A DNA stretch of 64,000 nucleotides from Sphaerisporangium sp. TRM90804 (GTDB lineage: Bacteria; Actinomycetota; Actinomycetes; Streptosporangiales; Streptosporangiaceae): NCBI RefSeq assembly GCF_029846175.1, contig NZ_JARWAC010000005.1, positions 62,001 to 126,000 of the forward strand, in the 5' to 3' direction. The number at the start of each line of letters is the position of its first letter. Position 1 is the first letter of the stretch. A program made the position numbers and the translations under genes. The notes under the pieces are model-generated. The model searched no databases, had not been told where the DNA came from, and worked only from the letters and a program-made list of their open reading frames with translations. Positions 1-64,000 of this stretch are shown here, piece after piece.

Positions 1-646
1 AACCCGAGACGCTCAGGAAGTGCCGCCGCCCTTCGGAGAGGACTCCGTCGGCATGGTAGATCTCCGTGGAGACGAACTCCTCGCACTCGAACCGCGTGAG
101 ATCCAGCCCTTGGACCGCGGCGGTGAGCTCTCGCTCGTCGCCGAGGATTCGCACGCCGACGGACCCCGCCTCGGCTCGCGGTTTGAGCACCAGCGGATAA
201 CCGATCCGAGCGGAGATCTCCGCGAGCGGCGGGGAGGAGCCCAGTTCCATGAACCGGGGAATCGGAAGGTCCTGTTTGGCCAGGCGGTCCTTCATGACGA
301 CCTTGTCCCTGAAGGCCCGCACGAGGTCGGCGCCCGGCCCCGGGCAGCCGAACTCCTCGCGAAGCAACGCCGCGGTGAGCACGTCGTGCTCGGAGAGCGC
401 GGCGATCCCGTCGAAGGGGCCGTACCGTTCCGCGAGCTCCCGGGCCGGTGCGACCAGGGTCGCCGGTCGGAGGTCCGCGACGGTGGCGACCCTGCCCGGT
501 TCGACCGGGCCCAGCGCCTTGACGCACCCGGGCGGGGTCAGGAACGACAGAGCGCAGTCGTGCCCCGCGCAGTACCGGAAGTACTCGGCGTCCTCGTCGT
601 CGTACCGGTTGACGACCAGGTAGTGAGGGAGAGCCCGGCTCGGCAT
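1..646 (-). CDS. ATP-grasp ligase, C-terminal part missing (left edge)
   Basis: Partial gene that starts at the ATG at 646-644 and runs off the left edge, leaving 215 residues. The product begins MPSRALPHYLVVNRYDDED and continues with a pre-ATP-grasp-like region, then FRDKVVMKDRL and YPLVLKPRAEAGSVGV, the usual ATP-grasp nucleotide-binding strand with its lysine and Gly/Ser loop. Such enzymes join a carboxylate to an amine through an acyl-phosphate. It lies 81 bp downstream of the MetRS-like gene on the same strand, as the last visible gene of the hydrazine operon, so it probably ligates a pathway intermediate to an amino acid or carrier. The substrate cannot be read from sequence. The opposite strand carries a longer open frame that has no recognisable protein. 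Confidence 0.8.
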   Translation of the reverse strand, partial: MPSRALPHYLVVNRYDDEDAEYFRYCAGHDCALSFLTPPGCVKALGPVEPGRVATVADLRPATLVAPARELAERYGPFDGIAALSEHDVLTAALLREEFGCPGPGADLVRAFRDKVVMKDRLAKQDLPIPRFMELGSSPPLAEISARIGYPLVLKPRAEAGSVGVRILGDERELTAAVQGLDLTRFECEEFVSTEIYHADGVLSEGRRHFLSVSG

Positions 647-727
647 GGTGGTCCTGTCGGTCGAGGTGGGTGGGATCGCGGCGGCCGCGGCGCGGGAGCG
701 GTCACGGTGACTCCAGGCCGCGGGGTG

Positions 728-2368
728 TCAGGCCAGGGAGTGGCGCGAGGAGTCCGGCAGCAGCGGCGCCAGGTCGCCGAGCGTGATCGCCTCGAATCCC
801 CAGGGCGCCCCGCCCTGTCGTGGCCGCGTACAGTCCAGGAAGGCGGCCAGGCGTGGTTCCCCGATCCCGCCGAGCTCCTTCCAGATCCGCAGGGAGAGGC
901 CGGGCATGATCGGGAATCCGAGGACGCTCGTGCCCTTCAGCCACCAGTAGGCGCTCTGCTCCAGGTTCCCGGCGCTCCGCCACCAGAGGTCGAACGCCCT
1001 CACCGCCTCCGACGTCGACACGACCTGCGCGTCCAGGGCGGCGTTCTGCCGGTCGAGCAGCGCCTCCAGCGTCACCAGTCGCTCTTCGGTGACGGGCTCG
1101 GGAACGGAGGAGACGTCGAGTGAGCGGCGGGCCCTGAGCAGCAGCGGCGTCAGCGCGCCGGCCAGCCGGGTGTTGACGACGTCGACGAAGGACCGGGGGT
1201 CCATGCTCTCTCGCCGCTCCTCCAGCCGGGTCCCCGCGAGGAAGTACCGGACGGCGTCCACGTCGATGCGTGGCGACCCGGCGATGTCCGCGGCCCAGAT
1301 CGCGTGCTTCCTGCCGGTGGAGAACTTCTCGCCCTCCAGCAGGTAGAAGTCGTTGATCAGCGCCCGGTCGTAGGCCTTCATGTCCCCGTGCAGCAGCGAG
1401 GTGCCGACGATGCAGACGAGCGTGGGAATCACGTTGTCGATGCCGAGGCTGGTCACCGTGGTGACCCCCGAGTGCGGGTGGAAGGCGTTGACGCCGCTCC
1501 CGCTCATGTGCCCGTGCAGGGCGCCCGCCAGCCTGGCGAACATGAAGATCCCCGCATAGGGGAAGAGGGTCCGCGGCACGTCGGGTTCGGTCCGCTCCAG
1601 CGGGATCCCCCATGCTTCGGGAGCGCTCACCCGCACCATGCCGCCATCGCGGGTCAGGTGATGCCGCACCGTTTCCCGGTAACGTGACGGCACGCCCATC
1701 TCCACCATTCGCGCGCCGAGTTCCCCGGGGTCCGCCGGCTTCAGGAAGAGCGACGAGATCTCGCGCCATTCGAGCGGGCCCACCCCGCCGACGCCCCGGG
1801 CGTCGCGCAGGTTCTCCGGCTGGAAGTGCCCACCGCAGGCCTCACAGAAGTAGCTGCCCGTCTCCGCATCGCAGTCGGGGCAACGGCCCGCGAGCCAGGG
1901 GCCGACGGCGAAACGCCCCGCGGAACGGCTGTAGGGCACCCGCTCCCGGCGGGTGACCACCGCTCCCTTCTCCTTCAGCCGTCGAAGGCACCCGGCCACC
2001 TCTTCCTCGAACGCCGTCCGCCAAGGCTCCTGCGCGGGGTTCACGAAGGCGTCGAGATCGATCTTCATCGCCCGCAGATCCTCGGCGATGAGCGCATGGT
2101 ATTCGGCCGCGAGCTCCCCTTCCGTGCGCCCCTCGGTGGCCGCTTTGAGCGTCATGTACGGCTCGTAGACGTCGCTCCCGGTGATGGTGAGCGGCCGGTC
2201 GCCCCGCATGCGGACGAACCGGCTGAGCAGGTCCATCCGGAGGAAGGGGCCTCCGATGTGCCCGAGGTGGAGTCGTCCGTTGGGCGTCGGCTCCGGGGGG
2301 ACGAGCAGGTAGCGGCGCGGCGGGATGTCACCCGCGGTGCGGATGAGGCGCCCCGAGCCAGTGCCCAT
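728..2368 (-). CDS. Methionyl-tRNA synthetase-like enzyme, predicted activation subunit of a split hydrazine synthetase
   Basis: 546 residues. The class I aaRS HIGH motif is HLGH (34-37), a CxxC-x8-CxxC zinc knuckle sits at 163-178, and GIDN at 309-312 matches the MetRS ATP-site region. The KMSKS loop is changed to KFSTGRKH (348-355). The fold is therefore MetRS, but the enzyme is unlikely to be the housekeeping one. In the s56-p1 pathway a MetRS-like domain fused to a cupin (Spb40) activates an amino acid and esterifies it to N6-hydroxylysine before N-N bond formation. Here a separate cupin, a lysine N-hydroxylase and an FAD oxidoreductase sit directly upstream in the operon. The start ATG at 2368 overlaps the preceding TGA by one base. 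The activated amino acid is not predictable; a self-resistance MetRS is a weaker alternative. Confidence 0.85.
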   Translation of the reverse strand: MGTGSGRLIRTAGDIPPRRYLLVPPEPTPNGRLHLGHIGGPFLRMDLLSRFVRMRGDRPLTITGSDVYEPYMTLKAATEGRTEGELAAEYHALIAEDLRAMKIDLDAFVNPAQEPWRTAFEEEVAGCLRRLKEKGAVVTRRERVPYSRSAGRFAVGPWLAGRCPDCDAETGSYFCEACGGHFQPENLRDARGVGGVGPLEWREISSLFLKPADPGELGARMVEMGVPSRYRETVRHHLTRDGGMVRVSAPEAWGIPLERTEPDVPRTLFPYAGIFMFARLAGALHGHMSGSGVNAFHPHSGVTTVTSLGIDNVIPTLVCIVGTSLLHGDMKAYDRALINDFYLLEGEKFSTGRKHAIWAADIAGSPRIDVDAVRYFLAGTRLEERRESMDPRSFVDVVNTRLAGALTPLLLRARRSLDVSSVPEPVTEERLVTLEALLDRQNAALDAQVVSTSEAVRAFDLWWRSAGNLEQSAYWWLKGTSVLGFPIMPGLSLRIWKELGGIGEPRLAAFLDCTRPRQGGAPWGFEAITLGDLAPLLPDSSRHSLA

Positions 2369-3453
2369 CAGCGCTCGCCTCCGGCCGCTTGCCGGGTGAG
2401 CAGGCCGAGGGCCTGTTCGGCCGTCGCCGGTGCCAGGCGGTAACCCGACCCGTTGCCGCCGACGGCGAGGACGACGCCGGGGTGACCGGGCACCGGTTCG
2501 ACCAGCGGCAGACGGTCGTGGGTGTAGCCGTCGTAGAACGCCAGTCCGTCCGCGCCGACCCCGGGGAAGGCGGGAAGGTACCGGCGCAGCACGCGTGTCG
2601 CCTCGCTTCGGTCGGCCGCGCCGAGTGCCGGTGGCCCCGACAGCGGCGAGCCGTCCCATTCCCGGCAGGTGAAGCTGAAGAGCCAGCGGCCGCTGCGCGT
2701 CTCGGGAAGCAGGAAGGCGTCGTCATCCTCGAAGATCAGGACGGGCGCGTTCTCGGGCGGCCTCTCGTCCAGGTAGAACGCCGCGACCTTCTTGATGCGG
2801 AGCCCGGCCGCCCGGATCCGGTCGCCGAAGGGCCCCACGGGCGCCCACGGCCCGGTGGCGATGATCGCCTCACGGCATCGCGCGAGCCGTTGCCCCCGGT
2901 GTCCGAGCAGGTGGTAGCCGCCCGCGTGCGGATCCAAGGCGGTGACGCGCACGTCGTCCCAGACGGCACAGCCGGCGAGGTCCCGCTGCCGGGCGAGAAG
3001 GCTTCGAGCCAGCCCGCCGACGTCCGCGTGATGGGAGCCGTCCGAACGCAGAACCATCCGGTCCCCGGATGGGCGCAGACCGGGGAAGACTCCGGCCAGG
3101 ACGTCCGGATCGGCCTCGCCGAGGCGAGGGCCGGCCATCGTCTCGCGAAGGCGGTTGTAGCCGCAGCGCTCGATCAGCCAGAGGGTGTCCACCGGGCGCA
3201 CGGGCAGCGCGGGGTGCTCGGCGAGCAGCTTCTGGTAGAGGTCCCTGCTGCGCGCCGCCAGCCGGCGCTGGCGGGCGTCGCGTCCGGTCGGCACGTCCAG
3301 CCCCGCGGAGAAGCCGCTCGCGTTGGGGCCGCCCTGGTCGACCGTGAGCACGCGCAGTCCCGGTTCCCTGACGGTGGCGAGGTGGCCGGCGAGCGCGCCG
3401 ACGATCCCGGCCCCGATGACCGCGAGGTCGAAGGCACGGTTCGTGTCCGTCAT
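2368..3453 (-). CDS. FAD-dependent amine/amino-acid oxidoreductase (DAO family), predicted hydrazino-acid releasing enzyme
   Basis: 361 residues. The N-terminus LAVIGAGIVGALAGHLA (about 10-26) is a Rossmann FAD-binding GxGxxG motif. The overall architecture is that of the glycine/D-amino-acid oxidase family, with a C-terminal AVGGNGSGYRLAP FAD-contact segment. In s56-p1 biosynthesis an FAD enzyme (Spb39) oxidatively cleaves the lysine-derived half of the N-N-linked intermediate and releases a hydrazino acid. The position here, between cupin and MetRS-like genes, supports the same role; this is inference from context. The ATG at 3453 overlaps the cupin stop (ATGA), and the stop overlaps the MetRS-like start, so the three are translationally coupled. 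A longer upstream frame exists but has no homology-like content. Confidence 0.85.
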   Translation of the reverse strand: MTDTNRAFDLAVIGAGIVGALAGHLATVREPGLRVLTVDQGGPNASGFSAGLDVPTGRDARQRRLAARSRDLYQKLLAEHPALPVRPVDTLWLIERCGYNRLRETMAGPRLGEADPDVLAGVFPGLRPSGDRMVLRSDGSHHADVGGLARSLLARQRDLAGCAVWDDVRVTALDPHAGGYHLLGHRGQRLARCREAIIATGPWAPVGPFGDRIRAAGLRIKKVAAFYLDERPPENAPVLIFEDDDAFLLPETRSGRWLFSFTCREWDGSPLSGPPALGAADRSEATRVLRRYLPAFPGVGADGLAFYDGYTHDRLPLVEPVPGHPGVVLAVGGNGSGYRLAPATAEQALGLLTRQAAGGER

Positions 3454-3785
3454 CGGCTGCTCCGCCACCAGATCGACAACACGCTGAGCGGGCCGGCGGG
3501 GTCCGCCGTCGCCACGTGCTCGCCGAAGGGCGCGAAGCACAGCAGATCGCCTTTGCCGACGGGGTACGACCCGCCGTCGTATCGGACCGTTCCCGTGCCG
3601 TCGAGCACGAGCCAGATCTCGGTCACGGAATGACTGTCGGGCGGGCTCGCGCACCCCGGCGCCACCGTGAACCGGGCCATGGAGAACGGCTTGTCCCCCT
3701 CGATGCCTTCGAGGGACACGGCCCATTCCTCCAGTGCCTCGAACTCACGCGGCAGGGCCTCGAACTCGAGTCGTGGAAGGCTCAC
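3450..3785 (-). CDS. Stand-alone small cupin, predicted N-N bond-forming subunit of a split hydrazine synthetase
   Basis: 111 residues, starting at the GTG at 3785, which overlaps the hydroxylase stop as GTGA. Cupin motif 1 is seen as HSVTEIWLVLDGTG (52-65), with His and Glu ligands, and motif 2 as GDLLCFAPFGEH (79-90), with the second His. The protein is only one double-stranded beta-helix domain. In characterised hydrazine synthetases such a cupin is one domain of a fusion with a MetRS-like domain and catalyses the rearrangement of the aminoacyl-O-N-lysine ester into an N-N bond. Here it is a separate gene in the same operon, which is the unusual feature. A generic sugar or regulatory cupin is possible on sequence alone; the neighbours decide. 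Confidence 0.85.
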   Translation of the reverse strand: MSLPRLEFEALPREFEALEEWAVSLEGIEGDKPFSMARFTVAPGCASPPDSHSVTEIWLVLDGTGTVRYDGGSYPVGKGDLLCFAPFGEHVATADPAGPLSVLSIWWRSSR

Positions 3786-5002
3786 GTGTTGTACCTCCGG
3801 TATCCGAGGATCGCGTTGAGGATGACCGCGCTCCGCCAGGAGAGCAGGCTGAGGTTGGGGTCGGCGACGCCCCAGGCGTGCCGGGCGCCGTTCTGCAGGA
3901 AGACGCGGCCGCGGGCCCTGCCGTCCAGGGCCAGTGAGAAGTCCTCCCCCACGACGAGCCCTTCGGCCGTCTTCGCCAGCCGAGGGGCGAGGTCGCGCAT
4001 GAAGGCCGGGAGGCGGTACTCGTAGCCGGTGGCGAGGATCACGACGTCCGACCGCACCAGGGCGGGCTCGGGCCCCTGGACCTCCAGCTGCCAGCCGTGG
4101 GACAGCCGCTCGCAACCCCTCACCTCCGACCGGCACATCAGCCGGAGCCAGTTCTTGCGCCCCAGCAGGCATTCGTGCCGGTAACGCTCGCGGTAGATGT
4201 CCTCCAGGGTCGCCAGGTCGATGCCGTCGCTCGCGTACTTCTGCTCGGCCAGGAGCTCTCGTCTGGAGGTCTCCGGCAGACCGTGGAACTCACGGGCGTA
4301 CCCGGGAAAGAAGTACTCGTTGGTGAACGGGGAGTCGTCCATCGGCAGCAGACCTGGCCTTCGCGTGATCCAGTCGATGCTCCGAGGCGGCTCGGCGAGG
4401 CGCATCAGATGGCGGACGATCTCGGCTCCCGACTGCCCTCCGCCGACGACGGTGACGGCCCTGTCGGACAGCTCCCGCCGTCTCAGCAGGTACTGCCCGG
4501 CGTGGAACACCTCCGAGCACAGATGGGGGCGCATGCACGCGGGGACGAACGGTGTCTGACCGGTCCCGAGGACCACGTTCCTCGCCGTGACCTCGCCGTG
4601 TTCCCAGCGGAGGACGAAATCACCGTCGCGTTGTGAGACGCTGCGCACCTCGACGCCGAACTCGATGGACGGGATGGTCCTGGACGCCCACTGGAGGTAC
4701 TGGTCGAACTCCGTCCGCAGGACCGAGGGAAACCGCGCGGTGAGGAACCGGTAGAGCCGCCCCTCCGCGGCGAGGAAGGCCAGGAACGAGTATCGGCTGG
4801 TCGGATCCACCAACGTGACCAGGTCCTTCAGAGGCGAGACCTGCAGCGTCGCCTCGGGCAGGAGCAGGCCGGGGTGCCACGCCGCGCTCTCCCGGGCCTC
4901 CAGGTGCACCCCACGCAGGTTCTCGACGTTGTCCCCGAGCGCCGCGAGGCTGAGGTTGGCCGGGCCGACGCCGACCGCCGCGTAGTCGTAGACCTCGGTC
5001 AT
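3782..5002 (-). CDS. L-lysine N6-monooxygenase (NADPH, FAD)
   Basis: 406 residues of the IucD/SidA/PvdA N-hydroxylating monooxygenase family. The FAD motif GVGPANLSLA is at 11-20, an NADPH-binding VVGGGQSGAEIV lies near the middle, and the C-terminal ATGYEYRLP segment carries the typical ATGY motif. It would hydroxylate the side-chain amine of lysine (or ornithine) with O2 and NADPH. Siderophore pathways use such enzymes, but there is no siderophore synthetase, acyltransferase or TonB/ABC receptor here. Coupling with the cupin and MetRS-like genes instead points to N6-hydroxylysine as the hydrazine precursor. It overlaps the ATP-grasp gene upstream (ATGA) and the cupin downstream (GTGA). Confidence 0.9.
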   Translation of the reverse strand: MTEVYDYAAVGVGPANLSLAALGDNVENLRGVHLEARESAAWHPGLLLPEATLQVSPLKDLVTLVDPTSRYSFLAFLAAEGRLYRFLTARFPSVLRTEFDQYLQWASRTIPSIEFGVEVRSVSQRDGDFVLRWEHGEVTARNVVLGTGQTPFVPACMRPHLCSEVFHAGQYLLRRRELSDRAVTVVGGGQSGAEIVRHLMRLAEPPRSIDWITRRPGLLPMDDSPFTNEYFFPGYAREFHGLPETSRRELLAEQKYASDGIDLATLEDIYRERYRHECLLGRKNWLRLMCRSEVRGCERLSHGWQLEVQGPEPALVRSDVVILATGYEYRLPAFMRDLAPRLAKTAEGLVVGEDFSLALDGRARGRVFLQNGARHAWGVADPNLSLLSWRSAVILNAILGYRRYNT

Positions 5003-6246
5003 TTGACGATCATCAGATCGCCCAGCGACTTCCAGAACTCCCGGGCGGCCGGGTGCGACTGCGCCGTGTAGCGCACCCAGGCCAGCCGCGAACGGCAGTC
5101 GCCGGTCTTGGGGATGGGGGCGCCCGGGGGGATGGAGACGTGCCGCCCGATGACATCGGGCAGGTCTCCCAGCTCGTCCCAGCCGAGTATCCCGGAGTAG
5201 GAGTCGAGGTGGTCGGCGGTGAGGAACCTGACAGCGGCGTTCGGCGCGCGGGGGGCGCCGAACGCCGCCAACTCCCCGGGGTCGACGCCGAGACCGGCCG
5301 CGAGCGTGACCGCCACCAGATCGGTGCCGGTGACCTGGCGAACCAGCTCCGGAATGCCGTCGCCCGCGAGTCGAGCGCCGAGCTCGATCAGAACGGGGCC
5401 CTCGCCGTTCAGGCGCAGCTCGCAGTGGAACGGGCCGGTCGTGACGTTGAGCGCCCGGACGACCTGCGCGGTGTACTCGGCCACGTCGCCCACCACGTCG
5501 TCCGGCAGGTCCGCCGGTGTCAGGTGGCCCAGCTCGACGAACCTCGGCTCGGCGCCGAGAACCTTCTCCGTGATCGCGACGACGGTCACCCGGCCGTTCT
5601 CGACATAGCCGTCGGTGCTGACCTCCCGGCCGGACACGTACTGCTCGACGACCACGGTGTGACCCATCGGACGGCCGAGGTCGAGCTCCCGGTCATCGGC
5701 GAGGGCGGTGTACGCGGCGGCGAGCTGGGGCCAGTCGTCGGCCCGGCTCACATGGATGCTCCCGGAGGACTCGACCGGCTTCATCACGCACGGGTAGCCG
5801 ACGTGCGCGGCCGCGGAGCGCAGCCCGTCCAGGGACCGCGCCTCGGCGAACCTCGGGGCGCGCAGTCCGGCCGCGGCGATCCTCTCTCGCATGCGCGCCT
5901 TGTTGCGGACCGCGTCCACCGTCGCCACCGGCAGGCCGGGCAGCCCGAGACGCGCCGCGAGCCTGGCCGTCGAGGCGACGTAGAAGTCGCACCCCGGGAG
6001 CACCGCCGTGAGCGGCGCGCGCTCGTGGAACGCGCCGACGGCGTCTAAGAGCGCCTGCTCGTCGTTGGTGTCGACGGTCAGGACGATGTCGACGACCTTT
6101 CTGAGGTCCGCCGGGATCTCGCACTCGCCGGAGTCCTGCGAGGCGACCACCACCGTGACGCCGAGGCGGTGCGCGAGCCGGGCGACGTCCGCGCCGCCGG
6201 ACACCGGCTCAACGATCAGGACGGACGAACCGACTGGATCGAACAC
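4999..6246 (-). CDS. ATP-grasp amino-acid/carboxylate ligase
   Basis: 415 residues. A Rossmann-like N-domain is followed by an ATP-grasp domain: KARMRERI at about 130, YPCVMKPVESSGSIHV at about 165, VVVEQYVSGREVSTDGYV, and the metal-binding GPFHCELRLNGEGPVLIELGARLAGDGIP. This resembles L-amino-acid ligases and carboxylate-amine ligases such as BacD, which make peptide bonds through an acyl-phosphate. The GTG start at 6246 is fixed by a perfect AGGAGG 7 bp upstream. It is the third gene of the operon and overlaps the hydroxylase. The likely job is peptide-bond formation with a hydrazino or hydroxylated amino acid; the substrates are unknown. Confidence 0.88.
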   Translation of the reverse strand: MFDPVGSSVLIVEPVSGGADVARLAHRLGVTVVVASQDSGECEIPADLRKVVDIVLTVDTNDEQALLDAVGAFHERAPLTAVLPGCDFYVASTARLAARLGLPGLPVATVDAVRNKARMRERIAAAGLRAPRFAEARSLDGLRSAAAHVGYPCVMKPVESSGSIHVSRADDWPQLAAAYTALADDRELDLGRPMGHTVVVEQYVSGREVSTDGYVENGRVTVVAITEKVLGAEPRFVELGHLTPADLPDDVVGDVAEYTAQVVRALNVTTGPFHCELRLNGEGPVLIELGARLAGDGIPELVRQVTGTDLVAVTLAAGLGVDPGELAAFGAPRAPNAAVRFLTADHLDSYSGILGWDELGDLPDVIGRHVSIPPGAPIPKTGDCRSRLAWVRYTAQSHPAAREFWKSLGDLMIVK

Positions 6247-6267
6247 GGGTTGACCTCCTTTCCGGTC

Positions 6268-7155
6268 TCACGCCTGCTTGGCCGTGGTGTAGACGACCAG
6301 TTCCCGCTCCCCGGCCTCGAAGCGGACGTCCAGCGAGGACAACTCGCCGAGGCCGCCGAGATGCGTACCGCCGCAGGGGATCCGGGCGCGCCCCGCCGGC
6401 AGCTCGCAGGTCCACCAGCGGCGGGCGGTGAGTCCCGGTCCCTCGGTCTCGATCACGCTGCAACCGCCGGCCGCGATCCACTCCGCCAGCCGGGCCGTGA
6501 CGGCCTCCTGTACCGAGTCGATCCGCTCCAGAAAAACCGCCACCTCCAGACCGGCTTTGCGCAGCGACTTGCCGAGGCGGTACCGGTCGACGCTCTGCCC
6601 CGGGCTCATCCTCGACGTCGTGATCGCGAGCTGGTCGAAGTCCGGGTGGCCGAGACAGTCGACGCGCGGGGACTTGCGCCACAGGTCGCGAAGCTCCATG
6701 TTCAGCGCGAGGGACATCAGATGGGCTCCGGTGTGCGCGGCGCTCAGGCTCGCCCGGCGGGCCGTGTCCACCTTCAGCGTCACCGCGTTCCCCACGAGAG
6801 CCGCGGGAGGCGTGTCGGCGGCCATCTCCACGACGTGGCCCACCAGGAAGGCCCAGCCCGGGTCGGTGCGCCGGGCGGGTATCGCCTCCCCCCGGTGCAC
6901 CGAGCCGTCCGGGCCGACCGCCATCGTGATGGCGTCGACGACGGTGTGCTCCGTCTCCCGGACGGTCGCAGTACCCCGATCACCCGGCTGGTCGGGCCAG
7001 GTGTGGTCGATCGGGTGGAACGGCGTCCGGTCCGTCGCCACCAGCAGCGCCCCGTCGTCGCCGGCGGGCTCCGCCAGGACGATCCTCGCCTCGCACTCCC
7101 CGACGCCCTGCGGGAAGAGAACAACCGTGCTCTCGGTCGGAAAGCTCACGCCCAT
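6268..7155 (-). CDS. Stand-alone alanyl-tRNA editing-domain (AlaX-like) protein
   Basis: 295 residues. The zinc-binding pattern of AlaRS and AlaX editing domains is intact: HTGAH (141-145) and CGGTH (261-265). A TPFHPIDHTWPDQPGDRG stretch near 44-61 corresponds to the TPFYaegGGQvgDtG motif of the editing fold. The family deacylates mischarged tRNA such as Ser-tRNA(Ala) or Gly-tRNA(Ala). Its place inside the hydrazine operon is unusual. It could clear tRNA mischarged with the pathway's own amino-acid analogue (self-protection), or act as a repurposed hydrolase or tRNA-dependent biosynthetic enzyme. Both ideas are inference. It lies 42 bp after the oxygenase and 21 bp before the ATP-grasp gene. 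Confidence 0.85.
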   Translation of the reverse strand: MGVSFPTESTVVLFPQGVGECEARIVLAEPAGDDGALLVATDRTPFHPIDHTWPDQPGDRGTATVRETEHTVVDAITMAVGPDGSVHRGEAIPARRTDPGWAFLVGHVVEMAADTPPAALVGNAVTLKVDTARRASLSAAHTGAHLMSLALNMELRDLWRKSPRVDCLGHPDFDQLAITTSRMSPGQSVDRYRLGKSLRKAGLEVAVFLERIDSVQEAVTARLAEWIAAGGCSVIETEGPGLTARRWWTCELPAGRARIPCGGTHLGGLGELSSLDVRFEAGERELVVYTTAKQA

Positions 7156-7197
7156 GTCGCCCTTGCTCTTTCGTGGATGGATCAGACAGTCGATGGA

Positions 7198-8958
7198 TCA
7201 GACGGCGAACGCCGTGTCGATGACGCGGCTGCGGAGCCTGCGGTGACCGGCCGAGGGCACGAGGTCCCGCACCACGCAGACACGCTGGAGCCACCGGTCG
7301 TGGCCGTCGTACCTGGCCTGGAACTGCGAGCGGCCGTGGACGGCCCGGCGGTTGTCGATGATCAGCAGATCCCCCGTGTCGAGACGCGCCCATCGGCGCA
7401 CCTCGTTCAGCACGGCGTGCAGCCGCTTCAGCGCCGCGGCCGCCTCCGGCACGATCCCGACCATGAGATCGGGGTCCACGGTGATGTACGGGTCGAACGG
7501 GTCGCCGTACAGGACGCGGAGTAACGGGCCGTTGCCCTTCTGGCCGTTGGGACTGCCGAAGGAATAGTCGATTCCGGTCCGGTACAAAGGCTCGCTGAGG
7601 ATCGCGCGATCGCGCGCGCTGAGCCGGGGAAGGGCCATGCGAAGGCTCGCGCTGATCGTCATGGCCGACTTCTCGTGATCGGGGCGGAGGCAGTGAAGCA
7701 GCACATAGTCAGGCATAAACGGGTGAAATGCCGTCTCAGTGTGATAATCCAGAAGGAGTGATGAGCTTTCCGACGAAAGCCTTTCGGCGTTCTGCGGCGT
7801 CGGCACCACGTTCTGGAAGATCTGGCCGTTCTTCTCCTGCCGGTAACCGATGGGCTCGCCCAAGGCCTGCGCGAACGCCGCGAGCCACAACTCGCTGAGC
7901 GGGTTGACGAACCGGACGCGCGCCCTGGGGTCGGCGGGAGTGGGCGGTAGCTCCGGGTCCACGGGCAGCCCTTTGAGCAGCAGGACGCCGGAGTCGGTGC
8001 CGTGCCGCCGGAACCGGCTCACGGCCTGCCTGATCACCCGCGGCATCTCGTGGAACCGCAGCTCCGCCTCCCGCAGGAACGCGTCCTCGTCGGCTTCGCA
8101 GTCGAGCAGGAACCCGTCGGCGATCCCGGTGAGGAGGTGGGAGTACAGCCCCGCGTCGACGACGTGCGGCCCGGGCTCGTCCTTCAGGTTCTCGGTGCGC
8201 GAGAACTCACGTCCGGTGAGCCGGAGGGTGTTGACCACTCTGGACGCCTGTTCACCGATCGAACCCTCGGGCTCGGCGCCCGACAGCCAGGCCAGCACCC
8301 CCAGGAGGAGCCGGGCGTTGTCCTCGCGCCCGAGGAAGGGTCGTGCGAACATCTCGGCGTTCCCCACCACGGCGATCCTGCCTCTGCCGTGGGTCGCCAC
8401 CCCCAGGAAGGTGTCACCGTCGTTGCGCAGGAGCGGGGTCAGCGGGACGGAGGCGCTGACGGGCTTGGGCCGGTGGAGATGCGCGCGGGCGACGCCCGTC
8501 AGGGCCGGATGGGAGGTGCCCGCCTCCACCGGGAAGTCACGGGACAGGACGTGCGGCTGGGCCGGGTCCGAAGGGGCTCCGGGCACCAGATCGCCTATGA
8601 CGATGCCGAAAGGCGTCGTGCCGCCCGCCGTCGACGGCCCGTCCTCCCCGTCGCCGAGGACCAGGACCGCGCCGCCCTCGCGCACGTACCTGTCGAGGGC
8701 GGCGCACTCCTCGGCGGTGAACGTCGCTCCGTCGAGGCCGGGAGCGGGGATCAGGATGAGGTCCAGGCCGTTGAGCGCATTCTCTTCGAGCCCGTGCTCG
8801 ATCAGATGCGTCGTTCCACCGAAACATTCATCGACGAGCTCCGCCACATCGGCGACGACACCCACTTCGGAGAAGTCGACCGGACGACCGTGGCCCGCTT
8901 TCCGAAGAAGATCGATTTTCCACACCGAGGCGTGTACCACGTCAGTACCGATCAGCAT
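7198..8958 (-). CDS. Clavaminate synthase-like Fe(II)/2-oxoglutarate oxygenase with N-terminal amidotransferase-like domain
   Basis: 586 residues from the ATG at 8958, chosen because GGAGGAG sits 6 bp upstream; a GTG 33 bp earlier is in frame. Residues about 1-230 resemble a ThuA/class I amidotransferase-like flavodoxin fold (LDLILIPAPG, GGAVLVLGDGE, GRIAVVGNAEMF). The second half is a TauD/CAS-like oxygenase: HTE iron ligands near 406-408, distal His in AVHGRSQF near 541, and the 2-oxoglutarate-binding Arg a little later. The HxE variant is typical of amino-acid beta-hydroxylases such as VioC, AsnO and clavaminate synthase, so hydroxylation of a free amino acid is likely. I do not recognise this two-domain fusion. 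It is the first gene of the operon. Confidence 0.82.
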   Translation of the reverse strand: MLIGTDVVHASVWKIDLLRKAGHGRPVDFSEVGVVADVAELVDECFGGTTHLIEHGLEENALNGLDLILIPAPGLDGATFTAEECAALDRYVREGGAVLVLGDGEDGPSTAGGTTPFGIVIGDLVPGAPSDPAQPHVLSRDFPVEAGTSHPALTGVARAHLHRPKPVSASVPLTPLLRNDGDTFLGVATHGRGRIAVVGNAEMFARPFLGREDNARLLLGVLAWLSGAEPEGSIGEQASRVVNTLRLTGREFSRTENLKDEPGPHVVDAGLYSHLLTGIADGFLLDCEADEDAFLREAELRFHEMPRVIRQAVSRFRRHGTDSGVLLLKGLPVDPELPPTPADPRARVRFVNPLSELWLAAFAQALGEPIGYRQEKNGQIFQNVVPTPQNAERLSSESSSLLLDYHTETAFHPFMPDYVLLHCLRPDHEKSAMTISASLRMALPRLSARDRAILSEPLYRTGIDYSFGSPNGQKGNGPLLRVLYGDPFDPYITVDPDLMVGIVPEAAAALKRLHAVLNEVRRWARLDTGDLLIIDNRRAVHGRSQFQARYDGHDRWLQRVCVVRDLVPSAGHRRLRSRVIDTAFAV

Positions 8959-9014
8959 TCCCGGCTCCTCCGCGTGAATGTCCAGTCTCACAGGACACGC
9001 TAGGAAGAGTTAGT

Positions 9015-9034
9015 GGAAATCCCGTACATTTTCC
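9015..9034. promoter_or_regulatory. Interrupted palindrome in the hydrazine operon promoter region
   Basis: The 134 bp between the oxygenase start and the end of glyS hold an AT-rich segment unlike its surroundings, with the inverted repeat GGAAA-N10-TTTCC. It lies 57-76 bp upstream of the oxygenase start codon on the minus strand, next to TATA-like sequence at 9036-9039. It is the only candidate operator or promoter for the whole operon, because all downstream gaps are 81 bp or less. No cluster-specific regulator gene is visible in the window to pair with it. Confidence 0.3.
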
Positions 9035-9092
9035 GTATAAAGGACGCGGAATAGGTCGGGTTTAACCGAAACGTACTAAATGGTCGCCGCCA

Positions 9093-10481
9093 TCAGTCGT
9101 TGAGGTGCTGGCGGAGGTAGGGGACGACCTGGTCGAGGGCGATGCGCTTCTGGGCCATGGAGTCGCGTTCGCGGACGGTTACGGCCTGGTCTTCCAGGGT
9201 GTCGAAGTCGATGGTGATGCAGAAGGGGGTGCCGATCTCGTCCTGGCGGCGGTAGCGGCGGCCGATGGCTCCGGCGTCGTCGAACTCGACGTTCCAGCGG
9301 CGGCGGAGCTGGGCCGCGAGGTCGCGGGCCTTCGGGGAGAGGTCGGCGTTGCGCGACAGCGGGAGGACCGCCGCCTTGACCGGGGCGAGGCGGTGGTCGA
9401 GGCGCATGACGGTGCGCTGCTCCATGACGCCCTTGGCGTTGGGGGCCTCGTCGACGGTGTAGGCGTCGATCATGAAGGTGAGCGTGCAGCGGTCGACGCC
9501 GGCGGCGGGCTCGATGACGTACGGCACGTACCGCTCGTTGGAGTCCTGCTCGAAGAAGGAGAGGTCGGTGCCGGACGCGGCGGCGTGGGTCGAGAGGTCG
9601 AAGTCGGTGCGGTTGGCGACGCCTTCGAGCTCACCCCACTCGGAGCCGGTGAAGTTGAAGCGGTACTCGATGTCGACGGTGCGCTTGGAGTAGTGCGACA
9701 GCTTGTCCTTCGGGTGCTCGTACAGCCGGAGGTTGTCGGGGTTGATGCCGAGGTCGAGGTACCAGTTGCGGCGCTCGTCGATCCAGTACTGGTGCCACTC
9801 CTCGTCGCTGCCCGGCTTGACGAAGAACTCCATCTCCATCTGCTCGAACTCGCGGGTGCGGAAGATGAAGTTACCCGGGGTGATCTCGTTGCGGAACGAC
9901 TTGCCGATCTGGCCGATGCCGAACGGGATCTTCTTGCGCGACGACTGCTGCACGTTGAGGTAGTTGATGAAGATGCCCTGCGCGGTCTCCGGGCGCAGGT
10001 AGGCCAGGCCCGACTCGTCCTCGACGGCGCCGAGGTAGGTCTTGAGCAGGCCGTTGAACATGCGCGGGGCGGTGAACGCGCCCTTGGTGCCGCAGCTCGG
10101 GCAGGTGAGGTCGGCCAGGCCGTTCTCGGGGGCCTTGCCGCCGTGCTTCTCGGCGTAGGCCTCTTCGAGGTGGTCGGCGCGGTAGCGCTTGTGGCAGGAC
10201 TGGCACTCGGTGAGCGGGTCGACGAACTCCCTGACGTGGCCGCTCGCCTCCCAGACCTCACGGGCGAGGATCACCGAGGAGTCGAGGCCCACGATGTCGT
10301 CGCGGCCCTGGACCATCGACTTCCACCACTCGCGCTTGACGTTGTTCTTGAGCTCGACGCCCAGCGGACCGTAGTCCCAGGACGCGCGCAGCCCTCCGTA
10401 GATCTCGCTGGACGGGTAGACGATGCCCCGGCGCTTGGCGAGGCTGACGATCGTGTCCATGATGTCGGTACGGCGGGCCAT
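9093..10481 (-). CDS. glyS: Glycyl-tRNA synthetase (class II, alpha2 type)
   Basis: 462 residues, the normal length of the dimeric bacterial/eukaryotic-type GlyRS. It begins [30 protein letters not shown] and contains the class II motifs: [46 protein letters not shown] and the C-terminal [16 protein letters not shown] anticodon-binding region. The start ATG at 10481 matches the family N-terminus; a longer upstream extension has no family similarity. It charges tRNA-Gly. It is a housekeeping gene that ends 134 bp from the hydrazine operon and is not obviously part of it. Confidence 0.97.
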
Positions 10482-10612
10482 CAAGAATCTCCATCCGGCT
10501 GGCGGTCGGGGTTGGCTGACTTCGATCAGAGGGCGCGTCACCTGCCCGATCACCCCCAGCTTAGGGGAACCGGTGGGGCGACCCGCCCACAATTCCACTG
10601 TGCGCCGCGGGT

Positions 10613-10918
10613 TCAGGCCTCCGTGCGGCCGGAGGGCTCCGGAACGCTGAGCAGGATCTCGAACGCGGTGGGCTCGTTGATCATCAGCGTCATGAGCGGA
10701 TACATGTCCATACGGGCCGCCGAAAGGGCCCGGCGGTAGAACCCGGCCCCCCGCCACTCGCTGACCAGGGCCCACAGGCCGGGCTCGTCGGCGGCGCGCC
10801 CGAGGTGGCCGCCGAGGTAGCCGGCCTGGGCGGCGAGCGTGTCGAGGATCGCCCCGGCCGCCGCCGTGAACTCGTCGGCGCGCGCCTCGGGGACGGAGTA
10901 CCTGATGAGGGCCAGCAT
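10613..10918 (-). CDS. ABM-superfamily monooxygenase-like small protein
   Basis: About 101 residues from the ATG at 10918; an ATG 12 bp earlier is also possible. The pattern [46 protein letters not shown] fits the antibiotic biosynthesis monooxygenase (ABM) dimeric alpha/beta barrel family, whose members are cofactorless oxygenases or small regulators. No catalytic residue can be assigned. It lies alone between glyS and a divergent membrane protein gene. Confidence 0.65.
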
Positions 10919-10981
10919 GCGGTTCAGCATGCCAGCAGCGCCGTGGTCCCGTGACCGGGCCCCGCGACGCTACGCTGAAGC

Positions 10982-11506
10982 GTGGCTGACACGCACGACT
11001 CCGGGCCGGGACGCTCCGGGCCCAAGCGATCCGAGCCGTCCCCGCCCGAGCGGCCCACCCCTGAGGGGCGCGGCGCCCAGGCCCGGCCGCGCGGGGCCCC
11101 GGCGTCGAAGCGGGCCGTGCCCGCCCATCCGCTGGCGCGCGAGCGGCGCGGCGACGGCACGCCGCCGAGGCGCCCGGGCGCCCGGCCGCTGCCCCGGGGC
11201 GAGCACTTCGTCACCCCCGGCGCGACGGGGCTGCGGCGCGCGGTGGAGCGCAAGAGCGCGGCGCCGCTGGTCTTCCTGTACGGCCTGCCGCGCTGGATCC
11301 TTCCCGTCCTGCTCGTCGTGCTGCTGCTGGTCGGCTTCGCGGTGCCCGACTGGCGGGGCGGCCTGGCCGTGCTCCCGGTGCTGGGCTTCGTGGGCTGGCT
11401 GGCCTACATGTCGTGGCCCTCGCTCGGCACATGGGGGCGGTTCATGCGGGTGGCGCTCGCGGCGTTCCTGGTCGCGCTGGCGGCCGATCGGTTTGGAGTC
11501 TTCTGA
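10982..11506 (+). CDS. Hypothetical membrane protein, DUF6703-like
   Basis: 174 residues from the GTG at 10982. The first 90 residues are Pro/Arg/Gly-rich and disordered. Two hydrophobic segments follow, [17 protein letters not shown] and [17 protein letters not shown], then a third near the C-terminus ([15 protein letters not shown]). The layout matches a small actinobacterial membrane family (DUF6703) of unknown function. Its stop is 7 bp before the Zur box, directly ahead of the zinc uptake operon, but nothing links it to zinc. Confidence 0.65.
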
Positions 11507-11513
11507 ACGATTT

Positions 11514-11528
11514 TGACAATGGTTTTCA
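11514..11528 (+). promoter_or_regulatory. Zur box
   Basis: TGACAATGGTTTTCA at these positions matches the actinobacterial Zur consensus TGAAAATGATTTTCA at 13 of 15 positions. It also forms part of a wider inverted repeat, ACAATG-N5-CATTGT. It lies 24-38 bp upstream of the znuA start, where bound Zur-Zn would block transcription. The zur gene itself is the last gene of the operon. Confidence 0.8.
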
Positions 11529-11552
11529 TTGTGCAGCATACTCGGTTGAGTG

Positions 11553-12572
11553 ATGCCCTTTTCGTGTAGTTATGGCGGACCCAAGCCATCCAGGTCGCCT
11601 GCCCATATCCCGCGCAGACGTCGGTCGTCCAGGCGCGTGAGCGCCGTGGCGCTGGCCGGCGTGGGCGCGCTGCTCGCCGCCACCGCGTGTTCCAGCGGCG
11701 CCGCCGTCTCCGCCTCCCCTCCCGGAGCCGCCGGCAAGCCGGCGGTGCTGGCCGCCTTCTATCCCCTGCAGTGGATGACCGACCTGGTCGGCGGGCCCGA
11801 CGTCGCCGTGACCGCGCTGACGCGTCCGGGCGTGGAGCCGCACGACCTGGAGCTGACGCCCCGCCAGATCGCCGACATCGAGCGGGCCGACCTCGTCGTC
11901 TACGTCAAGGGCGTGCAGCCCGCCCTCGACGAGGCGGTCGAGCAGCACGCCGCCGACAGGGCCTTCGACGTCGCCTCGGCGGTCCCCACGATCCCGGCCG
12001 CGGGCGAGGACGCCCACGCGGAGGAGGCCGCAGCCGAGCACGAGGAGCACGAGGAGGTGGGCTACGACCCGCACGTGTGGCTCGACCCCAGCCGCCTGGC
12101 CTCGGCCGTCGCCAAGCTGGGCGAGCGCCTCGGGCAGGCCGACTCCGCCCGCGCCGCGGCCTTCACCCAGCGCGCCACGACCACCGCGGCACAGCTCCGC
12201 GCCCTGGACGGGGAGTTCGAGTCGGGGCTCGCCGACTGCTCCAGCCGCACGATCGTCACCAGCCACGCCGCGTTCGGGTACCTCGCCGACCGCTACAAGC
12301 TCAAGCAGGTCGGCATCAGCGGCATCGACCCCGAGGCCGAGCCCTCCCCCGCCCGCCTCGCCGAGGTGGCCAGGGTCGCCAGGCAGGAGCGGGTGACTAC
12401 CATCTTCACCGAGGAGCTCGTCAACCCGAAGGTCGCCGAGGTCCTCGCCACCGAGGTGGGCGCGAAGACCGCGGTTCTCAACCCGCTTGAGAGCCGTCCC
12501 CAGACGGGTGACTACCTGTCGGCGTCCCGCGCGAACCTCTCCGCCCTCCGCACCGCACTTGGATGCCGATGA
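11553..12572 (+). CDS. znuA: Zinc ABC transporter substrate-binding lipoprotein
   Basis: 339 residues from the ATG at 11553. An Arg-rich N-region and hydrophobic stretch end in a lipobox (LLAATAC), so it is a membrane-anchored lipoprotein. The cluster A-I metal-binding fold is clear: VEPHDLELTP (first His), a His/Glu-rich charged loop AHAEEAAAEHEEHEEV, YDPHVWLDP (second His), TSHAAFGYLADRY (third His) and the EAEPSPARLAE acidic segment. It captures Zn2+ outside the membrane and feeds ZnuB. It is first in the znuACB-zur operon behind the Zur box. The start is weakly supported, with no clear Shine-Dalgarno. Confidence 0.92.
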   Translation: MPFSCSYGGPKPSRSPAHIPRRRRSSRRVSAVALAGVGALLAATACSSGAAVSASPPGAAGKPAVLAAFYPLQWMTDLVGGPDVAVTALTRPGVEPHDLELTPRQIADIERADLVVYVKGVQPALDEAVEQHAADRAFDVASAVPTIPAAGEDAHAEEAAAEHEEHEEVGYDPHVWLDPSRLASAVAKLGERLGQADSARAAAFTQRATTTAAQLRALDGEFESGLADCSSRTIVTSHAAFGYLADRYKLKQVGISGIDPEAEPSPARLAEVARVARQERVTTIFTEELVNPKVAEVLATEVGAKTAVLNPLESRPQTGDYLSASRANLSALRTALGCR

Positions 12573-13480
12573 CACGATCAGCACAGGCGCCCGGCGTCGC
12601 CCGGCCGCGGCAGGCCCCGCCCGCGCCGCCGGCGTTCGCGATGACCGCCGGCCACGTCGAACTCGACGGGCGCCCCGTGCTGCGCGGGATCGACCTGCGC
12701 ATCGACGCCGGTGAGATGGTGGTGGTGCTCGGCGCCAACGGCTCGGGCAAGTCCACCCTGATCCGCGCCCTTCTCGGCCTCACGCCGATGTCCTCGGGCT
12801 CGGCCGAGCTGCACGGCGTGCCGCCCGCCCGGTTCCGCGACTGGCACCGCATCGGGTACGTGCCCCAGCGCCTGTCCGTCGGCGGCGGCGTCCCGGCCAC
12901 CGTGCGCGAGGTCGTGGCGTCCGGGCGGGTGGCCCGGCGGGGCCGCCTGCGCCGCACGAGCGCGGCCGACCGCGCCGCCGTCGCGCGCGCCCTGGACGCC
13001 GTGGGCCTGGCCGGCCGCGCGGGCGAGCCGGTGGGCTGGCTCTCCGGCGGCCAGCAGCAGCGGGTGCTGATCGCCCGCGCGCTGGCCGGCGAGCCCGACA
13101 CCTTCGTCATGGACGAGCCGACCGCGGGTGTGGACGCCGAGAGCCAGGGCCTGCTGGCGGCCTCGCTGGCGACGCTCGTCAAGCAGGGCCGCACCGTCCT
13201 GCTGGTGGCCCACGAGCTGGGCCCGCTGGAGCCGCTGGTCACGCGCTCGGTGCTGCTCAGCGGCGGCCGCGTGGTGCACGACGGCCTGCCGGGCGCAGGC
13301 GGGAGCGGGCGGCCGTCCGCCGACGGCCACGCTCCCCACGACGTGCCGCCTTCCGGCGACGGCGCCCGGGGCGAGCAGACGGACGGGTCGGGCTGCCACC
13401 CGCATCCGGGCCGCGAGCAGGCGAGGCCGCACGCCTACGACGTCTCCGGCGGCCCCCTGAACCCGGGAGCCGGCCAGTGA
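12569..13480 (+). CDS. znuC: Zinc ABC transporter ATP-binding protein
   Basis: 303 residues. Walker A is GANGSGKST, the Q-loop is YVPQRLS, the signature is LSGGQQQR and Walker B is TFVMDEPTAGVD, followed by the H-loop VAHEL. Start ATG 12569 gives an ATGA overlap with znuA; an ATG 6 bp earlier is also in frame. The C-terminal 60 residues are an unusual low-complexity tail rich in His, Gly and Asp (HAPHDVPPSGDG, CHPHPGREQARPHAYD). It could bind metal, but this is only suggested by composition. It powers zinc import with ZnuB. Confidence 0.93.
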   Translation: MTRSAQAPGVARPRQAPPAPPAFAMTAGHVELDGRPVLRGIDLRIDAGEMVVVLGANGSGKSTLIRALLGLTPMSSGSAELHGVPPARFRDWHRIGYVPQRLSVGGGVPATVREVVASGRVARRGRLRRTSAADRAAVARALDAVGLAGRAGEPVGWLSGGQQQRVLIARALAGEPDTFVMDEPTAGVDAESQGLLAASLATLVKQGRTVLLVAHELGPLEPLVTRSVLLSGGRVVHDGLPGAGGSGRPSADGHAPHDVPPSGDGARGEQTDGSGCHPHPGREQARPHAYDVSGGPLNPGAGQ

Positions 13481-14310
13481 TCGAGATGCTTCAGTACGAC
13501 TTCATGACCCGCGCGCTGCTCGCGGCCCTGCTGGTCGGGCTGGCCGCGCCCGCCGTGGGCACCTTCGTCGTCCAGCGGCGGCTCGCGCTGCTCGGCGACG
13601 GCATCGGCCACGTGGCGCTGACGGGCGTCGCGCTGGGCTTCCTGACCGGCACGGCGCCGGTGCTCACCGCCATCGTGGTGGCGGTGCTGGGCGCGGTGAC
13701 GATCGAACTGGTGCGCGCCCGCGGCCGCACGACCGGCGACGTCGCCCTTGCCCTGCTGTTCTACGGCGGCATCGCGGGCGGCGTGCTGCTGATCGGGCTC
13801 GCCCCCGGCGGCAGCAACTCCACGCTCACCTCCTACCTGTTCGGCTCGATCAGCAGCGTCACCGGGCAGGACGTGTGGGTGATCGGGGTGCTCGCGGCGT
13901 TCGTGCTGGGCGTGGTGGCCGTCTTCGGCCGCGAGCTGTTCGTGCTGTGCCAGGACGAGGAGGTCGCCAAGGTCAGCGGCCTGCCGGTGCGGTTCCTCAG
14001 CCTGCTGATCGCCGTGACCGCCGCGCTGACCGTCGTGATCGCGATGCGCGTGGTCGGCCTGCTGCTGGTCAGCGCGCTGATGGTGGTGCCGGTGGCCACC
14101 AGCCAGCAGGTGACCCGCGGGTTCACCACCACGATGCTGCTGGCGATGCTGCTCGGGGTCGTGGCCACCGTCGGCGGGCTCACCTCCGCGTTCTACGCCG
14201 AGGTGGCCCCGGGGGCGGCGATCGTACTCCTGGCGCTCGCGGGCTTCGCGATCGCGCTCGTTGTCGGTAGATTCGTCCGCCGAGGCCGCGCCCGGGAGAC
14301 GACACCGTGA
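13477..14310 (+). CDS. znuB: Zinc ABC transporter permease
   Basis: 277 residues of the ABC-3 metal permease family, with about eight membrane helices. The GTG start at 13477 overlaps the znuC stop. Typical features are the N-terminal DFMTRALLAALLVGLAAPAVGTFVVQRRLALLGDGIGHVAL and the cytoplasmic EEVAKVSGLPV loop that contacts the ATPase. It forms the channel for Zn2+ import. Mn2+ transport cannot be excluded from the permease alone, but Zur control and the ZnuA His loop favour zinc. Confidence 0.93.
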   Translation: MIEMLQYDFMTRALLAALLVGLAAPAVGTFVVQRRLALLGDGIGHVALTGVALGFLTGTAPVLTAIVVAVLGAVTIELVRARGRTTGDVALALLFYGGIAGGVLLIGLAPGGSNSTLTSYLFGSISSVTGQDVWVIGVLAAFVLGVVAVFGRELFVLCQDEEVAKVSGLPVRFLSLLIAVTAALTVVIAMRVVGLLLVSALMVVPVATSQQVTRGFTTTMLLAMLLGVVATVGGLTSAFYAEVAPGAAIVLLALAGFAIALVVGRFVRRGRARETTP

Positions 14311-14326
14311 GCGCGGGGCGACGCAC

Positions 14327-14731
14327 ATGGGGGCCCGGTCGATGACAAGCCGCAGGGAGGCCGTGCGCGAGATCCTCGCGGGTGGCGAGGGCTTCCGCAG
14401 CGCGCAGGACATCTACGCGCAGATGCGCGCCAACGGCGCCAAGATCGGGCTGACCACCGTCTACCGGGCCCTGCAGGCGCTGGCCGACGCCGGGCAGATC
14501 GACGTCCTGCGCACCGACGACGGCGAGTCGGTCTACCGGGCCTGCGCCACCGGTGGCCACCACCACCACCTGGTCTGCCGCCGCTGCGGGCGCACGGTGG
14601 AGGTCGCCGGGCCCGCCGTCGAGCGCTGGGCGGACGCCGTGGGCGCCGAGCACGGGTTCACCGCGATCACCCACACCGTCGAGGTCTTCGGCACCTGCCC
14701 CTCCTGCGCGGCGCTCACCGCCGCGGGCTGA
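14327..14731 (+). CDS. zur: Zinc uptake regulator, Fur family
   Basis: 134 residues from the ATG at 14327; an ATG at 14342 is also possible. A winged helix (FRSAQDIYAQMRANGAKIGLTTVYRALQAL) is followed by the Fur-family metal site GGHHHHLVCRRCG, with the structural zinc CxxC, and a second CPSC pair near the C-terminus. It represses zinc uptake when zinc is plentiful. It is 16 bp after znuB and co-transcribed with it, so it should be autoregulated through the Zur box at 11514. Confidence 0.93.
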   Translation: MGARSMTSRREAVREILAGGEGFRSAQDIYAQMRANGAKIGLTTVYRALQALADAGQIDVLRTDDGESVYRACATGGHHHHLVCRRCGRTVEVAGPAVERWADAVGAEHGFTAITHTVEVFGTCPSCAALTAAG

Positions 14732-14853
14732 GAGCCGCGTGCGCGCGGCGGGGAGGGGATACCCTTTCGCCACCGGAGCCGGCGGCGAGGACGGCGCCCG
14801 GGGCACGAACGGCGGCCACACCCTCGCCCGTACCGCCCCCGACAGGAGACGAC

Positions 14854-15402
14854 ATGCCGTTCACACATGACATGGTGTGCTCGCTCGCCGCCGTGGCCGA
14901 CCTCGTCAACAGCGCACCGAGGCACGACAGCGCCGACGGCATGACCGGCCTCGCCGATCTGGAGGACTACGTCCGCCGCCACGCGATCAGCGGCGTCGAC
15001 GGCGTCGACGAGGCCGACCTCGCGCAGGTGCGCGCGCTGCGCGGCACCTTCTCCGAGATCTTGGCCGCCCCCGACCCCGCGACGGCGGTCACGCGGGTGA
15101 ACGCCCTGCTGGAGCGCACCCGCATCACCGCGATGCTGACCGAGCACGACGGCTTCCCGCTGCACGTGCACTACTTCGGGCCCGGAGCCTCGGTGACCGA
15201 GAGCCTGGCGGCCGACTGCGGGGTGGCGCTGGCGCACCTGCTGGCGGAGAGCGAGTGGGAGCGGCTGCGCACCTGCGCCGCCCCCGGCTGCGGCAAGGTG
15301 TTCCTGGACGAGTCGCGCAACCGCTCGCGGGTCTACTGCGACAGCCGCACCTGCGGCAACCGCATGCACGTCGCCGCCTACCGCGCCCGCCGCCGCGCCT
15401 GA
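14854..15402 (+). CDS. CGNR zinc-finger / ABATE-domain regulator
   Basis: 182 residues. The N-terminal ABATE-like helical domain is followed by a C-terminal zinc finger with CAAPGCGKVFLDESRNRSRVYC and RTCGNRMHVAAYRARRR, the CGNR signature. Proteins of this type are thought to be stress-induced transcription regulators in actinobacteria; the ligand is unknown. A clear RBS (GACAGGAGACGAC) precedes the ATG. It stands alone between zur and the convergent uppS gene. Confidence 0.85.
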   Translation: MPFTHDMVCSLAAVADLVNSAPRHDSADGMTGLADLEDYVRRHAISGVDGVDEADLAQVRALRGTFSEILAAPDPATAVTRVNALLERTRITAMLTEHDGFPLHVHYFGPGASVTESLAADCGVALAHLLAESEWERLRTCAAPGCGKVFLDESRNRSRVYCDSRTCGNRMHVAAYRARRRA

Positions 15403-15412
15403 GCCGCGAGGC

Positions 15413-16189
15413 TCAGACCTGGTTGGGCAGGGCGCCGCCGTAGCGGCGGTCGCGCTTGGCGTAGATCTCGCAGGCCTGCCACAGGTCGCGCCGGTCGAAG
15501 TCGGGCCAGAGCTGGTTGAGGAACACCATCTCGGCGTACGCCGACTGCCAAAGCAGGAAGTTGGAGACCCGCTGCTCCCCGGAGGAGCGGATGAACAGAT
15601 CGACGTCGGGGATGTCGGGCTCGTCGAGGTAGCGCGCGAAGGAGCGCTCGGAGATCTTGTCGGGCCGCACGCGCCCGTCGGCGACGTCGCGCGCCAGCCG
15701 CAGGGCGGCGTCGACGATCTCGGCCCGGCCGCCGTAGTTGACGCAGAACTGCAGCGTCAGCGTGCGGTTGTCCCGGGTCATCTCCTCGGCGTCGGTCAGC
15801 TCCTTGATGACGCTCTTCCACAGGCGTCCCGGCCGCCCCGCCCAGCGCACGCGCACGCCCATGGCGTGCAGCTCGTCGCGGCGGCGCCGGATGACGTCGC
15901 GGTTGAAGCCCATGAGGAAGCGCACCTCGTCGGGGGACCTGCGCCAGTTCTCGGTGGAGAAGGCGTACGCCGACAGGTTGCGCACCCCGATCTCGATGGC
16001 GCCCTCGATCACGTCGAACAGCGACGACTCGCCCGCCTTGTGGCCCTCCGTGCGGGGCAGGCCCCGCGCCTTCGCCCAGCGCCCGTTGCCGTCCATGATG
16101 ATCGCGACGTGCCGGGGGACCAGCTCACGCGGAATGGACGGCGGAGCGGCCCCTGACGGATGCGGTGAGGGCGGGCGGACGTTCACGAA
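15413..16189 (-). CDS. uppS: Isoprenyl (undecaprenyl/decaprenyl) diphosphate synthase, cis type
   Basis: 258 residues. [20 protein letters not shown] holds the catalytic Asp of the cis-prenyltransferase family, followed by [50 protein letters not shown] and the C-terminal RDRRYGG. It makes the polyprenyl carrier for cell wall synthesis. The GTG start at 16189 is chosen for its AGGAGAGG upstream; the open frame extends further without family similarity. It lies 50 bp after recO on the same strand, the usual actinobacterial order. Confidence 0.95.
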
Positions 16190-16239
16190 AGCCTCTCCTG
16201 TCGGTGTACGGATCTGCACGCCGTGGCCGGCCAGGGCCC

Positions 16240-16968
16240 TCAGACGCGCTCGACGTGCCGCAGCGAGCGTATCCCGTGTTCGAGATGCCACTGCAGGTAG
16301 GCGGCGACGAGCCCGCTGCACTCCACGCGGTGCCGCGGCTCGGAGGCGTCGGCCGAGGGCCAGTCGCCCCGGATGAGGGCGATCATGAGCCCGATCGTCT
16401 CGGCCGCGGGCACGGCGGACCCCGGCGGGCGGCACCCGCCGCAGACCACGCCGCCGGCGGCGATGGCGAAGGCCCTGATGGCCGGGGTCGAGCAGCGGGC
16501 GCAGGAGTCGAGCGCGGGCGCGTACCCGGCGACGGCCAGCGACCGCAGGAAGTAGGCGTCCAGCACGAGCCTGGCCTCGTGGCCGCCTTCCACCAGGGTG
16601 CGCAGGCCCCCCACGAGCAGCAGGAACTGCCGGAGCGCGGGCTCCTTCTCGCCGACGGTGAGCCGGTCGGCGGTCTCCAGCATGGCGATGCCGGCCGTGT
16701 AGCGGGGGTAGTCGGAGACCAGGGACTCACCGAACGGCCGCAGCGTCTCGACCTGGGTGATCACATCCAGCGACCGCCCGGTGTGCAGCTGCAGGTCGAC
16801 GTGCGTGAAGGGTTCGAGCCTGGCGCCGAACCTGGAGGTGGTGCGCCGGACGCCCTTGGCGACGCCGCGCACCTTGCCGGTGCGCTTGGTGAGCACCGTG
16901 ATGATGCGGTCGGCCTCGCCTAGCTTCTGCGTGCGCAGGACGACACCCTCGTCACGGTAGAGATTCAC
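16240..16968 (-). CDS. recO: DNA repair protein RecO
   Basis: 242 residues. The N-terminal OB-fold [42 protein letters not shown] is diagnostic, and a zinc site CARCxxP...CGGC lies in the C-terminal half. RecO loads RecA on single-stranded DNA with RecR in the RecFOR pathway. It is upstream of uppS in a likely operon. Confidence 0.96.
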
Positions 16969-17124
16969 CCAGCCAGTCTATGGACGAGAGGCCTCCTGGC
17001 GACGAATCCGTCTCGGTCAACCCTGGATGGCGTCCGGCCTCTGAACAGTCACTAAACTTTCCTCCCTGGCGACACCCCCCGAAGTTCGCCTCGGCCCCCC
17101 CGCAACGCTGCCTGAAAGGGTGAC

Positions 17125-18702
17125 ATGACCCGCGTGGTCCTGCTGGGCGCCTCGCCCGGCCCGATCGGTTCTACCGAGCACGTCCCGCCCGGTCGCCTGG
17201 CGCTGACGTCGCTCCCCGGCTCGCCCACCGTGCTGGGCAGGCTGTACGACCAGCTCCTCACGATGGACGCCGAGCCGCTGGCCGTCGCCCGGCCGGGCGA
17301 GGCCGAGGAGCTCCGTGGTCTCCCCGGCCGGGTCGTGGACTCCCCCGACCTGGCGGGCGACCTGCGGGCGGTCGCCGACGCGGCCGAGAGCGCCACGGAG
17401 AACCTCTTCCTCATCCCCGCCAACGCGGTGATCCACGATGAGCTGATCTACCAGATCACCAAGACCAAGCGGGGCGCGCTGGCGCTGATCGCCAAGGAGC
17501 CGCGCGAGGAGGACGCCGACGGCGAGCCGCTGCGGCCGGAGGCCCCCATCGAGGAGGCGGAGCCCGAGATCGGCGCCCGCTTCCACGAGGGCCTTCCCGT
17601 GCGCATGCGCGCCGGGCGCTCGCGCATCGTGTCGGTCGGCTCGGCCTACCACGCGGTCACCCGGCCGAACTCGGTGGCGCTCGGCCCGCTGCACGTGCAC
17701 GTCAAGCACGCCCCGGTGCTGGCCGAGGCGGCGCGCGAGCTGGCCGGCATGGCCCACCTGTTCGGGCCGGAGGACGACCTCGTGCAGCTGCTGGTGCTGG
17801 GCCTGGTGCGCCGCGGCGTCGCGGTCGGCCTGCGCGGCCGCAGAGACCTGTTCTACGCCCGGGCCGGCTCGCAGGCCGAGGCCGACGAGGCCGTGGCCGC
17901 CATGGCGGGGTACGACGAGGACCGCGCGCGGCTGAACAACGCCGTCAAGGGGGCCGACGGCTTCTTCACGACGTTCTTCGTCAGCACCTACTCGCGGTTC
18001 ATCGCCCGCTGGGCGGCGCGGCGCGGCCTCACGCCCAACCAGGTCACGCTGATCTCCATCGCGCTCGGCGTGCTGGCGGCGGCGGCGTTCGCGACCGGCA
18101 CCCGGGTGGGCGCGGTCGCGGGCGGCCTGCTGATCTACTTCGCCTTCGTGTTCGACTGCGTCGACGGCCAGGTGGCCCGGTACGCCCGCCAGTTCGGCGT
18201 GCTCGGGGCGTGGCTTGACGCCACGTTCGACCGCGCCAAGGAGTACATCGTCTTCGCCGGGCTGGCGATCGGCGCCACCGTCGCCGGGCAGGGCGACGTG
18301 TGGACGCTCGCGCTGGTCGCCCTGTCGGTGCAGTCGGTGCGTCACCTGCTCGACTTCTCCTTCGGCGCCGCCAACCGGCGCAAGCCGCCGACGCCGCTGC
18401 CGACGCTGGCGCTCACCGCGGCCGACGACCGCCCGCTGCGCGACGCGCTCGACAGGCGCCGCACCACCACCGCCCAGGGCGGCGTGCGCGGCCTGCTGCG
18501 GCTGTGGACCCAGGCCGGGCGGTTCCGCGCCGTCCACTGGGCGCGCAAGATGATCGTCTTCCCGATCGGCGAGCGGTTCGCCGCCATCGCGATCACCGCG
18601 GCTCTCTTCGAGCCCAGGGTCACGTTCCTCACGCTTGTGATCTGGGGCTGTGTCGCGTTCGCCTACACCCTGACCGGACGTCTCATGAGGTCGCTCGCAT
18701 GA
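17125..18702 (+). CDS. CDP-alcohol phosphatidyltransferase with N-terminal nucleotidyltransferase-like domain
   Basis: 525 residues. The first ~250 have a nucleotide-sugar-like alpha/beta fold of uncertain activity. The C-terminal half is a membrane CDP-alcohol phosphotransferase: the motif D-x2-D-G-x2-A-R-x8-G-x3-D-x3-D is seen as DCVDGQVARYARQFGVLGAWLD ending in ATFD. Several helices surround it. It would transfer a phospho-alcohol from a CDP donor, possibly in inositol-phosphate or phospholipid synthesis. A GAAAGGGTG precedes the ATG. It overlaps the next gene by 4 bp, so the two probably act together. Confidence 0.85.
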   Translation: MTRVVLLGASPGPIGSTEHVPPGRLALTSLPGSPTVLGRLYDQLLTMDAEPLAVARPGEAEELRGLPGRVVDSPDLAGDLRAVADAAESATENLFLIPANAVIHDELIYQITKTKRGALALIAKEPREEDADGEPLRPEAPIEEAEPEIGARFHEGLPVRMRAGRSRIVSVGSAYHAVTRPNSVALGPLHVHVKHAPVLAEAARELAGMAHLFGPEDDLVQLLVLGLVRRGVAVGLRGRRDLFYARAGSQAEADEAVAAMAGYDEDRARLNNAVKGADGFFTTFFVSTYSRFIARWAARRGLTPNQVTLISIALGVLAAAAFATGTRVGAVAGGLLIYFAFVFDCVDGQVARYARQFGVLGAWLDATFDRAKEYIVFAGLAIGATVAGQGDVWTLALVALSVQSVRHLLDFSFGAANRRKPPTPLPTLALTAADDRPLRDALDRRRTTTAQGGVRGLLRLWTQAGRFRAVHWARKMIVFPIGERFAAIAITAALFEPRVTFLTLVIWGCVAFAYTLTGRLMRSLA

Positions 18703-19418
18703 TCACCCACACCTCTCCCGCCGCCGCGACGCTTCCCGACCCCGACGAGGAGCGCCGCAGGGTCCAGACCGCCCGCCTGCTGGCCTACCGGGACGACGGG
18801 CCGCTCGTCGCCCTGCTGCACGGGCGGATGGGCCGCGGGCTGCCGCCCGTCCCCGCCTCCCTGGTGGCGCTGGCGGCCACCCTGGCGTTCGGCTTCAGCG
18901 GCCTGCTCGACGACGGCACCGGCTGGATCATGCTGGTGCCCGTGCTGGTCGCGCTCGTGCTGCTGGTGCCCACCGCGGCCCGCGACCACCTGGGCCGGTT
19001 CGACTGGCTGGTGCCGCCGCTGATCAGGGGCAACGAGTTCCTGCTGATCGCGCTGCTCGGCCTGGCGGCCGGCACGCCCACGTGGCTGCTGTTCGTGCTG
19101 GTCTACGTGGTCGGCTACCACACCTACGACACCGTGTACCGCACGCGCCAGGGCATCTGGCCGGCCGCCTGGGTGTTCCAGGCCGGTCTCGGCTGGGAGG
19201 TCCGGCTGCTGCTGCTCGGCGCGGGCGCCGCGCTGGGCGTGCTCACGTGGGTGGCGGCCGTCATGACGGGCTACCTGGCGGTCCTGTTCGCCGTCGAGAG
19301 CATCACGAGCTGGGTGGGGCTCGACAAGCGCACCGCGCTGTCCCAGGCGTCCGACGACCTGGAGGCCTCCCCCGAGGACGCCATGGAGCAGGCGACCGGC
19401 GACGCCGAGAAGGCCTGA
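18699..19418 (+). CDS. Membrane protein, DUF5941-like partner of the CDP-alcohol phosphotransferase
   Basis: 239 residues with four to five hydrophobic helices (LVALAATLAFGFSGLL, IMLVPVLVALVLLVPT, FLLIALLGLAAG, WLLFVLVYVVGYHTYD, LLLLGAGAALGVLTWVAAVMTGYLAVLFAVES) and an acidic tail. The start ATG overlaps the preceding stop (ATGA), so translation is coupled. It resembles the DUF5941 domain that in some actinobacteria is fused to CDP-alcohol phosphotransferases. It is likely a subunit or lipid-handling partner; no catalytic motif is visible. Confidence 0.75.
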   Translation: MITHTSPAAATLPDPDEERRRVQTARLLAYRDDGPLVALLHGRMGRGLPPVPASLVALAATLAFGFSGLLDDGTGWIMLVPVLVALVLLVPTAARDHLGRFDWLVPPLIRGNEFLLIALLGLAAGTPTWLLFVLVYVVGYHTYDTVYRTRQGIWPAAWVFQAGLGWEVRLLLLGAGAALGVLTWVAAVMTGYLAVLFAVESITSWVGLDKRTALSQASDDLEASPEDAMEQATGDAEKA

Positions 19419-19427
19419 GCCACCGAG

Positions 19428-19464
19428 GCCGCGGTCGCGGAGGGTGCCCCTCCGCGGTCGCGGC
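19428..19464 (+). terminator. Factor-independent terminator after the CDP-alcohol phosphotransferase operon
   Basis: A 17-bp GC-rich stem with two mismatches (arms 19428-19444 and 19448-19464) and a 3-base loop. It starts 9 bp after the stop codon and is followed by TTTC. Confidence 0.75.
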
Positions 19465-19535
19465 TTTCGCTTGTCACGGCCGCGCGGCCACCCCGGGATG
19501 TGTGCGTGCCGCGGCCCGGCTGTATACAGGTCAGC

Positions 19536-20006
19536 GTGGAGTTGGATGGGCTGGATCGTGCGATCGTGGGCGCCTTGGTCGAGGACGCACGTTCGACTTA
19601 TGCCGAAATAGGGCATCAAATCGGCCTGTCGGCGCCGGCCGTGAAACGCCGGGTCGACCGGCTGCTGAGCAGCGGCGCCATCACCGGCTTCACCGCGCGC
19701 GTCGAGCCGTCGGCGCTCGGGTGGACGACCGAGGCGTACGTGGAGCTGTTCTGCCGGGGCAAGACCTCGCCCGCCGAGATCGGCGTGGCGGTGGCCCGCC
19801 ATCCCGAGGTGATCTCCGCCTGCACGATCACCGGCGAGGCCGACGCGCTGCTCCACATCCGCGCCAAGGACGTGCGGCACGTCGAGCAGGTGATCGAGCG
19901 CATCGCCTCCGAGCCGTTCGTGGTGCGCACCAAGAGCGCGATCGTGCTCTCCCGCCTGATCGACGACGCCGCCCACGCCCGTGACGGGGCCTCACTCCTG
20001 CCATGA
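19536..20006 (+). CDS. Lrp/AsnC family transcriptional regulator
   Basis: 156 residues from the GTG at 19536. The N-terminal helix-turn-helix (LDRAIVGALVEDARSTYAEIGHQIGLSAPAVKRRVDRL) is followed by an AsnC/RAM ligand domain with CTITGEADALLHIRAKD. An RBS is weak. It sits 154 bp upstream of the DDAH-like and rocD genes on the same strand. The same three-gene-type neighbourhood (AsnC, DDAH-like, rocD) is known near rocDE in Mycobacterium tuberculosis, so arginine or ornithine is the likely effector and the next operon the likely target. Confidence 0.88.
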   Translation: MELDGLDRAIVGALVEDARSTYAEIGHQIGLSAPAVKRRVDRLLSSGAITGFTARVEPSALGWTTEAYVELFCRGKTSPAEIGVAVARHPEVISACTITGEADALLHIRAKDVRHVEQVIERIASEPFVVRTKSAIVLSRLIDDAAHARDGASLLP

Positions 20007-20160
20007 CCGCGCCGTGCGGGGGCGGCGCAACGGATCGCCGCCCGCGTGCTCCTGGACGCAATCGATCGGCGTGCGGACGCAAGCTCCGCGCCTGGCTCCG
20101 AGGTTTGCTGCTTTCTAGGCTGAAGTATCCCTGACCAGCCGTTTTCTGACGGAGTGATAC

Positions 20161-20961
20161 ATGGCGCCTAGCCGGCATTACCTCATGTGCCGTCCCGACC
20201 ACTTCGCGGTCGAGTACGTGATCAACCCCTGGATGGACCCGAGCGCGGGAGCCGACGCGGCCACCGCCGTCCGCCAGTGGGAGAGCCTGAAGGACGCCTA
20301 TGAGGAACTGGGGCACCGGGTCAGCCTGATCGACCCGGTCGAAGGACTGCCGGACATGGTGTTCGCCGCCAACGGCGCCCTGGTCGTCGGCGGCCGGGTG
20401 TACGGCGCCCGGTTCGCCAGCGAGCAGCGGGCGGCCGAGGGCCCCGCCTACCTGCGATGGTTCGTCGAGAACGGGTACGAGCCCACCATGGAGGCGATGG
20501 AGACCAACGAGGGCGAGGGCGACTTCCTCACCCTCGACCACGTGATCCTGGCCGGCACCGGGTTCCGCACGGCGATCACCGCGCACAAGGAGGCCCAGGA
20601 GTTCCTGGGCCGTCCCGTGGTGACCCTCCGGCTCGTCGACCCGCGCTACTACCACCTGGACACCGCGCTGTTCCCGCTGGACGGGACCAACATCGCGTAC
20701 TACCCGGGGGCCTTCTCGCGCGGCAGCCAGGAGGTGCTGCGGCACATGTTCCCCGACGCCGTGCTGGCCTCGGCCGAGGACGCCGCCGTGTTCGGGCTCA
20801 ACGCCGTCAGCGACGGCGAGAACGTGGTGCTGGAGGCCGACGCCGGCGAGCTCGCGCTGGAGCTGAAGCGGCGCGGCCTCAACGTCATCCCCGTCGACCT
20901 GAGCGAGCTGCGCAAGGCCGGCGGCGGCCCGAAGTGCTGCACCCTGGAGATCCGGCCGTGA
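20161..20961 (+). CDS. Amidinotransferase-superfamily hydrolase (DDAH / arginine-degrading type)
   Basis: 266 residues of the pentein fold. Visible active-site elements are LPDMVFAANGALV (Asp/Asn), GEGDFLTLDHVILAGTGFRT (Glu/Asp), DPRYYHLDTALFPL (catalytic His) and the C-terminal GGGPKCCTLEI with the nucleophilic Cys. Family members include dimethylargininase, arginine deiminase and arginine dihydrolase. It overlaps rocD by 4 bp, so a role in releasing ornithine or citrulline from arginine, with RocD taking ornithine further, is a sensible inference. A -10-like TAGGCT lies about 48 bp upstream. Confidence 0.85.
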   Translation: MAPSRHYLMCRPDHFAVEYVINPWMDPSAGADAATAVRQWESLKDAYEELGHRVSLIDPVEGLPDMVFAANGALVVGGRVYGARFASEQRAAEGPAYLRWFVENGYEPTMEAMETNEGEGDFLTLDHVILAGTGFRTAITAHKEAQEFLGRPVVTLRLVDPRYYHLDTALFPLDGTNIAYYPGAFSRGSQEVLRHMFPDAVLASAEDAAVFGLNAVSDGENVVLEADAGELALELKRRGLNVIPVDLSELRKAGGGPKCCTLEIRP

Positions 20962-22196
20962 GCGCGACGCGGAAGTTCATCGAGCGCAGCGAGCGGCGCA
21001 GCGCGCACAACTACCACCCGCTGCCGGTCGTCGTGCGTGAGGCGCACGGCGCGTGGGTGGTCGACGTCGAGGGCCGCCGCTACCTCGACTGCCTGGCCGG
21101 GTACTCCTCGCTGAACTTCGGCCACGGCAACCCCGCGATCGTCCAGGCGGCGCGGGACCAGCTCCAGCGGCTGACGCTGACCAGCCGGGCCTTCTTCCAC
21201 GACCGGTTCGCGGAGTTCTGCCAGGGCCTGGCCGACCTGTGCGGCAAGGACATGGTCCTGCCCATGAACACCGGGGCCGAGGCGGTCGAGACCGCGATCA
21301 AGGTGGCCCGCAAGTGGGGCTACGAGGTCAAGGGCGTCGCCCCCGACCAGGCGAACATCGTGGTCATGGAGGGCAACTTCCACGGCCGCACCACCACGAT
21401 CGTGAGCTTCTCCACCGACCCCGACGCCCGCGACGGCTTCGGCCCGGCCACGCCGGGCTTCACGATCGTGAAGTACGGCTCGGCCGAGGCGATCCGCGAC
21501 GCGATCGACGAGAACACCGTCGCCGTGCTGCTGGAGCCCATCCAGGGCGAGGCGGGTGTGCTCGTGCCGCCGCGGGGCTACCTGCGGGAGGTGCGGGAGA
21601 TCTGCACCGAGCGCGGCGTGCTGTTCATCGCCGACGAGATCCAGTCGGGGCTCGGCCGCACCGGCAGGACGTTCGCCTGCGACCACGAGGACGTGGTGCC
21701 CGACATGTACCTGCTGGGCAAGGCGCTGGGCGGCGGGGTCGTCCCGGTGTCCGCGGTGGCGGCCGACGCCGGCGTGCTCGGCGTGATCAGGCCCGGCCAG
21801 CACGGCTCGACGTTCGGCGGCAACCCGCTGGCCTGCGCCGTGGGCGCCGCCGTGGTCGAGCTGCTGCGCACCGGCGAGTTCCAGGCCCGCGCGGCCGAGC
21901 TGGGCGACCTCCTGCACGAACGGCTCCGCGGGCTGATCGGGCGGGGCCGCGGCGTCGTCGCCGTGCGCGGGCGCGGCCTGTGGGCCGGGGTGGACGTCGA
22001 CCCGTCGCTGGGCACCGGGCGCGAGGTGTGCGAGGCGCTCATGCGGCGCGGCGTCCTGGCCAAGGACACCCACGGCTCGACGATCCGCCTGGCCCCGCCG
22101 CTCATGATCTCCGAGGACGACCTGAACTGGGCCGTCGACCAGCTCGGCGCCGCCCTCGCCGAGCTGGCGGGCACGCCCGAGCACGTCGGCGCCTGA
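20958..22196 (+). CDS. rocD: Ornithine-oxo-acid aminotransferase
   Basis: 412 residues from the GTG at 20958 (GTGA overlap). Class III PLP aminotransferase: MNTGAEAVETAIKVARKWGY, GNFHGRTTTIVSFS, EPIQGEAGV, FIADEIQSGLGRTG, and LLGKALGGGVVPVSAV with the PLP lysine. The N-terminus (HNYHPLPVVVREAHGAWVVDVEGRRYLDCLAGYSSLNFGH) is typical of ornithine delta-aminotransferase. It converts ornithine and 2-oxoglutarate to glutamate semialdehyde and glutamate. With the gene upstream it forms an arginine-to-glutamate route. Confidence 0.93.
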   Translation: MSATRKFIERSERRSAHNYHPLPVVVREAHGAWVVDVEGRRYLDCLAGYSSLNFGHGNPAIVQAARDQLQRLTLTSRAFFHDRFAEFCQGLADLCGKDMVLPMNTGAEAVETAIKVARKWGYEVKGVAPDQANIVVMEGNFHGRTTTIVSFSTDPDARDGFGPATPGFTIVKYGSAEAIRDAIDENTVAVLLEPIQGEAGVLVPPRGYLREVREICTERGVLFIADEIQSGLGRTGRTFACDHEDVVPDMYLLGKALGGGVVPVSAVAADAGVLGVIRPGQHGSTFGGNPLACAVGAAVVELLRTGEFQARAAELGDLLHERLRGLIGRGRGVVAVRGRGLWAGVDVDPSLGTGREVCEALMRRGVLAKDTHGSTIRLAPPLMISEDDLNWAVDQLGAALAELAGTPEHVGA

Positions 22197-22200
22197 GCGC

Positions 22201-22236
22201 AGGGTGCGGCCGCTCCCCAGGGGCCGGCCGCACCCT
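22201..22236. terminator. Terminator hairpin between convergent rocD and phoD
   Basis: A perfect 12-bp stem (AGGGTGCGGCCG at 22201-22212 and its complement at 22225-22236) lies 5 bp after the rocD stop and 48 bp from the phoD stop. It can serve both strands. Confidence 0.75.
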
Positions 22237-22283
22237 GATCTCCCGTACCGGGGGATGGCGCCCGCCCTGCCCGGGCGGTCTTC

Positions 22284-23864
22284 TCAGGGGGCGAGCTCGA
22301 TGCGGACCAGTTCCTCGTAGTCGGGACGGGCGGTGTGCCAGCGCACCTGCGCGGACCGGCCGTCCAGGTCGAGCGTGGCCAGGGCGTTGGGGAACCACGG
22401 CCCGTTGGTGATCTTCCAGCGGAACGCGCGGCGCGGCAGCCTGGCCATGCGCGCCAGGACGCCGCCGACCAGGCTGGCGATGCCGAACGAGGCGACCACG
22501 TTGGCCAGGCGGACGACGCGGCTCAGCGGGTTGCGGATCGGCGAGCAGACCGCCTGGTAGATGCGCGTCGCGTCCAGGTCGTCCGAGGCCGCCCCGGCGG
22601 CCGCCAGGTAGCTGTAGTGGACGTCGCCCGACAGCAGCACGATCGTCGCCGGTGCCCGGCCCCGGCGGCCGGCGGCGACGTCGACGAGCACGTGGCCGAG
22701 CTGCTCGAACGACTCGCGGAAGGCGCCCCAGTGCTCCAGGTCGATCGCCTGGCGGATCCGCTCGGCCACCCGGGCGGCCCGCGGGCCCCACGCCCCGCCG
22801 GCGACGGCCTCGTTCCAGCTCTCGACGTCGAAGATGCCGCTGGGCAGGAACACCGGGACCGACGACCCGATGAGCAGGTGGTCGACGTCGCCGGTGGCGC
22901 GTTCGACGAACCAGTCCCACTCCTCGTCGTCCAGCATGCGGCGGTGGTCGGGCTTCAGCTCGCGGGCGCACCGGGTGTCCAGCATGATCAGGCGGGTCTT
23001 GCCGATGTCGCGGGCGTAGCTCCAGCGGGCCGTGGAGGGGTCCTGGTCGGCGCGCCGGGCGAAGGCGTCCAGGGCGGCGCCGCCGTCGGTGTCGGTGCCG
23101 TGGATGGCGGCGAACATCGGGTCGCCCTTGCGCTCGGACGGCGAGAGGTTGCCCAGGTGCTGGTAGACCCAGTACGCGGCGAGGGCCGAGGTGACGCGCG
23201 AGGGCCACCAGGACACCTGGGCGATCTCCTGGCGCCAGGTGTAGGAGGTGTTCCAGTCGTCGCGCACGTCGTGGTCGTCGAAGATCATCGCGGTCGGCAC
23301 GGTGGACAGCAGCCAGCGCACCACCGGATCGCTCCAGGCCAGGCGGTACAGCTCGGCGTACTCGTCGAAGTCGACGATCTCGTCGGGCCCTTCCTGCCTG
23401 CGCTCGTGGATGAAGTCGAGCATCTCGGCGGACGGCTCGTCGGCGTACACCTGGTCGCCCAGGAAGATGATCAGGCTGGGCAGGTCGTCGCCCTTCATCA
23501 GGCGCAGCCCGTACTCGCGCAGCACGTCCACCCCGTGGGTCTTCTCATGCGCGGCGTCGTGCGGGACGGTCGTCCGGCAGGAGCCGAAGACCACGCGGTT
23601 GAGCTCCTCCAGCGGGCAGATCTGGCTGTCGGGGAAGCCCTCCAGGGGCCAGACGCGCCGCCCGTCCAGCTCGACGGTGTACGGGCCGGTGCCCGCGACG
23701 TCCACGAGGGCGTAGTGGTGACCGTGCACGGTGAACGTGCGGTCGGCGGCGCGGGCTCCGTCCACCGCGACCGTCACCTCGCACGGTTCGGTCGTCTCCA
23801 CCCATATGGACGCGCTCGTCTCGTCGACGTAACGCAACATCGGCCCCACCAGCAAGTCGGGCAC
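22284..23864 (-). CDS. phoD: PhoD-like alkaline phosphatase / phosphodiesterase
   Basis: 526 residues from the GTG at 23864 (GGGGAGG upstream). An N-terminal beta-sandwich (about 1-95) is followed by the PhoD metallophosphatase core: FGSCR, FLGDQVYADE, AMIFDDHDVRDDWNTS and LLSGDVHYSYLAAAG. These supply the Asp/His/Cys ligands of the Fe/Ca centre. No Tat or Sec signal is visible at the N-terminus, unlike secreted PhoD, so this looks like the cytoplasmic subgroup. It hydrolyses phosphate esters; the substrate is unknown. A 13-bp palindrome precedes it. Confidence 0.88.
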   Translation of the reverse strand: MPDLLVGPMLRYVDETSASIWVETTEPCEVTVAVDGARAADRTFTVHGHHYALVDVAGTGPYTVELDGRRVWPLEGFPDSQICPLEELNRVVFGSCRTTVPHDAAHEKTHGVDVLREYGLRLMKGDDLPSLIIFLGDQVYADEPSAEMLDFIHERRQEGPDEIVDFDEYAELYRLAWSDPVVRWLLSTVPTAMIFDDHDVRDDWNTSYTWRQEIAQVSWWPSRVTSALAAYWVYQHLGNLSPSERKGDPMFAAIHGTDTDGGAALDAFARRADQDPSTARWSYARDIGKTRLIMLDTRCARELKPDHRRMLDDEEWDWFVERATGDVDHLLIGSSVPVFLPSGIFDVESWNEAVAGGAWGPRAARVAERIRQAIDLEHWGAFRESFEQLGHVLVDVAAGRRGRAPATIVLLSGDVHYSYLAAAGAASDDLDATRIYQAVCSPIRNPLSRVVRLANVVASFGIASLVGGVLARMARLPRRAFRWKITNGPWFPNALATLDLDGRSAQVRWHTARPDYEELVRIELAP

Positions 23865-23888
23865 GCGAACCTCCCCAGTCGAATAGCG

Positions 23889-23901
23889 ATATGAACCATA
23901 T
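23889..23901. promoter_or_regulatory. Palindrome in the phoD promoter
   Basis: ATATG-AAC-CATAT lies 25-37 bp upstream of the phoD start and 22 bp after the MarR gene stop. Its AT content stands out in this DNA. It could be an operator for the adjacent MarR protein, but no second copy was seen to support that. Confidence 0.35.
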
Positions 23902-23922
23902 GCACAAACTCGACCTGATGGG

Positions 23923-24354
23923 TCAGTCGTCGAGGGACCGGACCAGTTGTTCGAGCTCGCGCATGAGCTCCTCTGTGCGGGCCGCGCCGTAGGCGGCGAG
24001 GATGGCGCGGTGGTGCTCCGCGATCCCCGCGTCGAGGCGGCCGAGCAGCTCACTACCCCGATTCGCCAGGAAAACCGCTACTTTTCGACGGTCTGTCGGA
24101 TCATGGCCGCGGTAGACCAGCGCCTGGTCCACCAGCCTGTCGACGGCCTTGGTCAGCGTGGGGTGCGGCATGAGCGCCGCCTCGGCGAGGTCGCCCATCG
24201 AGTGCCCGCGGCCGTCGGCCAGCGCCTGGAGGATGCGCCACTGGTCGACCGTGACGTTCTCGCCCGACAGCGCCGCCGCCAGGGCCCGGTTCACGCTGCG
24301 CTCGGCCCGGCTCAGCAGGTAGGCGAGGGAGGAGCCAAGCCCGGGCGTCACCAC
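23923..24354 (-). CDS. MarR family transcriptional regulator
   Basis: 143 residues from the GTG at 24354, chosen because AGGGAG lies 6 bp upstream; an ATG at 24384 would leave only 17 bp to the divergent gene. The winged helix is VDQWRILQALADGRGHSMGDLAEAALMPHPTLTKAVDRLVDQALVYRGHDPTDRRKVAVFLANRG, with the DRR wing motif. Ligand unknown. It is divergent from the amide-utilisation genes and upstream of phoD, and could control either. Confidence 0.88.
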   Translation of the reverse strand: MVTPGLGSSLAYLLSRAERSVNRALAAALSGENVTVDQWRILQALADGRGHSMGDLAEAALMPHPTLTKAVDRLVDQALVYRGHDPTDRRKVAVFLANRGSELLGRLDAGIAEHHRAILAAYGAARTEELMRELEQLVRSLDD

Positions 24355-24401
24355 CGTGGGCTCCCTTCGTCCGTGAATGCGCATGGAGGATACTCTTCCA
24401 C

Positions 24402-25496
24402 GTGGCCTACGCCGCCCCGATGGTGATCGATCCGCTGGAAGCGCACCTGCTCAGGGCCGAGACGCTCCGCGTCGGCCTGGTGGTGCCGGTCTCCGGCGTG
24501 CTCGGCCTGCTCGGGCCGTGCGCGATCAACTGCGCGACGCTGGCCGCCACCGAGGTCAACGCGTCGGGCGGCGTGCTCGGCCGGCCGGTGGAGCTGGTGC
24601 TGGTCGACGGCGGGCGCGAGCCCGAGCGGGTCGCGCGCGAGGCGGCCGGGCTGGTGCGCGCGGGCGCCGTCCAGGCCCTGGTCGGCACGCACGCCAGCGA
24701 CGTGCGCGTCAGGGTCGAGCGCGCGCTCGGCGGCGCCGTGCCGTTCGTGTACACCCCGCCCTACGAGGGAGGCTCGCGCGACCGGGGTGTGTACTTCCTC
24801 GGCGAGCCGGCGTCCCGGCAGGTCGGCCCGGGCCTCGACTGGCTGGTCGGCCATCGGCGCGCCCGCCGCTGGTTCCTGCTGGGCAGCGACTACGTCTGGC
24901 CGCGCCTGGTGCACGCCTCGGCCCGCCGCCACCTGCGGTCGCGTGGGGCGACGGTGGCCGGCGAACGGCTCGTGCGGCCCGGCGCCGCCGACATGGGGCC
25001 GCTCGTCGAGGAGCTCGCCGCCGCCCGGCCCGACGCCGTGCTGGTCAGCCTCATCGGCAGCGACCTGGTCGCGTTCAACCGGGCCTTCGCCGCCGCCGGG
25101 CTCACCATGCCCCGGCTGTGCGGGGCGCTGGAGGAGCACGGCCTGCTCGCCATCGGCGGCGACGCCACGGGGGAGCTGTACGCCGCCATGGGGTACTTCG
25201 GCAGCGTCGCCACCGACGCCAGCCTGAGCCTCGGCGAGCGGTACACCCGCGCGTTCGGGCCCGAGGCGCCGCTGCTCAACGGGCACGGCCACGGCTGCTA
25301 CGAGGGGGTGCTGATGCTGGCGGCGCTGGCCCGGCGCGCCGGGTCGCTCGCGGTGCCGGCCGTCGAGGCGATCGCCGACGGCACCTCCGTCAGCGGCGGG
25401 CGCGGCCTGGTCACGCTCGCCGACCGGCATGTGCGGCAGCGGGTGTACGTCGGCCGCGCGGTCGGGCTGGACTTCGATCTCGTGACCTCCGCCTGA
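24402..25496 (+). CDS. Cytoplasmic amide/urea-sensor-like periplasmic-binding-fold protein (AmiC/UrtA family)
   Basis: 364 residues with the type I periplasmic-binding fold of UrtA, FmdD and AmiC: LRVGLVVPVSGVLGLLGPCAINCATLAATEVNASGGVLGRPVELVLVDGG, LLGSDYVWPR, CYEGVLMLAALA. Compared with the UrtA lipoprotein at 44946-46181 it lacks a signal peptide and lipobox. It should therefore stay in the cytoplasm, as AmiC does when it senses amides and controls amidase expression. A permease and an acetamidase/formamidase follow, supporting that reading. No AmiR antiterminator is present, so how it would signal is open. The GTG start has GGAGG 12 bp upstream. Confidence 0.75.
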   Translation: MAYAAPMVIDPLEAHLLRAETLRVGLVVPVSGVLGLLGPCAINCATLAATEVNASGGVLGRPVELVLVDGGREPERVAREAAGLVRAGAVQALVGTHASDVRVRVERALGGAVPFVYTPPYEGGSRDRGVYFLGEPASRQVGPGLDWLVGHRRARRWFLLGSDYVWPRLVHASARRHLRSRGATVAGERLVRPGAADMGPLVEELAAARPDAVLVSLIGSDLVAFNRAFAAAGLTMPRLCGALEEHGLLAIGGDATGELYAAMGYFGSVATDASLSLGERYTRAFGPEAPLLNGHGHGCYEGVLMLAALARRAGSLAVPAVEAIADGTSVSGGRGLVTLADRHVRQRVYVGRAVGLDFDLVTSA

Positions 25497-25606
25497 ACCC
25501 CGTCGGGCGACCGCCCTCATGACCTGGGCCTTCGGCGACGTCTCGCCGTTGTCACCGGCATGTAAAACTTCCATACGAAACCTTTCCGATTTCAAGGATA
25601 AAGCCC

Positions 25607-25612
25607 TAGGGT
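25607..25612 (+). promoter_or_regulatory. Candidate -10 element of the amide operon
   Basis: TAGGGT 33 bp upstream of the permease start, behind an AT-rich stretch (25560-25603). It matches the actinobacterial housekeeping -10 consensus TANNNT, but the -35 region is poor. Confidence 0.3.
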
Positions 25613-25645
25613 ACGGCTCTGCCCCCGCGCCCGAAGGAGCCGTCG

Positions 25646-27067
25646 ATGACCTCCCCATCCGACACGTCAGGGGTTCCGCCCACCGCCGAACCAGGCGTCG
25701 AACGCTTCGGCTACAAGCAGGAACTCCAGCGATCCCTCAGCTTCACCGACCTGCTGGTCTACGGCCTGATCTTCATGGTGCCCATCGCGCCGTTCGGCAT
25801 CTTCGGCGGCGTCTTCCAGGCGTCCGGCGGAATGGTGGCGCTCGCCTACGTCATCGGCATGGTGGCGATGGCCTTCACCGCGCTCTCGTACTCGCAGATG
25901 GCGCAGGCCTTCCCGATGGCCGGATCGGTCTACACCTACGCCGGGCGCGGCATCTCGGCCCCGGTGGGCTTCCTGGCCGGATGGGTGATCCTGCTCGACT
26001 ACGTACTGGTGCCGGCCCTGCTCTACCTGGTGGCGAGCGCCGCCATGGCGTCGTTCGTGCCCGCCGTCCCGATCTGGATCTGGATCATCGGCTTCATCGT
26101 GCTCAACACGGCGGTCAACTACTTCGGCATCAGGATCACCGCGCGGACCAACAAGATCATGCTCGTCGGCGAGCTGATCGTGCTGGCGATCTTCCTGGTC
26201 ATCGGCCTGGTCGCGCTGGCGCAGGGCAAGGGACACGGCGACGTGTTCAGCCCCCTGTTCGACTCCTCGACGTTCTCCTGGGCGCTGGTGTTCGGCGCGG
26301 TGTCGGTGGCCGTCCTGTCGTTCCTCGGCTTCGACGGCATCTCGATGCTCGCCGAGGAGAGCAGGGAGGACACCCGCAGGCTCGGCCGCTCCATGATCAT
26401 GGCGCTGGGCCTGGCCGGCGTGCTGTTCGTCGTGCAGACCTGGGTGGCCGCGCTGCTGGTGCCCACCCGGGCCGAGCTGCTGGCGAACGGAGACCCGGCC
26501 GGAACGGCGTTCTACGACACCGCCGAGTACGCGGGCGGCCACTGGCTCAGCGTCCTGACCGCCGTCGCCACCGCCGTGGCCTGGGGCTTCGCCAACTCCC
26601 TGGTCGCCCAGGCGGCCACCTCCCGCCTGCTGTTCGCGATGGCCCGCGACCGGCAGCTCCCCAGGTTCCTCGGCAAGGTGCACCCCACCCACCGGGTTCC
26701 GGTCAACGCGACGCTGCTCGTGGCGGTCGTCTCGCTGCTCCTCGGCCTGTACATGAGCACGCGGGACGACGGCATCACGCTGCTCGGCAGCCTGGTCAAC
26801 TTCGGAGCCATGACGGCCTTCCTGGCGCTGCACGTCTCGGTCGTCGTGCACTACGTCGTGCGCGGGGGGAGCCGCGACTGGTGGCGGCACCTGGTCGCGC
26901 CGGTGATCGGCTTCCTGATCCTGCTGTACGTGGTGATCAACGCGAAGGTGGCCGCCCAGGTGCTGGGCTTCGCCTGGCTGGGCGTCGGGGTCGTCGTACT
27001 CATCGGCACCTTCGCGCTCGGCCGTCGTCCCACCCTTTCCGGCATCAACACGGAGGTCGACGAGTGA
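25646..27067 (+). CDS. APC superfamily amino-acid/amide permease
   Basis: 473 residues with about 12 hydrophobic helices of the APC fold. It begins LQRSLSFTDLLVYGLIFMVPIAPFGIFGGVFQASGG and contains AQAFPMAGSVYTYAGRGIS, the conserved helix 2-3 region, and FLGFDGISMLAEESRED, typical of amino-acid transporters. An AAGGAGCC RBS precedes the ATG at 25646. It overlaps the acetamidase gene by 4 bp, so it likely imports the amidase substrate or exports its product; the solute is not predictable. Confidence 0.87.
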   Translation: MTSPSDTSGVPPTAEPGVERFGYKQELQRSLSFTDLLVYGLIFMVPIAPFGIFGGVFQASGGMVALAYVIGMVAMAFTALSYSQMAQAFPMAGSVYTYAGRGISAPVGFLAGWVILLDYVLVPALLYLVASAAMASFVPAVPIWIWIIGFIVLNTAVNYFGIRITARTNKIMLVGELIVLAIFLVIGLVALAQGKGHGDVFSPLFDSSTFSWALVFGAVSVAVLSFLGFDGISMLAEESREDTRRLGRSMIMALGLAGVLFVVQTWVAALLVPTRAELLANGDPAGTAFYDTAEYAGGHWLSVLTAVATAVAWGFANSLVAQAATSRLLFAMARDRQLPRFLGKVHPTHRVPVNATLLVAVVSLLLGLYMSTRDDGITLLGSLVNFGAMTAFLALHVSVVVHYVVRGGSRDWWRHLVAPVIGFLILLYVVINAKVAAQVLGFAWLGVGVVVLIGTFALGRRPTLSGINTEVDE

Positions 27068-28074
27068 ACGTCCAGTCCTACCGGCCCTCGCCCGAGGAGC
27101 TGTCCTACACCTTCGGCGGGCGGCCCGCCGTCGGCGCCGTCACGCCGGGCACGGTGCTGGAGCTGTACACCGAGGACTGCTTCGGCGGCCGGGTGCGCGG
27201 CACCGGCGACCTGCCGTCCGAGGTCTGCGAGTTCCCCTACCTCAACCCGGTCACCGGGCCCTTCCACGTGGAGGGCGCGGAGCCGGGCGACACGATCGCC
27301 CTGCACTTCGTCTCGATCGAGCCCGCGCGCGACTGGGCGGTGTCCACCACGTTCCCGCACTTCGGCGCGCTCACCGGCACCCACACCACGGCGATGCTCC
27401 AGCCGGCGCTGGAGGAGGTCGTGTGGATGTACGAGGTCGACGCGGACCGGCGGCTGGTCCGCTACCGGGCGCGGCGCGGCGACTTCACCGTGGAGATGCC
27501 GCTGGACCCGATGCACGGCACCGTCGGCGTGGCCCCGGGCGCCTCCGAGGCGCGCATGACGATCACGCCCGACGCGCACGGCGGGAACATGGACACCCCG
27601 GAGCTGCGGGCCGGGGTGACGGTGTACCTCGGGGTCAACGTCGAGGGCGGCCTGTTCGCCATCGGCGACGGGCACTGCCGCCAGGGGCACGGCGAGGTCT
27701 GCGGCACCGCGGTGGAGGCCGCGATGAACACCGTCGTGGCCGTCGAGCTGGTCAAGGGCGCCCTCACGCCGTGGCCCCGCCTGGAGGACGACGAGCACCT
27801 GATGTCCACCGGCTCGGCGCGGCCCCTGGAGGACGCCTACCGGATCAGCCAGCACGACATGGTCACCTGGGCCGCGTCGCTCACCGGGCTCGACCAGCTC
27901 GACGCCTACCAGCTCGTCAGCCAGGGCGGCGAGGCGCCGGTGGGCAACGTGTGCGACACCAACTACACGATGCTCGCCAAGATGCCCAAGGCCTACCTCG
28001 GCGCCCCCGAGGTCTACGGCTCCGCGCACGCCCGCCTGCGCGCCCTCGGCGCCGAGTACCTGTCCTCCCGCTGA
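27064..28074 (+). CDS. Acetamidase/formamidase family amidohydrolase
   Basis: 336 residues, the family's usual length. Typical segments are TVLELYTEDCFGGRVRG, NPVTGPFHVEGAEPGDTIALHFVSIEPARDWAV, GGNMDTPELRAGVTVYLGVNVEGGLFAIGDGHCRQGHGEVCGTAVE and NVCDTNYTMLAKMPK. The GDGHxxQGxGE metal-site motif is intact. It hydrolyses formamide, acetamide or a related short amide to ammonia and the acid. The GTG start overlaps the permease stop. With the AmiC-like sensor and permease it forms a nitrogen-scavenging unit. Confidence 0.9.
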   Translation: MNVQSYRPSPEELSYTFGGRPAVGAVTPGTVLELYTEDCFGGRVRGTGDLPSEVCEFPYLNPVTGPFHVEGAEPGDTIALHFVSIEPARDWAVSTTFPHFGALTGTHTTAMLQPALEEVVWMYEVDADRRLVRYRARRGDFTVEMPLDPMHGTVGVAPGASEARMTITPDAHGGNMDTPELRAGVTVYLGVNVEGGLFAIGDGHCRQGHGEVCGTAVEAAMNTVVAVELVKGALTPWPRLEDDEHLMSTGSARPLEDAYRISQHDMVTWAASLTGLDQLDAYQLVSQGGEAPVGNVCDTNYTMLAKMPKAYLGAPEVYGSAHARLRALGAEYLSSR

Positions 28075-28077
28075 CGC

Positions 28078-28109
28078 CGTCCCCGGCGCCGCTCGGCGGC
28101 GCCGGGACG
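28078..28109 (+). terminator. Terminator after the amidase gene
   Basis: A GC-rich hairpin with arms 28078-28091 and 28097-28109 (one bulged C) begins 3 bp after the amidase stop. Confidence 0.65.
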
Positions 28110-28152
28110 TGTCCAGCAGGCTCGCCGTATCCTGTGAATTCGATGGGAAAAC

Positions 28153-28187
28153 TTGGTGAAGTCCTGTTCAACCAGTATGTTCACCAA
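28153..28187 (+). promoter_or_regulatory. Hairpin abutting the sulfotransferase start codon
   Basis: TTGGTGAA at 28153-28160 pairs perfectly with TTCACCAA at 28180-28187, ending 2 bp before the ATG. An alternative fold pairs TGGTGAA with TTCAACCA inside the loop. There is no separate Shine-Dalgarno, so the structure would cover the ribosome landing area and could gate translation; alternatively it is a dyad operator. Confidence 0.4.
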
Positions 28188-28189
28188 CC

Positions 28190-29083
28190 ATGAACTGGAA
28201 GCGCAAGATCAATGACGCGCTGACGGGGGCCACCGGTTTCCAGATTGAACGAGTAGGAAAAGTCGGTTCGGCGGCGAGCGCCACGACGAATAGACCTGCC
28301 AAGGCCGCGGACGATCTGGTCCGGCCTCCGGCCGACCCGAAGACCGATCGGCTGCTGGTCGGCCCGGTCTTCGTCCTCTCCCCTGTGAGGTCCGGATCCA
28401 CCCTGTTCAGAGCCCTCCTGAACGCCCACTCGGCGTTGCACGCCCCGCACGAGCTCCACGTACGGCGGTTGACCGTCGGCTTCGGCACCTCGCTCGCCGA
28501 GAACGCGATGGAGGCGCTCGGCCACAATCGCGCCGATCTGGAACACCTGCTATGGGACCGGGTGCTCCACCGCGAACTGGTGAAAAGCGGGAAACAATTC
28601 ATCGTCGACAAGACGCCCGCGAATGCGTTCGCCTTTGAACGCATTCGCGCCTGCTGGCCGGACGCGCGGTACGTCTTCCTGCTGCGCCACCCGGCCTCGA
28701 TCGCCCGCTCGTGGCACGAGGCCAGCCCCGACAAGCGGACGCCGGAGGAGGCGGCGGCGGACGCCCTGCGCTACATGAAGGCGGTGGAGAAGGCCCGTCG
28801 CGCGCTGACCGGCCTCACCGTCCACTACGAGGAGCTGACCGCCGACCCCGAGCGGGAGACCCGGCGGGTGTGCGAGTTCCTCGGCCTTCCCTGGGAGCCG
28901 GGGATGCTCGACTACGGCCCGCAAGCCGTGATCAAGAAGGGCCTGGGCGACTGGAAGGACAAGATCCAGTCCGGCACCGTCCAGCCCGGCCGCGACCTGC
29001 CCGACCCGGAGGAGATCCCCGAACTGCTGCGGCCGATGTGCCGGAGCTGGGGCTACCTGCCGGAAACGGCCGGGCCGGCATGA
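28190..29083 (+). CDS. Sulfotransferase family protein
   Basis: 297 residues. The PAPS 5'-phosphosulfate loop is FVLSPVRSGSTLFRALLNAHS (about 64-84) and the 3'-phosphate-binding region is RYVFLLRHPASIARSW. A HELHVRR segment and DKTPAN fit the Stf0/Sulfotransfer_3 type that sulfates small molecules or glycolipids. It is 46 bp ahead of a glycosyltransferase, so a sulfated glycoconjugate is plausible. The first ~40 residues are less GC-rich in codon choice than the rest. Confidence 0.85.
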   Translation: MNWKRKINDALTGATGFQIERVGKVGSAASATTNRPAKAADDLVRPPADPKTDRLLVGPVFVLSPVRSGSTLFRALLNAHSALHAPHELHVRRLTVGFGTSLAENAMEALGHNRADLEHLLWDRVLHRELVKSGKQFIVDKTPANAFAFERIRACWPDARYVFLLRHPASIARSWHEASPDKRTPEEAAADALRYMKAVEKARRALTGLTVHYEELTADPERETRRVCEFLGLPWEPGMLDYGPQAVIKKGLGDWKDKIQSGTVQPGRDLPDPEEIPELLRPMCRSWGYLPETAGPA

Positions 29084-29129
29084 GCGCGCCCGACGTGCGA
29101 CATACGCGGGCCCGGAACGGGCGTGCCCG

Positions 29130-30278
29130 GTGAAGATCCGCTACATGCTCCTGCACGCCTACGGGCTCGGCGGCACGATCCGCACGGTGATCAACCAGGC
29201 GAACGCGATGACCGCCCGGGGCCACGAGGTGGAGGTGGTCAGCGTCGTCCGGCGGCGCGAGAAGCCCCAGTTCACCATCGACCCCCGCGTGCGCCTCACC
29301 AGCCTGGTCGACCAGCGCCAGGAGATCGCGGCCGACTCCCTGGGACGCAAGGCCTGGCGCCGCCTGCGCGGCAAGATCGTCCCGGCCGGCGAGTACGCCG
29401 CCGGCTACTTCACCGAACGGGTGGAGCGGGCCGTCATCGACTACGTCGCCGGGCTCGAGGACGGCATCCTCGTCACCACCCGCCCGGCGCTCAACCTGAT
29501 CTCCGCCCGCAAGGCGCAGGCCGGCGTGGTGCGGGTCGGCCAGGAGCACATGAACCTGGGCACCTACCCCGCCAGCGTGCGCGAGCAGATCACCCGCCAC
29601 TACGGCCGGCTCGACGCGCTCGCCACGCTGACCGGCACCGACCGCGACGACTACCAGCCCCTCCTGCCCGGCACGCTGGTCGTGCGGGTGCCCAACGCCG
29701 TGCACGGCGGCGACCAGAAGCCCTCCGAGCAGCACAACCCCATCGTGATCGCCGCGGGGCGGCTGGTCTCCCAGAAGGGGTTCGACTTCCTCATCCCGGC
29801 CTTCCGCCAGGTCGCCGACCGTCACCCCGCCTGGCGGCTGCACATCTACGGCAGCGGGCCCAAGAAGGAGCGGCTCACCGCCCTGATCGAGGAGCACGGG
29901 CTCGACGGCCACGTCGTCCTGAAGGGCCGCACCGACCGGCTCGACGAGAGGCTGGCTGAGGCCTCCGTCTACGTGCTGAGCTCTCGTTTCGAAGGTCTGC
30001 CGATGGTGATGATCGAGGCGATGACCCACTCCCTGCCGGTCGTCGCGTTCGACTGTCCCACCGGGCCCGCCGACGTGCTGACCCCGGAGGTGGACGGCCT
30101 GCTCGTCCCGCCCCGGGACGTCGACGCGCTGGCCGCAGGCCTCAACCGGCTCATCGCCGACCGCGACCTGCGCCTGCGCATGGGCGCCGCCGCCGCGGTG
30201 ACGGCGCGGGCCTACACCCCCGAGGTCGTGACGCCGATGTGGGAGGATCTGTTCACCTCCCTGCTTCGCGACCGGTAG
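29130..30278 (+). CDS. Glycosyltransferase family 4 (GT-B)
   Basis: 382 residues from the GTG at 29130. The GT-B acceptor domain opens with LLHAYGLGGTIRTVINQANAM. The donor half has IVIAAGRLVSQKGFDFLI, LHIYGSGPKKERL, VVLKGRTDRLDERLAEASVYVLSSRFEGLPMVMIEAM (the EX7E catalytic motif region) and a C-terminal helix. It transfers a sugar from a nucleotide donor with retention. It probably works with the upstream sulfotransferase. It ends 3 bp from the convergent epimerase gene. Confidence 0.9.
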   Translation: MKIRYMLLHAYGLGGTIRTVINQANAMTARGHEVEVVSVVRRREKPQFTIDPRVRLTSLVDQRQEIAADSLGRKAWRRLRGKIVPAGEYAAGYFTERVERAVIDYVAGLEDGILVTTRPALNLISARKAQAGVVRVGQEHMNLGTYPASVREQITRHYGRLDALATLTGTDRDDYQPLLPGTLVVRVPNAVHGGDQKPSEQHNPIVIAAGRLVSQKGFDFLIPAFRQVADRHPAWRLHIYGSGPKKERLTALIEEHGLDGHVVLKGRTDRLDERLAEASVYVLSSRFEGLPMVMIEAMTHSLPVVAFDCPTGPADVLTPEVDGLLVPPRDVDALAAGLNRLIADRDLRLRMGAAAAVTARAYTPEVVTPMWEDLFTSLLRDR

Positions 30279-30281
30279 CCG

Positions 30282-31220
30282 TCAGGCGGCCTGCCCGGCG
30301 CGCCACCAGGCGATCGTCCGCTCCAGCGCGTCGTCCGTCGCGGTGGGCGCGAGGCCGAAGGTCTTCTCGAAGTCCGAGGCGTCGGCGACGAACGGCCGCG
30401 TCCACTGGTAGCGCGTCTCCTCCAGCTCCCGGATCAGCGGGGAGACGACCCCCGCCGCCCGCATCACCCAGTGCGGCACGGAGGCGACGCGGGGCGAAGG
30501 GGCGCCCGCCAGGGTGGCCGCCAGTTCGGCCAGCTGCCGGATCGTCAGGGCGGGGCTGGACGCGACGTGCCAGGCGCGGCCCCAGGCCCGCTCGTCCGTC
30601 CCCGCCACGGCGAGGGCGTCCGCCATGTCGGGCAGGTAGGTGAAGCTGTGCGGCTGGTCGGGGTCGGCGGGGAACCGGATCGTCCTTCCGGCGAGCAGCG
30701 GCTTGAGCAGCCGGTCGCCGAAGAACGCGTGGTCGCTCATGCCCGGCCCGAAGTAGTCGGAGCCGCGCACCTCGGTGACCCGCACCCGGCCCGCCTGGTG
30801 GGCGGCGAGCGCGTCGGCCCACATGCGGGCCCTGACCCGGCCCTTGACGCCGGTGGACGCCAGCGGGGTGTCCTCGGTCATCGGGCCGTCGACCGGCCCG
30901 TACCCGTAGAGGTTGCCGGTCGTCACGAGCACGGCCCCGTTGTCCTCGGCGACGCCGAGCAGGGCGCCGGCCATCGGCGGCCAGTCCCGCGGCCAGCGGT
31001 GGTAGGGAGGGTTGACGCAGTTGTACAGGACGTCCGCCCCCGCCGCGACGGCGCCGAACCGGCCGCGGTCGGCCAGGTCCGCCCGCGCCCGGGTGATGCG
31101 CGGAGCGACCGGCCCCCTGCCCGACCGGGTGACGACGACGACCTCATGGCCCTCGCCGGCGAGAACGCGGGCGAGCCGCCCCCCGACCTGGCCCGCGCCC
31201 ACGACAACGTGCTTTCCCAT
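30282..31220 (-). CDS. NAD(P)-dependent epimerase/dehydratase-like protein (atypical SDR)
   Basis: 312 residues from the ATG at 31220. The N-terminal GAGQVGGRLARVLAGEGHEVVVVTRSG is a Rossmann NAD(P)-binding motif; TTGNLYGYGP carries the tyrosine of the SDR site without a clear YxxxK lysine, so activity may differ from classical epimerases. The upstream region (31221-31396) holds two copies of the CAAGAGC-NN-TGCTCTC operator that also precedes the TetR gene, so it should be controlled by that repressor. Confidence 0.82.
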   Translation of the reverse strand: MGKHVVVGAGQVGGRLARVLAGEGHEVVVVTRSGRGPVAPRITRARADLADRGRFGAVAAGADVLYNCVNPPYHRWPRDWPPMAGALLGVAEDNGAVLVTTGNLYGYGPVDGPMTEDTPLASTGVKGRVRARMWADALAAHQAGRVRVTEVRGSDYFGPGMSDHAFFGDRLLKPLLAGRTIRFPADPDQPHSFTYLPDMADALAVAGTDERAWGRAWHVASSPALTIRQLAELAATLAGAPSPRVASVPHWVMRAAGVVSPLIRELEETRYQWTRPFVADASDFEKTFGLAPTATDDALERTIAWWRAGQAA

Positions 31221-31276
31221 GCTCGATCCCCTCGTCGCGGCCACTCCGGCCCTCTCGGGTGCACACCGCTCTTACC

Positions 31277-31292
31277 CAAGAGCAATGCTCTC
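31277..31292. promoter_or_regulatory. TetR-type operator, copy 1
   Basis: CAAGAGCAATGCTCTC, a 16-bp sequence with arms AGAGC/GCTCT, 57 bp upstream of the epimerase start. The same motif recurs 35 bp away and again upstream of the TetR gene. Confidence 0.7.
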
Positions 31293-31311
31293 TCAACGGC
31301 CGGGCCATCGT

Positions 31312-31327
31312 CAAGAGCACTGCTCTC
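31312..31327. promoter_or_regulatory. TetR-type operator, copy 2
   Basis: CAAGAGCACTGCTCTC, identical to copy 1 except at the two central bases, with centres 35 bp apart. Confidence 0.7.
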
Positions 31328-31396
31328 GTATCGTTTCCCCGCTCCGAGCCAGGCGGCCCCGGTGTGTCACCCGGACGTGCGCGGGGCGGCCATGTG

Positions 31397-32668
31397 TCAC
31401 ACGGAGGAGCGCGGAGTCGCGGCCATGCGCGCGACGACCAGTCCCCAGACGACGGTGAGCAGCAGGGCCAGCGTCAACGTGAAGGGCGGCAGCGTCCACA
31501 CGCCCATCCCCTCGGCGAACACGCCGGCGAGCCACGGGAACACCGCGCCGCCGATCACCGACACGCCGTTCAGCACCCCGATCGCCGTGGGCACCAGCCG
31601 GGCCGTGGTCATCCTCGGCGTGACGGCCATCGTGGTGGGGAAGACGGGCCCGAGCCAGAAGCCGAGCAGGACGAGGCTCACGGCGGCCACCGCCGGCACG
31701 GGCGCGAGCCAGGTCAGCGCCGCGCTGGCCGTGACGCCGGCCAGGCAGGCGAAGGTCATGCCGGTCGCCGTCCAGCCGAGTCGCGTCGCCGCCGGGCTGA
31801 TGAGGAACCGTCCCAGAGCGAGCCCGAGCCAGTACCCCGAGACCGTGTATCCGGCGACCAGGTCGCTCTGCCCGTGCTCGTCCACCAGGAAGGTGAAGGC
31901 CCAGTTGCCCACGCCCACCTCCAGGCCGACGTAGACGGCGAGGAAGACGGCGCCCAGCAGCACCGCCGGCTCCCGCAACGCGGTGCCCAGCATCCCGCCC
32001 CCGGTCGCGGCCGGCGCGGCGGGAATCGGAGCGGTGAGGGCCGGACCGGTGGAGGTGGAGACGGGGCCGGCGGGGGCGACGTCGGCGGGGGCCCTCTCAC
32101 GGGGCGCCGGAGGGTGCGCCCGGAGGGTGAGCACGAAGCCGGCGACCAGCGGCAGGCAGGCCAGGCCGAGGGCCAGCCACACCGCGGTCCACGGGAGGTG
32201 GCGGAGCATCCACGTGGCCAGCAGGGGGCCGGCCAGCGCGCCGACGCCGAAGAACGCGTGCAGGCGGTTGAGCAGCGTCCTGGCCCTCGGCAGGTCGGCC
32301 AGGTAGGTGTTGAGCACCGACTCCATGAGGCCGGTGCCGTAACCGGCCACCACCTGCACGGCCACGAACGCCAGGAAGGGCGGGCGCACGGCCGTGTACA
32401 GCCCGGCCACGACGAAGACGCCGCCGCCGACGGCCAAGGACGTCCTGATCCCGAAGCGGTGGATCAGCGCGCCCGAGGTGGACCCCGCCAGCAGGAACCC
32501 CGCGGAGAAGGCGAAGAAGGTGGTCCCGATCACGGCCTTGTCGACGCCGTAGTCTCGGATCTGGGCGGGCAGCAGCACACCGCCCACTCCCGCGCTCACG
32601 CCGATCAGGATGAAGGCGGCGTAGGCGACCCCGACCGGGCTCACCCGCGCCCACCGCGGCACAGACAT
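31397..32668 (-). CDS. MFS transporter (FucP/sugar-efflux type)
   Basis: 423 residues with 12 predicted membrane helices. The start ATG at 32668 has GGAGG upstream. The fold begins VAYAAFILIGVSAGVGGVLLPAQIRDYG and includes a central cytoplasmic Pro/Ala-rich linker (about 195-245). It may be an exporter or sugar importer; no substrate motif is clear. It lies between the epimerase and the divergent TetR gene and may belong to the same regulon, though only the TetR-side operator faces its promoter. Confidence 0.85.
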   Translation of the reverse strand: MSVPRWARVSPVGVAYAAFILIGVSAGVGGVLLPAQIRDYGVDKAVIGTTFFAFSAGFLLAGSTSGALIHRFGIRTSLAVGGGVFVVAGLYTAVRPPFLAFVAVQVVAGYGTGLMESVLNTYLADLPRARTLLNRLHAFFGVGALAGPLLATWMLRHLPWTAVWLALGLACLPLVAGFVLTLRAHPPAPRERAPADVAPAGPVSTSTGPALTAPIPAAPAATGGGMLGTALREPAVLLGAVFLAVYVGLEVGVGNWAFTFLVDEHGQSDLVAGYTVSGYWLGLALGRFLISPAATRLGWTATGMTFACLAGVTASAALTWLAPVPAVAAVSLVLLGFWLGPVFPTTMAVTPRMTTARLVPTAIGVLNGVSVIGGAVFPWLAGVFAEGMGVWTLPPFTLTLALLLTVVWGLVVARMAATPRSSV

Positions 32669-32863
32669 CGGACCTCCAGGGGGACGGCGCGCCACCCACC
32701 CTGACCCGGCGGCGGATCGGCGGCCTGCGCTCAAGCTCGGCCGTGCATCCGCGATGATCCAACTGCGCCGATGCGTCGCATGTTATCCCAGCCCCCCGCC
32801 AACCTGGAGCCCCAGGTCGGCGCCGCACAGGACGAGCGAGCGCCCACCGCCCGGCGGTCGGAG

Positions 32864-32879
32864 CAAGAGCGGTGCTCTC
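32864..32879. promoter_or_regulatory. TetR-type operator, copy 3
   Basis: CAAGAGCGGTGCTCTC, 21 bp upstream of the TetR start and about 196 bp upstream of the MFS start. A half-site GTGCTCT follows at 32891-32897. Position next to the regulator gene supports autoregulation. Confidence 0.7.
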
Positions 32880-32900
32880 TAACAGGCGAGGTGCTCTGCT

Positions 32901-33632
32901 ATGGTCGGGCAGATGAACGCAGGTCGCACCGCCCGGGAGCGTGTCCGAGCCGAGCTGATCCGCGAGATCAAGGACGTGGCACGCCGCCACCTGGCCGTCG
33001 ACGGCGCCGCCGGCCTGTCCCTGCGCGCGGTCGCCCGCGAGCTCGGCATGGTGTCCTCGGCGATCTACCGCTACTTCCCCAGCCGCGACGAGCTGCTCAC
33101 CGCGCTCATCATCGAGGCCTTCGACGCCGTCGGCACGGCCGTCGAGGAGGCCGACGCCTCCGTCCCGAACGACCGCCACCTCGACCGCTGGATGGCCGTC
33201 TGCCGCGCCATACGCGCCTGGGCCCTGGCCAACCCGCACGAGTACGCCCTCATCCACGGCTCCCCCGTGCCGGGCTACGTGGCCCCCGAGGCCACCGTGC
33301 CGGCCGCCGCCCGCGACGGCCAGGTGATGGCCCGCATCCTCCACGACGCCCGCCAGGCGGGCCGCCTCTCCCCCCCGCCCGTCGCCCTCCCCCCCGCTCC
33401 CGCGTCGTTCGCCCCCGACGCCGCCCGCATCCGCGAGGCCCTGCCCCTCTTCGCCCCGTTCCCCGACGACGTCATCATGCTCGGCCTGACGGCGTGGACG
33501 AACGTCTACGGCGCCGTCAGCTTCGAACTCTTCGGCATGTACCGCAACATGATCGAATCCGACCGCCCCGCCACCTTCGACCACATGACCCTCACCTTGG
33601 CCACCCTCCTCGGCCTCACCCCGACTCACTAG
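32901..33632 (+). CDS. TetR family transcriptional regulator
   Basis: 243 residues; ATG at 32901, or 12 bp later. The N-terminal helix-turn-helix is DVARRHLAVDGAAGLSLRAVARELGMVSSAIYRYFPSRDELLTALI. The C-terminal ligand domain resembles TetR_C_13/WHG types. It is divergent from the MFS gene, and a shared 16-bp palindrome lies in front of it and, twice, in front of the epimerase gene, so it likely represses all three. Its end overlaps the convergent ATPase gene by 17 bp. Confidence 0.9.
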   Translation: MVGQMNAGRTARERVRAELIREIKDVARRHLAVDGAAGLSLRAVARELGMVSSAIYRYFPSRDELLTALIIEAFDAVGTAVEEADASVPNDRHLDRWMAVCRAIRAWALANPHEYALIHGSPVPGYVAPEATVPAAARDGQVMARILHDARQAGRLSPPPVALPPAPASFAPDAARIREALPLFAPFPDDVIMLGLTAWTNVYGAVSFELFGMYRNMIESDRPATFDHMTLTLATLLGLTPTH

Positions 33633-34926
33633 CCCCACCCCCTGCGGGCACCTCCCACAGGGCGCTCACCGGCATGGCGCGCAGGCGGGGGCCGAAGGGG
33701 AGGGTCTGGGTTCCGGTGTAGAGGACGACGCCGACCAGGAAGTCGTCGCCAAGGCGGTCGGCCAGGTGGCGGAGGCCGCGGAAGTCGTCGGGGCGGACGG
33801 TCGAGCTCGCCTTGACCTCGATGCCGACCACACGGCCCCGGCGGTTCTCCAGGACGGCGTCCACCTCGACCTTCTCCTTGGTGCGGTAGTGGAACAGTTC
33901 GGCGCGCTCCTCGGACCAGGTGAGCTGGCGAGCGAGCTCCATGAGCACGAACCCCTCCAGCAGCGGGCCGAACAGGCCGTCCGGACGCACCAGGCTGCGG
34001 GCGTCGGCGCCGAGGAGATTGGCTGCCACTCCGGAGTCCACGAAGGCGAACTTAGGGGTGCTGATCGCGCGGCTGCTGACGTTGCGCGACCATGCGGGGA
34101 TGCGCTTGGTCAGGAAGACCTCTTCCAGTAGCGCGAGGTAGCGGTGGACCGTACGGGCCGACAGGCCGACGCCGTCGCTCAGCGCGTTGGCGACGAGGAG
34201 CTGACCCGACCGGGCGGCGAGCATGCGGAGCAGAGCACGCATCTCGGAGGTCCGCTCGATCTCCGAGAGCTGGCTGACGTCGCGCGCGATCAGGTCGGCC
34301 ACGTACGAGTCGAAGAAGCGCTCCCGGCGCCGGGGGTTCGACCGGGCGACGGCTTCGGGGAAGCCGCCCCGGACGACGCGTTCGGCGTACTGCGCGCGGG
34401 TGACGGAGGAGGTGTGCCTGAGGTTCTCCCCCTCGGTGAAGAGCGCGTCCACCAGGCGGTCCGGGGTGCCGTCGATCTCGCCCTGGGAGAACGGCCAGAG
34501 CTCGACGGTCTCCACGCGGCCCGGCAGCGCGTCGGGGAGCGCCCTGAGGCCCAGCACCCGCGCCGACCCGGTCAGCAGGTAGCGGCCCGGCGACGGGTCG
34601 GCGTCCACCTGCTCCTTGATGGCGAGCAGCAGATCGGGGACGCGCTGGATCTCGTCGACGACCATGAGCCCGGGGAACGCGACGAAGCCGGCCGGGTCGG
34701 CGAGGGCGGCCTGCCGGACCACGGCGGTGTCGAGGTTGCGCCACTCGGCCGCGCGATCTTTGGCGAGGAGCCGGACCAAGGTGCTCTTGCCGCTCTGCCT
34801 CGCCCCGTTGACGAGCACCACCCGCGTGTCGTTCAGTGCCGTGCTGACGGCCTCCCCGGCGTGCCGGGGAAGCACCTCTCCCAACGGAGTCTGTCCGGAG
34901 CCGACCACCAGCTCAGCATGGCACAT
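33616..34926 (-). CDS. AAA+ ATPase with DUF4143 C-terminal domain
   Basis: 436 residues from the ATG at 34926. Walker A is NGARQSGKST, Walker B is LMVVDEIQRVPDL, and the sensor is YLLTGSARVLGL. The middle FPEAVARSNPRRRERFFDSYVADLIARDVSQL is the typical linker. The C-terminal DUF4143 domain has a nuclease-like core (FHYRTKEKVEVDAVLENRRGRVVGIEVKASS: D/E-x-K). These widespread proteins are of unknown role and often look mobile. A longer N-terminal frame runs through a 23-bp repeat array; since the period is not a multiple of three it is unlikely to be coding. Confidence 0.87.
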   Translation of the reverse strand: MCHAELVVGSGQTPLGEVLPRHAGEAVSTALNDTRVVLVNGARQSGKSTLVRLLAKDRAAEWRNLDTAVVRQAALADPAGFVAFPGLMVVDEIQRVPDLLLAIKEQVDADPSPGRYLLTGSARVLGLRALPDALPGRVETVELWPFSQGEIDGTPDRLVDALFTEGENLRHTSSVTRAQYAERVVRGGFPEAVARSNPRRRERFFDSYVADLIARDVSQLSEIERTSEMRALLRMLAARSGQLLVANALSDGVGLSARTVHRYLALLEEVFLTKRIPAWSRNVSSRAISTPKFAFVDSGVAANLLGADARSLVRPDGLFGPLLEGFVLMELARQLTWSEERAELFHYRTKEKVEVDAVLENRRGRVVGIEVKASSTVRPDDFRGLRHLADRLGDDFLVGVVLYTGTQTLPFGPRLRAMPVSALWEVPAGGGASESG

Positions 34927-34960
34927 CGCACCGTCGAACGGCGGGTTCGCCGCGAGATCG

Positions 34961-35091
34961 CTGGCACGCTGGTCGCTATGCTGCTGGCACGTTGGTCGCC
35001 AAGTGTCTGGCACGTTGGTCGCTAGGTAGCTGGCACGCGGGTCGCCACCATACCGGCGCGCTCGTCGCTCCGAGGCCGGCACGCCGGTCGC
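34961..35091. repeat. Six 23-bp direct repeats upstream of the AAA+/DUF4143 gene
   Basis: A conserved 16-bp core, CTGGCACGYTGGTCGC, starts at 34961, 34984, 35007, 35030, 35053 and 35076, exactly 23 bp apart. Copies 2 and 3 are identical; copies 5 and 6 begin CCGG. The 7-bp remainder varies. The array ends 35 bp upstream of the ATPase start. It resembles an iteron or a multi-site operator more than coding sequence; a decaying minisatellite is the simple alternative. Confidence 0.85.
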
Positions 35092-35224
35092 GGGTCCGCC
35101 CGCGGGGGTCTCTGAGGGGCTGACACGATCTTCGCTGCCCGCTGCCGGGGGTTCGGGGATGTCACAGGCGGGGGTGCTGTCTCGTCTACGGGGTGCGGGC
35201 AATCCTCGATCAAGGAGTCAGACG

Positions 35225-35608
35225 ATGAACCTCGCGCTGTGGATCGCCGCCGGGCTGCTGGCGGCGGTGGCCCTGACCGGCGGCGTCACCAAGACGTTCG
35301 TGCCCAGGGAGAAGCTGGCCGCCGCCCATGGTGGGGGGTGGACCGGGGACGTCGGAGCCGGCTTCGTCAAGACCCTCGGCGTGCTGGAGCTGCTGGCCGC
35401 GGCGGGACTGGTCCTGCCCGCGGCGCTCGGCGTCGCACCGGTTCTCGTGCCGGTGACCGCCGTCTGCTGGGTCCTGCTCATGGTGGGCGCGATGATCACC
35501 CACGGTCGCCGGGGCGAGTTCATGTTCGTGGCGCTGAACGTGTTCTATCTCGTGCTCGCGGTGTTCATCGCGTGGGGCCGCTTCGGCCCCGGGTCCTTCA
35601 CGGGCTGA
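35225..35608 (+). CDS. DoxX-like membrane protein
   Basis: 127 residues with four hydrophobic helices: ALWIAAGLLAAVALTGGVTKTF, GVLELLAAAGLVLPAAL, APVLVPVTAVCWVLLMVGAMITHG and FMFVALNVFYLVLAVFIAWGRFG. The pattern, including ITHGRRGE, fits the DoxX-like_family. AAGGAGTC precedes the ATG. It lies 22 bp ahead of the ECF41 sigma factor gene; DoxX and other oxidoreductase-type genes are common partners or targets of such sigma factors. Confidence 0.85.
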   Translation: MNLALWIAAGLLAAVALTGGVTKTFVPREKLAAAHGGGWTGDVGAGFVKTLGVLELLAAAGLVLPAALGVAPVLVPVTAVCWVLLMVGAMITHGRRGEFMFVALNVFYLVLAVFIAWGRFGPGSFTG

Positions 35609-35630
35609 CGGTGCTTCGAGGGGAGGCCGC

Positions 35631-36554
35631 ATGAGCGGGGCCGAGGAGTTCCAGGAGTTGCGGCCGCTGCTGTTCTCGATCGCCTACCGGATACTGGGCG
35701 GCGTGAGCGAGGCCGAGGACGCGGTCCAGGAGGCCTGGCTGCGGTTCGAGGCCTCCCCGACACGGCCCAGGTCGGCCAAGGCCTTCCTGTCGGCCATGGT
35801 GACCCGGATCTCCATCGACGTGCTTCGCTCGGCCCGGGTCCGGCGGGAGCAGTACGTCGGGCCGTGGTTGCCCGAGCCGCTGCTCACCGACCCCTACGAG
35901 GATCCGGTTCGGTCGGCCGAGCTGGCCGACTCGGTGTCGATGGCGGCCCTGTTGCTGCTGGAGCGGCTCAGCCCGCTGGAGCGGGCGGTCTTCGTCCTGC
36001 GGGAGGTGTTCGACTTCGGCTTTCCCGAGGTCGCGTCGGCGGTGGGGCGCTCGGAGGCGGCGTGCCGCCAGCTGGCGGTGCGGGCGCGGCGCCACATGGC
36101 CGCGGGCCGGCCACGTTTCGAGGCGGACCGCGAGGAGCGGGAGGAGCTTGCGTCGCGGTTCTTCGAGGCCCTCCGCGAAGGCGACGTCGCCGGCCTGCGG
36201 GAACTGCTCGCCGCCGACGTCTCGCTGGTCGGCGACGGCGGCGGCAAGGCCCCGCAGCTGGCCAGGGCCGTCATCGGCGCCGAGACCGTGGCCCGGCTGC
36301 TCGCCTCCGTCTTCCCCCGGATGGCCCGGATCGACGTGACGTCCGAGCGGCACGAGGTCAACGGCCAGCCGGGCGCGATCTTCCGCGACCGGGACGGAAA
36401 GGTGCTGCACACCCTGGCGCTCGACGTGCTCGACGGGCGGATCCAGACCATACGCGCGGTGATCAACCCCGACAAGCTCGGGCACATGGGCCCGGTGGCG
36501 GACGCCTGGGCCATCGACCGCGAGGTGAGACGGGCACGCCGGTCCGCCGAATGA
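35631..36554 (+). CDS. ECF41-type RNA polymerase sigma factor (SigJ-like) with SnoaL-like C-terminal domain
   Basis: 307 residues. Sigma region 2 is LRPLLFSIAYRILGGVSEAEDAVQEAWLRF, region 4 is LSPLERAVFVLREVFDFGFPEVASAVGRSEAACRQLAVRARRHM. The hallmark ECF41 motifs are all present: WLPEP between the two regions, DGGGK in the C-terminal domain and NPDKL near the end. In this group the fused SnoaL-like domain modulates activity instead of an anti-sigma factor. The DoxX gene directly upstream is its probable target or partner. Confidence 0.93.
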   Translation: MSGAEEFQELRPLLFSIAYRILGGVSEAEDAVQEAWLRFEASPTRPRSAKAFLSAMVTRISIDVLRSARVRREQYVGPWLPEPLLTDPYEDPVRSAELADSVSMAALLLLERLSPLERAVFVLREVFDFGFPEVASAVGRSEAACRQLAVRARRHMAAGRPRFEADREEREELASRFFEALREGDVAGLRELLAADVSLVGDGGGKAPQLARAVIGAETVARLLASVFPRMARIDVTSERHEVNGQPGAIFRDRDGKVLHTLALDVLDGRIQTIRAVINPDKLGHMGPVADAWAIDREVRRARRSAE

Positions 36555-36659
36555 CCGCGACAGCCGGCCGCATCTCGAACCCCGCGCACGGTCCGGCGCC
36601 TTCACCAGCGGGGCCAGCTCGCCCGGAAACGGCCGGGGCCGGGCCGGGGCCGGAAATGC

Positions 36660-36698
36660 GGCCGGGGGCGCCCACACTCTCGTGAGCGTCCCCCGGCC
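36660..36698. terminator. Hairpin between convergent sigma factor and leuA genes
   Basis: GGCCGGGGG (36660-36668) pairs with CCCCCGGCC (36690-36698). It lies between the two convergent stops and no T-run follows, so termination is probable but not certain. Confidence 0.55.
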
Positions 36699-36763
36699 GG
36701 CTCATCCGCCGTTCACGGCCCCCGCCCGCGCCACACGCGGGCTCGGGCGGAGGGCCGGGCGGG

Positions 36764-38527
<1,764 letters not shown>

Positions 38528-38609
38528 TCATGCCTGTACGGATCTCATCGATCTGGGGAAAGGTCGCCACCGGGGATCACCCTCGGGCGGCCGACGCGCA
38601 TGACTCGCT

Positions 38610-38650
38610 CCGCGGCGAGGGAGCCGGCCTCTTACAGGCCCTCGCCGCGG
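38610..38650 (-). promoter_or_regulatory. leuA attenuator stem
   Basis: A perfect 12-bp inverted repeat (CCGCGGCGAGGG at 38610-38621, complement at 38639-38650) with a 17-base loop. On the minus strand the 5' arm lies in the last codons of the leader peptide gene and the 3' arm follows its stop, so ribosome position on the Leu codons decides whether it forms. A competing smaller stem, CTCGCCGCGG/GCGAG, is possible just after. Confidence 0.7.
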
Positions 38651-38676
38651 CGGCTAAGAAGCAGCCCGCGCAGCAT
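38632..38676 (-). CDS. leuL: leuA leader peptide
   Basis: A 14-residue reading frame, MLRGLLLSRRGEGL, starting at the ATG at 38676 and ending in TAA at 38632. Five of 14 residues are leucine, three consecutive, and it lies 155 bp upstream of leuA on the same strand. Its end overlaps a perfect 12-bp inverted repeat. This is the layout of a classical amino-acid attenuator: shortage of Leu-tRNA stalls the ribosome on the Leu run and lets leuA transcription proceed. Confidence 0.75.
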   Translation of the reverse strand: MLRGLLLSRRGEGL

Positions 38677-38877
38677 ACCCAGACGGTAGCAGACGCCCGA
38701 GAGTCGCCGCGAACACCTTCGCGGCGAGGCGGCCCGGCGGGCGCCGGCCCCCCGGGCGGCGCCGCCGGCGCGCCGGCCGGGAAAGCGGCAGGCCGGAGGC
38801 CGATCACGGCGCCCGGCCCGGTCGCCGCCGGCCGCCACCCCGTAAGCTCCCCTATGGCGACACACGAGGGGGAAGCG

Positions 38878-39123
38878 ATGCAGGACGGCGACATCTTCGC
38901 GAAGGTCAGGGAACTCGTCGCGGAGGAGCACGCGCTCCGCGAGCGGGTCATGAAGGGCGAGGTCTCCAGCCAGGACGAGCACGAGCGCGTCCGGGAGGTG
39001 GAGGCGGCCCTCGACCAGTGCTGGGACCTTCTGCGGCAGCGCAAGGCGCGCAGGGAGTTCGGTGAGGACCCCGACTCCGCCGCCCCGCGCCCGGTCAACG
39101 AGGTGGAGAACTACCAGCAGTGA
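38878..39123 (+). CDS. DUF2630 family small protein
   Basis: 81 residues from the ATG at 38878, which has GAGGGGGAAGC upstream (another ATG 24 bp earlier is less likely). The sequence (DIFAKVRELVAEEHALRERVMKGEVSSQDEHERVREVEAALDQCWDLLRQRKARREFG) is fully helical and highly charged, and ends in VNEVENYQQ. It is a conserved actinobacterial protein of unknown function, probably a coiled-coil. Confidence 0.85.
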   Translation: MQDGDIFAKVRELVAEEHALRERVMKGEVSSQDEHERVREVEAALDQCWDLLRQRKARREFGEDPDSAAPRPVNEVENYQQ

Positions 39124-39222
39124 GGCGCCGCCGGGCCTCCGCCGAGGCCCGCGCGGCCGGTCGGCGCTCCGCACCCGGCCAATAATTCCTGCCTATCTCT
39201 TTTGCGATCTTTGCTCTGTATT

Positions 39223-39264
39223 TCGCCCTTCGACGTCCGGACAACGTCTGTAATCGAAGGGCGA
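39223..39264. promoter_or_regulatory. 11-bp perfect inverted repeat upstream of ctaD
   Basis: TCGCCCTTCGA (39223-39233) and its exact complement (39254-39264) flank 20 bp, in a locally AT-rich 247-bp gap between the DUF2630 gene and ctaD. It ends 106 bp before the ctaD start. It may be an operator or a terminator for the upstream gene; there is no T-run. Confidence 0.5.
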
Positions 39265-39370
39265 CCACAAAGAGCGCGATCGACCGCGACGGGGGTGGGG
39301 GCATGCGAGGCAGACGTGCGGCGGGGGCCGTCAGGCACGCGCGGGGGGCGACCGGGCGCCCGGCGGAACG

Positions 39371-41035
39371 GTGATCGCCACCCAGGAGCCGCCGGTCGCC
39401 GACCCGCGGCTCCGCCGGGGCTGGCTGCTCACGGTGGCCTCCTCCACCGACCACAAGGTGATCGGCAACCTCTACCTGATCACCTCCTTCGGGTTCTTCC
39501 TGATCGCCGGGCTGATGGCGATGGCCATCCGCGCCGAGCTGGTCGGGCCCGGAATGGACTTCCTCAGCCACAAGCAGTACAACGAGTTCGTCACCATGCA
39601 CGGCACCCTGATGCTGCTGCTGTTCGCCACCCCCCTGTTCGCCGGGTTCGCCAACGCGGTCATGCCGCTGCAGATCGGCGCCCCGGACGTGGCCTTCCCG
39701 CGCCTGAACATGCTGAGCTACTGGCTGTTCCTGTTCGGCGGCCTCATGGTGCTGTCGGGGTACGTCACCGCCGACGGCCCCGGGGACTTCGGCTGGACGG
39801 CCTACACCACGCTCTCGACGGGCACCTACTCACCCGGCATCGGCAAGGACCTGTGGATCATGGGCCTGGTGCTGTCGGGGCTGGGGACGATCCTGGGGGC
39901 GGTCAACTTCATCACCACGATCATCGCCATGCGCGCGCCCGGCATGACGATGTTCCGAATGCCGATCTTCACGTGGAACACGCTGCTCACCAGCATCCTG
40001 GTGCTGCTGGCCTTCCCGGTGCTGGCCGCCGCGTTGCTCGCGCTGGAGGCCGACCGGAAGCTGGGCGCGCACGTCTACGACGCCGCCACAGGCGGCGTCA
40101 TCCTGTGGCAGCACCTGTTCTGGTTCTTCGGGCACCCGGAGGTGTACATCGTCGCGCTGCCGTTCTTCGGCATCGTGACCGAGGTGCTGCCGGTCTTCAG
40201 CCGCAAGCCGCTGTTCGGCTACATCGGGCTGGTGGGGGCCACGATCGCCATCGCGGGGCTGTCGGCCGCCGTCTGGGGCCACCACATGTTCGTCACCGGA
40301 CGGGTGCTGCTGCCGTTCTTCTCGTTCATGTCGTTCCTGATCGCCGTGCCGACCGGGGTGAAGTTCTTCAACTGGGTGGGCACGATGTGGCGCGGCCACC
40401 TGACGTTCCCCACGCCGATGCTCTTCGCCGTGGGCTTCCTGGTGACGTTCCTGCTGGGCGGCCTCACCGGCGTGCTGCTGGCGTCCCCGCCGCTGGACTT
40501 CCACGTCAGCGACTCCTACTTCGTGGTCGCCCACTTCCACTACGTGCTGTTCGGCACCGTGGTCTTCGCCATGTTCGCCGGCTTCTACTTCTGGTGGCCC
40601 AAGTTCACCGGCAGGATGCTCAACGACAGGCTGGGCAAGTGGCACTTCTGGACGCTGTTCGTGGGCTTCCACGTCACCTTCCTGGTGCAGCACCTGCTCG
40701 GCACCCAGGGGATGCCGCGCCGCTACGCCGACTACAGCGGCCTCGGCGACTACACCGGCATGAACATCGTGTCCTCCCTCGGCGCCTTCCTCCTGGGGGC
40801 CTCGACGCTGCCGTTCCTGTACAACGTCTGGCACACCTGGCGGCACGGCCCCAGGGTGACCGTCGACGACCCGTGGGGCTTCGGCAACTCGCTGGAGTGG
40901 GCCACCTCGTGCCCGCCGCCGCGGCACAACTTCACCCGCATACCCGTCATCAGGTCGGAGCGCCCGGCGTTCGACCTGCACTACGCCCACCTGCCGATCA
41001 CCGCCGAACGGGTGGGCAGGAGACAGCTCCCCTGA
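39371..41035 (+). CDS. ctaD: Cytochrome c oxidase subunit I (lone paralogue)
   Basis: 554 residues, 12 membrane helices, GTG start. Haem and copper ligands are present: [11 protein letters not shown] (low-spin haem His), GHPEVYI (CuB His with the cross-linked Tyr), WGHHMFVTG (two CuB His) and [10 protein letters not shown] (haem a3 and a His). It reduces O2 to water at the aa3 centre and pumps protons. No ctaC, ctaE or qcr genes are nearby, so this is a second, orphan copy that must assemble with subunits encoded elsewhere. Confidence 0.94.
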
Positions 41036-41051
41036 CCGCCGCGGGCGGCGG

Positions 41052-41744
41052 TCAGACGGCGAGCAGGCGGTGGACCTCCTCGTCGCGCAGCTCCTCGGCG
41101 GTGCCGGCGCGCACGACGTGGCCGGCGTCCAGGATCAGGAAGCGGTCGGCGAGCCGGAGCGCCAGGTCGAGGTACTGCTCCACGAGCAGCACGGCGATGC
41201 CTGAGCCGTGCAGCCGCTCGATGGCCTCCTCGATCTCCAGGATGATGGACGGCTGGATGCCCTCGGTCGGCTCGTCCAGGATCAGCAGCTTGGGGCGGGT
41301 GACCAGCGCCCGCGCCATGGCGAGCTGCTGCTGCTGGCCGCCCGACAGGAAGCCTGCCCGCCTCTTCAGCAGGGGTTTGAGCCGGGGGAAGACCTCCAGC
41401 GCGGCGTCGATGGACCCGGGGTCCTTGTGCGGGGACGCCTCCATCGTGACCAGCAGGTTTCCCATCACGCTGAGCTGCGGGAACGTCTCGTGCCCCTGGG
41501 GGACGTAGCCCAGGCCGAGCCGCACGCGCTCGTGGGGCCGCAGCTTGGTGACGTCCTGGCCGTCGAACGTGACGGTGCCCGCCGTGGCGGGCAGCACGCC
41601 CATGACGGTGTTGAGCAGGGTGGTCTTGCCCACGCCGTTGCGGCCCATGACGCAGACCAGGCTGCCCGGCTCGACGTCGAAGGACACGCCGAACAGCACG
41701 CGCGCCCTGCCGTAACCCGCCTCCAGATCGCGTACCGACAGCAT
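41052..41744 (-). CDS. urtE: Urea ABC transporter ATP-binding subunit UrtE
   Basis: 230 residues, LivF-like. Walker A GRNGVGKTT, signature LSGGQQQQLAMARAL, Walker B LLILDEPTEGIQPSI, H-loop LLVEQYLD. TEGIQPSII is characteristic of UrtE. The ATG overlaps the last base of the urtD stop. Last gene of urtABCDE. Confidence 0.93.
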   Translation of the reverse strand: MLSVRDLEAGYGRARVLFGVSFDVEPGSLVCVMGRNGVGKTTLLNTVMGVLPATAGTVTFDGQDVTKLRPHERVRLGLGYVPQGHETFPQLSVMGNLLVTMEASPHKDPGSIDAALEVFPRLKPLLKRRAGFLSGGQQQQLAMARALVTRPKLLILDEPTEGIQPSIILEIEEAIERLHGSGIAVLLVEQYLDLALRLADRFLILDAGHVVRAGTAEELRDEEVHRLLAV

Positions 41745-42685
41745 CACTTCGCCTCCCCCGCGGAACCCACGACCGCATCCTCGCCCGCCCCGGCCGCCCG
41801 GGTGGTTACGGGAGGGCCAACGTCGGCCGAACCCTCGGCCGCCTCGGCGTCCCGCGCCCGGCCGAGGTAGACCTCCTGGACGCGGGGGTCGGCCCTGACC
41901 TGCTCGACCGAGCCCTCCATGAGGATCCTGCCCTCGTGCAGGACCGTCACCTGGGAGGCGTAGCGCCGCAGGAACTCCATGTCGTGCTCGATGACCACCA
42001 CCGTGTGGTCCTTGGCGATCAGCGTGAGCAGCTCGCCCGTGCGCGAGCGCTCGTCGGCGGACATTCCCGCGACCGGCTCGTCCAGCAGCAGCAGGCGGGG
42101 CCCCTGGGCGATGAGCATGCCGATCTCCAGCCACTGCCGCTGGCCGTGCGACAGCACCCCGGCGGGCCGCTCGGCCAGCGCGTCCAGGCCCGTGGTCTCC
42201 ATCGCCGCGGCGACGGCGTCGGAGACCCCGCGCCGACGTCGCGCCAGCGACCACAGCGGCCTGCGGAACGACGCCGCCAGGTCGAGGTTCTCCACGACCG
42301 TGAGCTGCTCGAACACCACCGAGGTCTGGAAGGTGCGGCCCACGCCCATGCGGACGATCTCGTGCTCCCTGCGCCCGACCAGGTCGTGCCCCTCGAACCG
42401 CACCGAACCGGTGGCGGGGCGGGTGAGCCCGGTGATCACGTCGACCAGCGTGGTCTTGCCTGCGCCGTTGGGGCCGATCAGGAAGCGCAGCTCCCCGTGC
42501 CGCACCGTGAGGTCGATGCCGTCGATCGCGCGGAACCCGTCGAAGACCACCGACAGGCCGCGCACCTCCAGCAGCGCGTCGCCGCCCGGCGGCTCCGGGA
42601 CGGAGGGGCGGGTCTGCTCGACGGCGGCGCCGTTCTCCCGCGACGTCTGGCCGTCGTCGGACGGCCGCCCGTTCGGCTCGGTCAC
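41744..42685 (-). CDS. urtD: Urea ABC transporter ATP-binding subunit UrtD
   Basis: 313 residues from the GTG at 42685 (GTGA overlap with urtC). LivG-like ATPase: Walker A GPNGAGKTT, signature LSHGQRQWLEIGMLIAQGPRLLLLDEPVAGMS, and H-loop VVIEHDMEFLRRYA. LSHGQRQWLEIGMLI is typical of UrtD. About 35 disordered residues precede the domain and a 40-residue Ala/Glu-rich tail follows, both longer than usual. Confidence 0.93.
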   Translation of the reverse strand: MTEPNGRPSDDGQTSRENGAAVEQTRPSVPEPPGGDALLEVRGLSVVFDGFRAIDGIDLTVRHGELRFLIGPNGAGKTTLVDVITGLTRPATGSVRFEGHDLVGRREHEIVRMGVGRTFQTSVVFEQLTVVENLDLAASFRRPLWSLARRRRGVSDAVAAAMETTGLDALAERPAGVLSHGQRQWLEIGMLIAQGPRLLLLDEPVAGMSADERSRTGELLTLIAKDHTVVVIEHDMEFLRRYASQVTVLHEGRILMEGSVEQVRADPRVQEVYLGRARDAEAAEGSADVGPPVTTRAAGAGEDAVVGSAGEAK

Positions 42686-43782
42686 GCCCGTACCCTCCTC
42701 GACCGCACCAGCCCGCGGACCGACGACGCGATGCCGAAGATCCCCTTGGGTGCCAGCGTCATGACCAGGATGAACAGCGCTCCCTGCAGGTAGAGCCAGC
42801 CGTCGGCGAACTCCTCGCTGAAGGAGGTCTTGGCGTAGCCCATGACGACCGCCCCGAGGACGGCCCCGGCCAGGGAGAACCTGCCGCCGATCGCGACGGC
42901 GACGACCAGCTCCAGCGACGGCACGACGCCGAGCAGCGCGGGCGAGATGATGCCCACGACCGGGACGAACAGCGCGCCTGCCAGCCCCGCCATGCCTGCG
43001 GAGACGGCGAAGGTGATGGTCTTGACGGTGGCCGGGTTGTAGCCGAGGAAGCGCACGCGGTCCTCGCCGTCGCGCACCGCGATCAGCAGGCGGCCGAAGC
43101 GGCTGCGGACGAGCTGCCAGGCCACCAGGTAGAGCAGCCCCAGCACCAGGGCGACGACGATGTACAGCCCGCGCTGGGTGTTCTCGACCGCCAGGTCCTG
43201 CCCGAAGAGCTCGAAGAAGTTGGTCAGGCCGTTGGTGCCCCCGGTGAGGCCCTGCTGGCCGATCAGCAGGATCACCACGGCGGCGGCCAGCGCCTGCGTC
43301 AGGATGGCGAAGTAGGCGCCGCGCACCCGCTGCCGGAACACCAGCGCGCCGAGCAGCACCGCCAGGACGACCGGCCCGACGATGGCGAACGCGACCGCGA
43401 ACACCGGGTTGGCGAACGGCACCCACAGCGCGGGCAGGCTCTCCACGCCGCTCCAGACCATGAAGTCGGGCAGGTCGCCCGCGGCGTCGTGCAGTTTGAG
43501 GTACATGCCCATCGCGTAGCCGCCGAGGCCGAAGAACACCCCCTGGCCGAGCGTCAGCATGCCGCCCTGGCCCCAGGCCAGTCCGATGCCGAGCGCGACG
43601 ATGGCGTAGCAGAGGTACTTGGCCAGCAGCCCGAGGCGGAAGGGCTCCAGCAGCAGCGGCGCCACCACCAGGGCGAGCACCGCGATGGCGGTGAACACCG
43701 CCGGGCCGCGCAGCCGGTCGAACCAGGGCCGCGGCGGGGGCGGGGGCGCGACGCGCGCCACGTCCGGGAGCGTGGCCGTCAT
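42682..43782 (-). CDS. urtC: Urea ABC transporter permease UrtC
   Basis: 366 residues of the LivM family with about nine helices. WGQGGMLTLGQGVFFGLGGYAMGMYLKL and LGYNPATVKTITFAVSAGMAGLAGALFVP (the EAA-like cytoplasmic loop) are typical. It pairs with UrtB to form the urea channel. Start overlaps the urtB stop (ATGA). Confidence 0.93.
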   Translation of the reverse strand: MTATLPDVARVAPPPPPRPWFDRLRGPAVFTAIAVLALVVAPLLLEPFRLGLLAKYLCYAIVALGIGLAWGQGGMLTLGQGVFFGLGGYAMGMYLKLHDAAGDLPDFMVWSGVESLPALWVPFANPVFAVAFAIVGPVVLAVLLGALVFRQRVRGAYFAILTQALAAAVVILLIGQQGLTGGTNGLTNFFELFGQDLAVENTQRGLYIVVALVLGLLYLVAWQLVRSRFGRLLIAVRDGEDRVRFLGYNPATVKTITFAVSAGMAGLAGALFVPVVGIISPALLGVVPSLELVVAVAIGGRFSLAGAVLGAVVMGYAKTSFSEEFADGWLYLQGALFILVMTLAPKGIFGIASSVRGLVRSRRVRA

Positions 43783-44645
43783 GTCAGCGCCCTCGATCGC
43801 AGTACGAACAGGCCCTGCGGCCGCACCTGGAGGAACGCGATGATCGCCACGAAGACGATGACCTTGGCCAGGCTGGCGTTGGTCCAGAACTCGGCGTAGG
43901 AGTTGAGCAGGCCGAGCGCGAGCGCGGCGAGCACCGCGCCGCGCAGCTGCCCGAGGCCGCCGGCGACCACGACGAGGAACGCGTCCACGATGTAGTAGGT
44001 GCCGAGGGCGGGGCCGACCGGCCCGATCAGCGTGAGCGCCACGCCCGCGATGCCGGCCAGGCCGGAGCCGATGAAGAACGTGCGCTGGTCGACCCGGCCG
44101 GTGTTGATGCCGCTGACGGCGGCGAGCTGCCGGTTCTGCATGACGGCCTGCATGCGCCTCCCATGGGAGCTGCGGGTCATGTACGCCCAGATCGCCACGA
44201 CGCTGCCGATGGCCAGCGCCAGGATGAACATGCGGTTGTACGGCAGGATGCCGATGCCGCCCTGCAGCCAGGCCGGCGCCTGCACCTGCACGTTGGGCGC
44301 GCCGAACAGGTCACGGGCGAGTTGCTGGAGCACCAGGCTGACGCCCCAGGTGAGCAGCAGCGTGTCGAGGGGGCGTCCGTAGAAGTGGCGGATGGCCGTC
44401 CGCTCCAGGATCAGGCCCATCACGCCGGCCACGGCGAACGCCACGGGCAGCGCGACGAGCACGGCCTGGCGTCCCGCCCAGTCCTGCAGCAGGTAGGCGG
44501 TGTAGGCGCCGGCCATGATGAACTCGCCGTGCGCCATGTTGATCACGCCCATCTGGCCGAACGTGAAGGTGAGGCCGAGCGCGATGAGCAGCAGGACCGC
44601 GCCGATGGAGAGCCCGATGGGCAGTTGGTTGACTACGGCCTCCAC
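43779..44645 (-). CDS. urtB: Urea ABC transporter permease UrtB
   Basis: 288 residues of the LivH family: LSIGAVLLLIALGLTFTFGQMGVINMAHGEFIMAGAY is the signature N-terminal segment. The GTG start is preceded by GGGAGGTGCC. It lies 300 bp downstream of urtA, a gap that contains two strong inverted repeats, so urtA may be made in excess over the membrane parts. Confidence 0.93.
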   Translation of the reverse strand: MEAVVNQLPIGLSIGAVLLLIALGLTFTFGQMGVINMAHGEFIMAGAYTAYLLQDWAGRQAVLVALPVAFAVAGVMGLILERTAIRHFYGRPLDTLLLTWGVSLVLQQLARDLFGAPNVQVQAPAWLQGGIGILPYNRMFILALAIGSVVAIWAYMTRSSHGRRMQAVMQNRQLAAVSGINTGRVDQRTFFIGSGLAGIAGVALTLIGPVGPALGTYYIVDAFLVVVAGGLGQLRGAVLAALALGLLNSYAEFWTNASLAKVIVFVAIIAFLQVRPQGLFVLRSRALT

Positions 44646-44812
44646 GCGGGCACCTCCCTCGCGGTCTCCGCGACCTCCACGCGCCGCGCGCCGCGCACGC
44701 CGCGCATGTCAGTCAGGTTGCGCATGTGTCGCTGGTCCCTTCTGTAGGTCACGCAGGTCCCGCGATGCCTCGCGGGTCGTGCCGGGGGGCGCTGGCACGC
44801 CGCCGGGGGCCG

Positions 44813-44886
44813 GTTCCGGAACGCGGCGGGCCGCGTCTCCGCGCCGCGGTGCTGCCCGCGGTCAGGTCGCCACCGCGTTCCGGAAC
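44813..44886. repeat. 14-bp inverted repeat in the urtA-urtB gap
   Basis: GTTCCGGAACGCGG (44813-44826) and its exact complement (44873-44886) bracket a GC-rich loop. Each arm contains the self-palindrome GTTCCGGAAC. With the hairpin at 44895-44928 it fills the intergenic RNA between the solute-binding and permease genes. Confidence 0.6.
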
Positions 44887-44894
44887 TCGTTGGT

Positions 44895-44928
44895 GTGGCC
44901 GGGTGGAGACCCCCCTCTACCCGGCCAC
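44895..44928 (-). terminator. Hairpin directly downstream of urtA
   Basis: GTGGCCGGGT (44895-44904) pairs with ACCCGGCCAC (44919-44928), 17 bp after the urtA stop on the minus strand. There is no T-run, so it is more likely a partial terminator or an mRNA-stabilising 3' structure that keeps urtA message above urtBCDE. Confidence 0.6.
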
Positions 44929-44945
44929 GCTCGTGGCGGCCGGCG

Positions 44946-46181
44946 CTAGGTGAGGCCGCCGGCCCAGGGATAGGACTTGAGGTAGGGGTCGGGCTTGATC
45001 GGCTCGCCGGAGTTCCAGACCTCCTTGATCTGGCCGTCCGGTTCGACCAGGCCGATCCTGGCGGTCTTGAACATGTGCTGGTTCTCGCCGTCGATGGTCA
45101 CCGCGCCCTCGGGACGGTCGAGCTTGATGCCGCCCGCCGCCTTCTTGACCGCCTCGACCTCGGTGGTGCCCGCCTTCTTGACCGCCTCGGCCCAGAGGTA
45201 GACGGCGTTGTAGCCGGCCTCCATGGGGTCGGAGGTCACCCGGTCGGCGCCGTACTTGGCCTTGAAGGCGTCGACGAACTTCTTGTTCGCCGGGTTGTCG
45301 GTGGTCTGGTAGTAGTTCCAGGCGACGAGGTGGCCGGCGATGTTGTCCACGCCGATGCCCTTGACCTCTTCCTCAGCGACGCTGACCGACATGACCGGCA
45401 TCTGCTCGGCCGTCACGCCCGCGCTCTTCAGCTGCTTGAAGAAGGCCACGTTGCTGTCGCCGTTCAGCGTGTTGAACACGGCGTCCGGCTTCGCCTGCAC
45501 GACCTTGTTGGTGAGCGTGCTGTATTCGGTGTGGCCGAGCGGGGTGTACTCCTCGCCGAGGATCTCCATTCCGTTCGCCGCCGCGTACGCCTTGATGATT
45601 TTGTTCGCGGTGCGCGGGAACACGTAGTCGCTGCCGACCAGGAAAATCCTCTTCTTACCCTGTTCCTTGAGGTAGTCGAGGCCGGGCACGATCTGCTGGT
45701 TGGTGGTGGCGCCGGTGTAGAAGATGTACGGGGAGCTCTCCAGGCCCTCGTACTGCACCGGATACCAGAGCAGGGCCTTGCGCTTCTCGAAGACCGGAAG
45801 CATGGCCTTGCGGCTCGCGGACGTCCAGCCGCCGAACACCGTGGCGACCTTGTCCTGGGCGATCAGTTTCGTGGCCTTCTCCGCGAAGGTCGGCCAGTCG
45901 GAGGCGCCGTCCTCGACGACCGGCTCGATCTTCTTGCCCAGTACGCCGCCCGCGGCGTTGATCTCCTCCACGGCGAGCAGCTCGGAGTCACGTACGGTGA
46001 CCTCACTGATCGCCATCGTGCCGCTGAGGGAGTGCAGGATCCCGACCTTGATCGTGTCGCCCGCCCCCGCCCCCGCCGCCGTGGTGCCACCGGTGCTCGT
46101 CGAGGACTGTCCGCCACAGGCGGCGAGCCCCATCGCCAGGACCGCGGCCGCGGCTCCGATGCGCCAAGCTGTATTCCGCAA
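44946..46181 (-). CDS. urtA: Urea ABC transporter substrate-binding lipoprotein
   Basis: 411 residues from the TTG at 46181, fixed by AGGAGG 5 bp upstream. The signal peptide ends in the lipobox [66 protein letters not shown] is diagnostic of UrtA, as are [31 protein letters not shown] and [15 protein letters not shown]. It captures urea outside the membrane. It is divergent from the urease operon. Confidence 0.95.
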
Positions 46182-46262
46182 TTAGTCCTCCTTGCCGATA
46201 CGGCCCCCGCATCCGTCTGCCGCAAAGGTGAGCGAGCCACGTTTCCCGTCGAGGTCGGGTTT

Positions 46263-46289
46263 GTTAATTGCCGTTTACCGGATCATCAC
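46263..46289 (-). promoter_or_regulatory. Candidate GlnR site upstream of urtA
   Basis: On the minus strand GTGAT-GATCCG-GTAAA-CGGCAA-TTAAC places three degenerate GlnR half-sites 11 bp apart, 80-110 bp upstream of the urtA start. Each matches the consensus (GTnAC or GnAAC) at 3-4 of 5 positions. Confidence 0.4.
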
Positions 46290-46442
46290 CGGAACAACAA
46301 GAACGGCCCACGCCAGGGCCCTGACCACGCGGCCGCCGTACCGCGCGAATTCTTCGGGCGACACGCCTAACGGCGCTCGCGCGGCGGAGTGAAATAGGCT
46401 GATGTGGGACCGGAGAAGGGATATGAGAACCCCGGGGCGGTA

Positions 46443-46480
46443 GACACACACTCGAAATCCCCGCGTCACGTCGCGGAAAC
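46443..46480 (+). promoter_or_regulatory. GlnR operator of the urease operon
   Basis: GTCAC-GTCGCG-GAAAC (46465-46480) matches the GlnR consensus GTnAC-n6-GAAAC perfectly. A second, weaker unit, GACAC-ACACTC-GAAAT, starts 22 bp earlier at 46443, so the two lie on the same DNA face. GlnR is the actinobacterial nitrogen regulator that controls urease and urea uptake. Confidence 0.75.
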
Positions 46481-46490
46481 GAGGGTTGCC

Positions 46491-46496
46491 TAGGGT
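46491..46496 (+). promoter_or_regulatory. -10 element of ureA, predicting a leaderless mRNA
   Basis: TAGGGT ends 6 bp before the ureA ATG at 46503, so transcription should begin at or next to the start codon. No Shine-Dalgarno lies between the two. Confidence 0.55.
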
Positions 46497-46502
46497 CCGG
46501 CC

Positions 46503-46805
46503 ATGCGGCTCACCCCACACGAACAGGAACGCCTGCTCATTCACGTCGCCGCGGGAGTCGCCCGTGACCGGCGAGCGCGTGGGCTGAGGCTGAACCACCC
46601 GGAGGCCACCGCGATCATCGCGTCCTTCCTCATGGAGGGTGCCAGGGACGGCCGAAGCGTCGCCGACCTGATGGAGGCGGGCCGCGAGGTGCTCCGCCGT
46701 GAGGACGTCATGGAGGGGATCCCCGAGATGCTGGAATCGGTGCAGATCGAGGCGACGTTCCCCGACGGCACCAAGCTGGTCACCGTCCACCGGCCGATCG
46801 CATGA
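46503..46805 (+). CDS. ureA: Urease subunit gamma
   Basis: 100 residues, the standard length: [64 protein letters not shown] and [20 protein letters not shown]. Structural subunit of urease, which hydrolyses urea to ammonia and CO2. First gene of ureABCFGD; apparently leaderless and GlnR-controlled. Confidence 0.97.
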
Positions 46806-47188
46806 CGTCCGGCGCGATGGTCCCGGGGGAGATCCTGCACGGCGAGGGCGACATCCCGCTGAACCCCGGGCGCGAGCGGGTGACCCTCCGTGTCGTCAAC
46901 ACCGCCGACCGGCCGGTGCAGGTGGGGTCGCACTACCACTTCGCCGCCGCCAACCCGGGTCTCGCGTTCGACAGGACGGCCGCGTGGGGCAGGCGGCTTG
47001 ACGTGCCCGCCGGGACGGCCGTCAGGTTCGAGCCCGGCGTCGAGCGCGACGTGACGCTGGTGCCCATCGCGGGCCGCCGCGTCGTGCCCGGCCTGCGGCC
47101 GGAGTGGGCGGGCGAGCTGGACGCCGGGCCACCAGGAAGCCCGGCGCCGGAGCCCGGCACCGGCCCGGCCGGAGGCGTCGATGACTGA
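46802..47188 (+). CDS. ureB: Urease subunit beta
   Basis: 128 residues. [51 protein letters not shown] is diagnostic. A Gly/Pro-rich extension of about 25 residues follows the normal C-terminus. ATGA overlap with ureA; overlaps ureC by 8 bp. Confidence 0.97.
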
Positions 47189-48905
47189 GCCCGCGATCGA
47201 GCGCTCTCGCTACGCCGCGCTCTTCGGCCCCACCACCGGCGACCGCATCCGCCTGGCCGACACCGACCTGTTCGTCGAGGTGACCGACGACCTCAGCATG
47301 GGCCCCCAGGGCGCGGGCGACGAGGTCGTCTTCGGCGGCGGCAAGGTGATCCGCGAGTCCATGGGCCAGGCCAGGACCACCCGGGCCGACGGCGCCCCCG
47401 ACCTCGTCATCACCGGCGCGGTGATCCTCGACCACTGGGGGGTCGTCAAGGCCGACATCGGGGTCAGGGACGGGCGCATCACCGCCATCGGCAAGGCCGG
47501 CAATCCCGACACCATGGACGGCGTCCACCCCGACCTGGTGATCGGCCCGTCCACCGAGGTGCTGGCGGGCAACGGCCGCATCGTGACGGCCGGGGCGGTC
47601 GACTCCCACGTCCACCTCATCTGCCCGCAGATCGTCGGCGAGGCCCTCGGCGCGGGCGTGACCACGCTGGTCGGCGGCGGCACCGGGCCCGCCGAGGGCA
47701 CCAAGGCCACCACCGTCACCGGCACCTGGTACCTGGCGCGGATGCTGGAGTCGATGGACGGCATGCCCGTCAACGTCGCCCTGCTCGGCAAGGGCAACAC
47801 CACCGGCGAGGCGGGGCTGCTGGAGCAGCTGCGCGCGGGCGCCTCAGGGTTCAAGCTGCACGAGGACTGGGGCACCACGCCCGCCGCGATCGACGCGTGC
47901 CTGCGCGTCGCGGACGCCACCGGAGTGCAGGTGGCCATCCACACCGACACGCTGAACGAGGCCGGGTTCGTGGAGTCGACGCTCCAGGCCATCGGCGACC
48001 GCATGATCCACGCGTACCACACCGAGGGCGCGGGCGGTGGGCACGCGCCCGACATCATCCGCGTCGCCGGGTACGCCAACGTGCTGCCGTCCTCGACCAA
48101 CCCGACGCGCCCGCACACGGTGAACACGCTCGACGAGCACCTCGACATGCTGATGGTCTGCCACCACCTCAACCCCTCGGTGCCGGAGGACCTCGCCTTC
48201 GCCGAGTCGCGGATCCGCCCGACGACGATGGCGGCCGAGGACGTGCTGCACGACATCGGCGCCATCTCGATGATCGGCTCCGACTCCCAGGCGATGGGCC
48301 GGATCGGCGAGACGATCATCAGGACCTGGCAGACCGCGCACGTGATGAAGAAGCGGCGGGGCGCCCTGCCGGGCGACGGGCGCGCCGACAACATGCGGGC
48401 GCGGCGCTACGTCGCGAAGTACACGATCTGCCCGGCCGTCGCGCACGGGCTCGACGAGCACGTCGGGTCGGTGGAGGTCGGCAAGCTCGCCGACCTCGTG
48501 CTGTGGGAGCCGGCGTTCTTCGGGGTCAAGCCGCAGCTCGTGGTGAAGGGCGGCGTCATCGCGTACGCCCAGATGGGGGACGCCAACGCCTCCATCCCCA
48601 CGCCGCAGCCCGTGATGCCGCGTCCCATGTTCGGCGCCGCGCCGGTGACCGCCGCCGCCACGTCCCTGCACTTCGTCGCGCCTCTGGCCCTGGAGGACGG
48701 GCTGGCCGGCCGCCTGCGGGTGCTGCGGCGCCTGGTGCCGGTCGCAGACGTGCGTCGGCGCGGGAAGGCGTCGATGCCGCTCAACGACGCGCTGCCGTCC
48801 ATCGAGGTCGACCCCGACACGTTCGCGGTCCGCGTGGACGGCGAGGCGGTCGAACCGGCCCCGGCCGAGCGGCTCCCGCTGGCCCAGCGCTACTTCCTGT
48901 TCTGA
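47181..48905 (+). CDS. ureC: Urease subunit alpha (catalytic)
   Basis: 574 residues. Nickel ligands and catalytic residues are intact: HVH at 143-145, the carbamylated Lys 225 in [18 protein letters not shown] at about 254, [15 protein letters not shown], and the flap Cys327-His328 in MVCHHLNPS. It binds two nickel ions and hydrolyses urea. Its stop overlaps the ureF start by one base. Confidence 0.98.
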
Positions 48906-49618
48906 TGACGAGCGCGGCACTGCTGCTCCTCGCCGACTCCCGGCTCCCGGCCGGTGGCCACGGCCACTCGGGCGGGGCCGAGCAGGCGGTGAGGGTCGGG
49001 GCGATCACCGGCCCGGAGGATCTGGCGCGGTTCCTCCAGGGCCGGCTCGCCACGACGGGCCTGGTCACGGCGGCCCTCGCCGCCGCCGCCCGCGACCTGG
49101 CGTCCACGCACCGCGCCGGCGCCCCGGGCGCTCCGGAACCCGCCCTCGACGGCCGGGGCGGGTGGCGGGAGCTGGACGCCGAGGCCGACGCCCGCACCGC
49201 CTCGCCCGCGCAGCGCGGCGCCGCCCGCACCCAGGGCAGGCTGCTGCTGAGGAGCGCGCGCCGCATCTGGCCGTCCGCCGCGCTGGACGCGCTGGCCGCC
49301 GCCGTGCCGGAGGGCGCGCACCACCCGGTCGTTCTCGGCGTCGTCGCCGAGGCGGCGGGGTGCGGTTCCCGTGACGCGGCCCTGGCGGCCGCGTACACCA
49401 CGATCACCGGGCCCGCCACCGCGGCGGTCCGGCTGCTCGGGCTCGACCCCGTCGTCGTGCACCGGGTGCTCGCCGGCCTCGTGCCGGACCTGGAGGGCGT
49501 GGCCGATGCCGCCTGCGTCCCCCTCGCGTGGGAGGAGCTTCCCGCGCATGCCGCTCCCGTACTCGATCTGCTGGCCGAACAGCACCTACGCACGGAGGTA
49601 CGGCTCTTTGTCAGCTAA
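48905..49618 (+). CDS. ureF: Urease accessory protein UreF
   Basis: 237 residues. [42 protein letters not shown] and [44 protein letters not shown] fit UreF. It forms the UreD-UreF-UreG complex that loads nickel into UreC. ATG overlaps the ureC stop. Confidence 0.92.
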
Positions 49619-50306
49619 CCACGACGACCGTCACGACTCGCCCGACCCGCACGGGCGGGCCCTGCGCCTCGGCATCGGAGGCCCCGTCGGGAGCGGCAAG
49701 ACCGCACTCGTCGCGGCGCTGTGCCGGACGCTCGGCCCGGTGCTGCGCTTAGGCGTGGTCACCAACGACATCTACACCACCGAGGACGCCGACTTCCTGC
49801 GCAGGGCCGGGGTCCTGGACCCCGAGCGCATCGTCGCGATCCAGACGGGGTGCTGCCCGCACACCGCCATCCGCGACGACATCGCGGCCAACCTCGACGC
49901 CGTGGAGTCCCTGGAGGAACGGTTCGGGCCGCTCGACCTGGTGATCGTGGAGAGCGGCGGGGACAACCTGACCGCCACCTTCAGCAGGGGCCTCGCCGAC
50001 CAGCAGATCTTCGTGCTGGACGTGTCCGGCGGCGACAAGGTGCCGCGCAAGGGCGGGCCGGGCGTCACCACGGCCGACCTGCTCGTCGTCAACAAGACCG
50101 ACCTCGCCAAGCACGTGGGGGCCGACCTGACCGTGATGTCCAGGGACGCCGCCGCCGTGCGGGAGGGCAAGCCGGTCCTGTTCACCTCGATCAGGGAGGT
50201 TCCGGAGGTGTACGCCGTCGCCGAGTGGGTGATCGGCGTCGTCGAGGCGTGGGCCCACGCCAAGCGGCACCCGCACGGCCGCGCCGTCCCGACGACCAAC
50301 GCCTGA
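49608..50306 (+). CDS. ureG: Urease accessory GTPase UreG
   Basis: 232 residues from a TTG at 49608, chosen for CGGAGG 9 bp upstream; no ATG or GTG fits. The P-loop is [12 protein letters not shown]. The metal site CPHT occurs in [13 protein letters not shown], then [27 protein letters not shown] and [13 protein letters not shown]. It hydrolyses GTP to drive nickel insertion. It overlaps ureF by 11 bp. Confidence 0.95.
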
Positions 50307-50502
50307 CCCGTCCGCCGAGCACCGGGGAGACACCATCGCCCACCCAGCACAGGCGGATCCCGTCGCTCCCGCGCGACGGGCGGCGACCGCGCCTCCGGGC
50401 CCCGGGGCGTCCCCGGAGCCGGGGGCCGCGGGCCGCGTACGAGGCGGGCGGTCGCTGCGGGCGCGGGCGGCGATCGCCACCGAGCTGTCGGGCGGCCGCA
50501 CG

Positions 50503-51171
50503 GTGCTGCGGTCGCTGCGGTCGGACCCGCCGCTGACCCTGCGCCAGACCGGTCCCGGGCGGGTGCACCTGGTGTCCACCGCCGCCGGGCCGCTCGGCGG
50601 CGACCGCCTGGAGCTGCGGGTCGACGTCGCCCCGGGGACCACGCTGGAGCTCGCCTCGGTGGCGAGCACCCTGGTGCTGCCCGGCCAGGGAGAGTCGGTG
50701 ACGCTCGTCGAGGCGTGGGTGGGGGCCGGCGCCACGCTGAGGTACGCCCCCGAGCCGGTCGTGCTGGCCGCCGGGTGCGCGCACCGCATGGTCGTGCGGC
50801 TGGTGATGGAGGACGGCGCCTCGGTGTCCTGGCGCGAGGAGATCGTCTTCGGCCGCCACGGCGAGCGTTCCGGCGCCTGCCGCTCGCGCTTCGACGCCAC
50901 CTACGTCGGCGCCCCGCTGCTGCGCCAGGAGTACGTGATCGGCGACCCCGCCTCCGACGCCAGCCCCGCGGTGTTCGGCGACGCCCGCTGCGCCGGCAGC
51001 GTCCTGGTCGCCGGCCACACCCCCGCTTCGCCCCCCGCGCCGGCCGAAGGCTGCGCCGTGCTCCCCCTGGCCGGCCCCGGCACCCTGATCTCAGCCGTCG
51101 CCCCCGACACCGCCACCCTCCGCCACCGCCTGACCTGGGGAGAACGCCACCTCCGCCCCGGAGACGTGTGA
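50503..51171 (+). CDS. ureD: Urease accessory protein UreD (start uncertain)
   Basis: At least 222 residues. GRVHLVSTAAGPLGGDRLELRVDVAPGTTLELASVASTLVLPG, EPVVLAAGCAHRMVVRLVMEDGASVSWREEIVFGRHGE and the C-terminal LRHRLTWGERHLRPG identify UreD, scaffold of the nickel-loading complex. Family-like sequence (RAAIATELSGGRTV) extends upstream of the GTG at 50503, but the frame has no ATG, GTG or TTG back to ureG. An ATC at 50335 has GGGGAGA a few bases before it, so a non-canonical start is possible. Confidence 0.88.
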   Translation: MLRSLRSDPPLTLRQTGPGRVHLVSTAAGPLGGDRLELRVDVAPGTTLELASVASTLVLPGQGESVTLVEAWVGAGATLRYAPEPVVLAAGCAHRMVVRLVMEDGASVSWREEIVFGRHGERSGACRSRFDATYVGAPLLRQEYVIGDPASDASPAVFGDARCAGSVLVAGHTPASPPAPAEGCAVLPLAGPGTLISAVAPDTATLRHRLTWGERHLRPGDV

Positions 51172-51172
51172 G

Positions 51173-52084
51173 TCAGTCGTAGAAGCCGAGGCGGCGGAGC
51201 TGCTTGGGGTCGCGCTGCCAGTCTTTGGCCACCTTGATGCGCAGGTCGAGGTAGACGTGGGTGCCCAGGAGGGCTTCGATCTGGGTGCGGGCGCGGGTGC
51301 CGACGTCCTTCAGGCGGGCGCCCTTGGGGCCGATGACGATGGCCTTCTGGGAGGGGCGCTCGACGAACATGTGGGCGTAGACGTCAAGCAGGTCGTCGCG
51401 GCCCTCGCGGGGGGTCATCTCCTCCACGACCACGGCGATGGAGTGCGGCAGCTCGTCGCGCACGCCTTCGAGGGCGGCCTCGCGGATCAGCTCGGCGACC
51501 AGCATCTGCTCGGGCTCGTCGGTGAGCTCTCCGCCGGGGTAGAGCGGCTGCGACTCCGGCAGGCGGCGGACGAGCTGCTCGCTGAGGATGTCGAGCTGCT
51601 CCCCCGACTGCGCGGAGACCGGGATGATCTCCGCGAAGTCGGCGAGGCGCGACACGGCCAGGAGCTGGTTGGCGATCTGCTCGCGGGAGGCGAGGTCGCA
51701 CTTCGTCACCACCGCCACGACGGGCGTCTTCTTGACGGCGGCGAGCTTCTCGGCGATGAACCTGTCGCCCCGGCCGACCGCCTCGTCGGCCGGGACGCAG
51801 AACCCGATGACGTCGACCTCGGTGAGGGTGGACAGCACCAGGCTGTCGAGCCGCTCGCCGAGCAGCGTACGGGGGCGGTGCAGGCCCGGGGTGTCGACGA
51901 CGACGAGCTGGGCGCCGGGCCTGTTGACGATGCCGCGGATGGCGCGGCGGGTCGTCTGGGGCTTGGAGGAGGTGATCGCCACCTTGGCGCCGACCAGCGC
52001 GTTCATGAGCGTCGACTTGCCCACGTTGGGCCTGCCGACGAAGCAGGCGAACCCGGCACGGAACTCACTGGCTGAGGAACTCAC
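51173..52084 (-). CDS. era: GTPase Era
   Basis: 303 residues from a GTG at 52084. G1 GRPNVGKST, G2 SKPQTTRRAIRGI, G3 DTPGLHRPR, G4 TKCD, then the C-terminal KH domain with the IVIGPKGARLKDVGTRARTQIEALLG loop. It binds 16S rRNA and acts in 30S assembly. Its end is 2 bp from the ureD stop (convergent). Confidence 0.97.
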   Translation of the reverse strand: MSSSASEFRAGFACFVGRPNVGKSTLMNALVGAKVAITSSKPQTTRRAIRGIVNRPGAQLVVVDTPGLHRPRTLLGERLDSLVLSTLTEVDVIGFCVPADEAVGRGDRFIAEKLAAVKKTPVVAVVTKCDLASREQIANQLLAVSRLADFAEIIPVSAQSGEQLDILSEQLVRRLPESQPLYPGGELTDEPEQMLVAELIREAALEGVRDELPHSIAVVVEEMTPREGRDDLLDVYAHMFVERPSQKAIVIGPKGARLKDVGTRARTQIEALLGTHVYLDLRIKVAKDWQRDPKQLRRLGFYD

Positions 52085-52168
52085 GCACCCATTGTCGCGG
52101 ATCAGAGGCGTCCCCCCTTCACCGTGCCGCCCGGAACCGCCGGGAACGGCGGCGCCTTCTGGCGTGGG

Positions 52169-52507
52169 TCAGAGGTGGCGGCCCTTGACCGTGCCGTCGG
52201 GGGCGGCGAGGAAGAGCACCGCCTTGCCGAGGTCGTCGATCACCGCGCGGTCGCCGGGGTCGGGCTCGTCCGCCTCGGTGACCAGGGCCGCGGCCTCCAG
52301 AGAGACGGCTCCGCTGGAGACCGCCATGGCGACGGCGACCTGCACGGCCGACAGCTTCAGCGAGGGGAGGTCGACGTCGGTCGCCGTGTAGGTGCGGCCG
52401 GTCTCGTCGCGGACGGCGGCGCCCTCGGCCGTCCCGTTGCGGGCGCGCGCGGCGCGCGCCAAGGTGATGATCTTGCTGTCCTCGGGTTCGAGGCTCGTCT
52501 CTGTCAC
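52169..52507 (-). CDS. Cytidine deaminase-like protein without catalytic motifs
   Basis: 112 residues. The sequence (KIITLARAARARNGTAEGAAVRDETGRTYTATDVDLPSLKLSAVQVAVAMAVSSGA) resembles the cytidine deaminase fold that often precedes era in actinobacteria. The zinc signatures HAE/CAE and PCxxC are absent, so it is probably not a working deaminase. Only 10 bp separate it from the lipoprotein gene upstream. Confidence 0.65.
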   Translation of the reverse strand: MTETSLEPEDSKIITLARAARARNGTAEGAAVRDETGRTYTATDVDLPSLKLSAVQVAVAMAVSSGAVSLEAAALVTEADEPDPGDRAVIDDLGKAVLFLAAPDGTVKGRHL

Positions 52508-52517
52508 GGGTGACAGG

Positions 52518-53168
52518 CTACTGGGCCGCCTCCTGGACGCGGGCGGCGACGACCGTCGCCAGTCTCCGGGTGCGCTCGGGGTCCAGCTTCGCGACGCCGG
52601 TGTGCACCAGAGAGATCAGCAGGTCGCCCGAGCGCACCACGACCAGGTGCATCTCGTAGGGGAACCCGCCGACCCTGCCCTTGAACCGCCGCGCCTCCAC
52701 GCCGTCGGCGATGGAGCGCACCGGCAGGTCGGACCCGACGAGCCGGTCGGCGCCGCCCGCCGTCCTCAACCTGGCCACCGAGCAGTGCCGCATCAGCCGG
52801 CCGACGTCCCGCAGCGCGCGCCGCGCCCCGCTCGGGTCGTAGGCGGCGAGCGCGACGCCCGCCGTCTCGCCCAGCTCGTCGCCCTGGAACGAGGTGGCCT
52901 CGGCGGCGGCGGCCGTGGCGCCGGGCCCCGTGCCGTCCTCGGCGAAGTCGAACAGCCGCCCGCACTCGGCGTCGGCCGGGCGGAACGGCGGCCGCCAGGG
53001 CGCGCCCGTATGGTCGGCGAAGTCGAGCGTCGGATCGTTGAGCCTGGTCAGCGCGGCGCGGGCCCGCGCCAGCTCCGCCGGCCCCCGCTGTCCTGCGGGC
53101 CCGCCGCCGCACGCCACCGCCCCGCACGCGAGCAGCGCGCAGGCCACGCACGCACCAGTGACGCGCAT
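52518..53168 (-). CDS. Secreted lipoprotein of unknown function
   Basis: 216 residues. A signal peptide (MRVTGACVACALLACGAVACGGG) ends in a lipobox with Cys at about 20. The mature part has three to four further Cys (AECGRLF, RHCSVARL) and an alternating strand/helix pattern seen in PknH-like sensor lipoproteins, but the match is too weak to name a family. Its start lies 230 bp from the first 22-bp repeat of the cassette. Confidence 0.7.
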   Translation of the reverse strand: MRVTGACVACALLACGAVACGGGPAGQRGPAELARARAALTRLNDPTLDFADHTGAPWRPPFRPADAECGRLFDFAEDGTGPGATAAAAEATSFQGDELGETAGVALAAYDPSGARRALRDVGRLMRHCSVARLRTAGGADRLVGSDLPVRSIADGVEARRFKGRVGGFPYEMHLVVVRSGDLLISLVHTGVAKLDPERTRRLATVVAARVQEAAQ

Positions 53169-53398
53169 AGCGCTCCCCCGAATCCCCTCGGCCGGGAACC
53201 CCCCTCAACGCTCCCGCCTGCCGAAATAGTGCCCGATCAAGGAAAGCGGCAACCTCGCCCCCGATGCGGCCGGACGCGATGGTTTCCGGCCGTTGGGCGG
53301 ATCCATGAAGAAGGGTGGCCTTGCGGCGGGGCGACGGCGAGTACGACCGGATATGTCCGCGCCGCCGTCCGTGACCTTTGACACGACCGGGCGGAACC

Positions 53399-53420
53399 CG
53401 TACGAGAACGCATACCAGGA
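53399..53420 (+). repeat. Left copy of the 22-bp direct repeat
   Basis: Exact 22-bp match, same orientation, to 54934-54955; core TACGAGAACGCATACCAGG. It lies 23 bp beyond the stop of the TIR-like/TPR gene. The 230 bp to its left (53169-53398) hold no convincing gene. Confidence 0.8.
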
Positions 53421-53442
53421 GCTTAAGCTTGAACGCCGAGGC

Positions 53443-54801
53443 TCATCTGAGGTGTTTCTCGTACTCTCCAATCAACTGCTGCACACTGGGGAGCCGGTCG
53501 GCCGGTAGGCAGTTGGTGACCACTAAGTCGCGTAGCGTCGGAAGTGCGGCTTCAACGCTACTCGCTCGATGCGCCGGCTCAAGGGAATTGATTCCTCTCT
53601 GAGCAGCCTTCACTGCCCCTGCGCCGTCTCCATTTACAGCGAGAGTGTCCGCCAGATCGAGCCACTTCCAGGGATCCTTCTCCCCCTCGGTCTTGGCGGT
53701 GTACCTCGTGAGATCCTCAAGGTCCTGAAACCTCGCCAGGGCTGAAGCTTGACCGTCCGGCTCACCACGGGAGAGGAGTAAATCGAGCTTCGCCACATTT
53801 ATCAAAGGATAGGTATCCTTAGAATTTATCTTTTCCGCCCGCGCGTAAGCCTCTCTGGCATCGCGAAGCGTGACCCAGTCTTGGTCCCCCGTGCGATCGT
53901 AGAAGTTTCGGGACTTACGCCGAAACACTCCTCCAAGGCTGGATAAAGCGTCGGCGTCTGAAGGGTCGATGGCCACGGCACGCTCGAACGACTCGATCGC
54001 GTCGTCCAATTTTTGGCTTCGGCTCTGTGCGACTCCCAGCTCTCGCCAGGCTGGCCCGTCGTCGGGCACGAGGCTCACGGCTTGACCGAGATGCGCGATC
54101 GCGGTCTCATAGTCGCCAGCCTTACTCAGGGACATTCCTAGGTGGAGTTGGGCGCGGAAGTTGACAGGGTTATTTTCAAGCGCGCGCTTGAGGTACATGA
54201 CGCGATCTTCGTGGGTGGCGTTCATCGCCGCCGCAACCAATTCGTCCCCCCGCTCCTCGTGAAGTCTGGCGATGTCCGCACGAAGCTGGTCCAACTCAGC
54301 TTTGCTGACGGAGATGACTCCGGCACCTTCACGCACAGGACTGTCGGGGTGCCCCTTCTCTATGCCGTCTAAAATCGCCCGCACAATGCGAGCACAGGCA
54401 TCTTGCAGCTGGCCGGGGTCAATCCCATAGGGGATAACTCGATTGGCAGCGACGTTGAACTTGACGTCGTGTTCCACCGACTGGCACACCAGCACGGTCA
54501 CGTTGTCACGTAGCGCCCAGCGTACGCCCAACTCCAGGTAGACGTTGGCGTTCGCGCCCGTCAGGTCCGCGATGTAGACAGGCGCCTCCAGTGCCTCACC
54601 GAACATGGAGCGGTAGATGACCCCCCCGGAGTACTTATCTTTTTCGATACGCAACTCCACTTCGACACCGAGTTCATTCTCGAGCCGTGCGACAACCGGG
54701 TCGTACAGGAACTTTTTAACCTTGGCGACCTCCTTTAAGGTCGCATGATCACCCATGTTGCTACCCGGCATCGCGACGAAGACGACCAGAGGCGAGTTCA
54801 T
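53443..54801 (-). CDS. TIR/nucleoside-deoxyribosyltransferase-like domain with TPR repeats, probable defence protein
   Basis: 452 residues from the ATG at 54801; a GTG at 54855 is in frame. Residues 1-120 (VVFVAMPG at 6-13, PVYIADLTGANANVYLELGVRWAL at 74-97) form a TIR/N-deoxyribosyltransferase-like fold with the expected catalytic Glu at 90 (ELG). A short linker follows, then at least three TPR units (VNFRAQLHLGMSLSKAGDYETAIAHLGQAV, AWRELGVAQSRSQKLDDAIESFERAV). In bacterial immunity such domains cleave NAD+ or nucleotides, with TPRs sensing or scaffolding. Codons are visibly AT-richer than neighbours and exact 22-bp direct repeats flank it, both signs of transfer. Function is inferred. Confidence 0.78.
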   Translation of the reverse strand: MNSPLVVFVAMPGSNMGDHATLKEVAKVKKFLYDPVVARLENELGVEVELRIEKDKYSGGVIYRSMFGEALEAPVYIADLTGANANVYLELGVRWALRDNVTVLVCQSVEHDVKFNVAANRVIPYGIDPGQLQDACARIVRAILDGIEKGHPDSPVREGAGVISVSKAELDQLRADIARLHEERGDELVAAAMNATHEDRVMYLKRALENNPVNFRAQLHLGMSLSKAGDYETAIAHLGQAVSLVPDDGPAWRELGVAQSRSQKLDDAIESFERAVAIDPSDADALSSLGGVFRRKSRNFYDRTGDQDWVTLRDAREAYARAEKINSKDTYPLINVAKLDLLLSRGEPDGQASALARFQDLEDLTRYTAKTEGEKDPWKWLDLADTLAVNGDGAGAVKAAQRGINSLEPAHRASSVEAALPTLRDLVVTNCLPADRLPSVQQLIGEYEKHLR

Positions 54802-54933
54802 AACGCCGATGATGCCATTTCTGGTACCCGTCAGAGCGACGAAGGCCAGGCACACCCACGGGCCAAGCGAGGCGAACGGCCTCGTCGGATCCTCGGCGAC
54901 ACTACGGCGCCGTCAGGCGCAGTCCGGCGGACG

Positions 54934-54955
54934 CGTACGAGAACGCATACCAGGA
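54934..54955 (+). repeat. Right copy of the 22-bp direct repeat
   Basis: Exact copy of 53399-53420, 1535 bp away start to start, 133 bp upstream of the TIR-like/TPR start. Flanking sequence is only loosely similar (CCGGGCGGA versus CCGGCGGA just before it), so the shared element is 22 bp. It looks like an attachment-site or target duplication. Confidence 0.8.
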
Positions 54956-55075
54956 AAACCGGCAAAGCGGATTGGCTAGGCTTCTCCGGCAGATCCGCGC
55001 GGCGGATGCGGCCCCGACCCGGCGTCCCGCGGCGGTGCGGCATCCGGCGTTCCGCTCGCGAGATGGGGCTGAAGC

Positions 55076-56251
55076 ATGGTCGGTCGGGGGATTCCCGCCA
55101 GCGCGCTGGCACTGCTGCTCGTGGCGGGACCGAGCGTGGCGTTCGCGCCGGCCGCCGGGGCCGTCTCCCCGGCCAACCCGGCGCGGTGCGCTCCGCCGCG
55201 GGGCGGGGCGCAGGTGGGCGAGTCGTGGGGGCAGCGGCGGCTGGCGTTCACCGGCGTCTGGCCGCTGACGCGGGGGGACGGCGTGACCGTGGCCGTGATC
55301 GACAGCGGGGTGGACACCCGGCACCCGCAGGTCCGCGTGGCGCGCTCGATCGACCTGACCGGGACGGGGCCGCAGGACTGCGTCGGGCACGGGACGGCGG
55401 TGGCCGGGATCATCGCCGGGGACGACATGCGGGAGATCCCGTTCGCCGGCGTAGCCCCCAAAGTGCGCCTTATCTCCATAAAGCAGACAAATAGCGAAAC
55501 AGGGGACGTCGGATTGCTGGCGAAGGCCATCATCCGGGCGGCCGACCTCCGAGCAGACGTCGTGAACGTGTCCATCCAGGCGAACGACGCGCCCGACCTC
55601 AAGAGCGCCGTCGACTACGCGCTGTCCATGGACGTCGTCATCGTGGCGGCGGCCGGGAACATCAAGAAGGAGGACGGCACCCCCGCGCCCGCCTACCCCG
55701 CCGCCTACCCCGGGGTGCTGTCGGTCGGGTCCGCCGGGCCGGACGGCAAGCGCACCGACTTCTCCAACGCCACCACGCCGGTCTCGGTGCTGGCCCCCGG
55801 CACGAGCATCACCAGCACCTGGCCGGGCTCGGGATACCGCCAGGACCTGGAGGGGACCAGCTACGCCGCGCCGTACGTCGCGGGGGTGGCCGCCCTGGTC
55901 AGGGCGCGGCACCCCAACCTCGACAACGTGCGGGTGCGCCGCCGCATCGAGATCACCGCCGACGGCGCCACGGGCACGGGCACCGGCGCCGGCATGGTCA
56001 ACCCGCTGCTGGCCGTCTCGGAGATCCTGCCGTCGGAGGTCGTCGCCATCGCCCCCCGGCAGCCCGACCCGCTGCCGCCCGGGGTGGTCCGCAAGGCGGC
56101 GCCGCCCGACCTGCAGGCCATCTCGCTCGCCACGACCCTCACCGTGGTGGCGATCGCGCTCGCGGCCCTGGTCACGGCGGTCAGCCTGGTGGTCCCGCTG
56201 GGCCGCAAGCGAGGGTGGCGGCCGGGACGGGCGAAGACCGCGGGTGAATGA
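55076..56251 (+). CDS. mycP: Mycosin, type VII secretion-associated subtilisin-like protease
   Basis: 391 residues. Signal peptide at 1-28, subtilisin triad Asp in VAVIDSGVDTRH, His in DCVGHGTAVAGIIAG and Ser in EGTSYAAPYVAG, and a C-terminal membrane helix (LATTLTVVAIALAALVTAVSLVVPLG) followed by a basic tail. This is the mycosin layout: protease domain outside, anchored in the membrane next to the ESX channel. It begins a T7SS-associated gene set on the plus strand. Confidence 0.93.
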   Translation: MVGRGIPASALALLLVAGPSVAFAPAAGAVSPANPARCAPPRGGAQVGESWGQRRLAFTGVWPLTRGDGVTVAVIDSGVDTRHPQVRVARSIDLTGTGPQDCVGHGTAVAGIIAGDDMREIPFAGVAPKVRLISIKQTNSETGDVGLLAKAIIRAADLRADVVNVSIQANDAPDLKSAVDYALSMDVVIVAAAGNIKKEDGTPAPAYPAAYPGVLSVGSAGPDGKRTDFSNATTPVSVLAPGTSITSTWPGSGYRQDLEGTSYAAPYVAGVAALVRARHPNLDNVRVRRRIEITADGATGTGTGAGMVNPLLAVSEILPSEVVAIAPRQPDPLPPGVVRKAAPPDLQAISLATTLTVVAIALAALVTAVSLVVPLGRKRGWRPGRAKTAGE

Positions 56252-56398
56252 CACGGAAACGAGTCCGGACTAACCACCGCGTAGATCAACGAAACCGTAA
56301 CATGTGATGCAGGTGTGACATATCACGCCAATGGGGGCGACATCATGTGGTGTCGTAAACCGCGATCGGTGGACGCGCAGGGGAAGGCGTTAAGAGAC

Positions 56399-58666
56399 AT
56401 GCAGTCATTACTGCCAGACGACCCCAAGCAGGTTGGCGACTACTCGCTACTTGGACGTCTTGGTCAGGGACCTCGGGGGACGGTCTATCTCGCCCGGCTC
56501 GCCGAGCCCGCATCGTCCCCGGCGCCGGGCGCCGAGGCCGAGGAGCACCCGCTGCCCGAGCGGGATGAGCGTTTCGTCGTCAAGCTGCTGCCGCCGTGGC
56601 CGGAGGCCGGCCCCGACGCGCGCGCCCGGGTCGTGGACGAGCTCTCGGCGGCGCGGCGCGTCTCCAGCGCCTACGTCGCGAGGGCCGTCGACGCCGGCTG
56701 GGCCGGCGACCGGGCCTACGTCGTCCGCGAGTACGTCGAGGGCCGCTCGCTGCGCGACGCCGTCGACGCCGACGGGCCGCTGACCGGCGACGCGCTGGAG
56801 CGGGTCGCCGTCGGCACGCTGACCGCCCTCACCGCCGTCCACCTCGCCGGGGTCGTGCACCGCGGCCTGGTGCCGGACAACGTCCTGCTCGGCCCGGACG
56901 GGCCGCGCGTCGCCGACTTCGGCCTGGGCGAGATCGGCCCGCGCTCGCCCGAGCAGGTGCGGGGCGAGCTGCCCGGCCCCGCGGCCGACGTCTTCTCCTG
57001 GGCCGCCACGCTCGTCTACGCCGCGACCGGCGCCGAGCCGTTCGGCGGCGGCGCAGAGGCCGTCGCCACGGCGCGGCCCGACCTGAGCGCGCTTCCCGCC
57101 CCCATGCGGGAGGTCGTCGCGGCCTGCCTCGCCAAGGTCCCGTCCGAGCGGCCCACCGCCCAGGGGGCCATGCTCTGGATGCTCGGCGAGCACAAGAAGG
57201 CCACCGCCGTCCCGCCCGCGGCCGTCGCCGGTCCGGACGCGGACCCCGACGCCACCGTCGACGGCAACGTCATCTCCGGCACCGTGATCTCCGGCGGCAT
57301 CGCCGGCGGCCCGGCTCCCGAGGTCCCCGAGACCCCGTCGCACAGCTCGCTGGACGTGCCGGCGTCCGCCGGCGCGCCCGTGGTGCCGGCCGTTCCCGAG
57401 GCCGCGGAGCCGACGCCGGTCTGGACGGTCCCCACCCAGCCAGAGGCGCCGTCCACCCAGGTCTGGACCACCCCCGCCCTGCCGTCCGGCGAGCCCGACG
57501 TCCCGGCGCGGCCCGCGCTCACCGGCCCGGAGACGCCGGCCGAGGAGCCGCGGCGCAAGAAGGCCGGCCGCTTCCCCGTCGGCCTGGCGGCCGGCGTGGG
57601 CATCGTGATCGGCCTGTCGGGCCTCGGCCTGTGGGGCGCCGGGCAGTACTCCGGCCCCCAGGAGATCGGCCGGGTCGCCGCGGAGGGCGATGCGCCGAGC
57701 GCGATCCCGCTCCCGCCGGAAGGCATCGAGGACAACGGGGGCGTCGGCGCGTCGACTGCGCCGCGCCCGCAGGTCACCGTGCCGTGGGCCAACTCCCCCG
57801 CCCCGCAGGACACCGGCGTGTACCCGATGGAGATCTCGACGTCCAGCCCGCCGCTCGCCGTCCCGACGCTCTCCAACGGCCCGCAGTTCACGCCGCCGCC
57901 GCTGCCCACGACGGCGCCGACCCCGTCGGGCTCGCCGACCCCGGCGCCGACCGTGACGGTCACCGCGACGCCGACCCCCTCCCCCACGGGCGAGGCGACG
58001 CCGACCGGGCTCGACACCCCGACCCCCACCCCGACCGCCGAGACGACGCCGACCGGTTCGCCCACGCCCAGCGGCTCGGTCACCCCGACGCCGAGCGTCA
58101 GCGTGACCACCTCGGGCCCGGCGTCCCCCCAGCCGAGCACGACCAGGACGGCGACCCCCGGGCCGACGGTGTCCAGGCCGGTCGCCCCGCGCCCGACCGT
58201 GACCCGCACCGCCGTGCCGCGGCCGACCGTGACCCGGACCGTGACGCCCCGGCCGACCGGCACCCTCACGTCCCGGCCGACCGGCACGCCGAAGCCGACC
58301 TACTCGCTGCCCAGGACGCGTCCCGGAGTGAACCCGTACTCGGCGCAACAGGTCTGCGACGCCGCGGGCAAGGGCACCGGCTTCGCGGTCCAGCGGTCCA
58401 GCGCGTTCAGCGGCGGCATCACCTACCAGCTGTTCAGCGGCGCCACCGGGGCGACGTGCGTGGTGACGATCAAGACCACGCAGGTCGGGGTGGTCTCGCC
58501 GGTGTCGGCGTCGCTTGAGGTGCAGGGCACGGCGCCCGTCGCCGACAGCGGCTCCTACAAGTTCTACGCCGGCCCGCTGATCGCGGCGGCGAAGGGCAAG
58601 TGCGTGCGGTTCACCGGCGGCGCGGGCTCGGCCACCACCAGCGTGCCGTTCGGCACCTGCGGCTGA
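56399..58666 (+). CDS. Membrane Ser/Thr pseudokinase with secreted C-terminal domain
   Basis: 755 residues from the ATG at 56399; an upstream ATG at 56345 is in frame. The kinase domain has the Gly loop GQGPRGTVY (22-30), the ATP-binding Lys 62 (VVKLLP), DFG at 173-175 and a PEQ-type APE region, but HRD is HRG (154-156): the catalytic Asp is Gly. Phosphotransfer should be lost or weak. After the kinase comes a linker, a membrane helix (FPVGLAAGVGIVIGLSGLGLWGAG, about 395-418) and a long extracellular Thr/Pro-rich stalk ending in a ~110-residue globular domain with Cys. It likely scaffolds or senses for the T7SS. Confidence 0.82.
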   Translation: MQSLLPDDPKQVGDYSLLGRLGQGPRGTVYLARLAEPASSPAPGAEAEEHPLPERDERFVVKLLPPWPEAGPDARARVVDELSAARRVSSAYVARAVDAGWAGDRAYVVREYVEGRSLRDAVDADGPLTGDALERVAVGTLTALTAVHLAGVVHRGLVPDNVLLGPDGPRVADFGLGEIGPRSPEQVRGELPGPAADVFSWAATLVYAATGAEPFGGGAEAVATARPDLSALPAPMREVVAACLAKVPSERPTAQGAMLWMLGEHKKATAVPPAAVAGPDADPDATVDGNVISGTVISGGIAGGPAPEVPETPSHSSLDVPASAGAPVVPAVPEAAEPTPVWTVPTQPEAPSTQVWTTPALPSGEPDVPARPALTGPETPAEEPRRKKAGRFPVGLAAGVGIVIGLSGLGLWGAGQYSGPQEIGRVAAEGDAPSAIPLPPEGIEDNGGVGASTAPRPQVTVPWANSPAPQDTGVYPMEISTSSPPLAVPTLSNGPQFTPPPLPTTAPTPSGSPTPAPTVTVTATPTPSPTGEATPTGLDTPTPTPTAETTPTGSPTPSGSVTPTPSVSVTTSGPASPQPSTTRTATPGPTVSRPVAPRPTVTRTAVPRPTVTRTVTPRPTGTLTSRPTGTPKPTYSLPRTRPGVNPYSAQQVCDAAGKGTGFAVQRSSAFSGGITYQLFSGATGATCVVTIKTTQVGVVSPVSASLEVQGTAPVADSGSYKFYAGPLIAAAKGKCVRFTGGAGSATTSVPFGTCG

Positions 58667-58709
58667 GCACGCACGGCACCGACCGAAGCGAGGAGAGGAC
58701 GAAGCCTGT

Positions 58710-59087
58710 ATGACGACGCGCGGCGAGCCGTACCCACCGTCCGGTGATCCGGAGATCGACCGGGTGCTGGAGTCGCTCGCCGCGCAGAGGGCCGAGTTCG
58801 AGCAGGTGGGACGGCGGCTGTCGGAGACGCTGGGCCGGGGCGAGGCCGAGGACGGGCGGGTGGCCGTCGAGGTGCGCCCCAACGGCTCGCTGGCCGGCCT
58901 GCGCATCGACCCGCGGGCGATGCGGCTGGGCTCCGACGCGCTGGCCGAGGCGATCCTGCGGGCGGCCGTGGACGCCGAGGCCGACGCGGCGGCCAAGGCC
59001 GAGGCCGCGATGCTGACCCTGCTCGGCGGCGCCGAGCCGCCCTCCCCCGGCACCCGGACGGCGCGGGATCGGGACGACGCCCCCTGA
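58710..59087 (+). CDS. YbaB/EbfC family protein
   Basis: 125 residues. The pattern DPEIDRVLESLAAQRAEFEQVGRRLSE then GRVAVEVRPNGSLAGLRIDPRAMRLGSDALAEAILRAAVDAEADAAAKA fits the YbaB DNA-binding-like fold. Actinobacterial T7SS clusters often carry such paralogues; their role there is unknown. Confidence 0.78.
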   Translation: MTTRGEPYPPSGDPEIDRVLESLAAQRAEFEQVGRRLSETLGRGEAEDGRVAVEVRPNGSLAGLRIDPRAMRLGSDALAEAILRAAVDAEADAAAKAEAAMLTLLGGAEPPSPGTRTARDRDDAP

Positions 59088-59141
59088 GCGGGCCTGCCCG
59101 GCCGGAGCGTCACGCCCCGCCCGCCTCTTAGAGTGATCGTC

Positions 59142-60569
59142 GTGGGGGAATGGGAGCCGTCGAGTCCGTTCGAGCGGCATCTCCAGGCGGCGCACGCGAT
59201 GGGCGATCTGGCCCTGTGCCTGGGGCTGCTGCGCGCCGCCGAGTTCGCGCTCCCGCTGAGCGCCGCCGCGGCCGCCGGCGAGGAGCCGGCCGCCTGGCCG
59301 ACCGCCGACGGCGGCGAGCGTGTCTGGCTGGTCGCCTACACCTCCGCCCAGGCGATGCGGGCCGCCACCGGCGGCCTGACCGACCACCACCGCGTCGTGT
59401 CGCTGCCCGAGCTGGCGGCCGGGTGGCCCGACCCGGGCTGGGGCCTGGCGGTCAACCCGGGCCTGCCGGTGGGCTTCTTCCTGGAGCCCGGCACCGTAGC
59501 GCGGCTCGCCGCGCCGTCCCCGGCCCACGACCGCGCCGCCGAGCCCGGTTCCGGGGCGCCCATCATGCAGAAGCCGCTCAGGCCGGCCGACCTGTACGCC
59601 TACCTCGCCGAGGGCGGGTCGCGGGTCTCCGGCTACTGCCACCAGGCCATGGACGTCGCGCACATCGCCACGCCCGCCGTGCTGGCGGACGCGCTCGGGC
59701 AGGCGTCGGAGGAGGGCGTCCTGACCGAGCAGGGGTCGGTGAACCTCCTGCGGTGGCGCGCGGCCGGGCTGAGCCTGTACCGCGTGCCCTACGGGGGCAC
59801 GGACGAGCTGACGCGTGCGGCGGTGGCCGGGTGGGTGATCGAGGAGCCGCCGTTCACCGGCATGGGGTTCGCGCCCAACGTCGACCAGGTGATCCGCGAG
59901 TACAAGATCGACGGGCTGGCTCTGCCGCACGGTGCGGAGATCTGGGAGCTGACCGTGTCCGGGGTAGAGTTCCGGCGCGCCGTGTTCGACGGCGACCTCG
60001 CCCGGTGGCTGCTGGTCCACGAGTCACGGCCGGACGAGACGTCCCCCGGAGAGGCCCCCTCCGGCGCCGGAGCCACTTCACCCGAGACGTCTCCCGGAGA
60101 GGGCCCCTCCGGCGCCGCGGCCGCTTCGGACGGGGCGCTCGCGGAGGAGCCTTCGCCGGGCGGGCCGCGGCGGGCGGCGGCGCGGTGGCAGCGGCACCGG
60201 GCACGCGTGGGGGGCGCCGAGTACGAGGCGGTGCCCGACGCCCGGCCGGACGGGCTGTGGATGCGGCTGCGCGGCGCGGAGCCCGCCGAGGGCTTCGAGC
60301 GGGTCGGGCCCGGGCTGTTCGTCCGTCCCGTGCGGGCCGGCGACTGCGAGGCGATCGAGTTCGTCACCACGGTGGGCGAGTGGCGCGGGGTCACGTGCAA
60401 GGTGCACGACGAGCGCGGTGACGAACTGCTGGTCGAGTACGCGGGCGGGCTGCTGCCCGTCGCGCGGGAGCTGGGACTGCGGCGCGCCGAGCGCGGCGTC
60501 CACCGCGACTGGGTCCCCCGGCGCGAGGTGCTCGGACTCCGCGAACTCGCCGTGCCACTGGACGACTGA
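59142..60569 (+). CDS. SseB N-terminal domain protein
   Basis: About 475 residues (GTG at 59142 or 59133). Residues up to about 130 (FERHLQAAHAMGDLALCLGLLRAAEFALPLSAAAA, VWLVAYTSAQAMRAATGG, GWGLAVNPGLPVGFFLEPGTV) are an SseB-like domain. A second conserved region follows (QVIREYKIDGLALPHGAEIWEL). A low-complexity insert at about 295-345, made by a 48-bp duplication, separates it from a C-terminal domain (GGAEYEAVPDARPDGLWMRLRG...). SseB-like proteins are common in actinobacterial ESX loci and probably act in substrate handling. Confidence 0.78.
   Translation: MGEWEPSSPFERHLQAAHAMGDLALCLGLLRAAEFALPLSAAAAAGEEPAAWPTADGGERVWLVAYTSAQAMRAATGGLTDHHRVVSLPELAAGWPDPGWGLAVNPGLPVGFFLEPGTVARLAAPSPAHDRAAEPGSGAPIMQKPLRPADLYAYLAEGGSRVSGYCHQAMDVAHIATPAVLADALGQASEEGVLTEQGSVNLLRWRAAGLSLYRVPYGGTDELTRAAVAGWVIEEPPFTGMGFAPNVDQVIREYKIDGLALPHGAEIWELTVSGVEFRRAVFDGDLARWLLVHESRPDETSPGEAPSGAGATSPETSPGEGPSGAAAASDGALAEEPSPGGPRRAAARWQRHRARVGGAEYEAVPDARPDGLWMRLRGAEPAEGFERVGPGLFVRPVRAGDCEAIEFVTTVGEWRGVTCKVHDERGDELLVEYAGGLLPVARELGLRRAERGVHRDWVPRREVLGLRELAVPLDD
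60036..60131 (+). repeat. Two tandem 48-bp units inside the SseB-like gene
   Basis: GAGACGTC followed by CCCGGAGAGG recurs at 60036 and 60084; the 48-bp units are near-identical and in frame, each giving a TSPGE...PSGA segment. Confidence 0.75.
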
Positions 60570-60848
60570 CCCCCTCCCCCGGACGGCGTCTTCCCCGCTG
60601 CCGAAAGGCGCCTGCCGCGCCTGACCATGGGTTTGTTCCACCCATTCCGACTAATCGGGCATATAGCCACTAAATTCCCAACAGCCACAATACTCGTCAC
60701 AAGGCGCATCAGACCTCAGAATGCTTGCCGTGCATCCTGAGTAAATGTCACAATGCCGGGCATAGCGACTGTTTCCCAGAAGTTAGGCCACGGTTTCCGT
60801 GCGGTTAAGCACTGGTCCCGGCGTGGGCAGATGCTACGGGGAGGTTGG

Positions 60849-61253
60849 GTGGACGCGTTGGGAAGGGCGGACGCGGCGGAGGTCCAGGCTTACGCCGACG
60901 AACTGCGCGCCGCCTTCGTTCGTCTGCGGGAGGAAGCGCCCGCCCTGCACGAGAAGGCCCGCACCCTCCAGGTCACCGAGAGATCCCGGGACGGGCTCGT
61001 GTCGGCGACGGTCGGCGCGCGCGGCGACCTGGTCAGGCTGGACATCGACCCGCGCGTCTACCGGCGCCCGGACTCCCGCCACCTGGCCGACGCCATCACC
61101 GAGACGGTCCAGCGCGCCGCGGCCACGGCGCAGGCCAGGGTCATCGAGATCTTCGAGCCGCTGATCCCCGAGGACCAGATGAGGGCGCACCTGGAGGGCG
61201 ATCTCGACCGGGTGCTCGACCAGATGGCGGCGCGACTGCGGGAAGCGGGGTGA
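60849..61253 (+). CDS. YbaB/EbfC family protein, second copy
   Basis: 134 residues from the GTG at 60849, chosen because GGGGAGG lies 4 bp upstream. The frame is open back to an ATG at 60753, but those codons (ATA, TTA, GTT, GGT) are unlike the genome's GC-rich usage. The YbaB pattern is VQAYADELRAAFVRLREEAPALHEKARTLQVTERSRDGLVSATVGARGDLVRLDIDPRVYRRPDSRHLADAITETVQRAAATA. It is 6 bp ahead of the WXG100-like gene. The AT-rich 60570-60848 stretch is the likely promoter region of this sub-operon. Confidence 0.78.
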   Translation: MDALGRADAAEVQAYADELRAAFVRLREEAPALHEKARTLQVTERSRDGLVSATVGARGDLVRLDIDPRVYRRPDSRHLADAITETVQRAAATAQARVIEIFEPLIPEDQMRAHLEGDLDRVLDQMAARLREAG

Positions 61254-61259
61254 TCTGAC

Positions 61260-61583
61260 GTGCCCGACCACGTCGACGTCCACGGGCAGACGGCCTTCGC
61301 CGGCCTGGCCCGCTGGGACGCCGCCACGTCCGACATCGCCGCCTTCTGGAAGGAGCGCGCGGAGCGCATCCGCCGGCTCACCGAGGCGGCCCCGTGGGGC
61401 CGCGACTCCGCCGGCCAGGCGTTCCAGGCGTCGTACACCAGGGGCGGGGGGCCCGAGGGCATGCTGCTGGCCGGCGACGGCATCGTCTCCGACGTCGGCC
61501 ACCTGGGGATGAAGGTACGCACGGCGGTGGTCAGAACCCGCGACACCGACCAGCGGCAGGCCGGCACGACCTACCAGATCTGA
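61260..61583 (+). CDS. WXG100-like small protein
   Basis: 107 residues from the GTG at 61260. Helical throughout, with a central WGRDSAG turn where WXG100 proteins have WxG, flanked by helices (DIAAFWKERAERIRRLTEAAP and AGQAFQASYTR). It is probably a small T7SS substrate or chaperone partner of the large protein encoded next. Confidence 0.75.
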   Translation: MPDHVDVHGQTAFAGLARWDAATSDIAAFWKERAERIRRLTEAAPWGRDSAGQAFQASYTRGGGPEGMLLAGDGIVSDVGHLGMKVRTAVVRTRDTDQRQAGTTYQI

Positions 61584-61655
61584 GCGGCGGCGACGTTCGG
61601 GCCGCACGGCCCTGAGCGGTCGTGTTCGGGCGGGGACAACCGAGGGCGGGGTGGC

Positions 61656-64000
61656 GTGGCGCAGGGAACGAACGGGCAGGTCGGCACCGATGTCCCGGGC
61701 GGGTTGCCGTCCATCGGCGGCGGCGGCTCCTCCACCGACGTCACGCCCGCCTGGACCGAGGACCTGCCCGGCTGGGTCGACACCCTCATCGCGCTGATCG
61801 TCTCGGGGCAGAGCTGGCCGGAGGCCAGCGAGAGCAAGCTGTGGGAGCTGGCGCGCGAGCACCAGGCCCTCGGCGCCGGGCTGTGCGCCTCCGCCGGGCC
61901 GGTCGCGGACGCGTGCGGCGTCATGCTCAGCGCCTGGAACGTGCCCGCGACGCCGTTCTTCGCGCAGGAGGCCAAGCGGCTGCTCGGCTCCCCCGACTCC
62001 GGCATTCCCGCGCTGGGCGCGCAGAACCTGACCTACGCCCTGCAGGCCGACCACTTCGCGAAGGAGACGCAGTACTCCAAGATCTCGATCAACGTCGCGT
62101 TCTGGGTGGCGGTCGCCGCGGCGTTCATCGCGCTGGTCGCCACGTTCTTCACCGCCGGCGCAGGCGCCCCGGTCATCGGGCCGATCGCCGCGTGGGCGCG
62201 CACGGCCATCGGCCAGATCCTGCAGCGGCTGGCGACGGCCGCGCGGACGACCTTCGGCGTCAACCTGGCCGTCCAGACGGGCGGACGCGCGGCCGGCGCG
62301 GGCCTCGCCCGTACGGCGCTCAGCGGTCACCTCGGCAGGGAGCTCATCGAGGAGATCGGTGAAGAGGTCTTCATCGACGCCTACACGCAGCGCGAGCAGA
62401 TGGAGCGGGGCACGCGCACGAGCTGGGACTGGAGCAGGACGGCCGCCTCCGCCGTGGGAGCGGGCGGGGGCGCCTTCATCGGGATGCGGGCGGCGGCGCC
62501 GCTGGCCCGGCTCGGCGACAGGATTCCGCTGCTCAGGGCGCTCAACAACGCGGGCGGCACCGACCCGGGCTTCGCCAACGCCTTCGCCCGCTTCCCCGGC
62601 CGGGCCGTGCAGACGGGCCTCAACAACATGGTCGCCTCGCCCGGCGGCAGCGTCCTGGCCAACGGCCTGGTCTACGGTCAGTGGACGCTGCCCACGGCCG
62701 AGTCCCTGCTCGGCGCCGCGATGGGCGGCGCCGGCCGCACCAACACGATCAGCCCGTTCAACCCCGACGTCCTGGCCGCCGTGACCCACCCCCTTGCCAC
62801 CCTCGACGCCGCCACCGCCACCGCCACGGCCGCCGACGCCGCCCGCACGACCGCCTCAGACCCCACCACCACCACCGCCGGAACCAGCGGAACCCCGACG
62901 CCCACTGCCGCCCCCGGAACCGGCACGACCGGCACGACCGGCACGACCGGCACGACGGGTGCGACCACCGGAGCCCCTCCGGACCCCAACGCCATGAACG
63001 CCGCCACCACCGGCATCCCCCCGACCGGCGGCACGGGAACCGGCGGCACGGGAACCACTGGCACCGGAACCGGCACGCCGCCCCCGGCCGCGAACACCGC
63101 GCCGACCACCGGGAACGGCCCCGGCACTTCGGGCGCCGCCCCGTCAGCCCCCCAGGGCACAACGTCGTCCCCGACTCCCGGCGGCACGCCGATGCCCCCC
63201 TCCGCCTCCCCGGCGGCAACCGGTACGGCCGTCCCCGCCCCACCCACCGCCTCCCCCGGAACCGGCACCGCCGTCCCCCCGCCACCCGCCGCTCCGCCCG
63301 CAACGACAGGTACGGCCGTCCCCGCACCACCCACCGGCTCGCCAGCGGCAACCGGCACCGCTCCCCCCGCGACAACGGGGACCGTCGGCTCGGCGGCCGC
63401 TGGGGCCTCGGCGCCGGGGCCCGTCGGACAGATGGCGGGATCGTCGGCGACGTCGGCTTCTCCGCAGGCGGCGTCAGCGTCCTCCGGCGCGACCGCTCCC
63501 GCACCCGCGGGGGGCTCGCCGTCCTCCGGCACGCCCGCGGCCCCGGCCGTCCCCGCCGCCGGTGCGCCCGGGGTCGCGACACCGCCGTCCGGCGCGGCCA
63601 CGCCGCCGCAAGGCACGTCCCCCGCCCCGCAAGGCACGTCCCCCGCCCCGCCCGGCACGTCCCCCGCCCCGCCCGGCACGTCCCCCGCCCCGCCCGGCGC
63701 GTCCCCCGCCCCGCCCGGCGCGTCCCCCGCCCCGCCCGGCGCGTCCCCCGACCCCGCGGGCACCTCGGCCACCCCGGGTGCGGCGACGACGCCGCCGGGG
63801 ACGGGCGGGCCCGCGCCGGGTGCGGGGTCAGCGGCGGGCATGGCCGCGTCCTCGGCGGGCAGCGTCCCGGCCCAGGGCGGGACCCCGGGCCCGGCTGTGG
63901 TCATTCCGCTCCAGGGCGGCGGCGCGGCGAGTGTGTCCTCTCCGGCCGCGCCGGGCGGCCCGCGGCCCTCCGGCCGGGGCGGAACGGCACCGAACGCGCC
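61656..64000 (+). CDS. Large T7SS-type secreted protein, N-terminal part only (right edge)
   Basis: 781 residues visible and still open at the right edge, from the GTG at 61656. Residues about 30-330 are an alpha-helical domain with a hydrophobic segment (ISINVAFWVAVAAAFIALVATFFTAG) typical of the N-terminal half of CpnT-like and polymorphic-toxin proteins of actinobacteria (GQSWPEASESKLWELAREHQALGAGLC). From about 385 on it is a long Pro/Ala/Thr/Gly-rich region with tandem repeats. Such proteins usually end in a toxin or enzyme domain, which lies outside the window. The WXG100-like gene upstream supports ESX export. Confidence 0.8.
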   Translation, partial: MAQGTNGQVGTDVPGGLPSIGGGGSSTDVTPAWTEDLPGWVDTLIALIVSGQSWPEASESKLWELAREHQALGAGLCASAGPVADACGVMLSAWNVPATPFFAQEAKRLLGSPDSGIPALGAQNLTYALQADHFAKETQYSKISINVAFWVAVAAAFIALVATFFTAGAGAPVIGPIAAWARTAIGQILQRLATAARTTFGVNLAVQTGGRAAGAGLARTALSGHLGRELIEEIGEEVFIDAYTQREQMERGTRTSWDWSRTAASAVGAGGGAFIGMRAAAPLARLGDRIPLLRALNNAGGTDPGFANAFARFPGRAVQTGLNNMVASPGGSVLANGLVYGQWTLPTAESLLGAAMGGAGRTNTISPFNPDVLAAVTHPLATLDAATATATAADAARTTASDPTTTTAGTSGTPTPTAAPGTGTTGTTGTTGTTGATTGAPPDPNAMNAATTGIPPTGGTGTGGTGTTGTGTGTPPPAANTAPTTGNGPGTSGAAPSAPQGTTSSPTPGGTPMPPSASPAATGTAVPAPPTASPGTGTAVPPPPAAPPATTGTAVPAPPTGSPAATGTAPPATTGTVGSAAAGASAPGPVGQMAGSSATSASPQAASASSGATAPAPAGGSPSSGTPAAPAVPAAGAPGVATPPSGAATPPQGTSPAPQGTSPAPPGTSPAPPGTSPAPPGASPAPPGASPAPPGASPDPAGTSATPGAATTPPGTGGPAPGAGSAAGMAASSAGSVPAQGGTPGPAVVIPLQGGGAASVSSPAAPGGPRPSGRGGTAPNA
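63612..63758 (+). repeat. Seven tandem 21-bp units in the large secreted protein
   Basis: Units start at 63612 and every 21 bp after, each GGCRCGTCCCCCGCCCCGCMM, encoding G(T/A)SPAPP. The first has CAA in place of CCC at the end and the last is degenerate. A 9-bp GGCACGACC repeat (GTT codons) occurs earlier at about 62922-62960. The number of units probably varies between strains. Confidence 0.85.

Follow-up and report, generated by a model that had tools for sequence, protein, structure and literature searches.

Gene organization of the cluster

The window analysed here, 64,000 nucleotides from the soil actinomycete Sphaerisporangium sp. TRM90804, carries a four-gene core on its minus strand at positions 728–5002. 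The core belongs to a longer operon, which starts upstream at a TauD-type oxygenase gene and continues past the left edge of the window, which cuts the gene of ATP-grasp 2 and leaves the transporter gene beyond it. The order is TauD, AlaX-like protein, ATP-grasp 1, hydroxylase, cupin, oxidase, MetRS-like protein, ATP-grasp 2 and transporter, with a SARP regulator in addition:

7198..8958, minus strand: TauD-type Fe(II)/2-oxoglutarate oxygenase with an N-terminal GATase-like (DUF4350-like) domain; clavaminate synthase and arginine β-hydroxylase relatives
6268..7155, minus strand: AlaX-like protein, 295 aa, of the alanyl-tRNA editing domain family; zinc motifs HxxxH and CGGTH
4999..6246, minus strand: ATP-grasp ligase 1, 415 aa; by homology an L-amino acid ligase
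3782..5002, minus strand: flavin-dependent N-hydroxylase, 406 aa; PF13434, E 7e-99; nearest to lysine N6-type enzymes
3450..3785, minus strand: standalone zinc cupin, 111 aa, GTG start; PF07883, E 3e-12; D50, H52, E56, H90
2368..3453, minus strand: DAO-type FAD oxidase, 361 aa, in the Spb39/Tri27 position of the pathway; PF01266, E 6e-30
728..2368, minus strand: standalone MetRS-like protein, 546 aa; PF09334, E 2e-35; HLGH, KFSTG
1..645, minus strand: ATP-grasp ligase 2 (408 aa), 5' part; remainder outside the window, at L006:16420-17646
L006:15167-16423, outside the window: MFS exporter, after ATP-grasp 2
L006:12199-15087, outside the window: SARP/AfsR-like regulator, convergent

Gene calls and Pfam matches agree with the set of N-hydroxylase, 111-residue cupin, FAD oxidase and MetRS-like protein named in the first-pass annotation, and the overlaps of 1–4 bp that it gave are measured as 4 bp (hydroxylase/cupin), 4 bp (cupin/oxidase) and 1 bp (oxidase/MetRS-like). 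ATP-grasp 1 (6246-4999) overlaps the hydroxylase gene by a further 4 bp. The TauD start is most likely 8958, from which relatives align; the ORF could open at 8991. Neighbouring glyS was considered as a pathway gene and rejected, as a glyS query is unmatched in the 19.5–20 kb stretches of five Streptosporangiaceae relatives.

A scan of the genome contigs matched four loci, all belonging to the window cluster. Among 345 genomes of the taxonomic order, 6 carry close relatives of the operon. The order hydroxylase–cupin–oxidase–MetRS-like is identical in nine other clusters, so the arrangement of the four genes is not due to chance. Open frames of 932–957 aa in Microbispora resembled an oxidase/MetRS-like fusion, which was rejected because the coordinates put the two genes in different frames.

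A predicted split hydrazine synthetase

The best PDB match of the cupin is 5UQP (E 8e-13), which is RHS1, a standalone cupin proven to form N–N bonds, whose zinc ligands are D63, H65, E69 and H103 (PMC8664883). Cupin residues D50, H52, E56 and H90 have the same spacing, and alignment shows all four kept in 10/10 related clusters; the ligands of the PyrN cupin are H50, H52, E56 and H90 (PMC8664883). In the MetRS-like protein the KMSKS motif is altered, as first noted: it reads KFSTG in the window and KFSTS in the nine other clusters. HLGH and K348 of KFST are kept in all ten, and K348 is presumably equivalent to PyrN K458. A Pfam search reported no anticodon-binding domain for this protein. The cupin (3785-3450) and the MetRS-like protein (2368-728) are encoded by two genes with the oxidase gene between them, unlike the fused Spb40 type. 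The partner N-hydroxylase of a hydrazine synthetase is present in the overlapping upstream gene, and the DAO-type oxidase, which has a weak PDB match, stands beside hydroxylase and synthetase as in the Spb38-39-40 hydrazinoacetate pathway.

A tree of MetRS-like proteins (46 of 79 rows kept after an 80% identity filter) places the window protein among split rows having cupin and hydroxylase, apart from two MetRS-like rows of its own genome, although branches are long, the deep order is insecure and the RHA1 partner is the sole biochemically proven synthetase row. Row MetRS_L003 is the second hydrazine synthetase of this genome, so that the MetRS group consists of two rows; the genome of Sphaerisporangium sp. 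TRM90804 has a second split hydrazine synthetase locus.

The first-pass annotation read these genes as a hydrazine-forming set, to be doubted if the metal and substrate residues were lost or the proteins clustered with unrelated families. Neither is observed: the cupin has the ligand spacing of RHS1, and the MetRS-like protein falls with hydrazine synthetases in the tree, within the limits of its insecure deep order. Since the RHS1 zinc ligands are kept in 10/10 clusters, the prediction that the pair is a hydrazine synthetase is a strong one, and the cluster very probably joins two amino acids via an N–N bond with a two-protein enzyme of known kind.

Split and fused synthetases in Streptomyces

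The annotation further held that cupin and MetRS-like domains form one polypeptide elsewhere, which would make the split form new. This does not stand: separate proteins were published in 2021 (PMC8664883), the accessible text of PMC11705231 gives four synthetases as accession pairs and describes Afn8/Afn9 of albofungin, and a sample of 392 Streptomyces genomes has the split form at 21 of 47 synthetase places. One of these, L124, is scored as split with a cupin match 3.6 kb off and a tree position among cupin-less rows. Some MetRS-like/hydroxylase pairs stand with no recognised cupin close by. An ATP-grasp ligase lies near 18/21 split but 9/23 fused synthetases, as counted with a model derived from ligases in the vicinity of split synthetases, which may favour that class. 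Adenylating enzymes adjoin 21/23 fused synthetases; a GNAT gene also occurs beside fused synthetases, whose MetRS-like rows fall in another clade.

Split synthetases are nearly as frequent as fused ones in this sample and stand mostly beside ATP-grasp ligases rather than adenylating enzymes. The association suggests small hydrazine peptides that could escape searches for NRPS/PKS genes.

The TauD-type oxygenase and the AlaX-like protein

The iron triad of TauD is intact in all seven clusters having the gene, and its relatives hydroxylate amino acids. The AlaX-like protein keeps the zinc motifs HTxxH and CGGTH (5/5 cluster proteins aligned). It matches no Pfam family at E 1 and scores 22 bits against NCBIfam AlaXM (cut-off 300); as no curated family cut-off is passed, it is named 'AlaX-like' only.

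Within the window clade, 7/10 clusters have TauD together with AlaX and 3/10 have neither. AlaX holds the same operon slot in five clusters, follows ATP-grasp 2 directly in a sixth, and in the seventh lies ~150 bp upstream of ATP-grasp 1. Trees give the AlaX of the S. album cluster an origin different from that of the other six, so AlaX was placed beside the hydrazine core at least twice. These trees have 20 rows each after removal of duplicates, drawn from 15 loci and eight contexts among 106 genomes matched; in the second, L067, which has a long branch, is omitted and L123 is included. The link between TauD and AlaX is not strict, since TauD homologs stand without AlaX within the surrounding 19.5–20 kb at three places, one in the same genome, and the eight contexts examined for AlaX homologs contain no hydrazine genes. 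A TAG in the second TauD of this genome might have indicated a broken gene; this was rejected, the 587-aa ORF being intact.

Proposed pathway

Activities, substrates and product are predicted here from gene content, gene order, conservation, catalytic residues and tree placement. On balance we lean towards a two-protein, zinc-cupin-dependent hydrazine synthetase within an NRPS-free peptide pathway that makes a hydrazide-containing product. By homology, the flavoenzyme would convert lysine to N6-hydroxylysine, and the MetRS-like protein would activate an amino acid with ATP and esterify it to the hydroxylamine oxygen. Rearrangement of the unstable ester by the cupin would create the N–N bond, after which the DAO-type oxidase would cleave a C–N bond to release a hydrazino acid; with glycine as the partner this would be hydrazinoacetic acid. 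The two ATP-grasp ligases may then join the hydrazino acid to one or two amino acids to give a hydrazide-containing peptide, one ligated amino acid being hydroxylated by TauD and the peptide being exported by the MFS protein. The AlaX-like protein would probably act in self-protection, hydrolysing tRNA, or some other ester, mischarged with the unusual amino acid of the pathway.

A wider proposal, which we regard as doubtful, is that split synthetases feed ATP-grasps in the pathways of a whole family of NRPS-free hydrazide peptides, with TauD and AlaX as a coupled self-resistance module acquired at least twice. The amino acid hydroxylated by TauD would mischarge tRNA, and the cluster's own proofreading enzyme would confer resistance. 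The pairing allows the idea of tRNA proofreading as self-resistance to be tested, and the operons of the window clade are compact and suited to heterologous expression.

Alternative explanations

It is highly improbable that the MetRS-like gene encodes an additional methionyl-tRNA synthetase, such as a resistance copy, in an accidental neighbourhood. It does match the NCBIfam methionine--tRNA ligase model over nearly the full length (468 bits, cut-off 551), but the altered KMSKS, the lack of a reported anticodon domain, the fixed linkage to cupin and hydroxylase and, with its insecure deep order, the tree position argue otherwise, and the genome carries a separate 595-aa MetRS-like gene. Hardly more convincing is a pair that makes an ester or hydroxamate lacking the N–N bond, either because the reaction ends there or because the proteins have drifted. 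PyrN without a working cupin does give a hydroxamate shunt product (PMC8664883), and the MetRS-like/hydroxylase pairs without a recognised cupin fit such a course; the conserved zinc ligands of the cupin speak against it.

The same split synthetase may make another hydrazine, with a partner other than glycine or with an oxidase that cuts at the α carbon as reported for Apy10; a different hydrazino acid would then go to the ligases or stay part of the product. We think this rather unlikely. According to the accessible parts of PMC11705231, hydrazine synthetases accept Gly, Ala, Ser, Glu or Tyr, and two related oxidases, Spb39 and Apy10, differ in cleaving opposite bonds; the window DAO is just 33–37% identical to DAOs beside fused synthetases. 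Against this, a DAO beside a lysine-type hydroxylase matches the Spb38-39-40 arrangement as far as it is described in the available text of PMC13274452, which is not decisive. A somewhat stronger contender, still the less probable reading, is that AlaX serves in biosynthesis as a hydrolase or in acyl transfer, or simply neighbours the pathway genes on the chromosome and has no part in the pathway. AlaX homologs occur in 106/345 genomes of the order and adjoin a CynX/NimT-like MFS gene in 4/8 contexts, but the constant slot in five clusters, the proximity to ATP-grasps in two more and the absence of AlaX from 3/3 TauD-less clusters speak against this.

Comparison with known systems

The split enzyme is not new; the surrounding gene cluster appears to be. 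A search of the open-access literature found no paper describing a split synthetase together with TauD, AlaX and two ATP-grasps, and the earlier suggestion of a new product is plausible. The nearest solved structures to both ATP-grasps, here with predicted ligase function, are the L-amino acid ligases BL00235, RizA-type 4wd3 and BacD: 3vot for ATP-grasp 1 (E 5e-31) and 4wd3 for ATP-grasp 2 (E 1e-20). ATP-grasp 1 matches LAL_C2 at a score below cut-off only.

Rhodococcus jostii RHA1 likewise has separate cupin (RHS1, 5UQP) and MetRS-like genes with an N-hydroxylase (PMC8664883). It shares the zinc ligands D-x-H-xxx-E and H and a nearby ATP-grasp gene with the window, at 35% (cupin) and 26–27% (MetRS-like) identity. 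Its stretch differs in having a luciferase-like oxygenase and a FemAB-like gene, and no DAO match, TauD or AlaX. The hydrazinoacetate sets of s56-p1 (Spb38-Spb39-Spb40), triacsin, azaserine and N-nitroglycine (Tri/Azs/Nng), as described in the accessible text of PMC11705231, PMC10445470 and PMC13274452, share the hydroxylase, DAO-type oxidase, cupin and MetRS-like functions; there, however, cupin and MetRS-like are fused (Spb40 being compared by description). The negamycin cluster, compared by its description in the available text of PMC12154649, also combines hydrazinoacetate, an ATP-grasp and a lysine-derived hydroxylated part. Unlike the window cluster, it obtains hydrazinoacetate from the heme enzyme NegJ instead of a cupin/MetRS-like pair, and contains N-methylation and β-lysine genes. 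The Streptomyces cousins L038, L039, L122 and L123 have the core ATP-grasp 1–hydroxylase–cupin–DAO–MetRS-like–ATP-grasp 2 in the window order (38–61% identical). L038, L039 and L122 carry a threonine-aldolase-like PLP enzyme and no TauD or AlaX in the stretch, whereas L123 combines TauD and AlaX with a third ligase, in an order that differs from that of the window.

Organization of the operon

The set of four genes proposed in the first-pass annotation, comprising the lysine N6-hydroxylase, the cupin, the FAD oxidase (DAO) and the MetRS-like protein, is confirmed at 728–5002 of the minus strand; successive genes overlap by 4, 4 and 1 bp, and Pfam supports the gene assignments. The operon extends beyond 728–5002 on both sides.

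8958–7198, minus strand: TauD-type oxygenase carrying a GATase-like domain at its N terminus, upstream of the four-gene set
7155–6268, minus strand: AlaX-like protein, upstream of the four-gene set
6246–4999, minus strand: ATP-grasp ligase 1, upstream of the four-gene set
645 to past the window edge, minus strand: ATP-grasp ligase 2, downstream of the four-gene set
Outside the window: MFS exporter, downstream side of the operon, after ATP-grasp ligase 2
Outside the window, convergent: SARP/AfsR-like regulator, downstream side of the operon

Genes for glyS and a zinc transporter (both names from reading of the translations) lie beyond the operon start. A search of the open-access literature did not find the whole operon (split synthetase, TauD, AlaX and two ATP-grasps) described; it is an uncharacterised variant of hydrazine pathways.

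Assignment of the hydrazine synthetase

When searched against solved structures, the cupin matches 5UQP best (E 8e-13). This entry is the Rhodococcus jostii RHA1 protein RHS1, a free-standing zinc cupin with demonstrated N–N bond formation (PMC8664883, excerpt). The zinc ligands of RHS1 are D63, H65, E69 and H103 (PMC8664883, excerpt); D50, H52, E56 and H90 of our cupin are spaced identically and conserved in all ten clusters of its clade (the window cluster, five Streptosporangiaceae relatives and four Streptomyces cousins). The HLGH and KFST motifs of the MetRS-like protein are likewise kept in 10/10 clusters, and the Pfam search reported no anticodon domain in it. Its best PDB match is 9l8v [E 7e-47, KFSTGRKHA.WA common to both], an entry that carries only the name methionine-tRNA ligase. 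For the hydroxylase the closest matches are 6xbb, a monooxygenase without a specific name, and lysine N6-monooxygenases; ornithine enzymes rank lower. The RHS1 match, the four zinc ligands and the two motifs bear out the hydrazine-synthetase set, and the sequence case for assigning this function to the predicted cupin/MetRS-like pair is strong.

The MetRS-like protein (728–2368) scores 468 bits against the NCBIfam ‘methionine--tRNA ligase’ equivalog model (cut-off 551) and its Robbsia homolog is annotated as methionine--tRNA ligase, so MetRS-like hydrazine proteins can be misnamed. The genome of the window has another split hydrazine synthetase locus, from a different lineage (L166:8799–13200, on G000:C3), with a hydroxylase, a cupin (61% to Deinococcus ficus), a MetRS-like protein and a 330-aa TauD oxygenase; an ATP-grasp ligase lies 4 kb further on (17140–18498).

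Split and fused synthetases

Separate cupin and MetRS-like genes had been put forward as the novelty of this locus, a claim that fails because split hydrazine synthetases are both published and common. PMC11705231 (excerpt) gives four synthetases as accession pairs and describes the albofungin pair Afn8/Afn9. Among 392 genomes from one genus, taken as Streptomyces, 45 hold 47 synthetase places at E 1e-38 or better; all 47 were fetched and classified, giving 21 split, 23 fused and three in which no cupin was recognised within the stretch. Plasmids of Robbsia, Burkholderia, Pantoea, Deinococcus, Rhodococcus and Streptomyces carry split pairs as well. In a 46-row tree of MetRS-like proteins, in which the order of deep branches is insecure, the window protein falls in a 14-row group with zero fused members (100/99) and 18 fused rows form a separate clade (100/100). 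A third group holds nine further split rows and the second synthetase of the window's genome, and one fused row (L094) pairs with the standalone RHA1 partner on long branches.

Three loci (L125:7553–11457, L124:7834–11569 and L041:7714–11548) combine a MetRS-like protein and an N-hydroxylase with a conserved 2OG-Fe oxygenase (PF10014, 67–69% identical) instead of an adjacent cupin, and the MetRS-like relatives L040, L126 and L043 have no recognised cupin nearby. The product of these six loci may be other than a hydrazine.

Distribution and variable genes of the clade

At ≥67% identity the MetRS-like gene is found in 6/345 genomes of the order (that of the window, three Microbispora, Streptosporangium violaceochromogenes and Sphaerisporangium album); a class-wide draw gave matches at E 1e-38 or better in 12/394 genomes. 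The window's genome and the three Microbispora share one gene order. In S. violaceochromogenes there is a third ligase, the operon has a different MFS gene at another position, and ligase 2 is diverged (37%); S. album has diverged TauD (about 50%) and AlaX (43%), with TauD shifted in position. An EamA-type transporter gene is found in 4/5 relatives (in L028 for Microbispora amethystogenes) and in the S. album flank; the window cluster is without one. The four Streptomyces cousins (L038, L039, L122, L123) keep the order ATP-grasp 1–hydroxylase–cupin–DAO–MetRS-like–ATP-grasp 2 at 38–61% identity.

TauD and AlaX are both present in 7/10 clade clusters and both absent, within the stretch, from three, which have a PLP enzyme of the β-eliminating-lyase/threonine-aldolase family (weakly GntG-like, 78 bits, cut-off 230). 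Such enzymes make or break β-hydroxy amino acids. The TauD domain matches clavaminate synthases, asparagine oxygenase, lysine 3-hydroxylase and arginine β-hydroxylases and its iron triad is kept in 7/7; because of these hydroxylase-type matches and the intact triad, its product is likely a hydroxylated amino acid.

AlaX homologs occur in 106/345 genomes of the order. In the eight contexts examined, no predicted ORF matches the hydroxylase, the cupin or the MetRS-like protein, and L069 alone has a TauD-like ORF (38%). The AlaX proteins of five Streptosporangiaceae clusters and Streptomyces L123 form one clade (100/98). That of S. album, encoded ~150 bp upstream of ATP-grasp 1, groups within the other homologs (sister L053, 98/96; another tree agrees), and an AlaX thus came to lie next to the core on at least two occasions. 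Three places, one of them in the window's genome, speak against strict TauD–AlaX pairing: TauD homologs there have no AlaX match in the surrounding 19.5–20 kb. The one in the window's genome is a second GATase–TauD gene (L079:9127–16363, on G000:C4); it lies in a unit of genes for EamA, M20 peptidase, Lrp and MFS proteins that holds no hydrazine genes, and this unit adjoins the hydrazine core in S. album.

Ligases and oxidase

The nearest match of both ATP-grasp proteins is to L-amino acid ligases. Within the Streptomyces sample, 18/21 split vs 9/23 fused places have an ATP-grasp in the stretch, and 4/21 vs 21/23 have an adenylating enzyme or NRPS; 15 control stretches gave no ATP-grasp match. 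After collapse at 80% identity the counts are 8/10 vs 3/11 (Fisher p 0.03) and 1/10 vs 9/11 (p 0.002), an association that is a lead, not proof, since the ATP-grasp model derives from ligases near split synthetases and the rows compared are related.

The DAO oxidase is found at 23/23 fused places and at 3/21 split ones (L038, L122, L123), all of the window clade, and hence within this sample split plus DAO marks the window type; L042 has a weak DAO match (25%). Outside the sample, a split synthetase is accompanied by an FAD oxidoreductase and an ATP-grasp in Burkholderia (30% DAO match) and, by annotation, in Pantoea and Deinococcus. The plasmid sets of Deinococcus ficus (L088:1–6281) and Pantoea agglomerans (L084:857–6542), with hydroxylase–cupin–MetRS-like–FAD oxidoreductase and ATP-grasp genes, are a cross-phylum form of the logic of the window cluster.

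Proposed pathway

Every chemical step of the probable pathway is inferred. Lysine would first be N-hydroxylated, and the MetRS-like protein and cupin would couple it to an amino acid via an N–N bond. The oxidase would free the hydrazino acid, which the two ligases may condense with one or two amino acids, one of them hydroxylated, before export of the final product. Negamycin offers a partial precedent, its cluster having an ATP-grasp and using hydrazinoacetate, although the hydrazinoacetate comes from an enzyme other than a cupin/MetRS-like pair (PMC12154649, excerpt).
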